From Thermoanaerobacterales bacterium (GTDB lineage Bacteria; Bacillota; Thermosediminibacteria; Thermosediminibacterales; Tepidanaerobacteraceae), in NCBI GenBank assembly GCA_012839145.1, contig DUNY01000395.1, positions 1 to 5,889 on the forward strand: 5,889 nucleotides of DNA, written 5' to 3'. The position numbers were made by a program, and so were the translations under genes. Positions 1 to 5,889 of this stretch are shown piece after piece (positions within the stretch are counted from its first letter, which is position 1; each line of letters starts with the position of its first letter). The notes below the pieces were generated by a model, which saw nothing but the letters and a program-made list of their open reading frames with translations, ran no database searches and was not told where the DNA came from.

Positions 1-436
1 GTCTCGGGGAAATCATGGCATCCAGAGCATCGGCCAAGGCCACAATTCGTGCGGATAGCGGTATTATCGATCCCATCAATCCCTCATATCCCTTGCCATC
101 CCACCGTTCATGGTGATAGCGGATTATTTCTAACAGAGATTCATCCCCAACTCTATCCGAGACTAAAGTAACACCATATTTAGTATGTTTTTTTAGCTCT
201 TCCCATTCTTTATCCGTCAGCGGCAGCTTCTTTTCTATAATTTCCCTGCTGACCAGCATTTTTCCTACATCGTGAAGAAATGCCCCTTCCATCATTTTAC
301 TCTGGTGTATTTCGTCAACACCCAGTAAATTACATATTTTACAAGTAAAATTAGCAACACTAGCGCTATGAAGGTATAATGTGGGCCAGTACTGTTTCAT
401 AAAACTCAACAAATCGCTCATACCAGTTAAATTCAC
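1..436 (-). CDS. HD-GYP-like metal-dependent phosphohydrolase, 3' end cut by window edge
   Basis: The open frame runs from a GTG at 436 to the window edge, giving 145 visible residues. It is a stand-alone HD domain with almost no N-terminal extension. Expected HD-superfamily metal ligands are visible: H23, the H55-D56 pair in FLHDVGK, H84, the H108-H109 pair in YHHERWDG, and D113. The tail PLSARIVALADALDAM is typical of the HD-GYP branch, whose known members hydrolyse cyclic di-GMP to pGpG or GMP. The signature GYP is replaced by G116-Y117-E118 and the following loop is one residue short, so activity on c-di-GMP is not assured. The GTG start is chosen because AAGGAGG sits 7 nt upstream; an internal ATG at 421 is too far from that site. 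The gene lies just downstream of a c-di-GMP-I riboswitch and terminator, which ties it to c-di-GMP signalling. The HD fold is very secure; the substrate is inferred. Confidence 0.88.
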   Translation of the reverse strand, partial: MNLTGMSDLLSFMKQYWPTLYLHSASVANFTCKICNLLGVDEIHQSKMMEGAFLHDVGKMLVSREIIEKKLPLTDKEWEELKKHTKYGVTLVSDRVGDESLLEIIRYHHERWDGKGYEGLMGSIIPLSARIVALADALDAMISPR

Positions 437-443
437 AGGATTG

Positions 444-450
444 CCTCCTT
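444..450 (-). promoter_or_regulatory. Ribosome binding site deciding a GTG start
   Basis: The minus strand reads AAGGAGG, a near-perfect anti-Shine-Dalgarno match, 7 nt before the GTG at 436. It fixes the start of the HD-GYP-like gene in preference to the ATG at 421. Confidence 0.85.
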
Positions 451-489
451 TTCAGCCTTTCATGTATGTAAATATTTGTCATTCTCATA

Positions 490-517
490 GAAAAAACGGC
501 AGCCAGACAGCTACCGT
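490..517 (-). terminator. Intrinsic terminator of the riboswitch expression platform
   Basis: On the minus strand, ACGGTAGC and GCTGCCGT form an 8-bp stem with one G-U pair around a 6-nt loop (TGTCTG), followed at once by a run of six T. The plus-strand reading has no T-run, so it acts on leftward transcription only. It lies between the c-di-GMP-I aptamer (556-644) and the HD-GYP-like gene (start 436), about 53 nt before the start codon. It is therefore a leader terminator, not a gene-end terminator. Its 5' arm (510-517) is also complementary to the aptamer's 3' end (561-567), which gives an antiterminator alternative. Confidence 0.85.
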
Positions 518-555
518 AATAAAAATAATTAACGATTAATGTTAAAATCTTTTTT

Positions 556-644
556 TATTGCGGCAGCCTGGCAATCATACCTTAAGGCTTTAGACCCATG
601 GCTTTGCGCCCCATCCTTTCGAATGGTTTGCCTTTATCACAATA
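556..644 (-). promoter_or_regulatory. Cyclic di-GMP-I (GEMM-I) riboswitch aptamer
   Basis: The minus strand carries the hallmark GEMM-I core in order: AAAGGCAAACC, a stem closed by a GAAA tetraloop (CCATTCGAAAGGATGG), then GGGGCGCAAAGCCATGGG, then TCTAAAG as the tetraloop-receptor side, and finally TATGATTGCC with AGGCTGCCG. A P1 helix is visible between TATTGTG (638-644) and CGCAATA (556-562), 7 bp with one G-U pair. The match to the known Vibrio Vc2-type aptamer (GGCAAACC, GAAA loop, GACGCAAAGCC) is recalled from family knowledge and is strong throughout. The aptamer senses the second messenger c-di-GMP in the nascent RNA. It sits upstream of a terminator and an HD-GYP-like gene, so it probably controls transcription read-through into that gene. 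No secure promoter was found just upstream. Confidence 0.93.
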
Positions 645-661
645 TTTATTTTAAAATAAAT
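644..661. repeat. Perfect 18-bp AT palindrome next to the riboswitch
   Basis: ATTTATTTTAAAATAAAT is a perfect palindrome abutting the 5' end of the aptamer P1 helix. On the minus strand it contains TAAAAT, which could be a -10 element for a transcript starting just before the aptamer, but no good -35 is visible. It may be an operator or simply AT-rich chance sequence. Confidence 0.35.
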
Positions 662-1149
662 GAATTACATTTGTATATGTACATTTCCATATTTTTACAT
701 ACAGAAAACCTTCAACTTTTTACTATTATTAGGTATGAGTGATTATGCTTGAAAAGCATTTTAGGTATATAGATCTTGACAATAGAAGTACTAAATAAAG
801 TTACTGTAATATAATCTAAGTATGTTTTCACAAAAATTGTCGCAAAATGAGCTGAAAATGTTCCTAGCTAAAAGGAAATCGGAAAACACGCGATTTATAT
901 GTCAAGTACGCTGTACAGTGTAATGTAAGTAAAGAAGTTTAAAAAAGATTTATTGTTTAAATATGCCATATAGTTCTATTATACTACAAGTTAGTCCTTT
1001 TTTCCTTCTTTTGGACATGGAATATGTCAAAATTTGTAGTATTTAAATATATCACACACAATAGCCCAAATATAATTTTAAGGTAATCACATGACCTCAT
1101 ATAATTAATTAAAACACGAGAATTATATCTCTTTTTATATAATAAAGTC
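662..1149. other. AT-rich intergenic region without a recognisable gene
   Basis: This stretch lies between the end of the cssS unit and the riboswitch. I see no credible coding frame on either strand: the possible frames are short, without ribosome binding sites, and of odd composition. It should hold the promoter for the riboswitch transcript, but no well-spaced -35/-10 pair stands out on the minus strand. A TTGACA at 900-905 (minus) has no good -10 partner. It also contains an inverted repeat (981-1042), a 16-bp imperfect palindrome around CTGTACAG (907-922), and a weak 6-bp hairpin (745-759). Confidence 0.6.
981..1042. repeat. Long inverted repeat with nested hairpin
   Basis: ATACTACAA (981-989) is matched exactly by its reverse complement TTGTAGTAT (1034-1042). 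As RNA read rightward the pairing extends to 12 bp with one G-U. A second stem, TTTTGGACAT with ATGTCAAAA (1009-1032, one bulge), nests inside and shares two bases with the outer one. A pyrimidine tract (995-1012) lies between the left arms. Function is unknown. Candidates are a small structured RNA, an operator array, or a decayed miniature element. Confidence 0.4.
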
Positions 1150-1200
1150 AAAAATAATAAGCAGCCTCAGCCCGATGTAATATCGAGCATTGGCTGCTTA
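1150..1200 (-). terminator. Intrinsic terminator after cssS
   Basis: On the minus strand TAAGCAGCC pairs perfectly with GGCTGCTTA (9 bp, 1192-1200 with 1158-1166). Inside this, GCTCGAT pairs with ATCGGGC around a 5-nt loop, giving a long two-part hairpin. It is followed by a T-rich tail, TTATTATTTTT. It lies about 145 bp beyond the cssS stop and would end leftward transcription from the exporter/cssRS unit. The T-run is interrupted, so efficiency is uncertain. The plus-strand reading has no T-run. Confidence 0.7.
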
Positions 1201-1256
1201 GATGAATATATTAAGCGGATTTCTTTGATAATCTTGGAATTTCAGGAAGATATCAT

Positions 1257-1346
1257 TTTTATCAAACCTCTATAAGACATAAGGGGACAGTTGGATGTCG
1301 TGGTGCGATTTTGTGGTGAATAATTTTCCTCCGTCCCTAAATATTC
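1257..1346 (-). repeat. Short interspersed repeat, copy A
   Basis: Read on the minus strand, the unit starts GAATATTTAGGGACGG and ends CTGTCCCCTTATGTCTT followed by GGTTTGATAAAA. The same edges occur in copies B and C in the same orientation. The arms GGGAC and GTCCC can fold into a stem. Relative to copy C it carries 13 extra bases bounded by GTGGTG direct repeats (1300-1305 and 1313-1318). It starts inside the cssS stop codon. There is no coding capacity. It resembles GGGGAC-type repeats that I recall from Peptococcaceae, perhaps mobilised by IS200-like (RAYT) transposases; that link is inference. Confidence 0.75.
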
Positions 1347-2775
1347 AAATATTCAGGTAGAAGGAGACGCCTTTTGCTTCATTTTCAGCCCAGATTTTGC
1401 CGTTGTGCAGGGAGATTATACGATCTACGATGGCAAGGCCCAGGCCGGATTTGCCTTTATATCCTTTGTTATATTTTTGAAAAAGTGTTTCCATGATTTC
1501 AGGCTCTATATTTGGGCCATCGTTGTATATGTGTAAAAGTGCGGTGGTCTCGTCATCAGGCGCTAGAGTAATGTCGATTTTACTGTGAGCATAGCGTATT
1601 TGATTGTCCAGCAGATTTTCCAGAACCACCCGCCATTGTTCCAAATCTCCGCTTATCTTCACCGGTGAGAGTTTAAGCGACCAGTCCAATTCTTTTCTGT
1701 GCCAGCGAAGTCTTTCCACTACATCCTTTATCAACATATCCATTTCAAAATTATCCCGGGTGGGCTTATGAGTTGCAAGATAGTCCAGTTTTGTCAGGTA
1801 GAGTAGGTTTTGGATGAGCTTTTGCAGCCTGCCCGACTCTTCTTCTATTACTTGTAGTGTTCGGGTTAAATCCCCTTTGGGAAATATTCCGTCTTTGATG
1901 GCCTGTATATAGCTTTGGATTACCATGACGGGGGTTTTAAGTTCGTGGGAGATGTTTTGCAATATGGATTGTTGGGTTTCGTCTTGTAGGAGGAGTTGTT
2001 GCCTGAGCTGTTCCACGGATTTTCCCAACCTGCCTATTTCATCTTCCCGCTGTAATTGGATTGGTTCTTGCCAGTCCCGATCAGCCAGTTTTTCCACCCG
2101 TTTTTCCAAGGTTACCAGTGGGCTTGTCAGGTACCGGGATAGGCCTAGGGATGGCACCCAGCTTAGTACGAAGGCCAGACCCATTATTGTAGCAAGTCTC
2201 TTGAAAAGGGTTGTTACCAAATCCTCTCGGTAGGTGTCCCACATGTATGAGATTAAGTAAACATCATCCCCCATAACCTTGCCTTTTTTGGCTACATAAA
2301 ACATTTTCCGATCTCCCACTTGGCCGCTGTACCTTCGGCTGTCTTCAGTTTGATTTTTTATTTTATCCAGTATGTTGCCAAGCAGCCCTGCCGGTGGAAG
2401 CATGGGATGCCTGACTTTTGCTTTGAATAGATTCAGTGGAGGATTGTTCAATAGTTCTTCCGGCGGCAGAGGTATGGGGAAGCCCGGAAATATAAGAGCC
2501 TGGCTTTCTTCTATGACCATGAAATGGTTGACGGTACGCATATCTTGGGGCGGCTGAAAGACAAAGACTCTGCCGGACTGCCATGCTTCCCGGGTAAACT
2601 CGTCATTGAAGCGGTCAAACATCATCCCTTGAGCACTTTCGATGGTTGCGTATATTTCTTTGGTGAAAAAGTCCCGCAGGGTCATGGGCAGCAGAATGCA
2701 CAATAATATGGATATACATAGGGTGATTACGGCAAAGACCAGCCAGATTTGTAAGGAGAGGGGAAGGTTTTTCAT
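1345..2775 (-). CDS. cssS: CssS-like secretion-stress sensor histidine kinase
   Basis: This is a 476-residue membrane sensor kinase that should autophosphorylate and pass phosphate to the adjacent regulator. Domains in order: a membrane segment at about 11-31, an extracytoplasmic sensor region at about 32-190, a second membrane segment at about 192-212, HAMP at about 212-265, HisKA with phospho-acceptor H277 in NISHELKTPVMVIQSY, then HATPase_c with N-box ENLLDNQIRYA (N391), G1 NDGPNI (D419) and G2 GKSGLGLAIV (441-450). All catalytic boxes are present. The N-terminus (MKNLPLSLQIW, then TLRDFFT), the stretch KDGIFPKGDL and NLLYLTKLDYLA closely resemble Bacillus subtilis CssS as I recall it. That protein senses misfolded secreted protein with CssR and induces htrA and htrB. 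The sensor region is the least conserved part, so the stimulus may differ. The start overlaps the cssR stop by 4 nt (ATGA), indicating translational coupling, with GGTG 5 nt upstream. The last stop-codon bases lie in repeat copy A. Confidence 0.9.
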   Translation of the reverse strand: MKNLPLSLQIWLVFAVITLCISILLCILLPMTLRDFFTKEIYATIESAQGMMFDRFNDEFTREAWQSGRVFVFQPPQDMRTVNHFMVIEESQALIFPGFPIPLPPEELLNNPPLNLFKAKVRHPMLPPAGLLGNILDKIKNQTEDSRRYSGQVGDRKMFYVAKKGKVMGDDVYLISYMWDTYREDLVTTLFKRLATIMGLAFVLSWVPSLGLSRYLTSPLVTLEKRVEKLADRDWQEPIQLQREDEIGRLGKSVEQLRQQLLLQDETQQSILQNISHELKTPVMVIQSYIQAIKDGIFPKGDLTRTLQVIEEESGRLQKLIQNLLYLTKLDYLATHKPTRDNFEMDMLIKDVVERLRWHRKELDWSLKLSPVKISGDLEQWRVVLENLLDNQIRYAHSKIDITLAPDDETTALLHIYNDGPNIEPEIMETLFQKYNKGYKGKSGLGLAIVDRIISLHNGKIWAENEAKGVSFYLNI

Positions 2776-3434
2776 GGCTTCACCATTCGATAGCCATATC
2801 CGTATATGGTTTCAAGGCAAAGGTGGGGCATCTTTTTCCTCAGCCGCCGAATCAGGTCATCGACTACGCGATCGCTTCCGAAGTAATCGGAGCCCCATAT
2901 ATTTGTAAGAATTTGCTCCCGGGACAGTGCAAGGCCTTCATTTTTAACAAAGTAAATTACCAGATCGAATTCTTTGGAGGTAAGGTCGATTACTTCTTCG
3001 TTGAGTTTGACCGTTCTGCTTGCTTCATTGATTATGTAGGGAGATAGAGAGTGTGTTTGAAGGGCCGGGCTGTATATGCGCTCCAGGAGGTTGCGGGTGC
3101 GGATGACCAGCTCCCGGGGGAGGAAGGGCTTGGCCAAATAATCGTCACTGCCCAGCTCTAAGCCCACAACCCTGTCAATATCGGCATCTCTTGCGGAGAT
3201 AAAGATTATAGGCACTTGAGGTGAAGCGGCTTTTATTTCCTGTAGCAGATGATAGCCGTCTATATCCGGCAGCATTATGTCCAATATCCACAAATCAGGG
3301 GGAGTGGCGATAGCATGCTTTGCTTCGGTGCCGGTAAGGAAGGAGGAAACTTCCCATCCTTCTTTTTGCAAGTAGGATGTGAGAACCAGATTTAGATTTG
3401 TATCATCCTCTACTAAATAGATTCGGTATGACAT
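2772..3434 (-). CDS. cssR: CssR-like OmpR/PhoB-family response regulator
   Basis: This is a 220-residue cytoplasmic transcription factor. The receiver domain spans about 1-118, with acidic pocket E9-D10-D11, phospho-acceptor D52 (WILDIMLPDIDGY), S80 and K102 (LAKPF). The C-terminal winged-helix domain spans about 125-218, with TSKEFDLV, the recognition region SDRVVDDLIRRLRKKM, and wing motif ETIYGYGYRM. MSYRIYLVEDD, the segment IIFISARDADIDRVVGLELGS and the DYFGSDRVVDDL block are strikingly like B. subtilis CssR as I recall it. The start at 3434 is chosen because AGAGGTGG lies 8 nt upstream and because MSYRIYLVEDD is the family N-terminus. An in-frame ATG at 3485 would add 17 residues, would start inside repeat copy B and has no homology support. 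It is coupled to cssS through an ATGA overlap. Targets cannot be seen here; the neighbouring exporter genes and its own operon are plausible. Confidence 0.93.
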   Translation of the reverse strand: MSYRIYLVEDDTNLNLVLTSYLQKEGWEVSSFLTGTEAKHAIATPPDLWILDIMLPDIDGYHLLQEIKAASPQVPIIFISARDADIDRVVGLELGSDDYLAKPFLPRELVIRTRNLLERIYSPALQTHSLSPYIINEASRTVKLNEEVIDLTSKEFDLVIYFVKNEGLALSREQILTNIWGSDYFGSDRVVDDLIRRLRKKMPHLCLETIYGYGYRMVKP

Positions 3435-3442
3435 AATTTTCA

Positions 3443-3450
3443 CCACCTCT
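3443..3450 (-). promoter_or_regulatory. Ribosome binding site for cssR
   Basis: AGAGGTGG on the minus strand lies 8 nt before the ATG at 3434. It decides that start over the upstream in-frame ATG at 3485, which has no such site. Confidence 0.85.
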
Positions 3451-3457
3451 TTCCTTA

Positions 3458-3485
3458 ATTTTATCAAACCGGCTGAAAGACACAA
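3458..3485 (-). promoter_or_regulatory. Possible promoter for cssRS at the edge of repeat B
   Basis: On the minus strand TTGTGT (3480-3485) and TAAAAT (3458-3463) are 16 nt apart, and the -10 is preceded by a TG at 3465-3466. Transcription would begin near 3451, very close to the cssR ribosome binding site, so the 5' leader would be very short. Both boxes fall in or at the edge of repeat copy B. The match is moderate and no activity is shown. Confidence 0.3.
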
Positions 3486-3583
3486 GGGGCGGTTCGGTGT
3501 TGGGATGAATAATTTTTCACAGTTTCGCGCTGTTATGCGGTGAATACGGTGAATGAATAAAAAAGAACCGTCCCTAAATATTC
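3459..3583 (-). repeat. Short interspersed repeat, copy B (longest)
   Basis: On the minus strand it starts GAATATTTAGGGACGGTTC and ends GAACCGCCCCTTGTGTCTT, then GCCGGTTTGATAAAA. GGGACGGTTC and GAACCGCCCC pair over 9 bp with one bulged A. Its right half matches copy C (AATTATTCA, then CCCCTTGTGTCTT), but it has about 50 additional interior bases that A and C lack. It abuts copy C directly and ends just before the cssR ribosome binding site. It is noncoding. Confidence 0.75.
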
Positions 3584-3584
3584 C

Positions 3585-3658
3585 TCAAACCGGCCATAAG
3601 ACACAAGGGGACAGTTGGATGTTGCGGTGAATAATTTTCCTCCGTCCCCAAATATTCC
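3585..3658 (-). repeat. Short interspersed repeat, copy C (shortest)
   Basis: On the minus strand it starts GGAATATTTGGGGACGG and ends CTGTCCCCTTGTGTCTT, then GCCGGTTTGA. The arms GGGGACGG and CTGTCCCC pair over 8 bp with one G-U, leaving a loop of about 30 nt. It begins 5 bp after the permease stop codon and is joined head to tail to copy B. Apart from the 13-bp difference it is nearly identical to copy A, which lies about 2.3 kb away. Confidence 0.78.
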
Positions 3659-3663
3659 ATTAA

Positions 3664-4845
3664 CTATTCGTAGCGGAGGGCTTCGATGGGTTTTAGGTTG
3701 CTGGCTTTGTTGGCGGGATAGATGCCGAAAAACACTCCTACCAGCATGGAAAAGCCAAAGGCAACGGCTACCACTGAATAGGTGGTTTTTACACCCATAT
3801 TCATCAGTTGAGCTATTCCTCTACTTAGCAAAAATCCCGTGACGATTCCGATGACTCCTCCGATACCGCTGATTACCAAGGACTCGATGAGGAACTGGCT
3901 CATTACGTCTCGCTTTCTGGCACCGAGGGCCTTTCTTATGCCTATTTCCCGAGTGCGCTCGGTGACGGATACCAGCATGATATTCATGATACCGATTCCG
4001 CCTACCAGAAGTGAGATGGCGGCTATTCCCCCCAGCATCATGGTCAGTGTACCGGTGGCCTGGTTTATGGTGTCAAGCATCTGAGTTTGATCAAAGACTC
4101 TGAAGCTTTGGAAATCGCTGTCGGGGTTATCTTTGAAGATACGGGAAAGCTTTGAAGATATCTCATTGGTGGCCAAAGTGACGGTGTCCTGGGAAGAAGC
4201 CTGAATGTACATTACCCTTACACCCCTGGTCTGCAGGAGCCTTTCGGCAACGGTGATGGGGATGTATATCTCTTCCTCATTGGAGCCCATCATGGAGCTT
4301 GTGGATTCCAGGATTCCGATTACTTTAAAAGTCTGGCCTCCCATCTTTATCTCCTGGCCCACCGGATCTACTAAGCCAAACAGGTCTTCGGCTATTTGTG
4401 AACCTAGTACGACTACTTTTTGACGCATGTTTACATCAGTGGGAGCAATGAATCTACCCTTTGACAGTTGGTAATTCCTCACGGTGAGAAAATCGCCATT
4501 AGTTCCCTGTACCTGTACACTGCTGTTTTTATTGGCGTGTTTTACCGTGATATTTCCGGTGATCACCGGTGCCACTGCGCTGATATTTGGGCTGTTTGCA
4601 AATTCCATGGCCTCATCATATCTCAAAGTGGTATTGGCCCCTCTGCCCATTATGTTTACGGTGAGAAGATTTGAGCCTAGGCTTTGTATCTGTTCGGTTA
4701 CTTTGGCCGTGGCACCTTGACCTATGGAAACCAGGGCGATGACGGAAGTCACGCCTATGATTATCCCCAGCATGGTCAAAAATGAGCGCAGTTTATTGTC
4801 CAAGATACCTCTGAAGGCTATTTTTACGGTCTGGAGTATATCCAT
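3664..4845 (-). CDS. MacB/YknZ-like ABC transporter permease
   Basis: This 393-residue inner-membrane subunit has the MacB topology: membrane segment 1 at about 21-41 ([20 protein letters not shown]), a large extracytoplasmic MacB core domain at about 45-265, then three membrane segments at about 270-292, 318-345 and 355-377 forming the FtsX-type domain. The cytoplasmic stretch [20 protein letters not shown] (295-314) and the ending [16 protein letters not shown] are family hallmarks. Such permeases do not form a classical channel; they transmit ATP-driven movement to a periplasmic adaptor to expel peptides, lipids or drugs. Here the permease is separate from its ATPase, as in Firmicute YknYZ-type systems; in proteobacterial MacB the two are fused. 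Its ATG abuts the ATPase stop (TAAATG) and its ribosome binding site AAGGTGG (4854-4860) lies within the ATPase gene, so the two are translationally linked. The gene is intact and full length. The substrate cannot be told from sequence. Confidence 0.94.
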
Positions 4846-5529
4846 TTATCCGACCACCTTTACGTCTTTTACTATTTTGCCGTCCTGGATATGGACATTT
4901 CTTTCGGCTTGGTTTGCTATATTGATATCATGGGTTATGAGGATGATGGTTTTCCCGTTCCCGTGCAGTTCTTTCAATATTTCCATGATCTCACGGCCGG
5001 ATCTGGTGTCTAAGTTTCCGGTGGGTTCATCGGCCAGTATGATGGGTGGGTCCGTAGACAAAGCCCGGGCAATGGCCACCCTTTGCTGCTGCCCTCCGGA
5101 AAGCTCCGTAGGCCGGTGGTGTAGTCTGTCCCCTAAGCCCACGGAGTTTAAGGTCTCCATGGCTCTGTTTCTCCGGGCTAAGCCCTTCTTTCCCCCGTAG
5201 GTAAGAGGTAGCTCTACATTTTCCAGGGCAGTGAGCTTGGAAAGCAGGTTGAAACTTTGAAACACAAATCCTATATGCCGGTTTCGGATGAGGGCCAGCT
5301 GGTTGTCATTGAGTTTGGATATATCTTTGTCTTCAAAGGTGTATGTACCTTCAGTGGGGGTGTCAAGACAGCCAATGATATTCATAAGGGTGGATTTGCC
5401 CGAACCTGAGGGTCCTACTATGGCTATAAATTCCCCTTTTTCGATTTCCAGTGTTATACCGTCAAGGGCATGGACCGCCGTGTCTCCCATTTTGTAGATT
5501 TTGAAAACACTGTCAAAGCTTATGAGCAT
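4846..5529 (-). CDS. ABC transporter ATPase, MacB/LolD/YknY type
   Basis: This 227-residue cytoplasmic ATP-binding subunit is intact. Visible motifs are Walker [10 protein letters not shown] (39-47), Q-loop Q91 in FVFQSFNLL, signature LSGGQQQR (143-150), Walker [13 protein letters not shown] (163-174), and H-loop H200 in LITHD. The [22 protein letters not shown] and DEPTGNLD wording is typical of the family that powers MacB/FtsX-type permeases. The start ATG at 5529 has AGAGGTGA at 5534-5541, which overlaps the adaptor's stop codon (5540-5542). The stop touches the permease start with no gap. It therefore pairs with that permease and with the adaptor upstream as a tripartite exporter. The family call is very secure; substrate specificity is not given by the ATPase. 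Confidence 0.96.
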
Positions 5530-5539
5530 ATTATCACCT

Positions 5540-5889
5540 CTAATTGGGTCTCGTCCTTATTTGCACGGGTCCCACAGGACCCATCTGGCCGCCGGGTCCA
5601 CCGCCGAAACGGTTAATATTGCTGCCGGTGCTGGAATTTGATAGCAAGACCGTGTCCCCTTCTTTTAAGCCGCTTACAATTTCGATGTATTCATCATTGC
5701 TGATACCGGTTTGGACTTCAACCATTTTAGTTGGAGGGACTTTGTCGTTATTTGACCTGTCTTGTCTGTTTTCCCTTTCGCCCTGGGTGGTCATCACATA
5801 GCTCTTGCCGTTTTGATATTGTATGGCTGATATAGGCAGCATCAGGACATCTTGTTTCCTGGCTGCGATAAGTTCGGCATCAACCGTCA
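5540..5889 (-). CDS. Periplasmic adaptor (MacA/YknX/HlyD-like) subunit, 5' end cut by window edge
   Basis: Only the last 115 residues are inside the window. The frame stays open to the right edge, so the methionine at 5842 is internal and not the start. The visible part has the adaptor beta-barrel end (DVLMLPISAIQYQNGKSYVM) and the membrane-proximal motif VEVQTGISNDEYIEIVSGLKEGDTVLL, where GLKEGD is a hallmark of MacA/RND-adaptor proteins. In tripartite exporters this subunit is anchored in the membrane and couples the permease to the outside. Two oddities are a charged linker (residues about 37-57 of the visible part, rich in Arg, Asn, Asp and Lys) interrupting the barrel, and a C-terminal tail rich in Gly and Pro (FGGGPGGQMGPVGP). 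The stop TAG overlaps the ATPase ribosome binding site, giving tight operon packing. The family is secure; the N-terminal anchor and hairpin are out of view. Confidence 0.9.
   Translation of the reverse strand, partial: TVDAELIAARKQDVLMLPISAIQYQNGKSYVMTTQGERENRQDRSNNDKVPPTKMVEVQTGISNDEYIEIVSGLKEGDTVLLSNSSTGSNINRFGGGPGGQMGPVGPVQIRTRPN

Follow-up and report, generated by a model that had tools for sequence, protein, structure and literature searches.

A gene for an HD-GYP-like protein with a probable Spo0E-like tail under a predicted c-di-GMP OFF switch in a Thermoanaerobacterales bacterium and its relatives

Introduction

When a riboswitch for c-di-GMP precedes a gene whose product may destroy c-di-GMP, in which direction would the resulting loop run, and what would it be for? 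The window analysed here, a stretch of 5,889 nt, raises this question on its minus strand. A preliminary description of the same DNA had placed an aptamer and a leader terminator in front of a gene of the HD-GYP branch and had proposed, as an inference, a direct feedback loop. Many genes behind GEMM-I RNAs are known to relate to the synthesis, degradation or sensing of c-di-GMP (PMC7266159), and the riboswitch part of this locus is ordinary in kind. What appears new is the architecture, in which an HD-GYP-like protein ending in a Spo0E-like tail stands under a predicted c-di-GMP OFF switch, an arrangement kept in several families. The genome encodes five GGDEF domains and can therefore likely make c-di-GMP.

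Results

A gene probably divided between two contigs

The window is an entire contig (C252); the genome comprises 493 contigs with 2,577,349 bases in all. For this reason, the HD-GYP-like ORF is truncated at base 2 by the contig end. The start of the gene is read as follows.

444 to 449, minus strand: ribosome-binding site AGGAGG, separated from the start codon by 7 nt
2 to 436, minus strand: HD-GYP-like gene, first 145 codons, with a GTG start at 436 (PF01966 HD, 81.4 bits; PF13487 HD_5, 68.2 bits)

A profile (A1) built from 20 relatives finds a further piece in the same genome; it covers positions 148-242 of the model and lies where contig C375 ends (C375:3306-3007, minus strand, 99 codons). 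This piece is identical to the end of P0001, a protein of 246 aa, which is 97% identical to the 145 aa of the window, and we therefore take it as the continuation of the gene. As P0001 has two residues between the two pieces, the contigs, which do not overlap, would be separated by a gap of 5 nt. Very likely, then, the sequences represent one gene split by the assembly, with the rest on C375.

The remainder of the window (1345-5887, minus strand) holds, in a run, an adaptor-like fragment with no Pfam match, an ABC ATPase, a MacB-type permease, a response regulator and a histidine kinase. A long inverted repeat seen by eye near 1160-1200, AAGCAGCC...GGCTGCTT, may end this run. Three related intergenic repeats (AGACACAAGGGG ... 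TGAATAATTTTCC...CCGTCCC; 1261-1351, 3464-3523 and 3585-3662) are placed around the two-component and ABC genes.

The aptamer and its ligand

Upstream of the gene, the aptamer named in the preliminary description is borne out by a full-length cmscan match.

558 to 641, minus strand: c-di-GMP-I aptamer (RF01051 / RF03167 by covariance-model score), with A at the base read as 47 and G at the base read as 20

The plain c-di-GMP-I model (RF01051), against which the minus strand was to be checked with Infernal, gives 79.8 bits at 642-559, with a gathering score of 35, and the c-di-GMP-I-GGC model (RF03167) gives 74 bits at 641-558, full length, with a gathering score of 59 and an E-value of 1e-16. 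The clan contest of Rfam is won by RF03167. The name "GGC" appears to stand for G20-G47-C92, with G replacing A47, as we read the model consensus and the name. In the cmscan alignment, the GGC consensus reads CGCGAAG and the window CGCAAAG; we take the differing base to be position 47 of the Vc2 aptamer, and number position 20 likewise. The GGC-diagnostic column is A in all 17 aptamers compared, the window included, and membership in a true GGC class was rejected on this basis. Sixteen of the 17, again with the window among them, carry G at the base taken as position 20, the exception being the aptamer of locus L129, which reads AATAGT at this site. A C stands at the likely place of C92 in the 3' strand GGCTGCCG. 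Given the A at the first of these sites in 17/17 and the G at the second in 16/17, the aptamer is better read as a canonical c-di-GMP pocket than as a GGC variant, the GGC label probably being an outcome of similar flanks. We predict with high confidence that the ligand is c-di-GMP.

Three further c-di-GMP-I aptamers were observed in the same genome. One (L006, 1501-1585, minus strand) precedes a CheX gene (PF13690, 75.9 bits) and another (L007, 1501-1597, plus strand) a dCache-HAMP chemoreceptor-like gene. An ORF with an SLH domain lies upstream of the third (L008, C113, 1404-1491, minus strand; 51.7 bits), and the gene ahead of it is convergent; the next ~240 nt showed no ordinary target gene. 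This aptamer is followed by a terminator-like hairpin, and its base read as 20 looks like A.

The leader and the direction of switching

Between the aptamer and the gene, the proposed leader terminator was recovered as a hairpin at 517-496 followed by a T run, and it recurs in the leaders of relatives.

648 to 677, minus strand: possible sigma-70-type promoter, TATACA-18-TAAAAT, 9 of 12 consensus letters
561 to 568, minus strand: aptamer 3' strand GGCTGCCG, the predicted antiterminator strand, 8 of 8 pairs with 516-509, duplex -13.8 kcal/mol
509 to 516, minus strand: terminator 5' arm CGGTAGCT, common to the terminator and the predicted antiterminator by pairing and folding
488 to 517, minus strand: intrinsic terminator, hairpin 517-496 of 9 pairs (5 G-C), then TTTTTC, -13.2 kcal/mol

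The promoter candidate does not exceed chance (15 sites of this type against 13.2 expected), and terminator-like sites are in no excess in the window (5 found, 6.5 expected), so the support for the terminator is its place and its presence in the leaders of relatives. It is present in 14 of 17 leaders; the script found none in L126 and L141, and that of L129, far downstream, is doubtful. These three were left out of the antiterminator counts, and the terminator arm of L137 was set by hand for the shuffle test and the state energies.

Across the 14 leaders, 103 of 112 cells are paired when the aptamer strand GG(C/U)UGCC(G/A) is set in register against the terminator 5' arm; shuffling the arm region 500 times, with the best register sought in the same way, gave a mean of 80.4 and a maximum of 89. 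Compensatory double changes were looked for in the antiterminator and none was found, the changes being one-sided (G-U/G-C) among related sequences. With dinucleotide-preserving shuffles, eight of the 14 duplexes fall at or below 5%, the fractions for the others being 10-14% (L122, L124, L130 and L039), 26% (L137) and 49% (L135). By folding energy, the antiterminator state is the lower of the two in ten of the 14 leaders and the terminator state in four (L122, L130, L134 and L137).

The antiterminator draws on the 3' strand of the aptamer itself, so a bound ligand should promote termination, and the leader is, on this modelling, quite likely a c-di-GMP OFF switch. All C. difficile class I switches tested are likewise off, according to PMC6200980, and the terminator-type platform with a predicted OFF sign is shared with them. 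The window's switch differs from these, and from other RF01051 riboswitches, in controlling an HD-GYP-like gene with a Spo0E-like tail; it has in common with the RF01051 riboswitches a score over the gathering threshold and the letters A47 and G20. Relative to RF03167, it exceeds the gathering cut-off and is assigned there by the clan contest, but carries A instead of G at the differing base, as do all 17 aptamers.

Conservation in relatives

The adjacency of the aptamer to the HD-GYP-like gene, also part of the preliminary description, is conserved. Twenty sources were scanned and yielded 18 distinct loci with a near full-length match to the family, after removal of L080, which repeats the contig of L141, and of L100, whose match falls short of full length. 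An aptamer of the c-di-GMP-I clan lies upstream on the same strand in 16 of the 18 loci, or 17 of 19 with the window, and was not found upstream in L128 and L147. The distance from the aptamer end to the family match is about 70-160 nt in 15 loci and 584 nt in L129. By their labels, the carriers represent eight groups at family level within the window's phylum; to these comes L039, a MAG recorded under Actinobacteria. At three of 16 other loci (L015, L017 and L021), an aptamer precedes an HD gene without a full tail match, so the pairing of riboswitch and HD-GYP gene extends more widely than the fusion.

A few loci look unusual. The aptamer of L126, at 41.5 bits and with changed core letters, looks decayed, and the L132 gene carries two TAA stops, a sign of decay. 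In L129 (829-917 in reverse-complement coordinates; genome G332), the aptamer with A at the base read as 20 stands 584 nt upstream of a tail-bearing gene. The leader in genome G060 (L180, 2300-3200) gave no c-di-GMP aptamer even at a relaxed threshold.

The HD-GYP-like domain

The HD-GYP-like gene of the preliminary description was confirmed, with a signature that is not complete: the HD domain (PF01966, PF13487) and the HHExxDGxGY motif are present, but the P of GYP is absent, the window reading GYEG, and we therefore name the protein HD-GYP-like. The P is missing in all 49 readable rows of a 50-row protein comparison, in which the rows overlap, some L and P rows being the same protein, and from which L132 was dropped for its broken frame. 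The metal-type residues HD, HH and D are invariant in 20/20 relatives, and both the HD fold and these residues, as in HD-GYP phosphodiesterases, were found. The best structural matches are HD-GYP domains, with c-di-GMP phosphodiesterases among them, and the best match by sequence in the PDB is 5z7c, a cGAMP-specific enzyme. Compared with the HD-GYP phosphodiesterases PA4781 (4r8z), 4mcw, DvhD (9rbz) and V-cGAP3 (5z7c), the window protein lacks the P of GYP and has no receiver or PAS part, but carries a Spo0E-like tail instead. We predict that the protein is probably an active c-di-GMP hydrolase.

The Spo0E-like tail

In those relatives that are ~240-260 aa long, the last 55-60 residues resemble PF09388 (Spo0E-like), for which the cut-off is 23 bits: the C375 piece of the window's own genome scores 24.0 and 24.8 bits and P0020 37.5, and whole P0001 stays under the cut-off at 21.9. 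A match at E <= 0.001 occurs in 12 of the 20 members of A1, eight being without, and no match at E <= 0.05 was found in L134, L135, L137 and L141. A profile of 20 tails aligned by hhalign with 17 Spo0E segments from other proteins gave 93.9% (E 1.6e-7, score 35.5), and 40 column-shuffled controls reached at most 1.3% and a score of 12.4. Against the PDB, the tail profile found 2c0s (E 9e-6) and 2bzb (E 0.017), which we take to be solved Spo0E-type proteins, and between them Nucleolar protein 16, a short helical match (E 0.0088). The AlphaFold2 model of P0001 (pLDDT 91.2, pTM 0.89 for the whole) shows the tail as a predicted hairpin with helices at 190-207 and 212-245; the structure-search rows are filled by HD domains and so do not bear on the tail alone.

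At the site of the Spo0E motif SQELD, P0001 and the own-genome piece read SRWID and most relatives SQWLD. The third letter is W in place of E in 45 of the 50 rows. In 16 Spo0E segments, from a set of 30 loci of which 14 yielded none to the motif pattern and were dropped, this letter is E, Q, K or R and never W. It is thus variable, so that W need not abolish function, yet among these sequences W is peculiar to the present family. Relative to Spo0E-like regulators (PF09388; 2c0s, 2bzb), the tail shares the two-helix hairpin (predicted here), the profile match and, in most tails, the S, L and D of SQELD, but is fused to an HD-GYP-like domain, has W at the E of SQELD and stands under a c-di-GMP riboswitch. 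We consider it very likely that the tail is of the Spo0E kind. Further Spo0E fusions may exist: in two other genomes (L197 and L206), Spo0E-like segments lie in the C-terminal part of frames of 339 and 294 aa.

Stand-alone Spo0E proteins act on phosphorylated Spo0A. Action of the tail on Spo0A is a fair conjecture, at best evenly poised against its opposite. The window's genome has a Spo0A_C piece at a contig end, but Spo0A_C is no commoner among carriers (16 of 18 genomes) than in a sample of the phylum (53 of 61), and co-occurrence with Spo0A was dropped as evidence for the target of the tail, the base rate being equal.

The neighbouring genes

Directly behind the HD-GYP-like gene on C375 comes a FapA gene, its start overlapping the stop codon of the former. 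The encoded protein (610 aa; PF20250, 121.9 bits; PF03961, 92.7 bits) is 53.9% identical over 607 aa to the FapA of L039. The order in L039 is HD-GYP-like gene with tail, SpoIIAB-like kinase, STAS, SpoIIE-type phosphatase (135.2 bits), STAS and FapA, the kinase scoring 29.8 bits to HATPase_c_2 (cut-off 27.4) and 29 bits to an anti-sigma F model, below its cut-off of 135. By eye, L180 and L182 have the same run, the kinase and FapA of L182 being confirmed by Pfam; in L181, a STAS gene follows (Pfam) and the following gene of L183 looks the same, and L184 has ORFs that resemble CheY, CheA and CheW by eye. Compared with the SpoIIAB/SpoIIAA/SpoIIE and RsbW/V/U partner switches, the gene in L039 is followed by HATPase_c_2, STAS, SpoIIE and STAS, but the run is headed by a c-di-GMP riboswitch, and no such run was found next to the gene in the window's genome, where FapA follows.

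A model of the run's kinase (pLDDT 71.1, pTM 0.56) matches histidine kinases as well as SpoIIAB/RsbW among the 50 matches listed. The L039 kinase (5713-7011) begins with a conserved Cys-rich part and contains a beta-rich stretch (~36-111 in P0065) that looked PilZ-like by eye; Pfam gives no PilZ there, none of the searches lends it support, and such a domain is not claimed.

Discussion

The feedback proposed earlier is still an inference, but one whose sign can now be predicted, since an OFF switch on a c-di-GMP hydrolase means positive feedback. Such a loop would be a latch rather than a thermostat. High c-di-GMP would keep the aptamer folded, the terminator would form and the gene would stay untranscribed; at low c-di-GMP, the aptamer 3' strand would pair with the terminator 5' arm and permit read-through. 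The HD-GYP-like domain would then destroy the leftover c-di-GMP and the leader would stay open, latching the low-c-di-GMP state. Phosphorylated Spo0A would most likely be the target of the Spo0E-like hairpin, so that this state may also hold back sporulation. The aptamer, terminator, complementarity, HD-GYP-like residues, tail homology and linkage are read from sequence and the fold is predicted, and from these we infer ligand binding, switching direction, hydrolysis and action on Spo0A. For the explanation as a whole, in which a predicted OFF switch controls a likely eraser of its own ligand and the Spo0E-like tail of this protein acts on Spo0A, we see the case for and the case against as about equal.

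Each step of this explanation has a competitor. An aptamer for another ligand, be it the GGC-type variant of Rfam or a cGAMP sensor, would fit the clan contest taken by RF03167 and the A that relative L129, unlike the rest with their G, carries at the base numbered 20, cGAMP-type aptamers having A there; with A at the GGC-diagnostic column in 17/17, G at position 20 in 16/17 including the window, and more bits to RF01051 than to RF03167 (on scales that differ), we regard this as highly improbable. An ON switch, by which c-di-GMP would raise its own eraser and negative feedback would keep a steady level, is also hard to credit, if slightly less so: enzymes that degrade the ligand of a switch are usually wired for homeostasis, but here the terminator arm would be freed by the 3' strand of the aptamer itself. 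One C. difficile class I gene does rise with c-di-GMP, through its promoter, and yet the class I switches tested in that organism are uniformly off (PMC6200980).

The two remaining alternatives concern the protein. Were the HD domain inactive on c-di-GMP, or were it to prefer another nucleotide, there would be no direct feedback; the absence of the P of GYP from every readable row (49 of 50) and the cGAMP-specific 5z7c as top PDB sequence match speak for this, but the metal-type HD, HH and D residues are unchanged in 20/20 and the top structural matches are HD-GYP domains including c-di-GMP phosphodiesterases, and we think it unlikely. The most serious competitor keeps both OFF switch and eraser but makes the tail a hairpin for dimerisation or partner binding without contact to Spo0A, which would leave an ordinary c-di-GMP feedback gene. 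It accords with W standing where SQELD has E in 45 of the 50 rows compared, with whole P0001 falling below the PF09388 cut-off, with Spo0A not being enriched in carriers and with tail-less HD-GYP genes that may carry the same riboswitch. We nevertheless hold it to be a credible minority view, as the match to the Spo0E profile lies far above the shuffled controls, the sequence search finds a solved Spo0E-type structure and the third motif letter varies (E, Q, K, R) in 16 Spo0E segments.

The predicted sign also bears on the tail. In C. difficile, c-di-GMP lowers early sporulation via "an unidentified regulatory pathway" (PMC8653836), whereas the predicted inhibition of Spo0A here would occur at low c-di-GMP. 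This opposite sign implies either a different circuit or a tail that is no Spo0A phosphatase. Among the openly licensed papers searched, which are weak evidence of absence, we found no direct link from c-di-GMP to Spo0A and no report joining Spo0E with HD-GYP; nor did the openly licensed literature yield a report naming SQELD with Spo0E.

The Spo0E-like tail that the protein very likely has, outside the window, alters the purpose that the loop may serve. If a riboswitch stops production of the enzyme destroying its own ligand, it would be a natural RNA-based bistable switch. A bolder and rather unlikely reading is a latch of one gene with two outputs, in which at low messenger a single protein would both erase c-di-GMP and dephosphorylate Spo0A; if this were true, the c-di-GMP level would be written directly into the sporulation decision. 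Found in harmless anaerobes, the riboswitched HD-GYP-like protein with its Spo0E-like tail offers a concrete, testable wire from c-di-GMP to sporulation.
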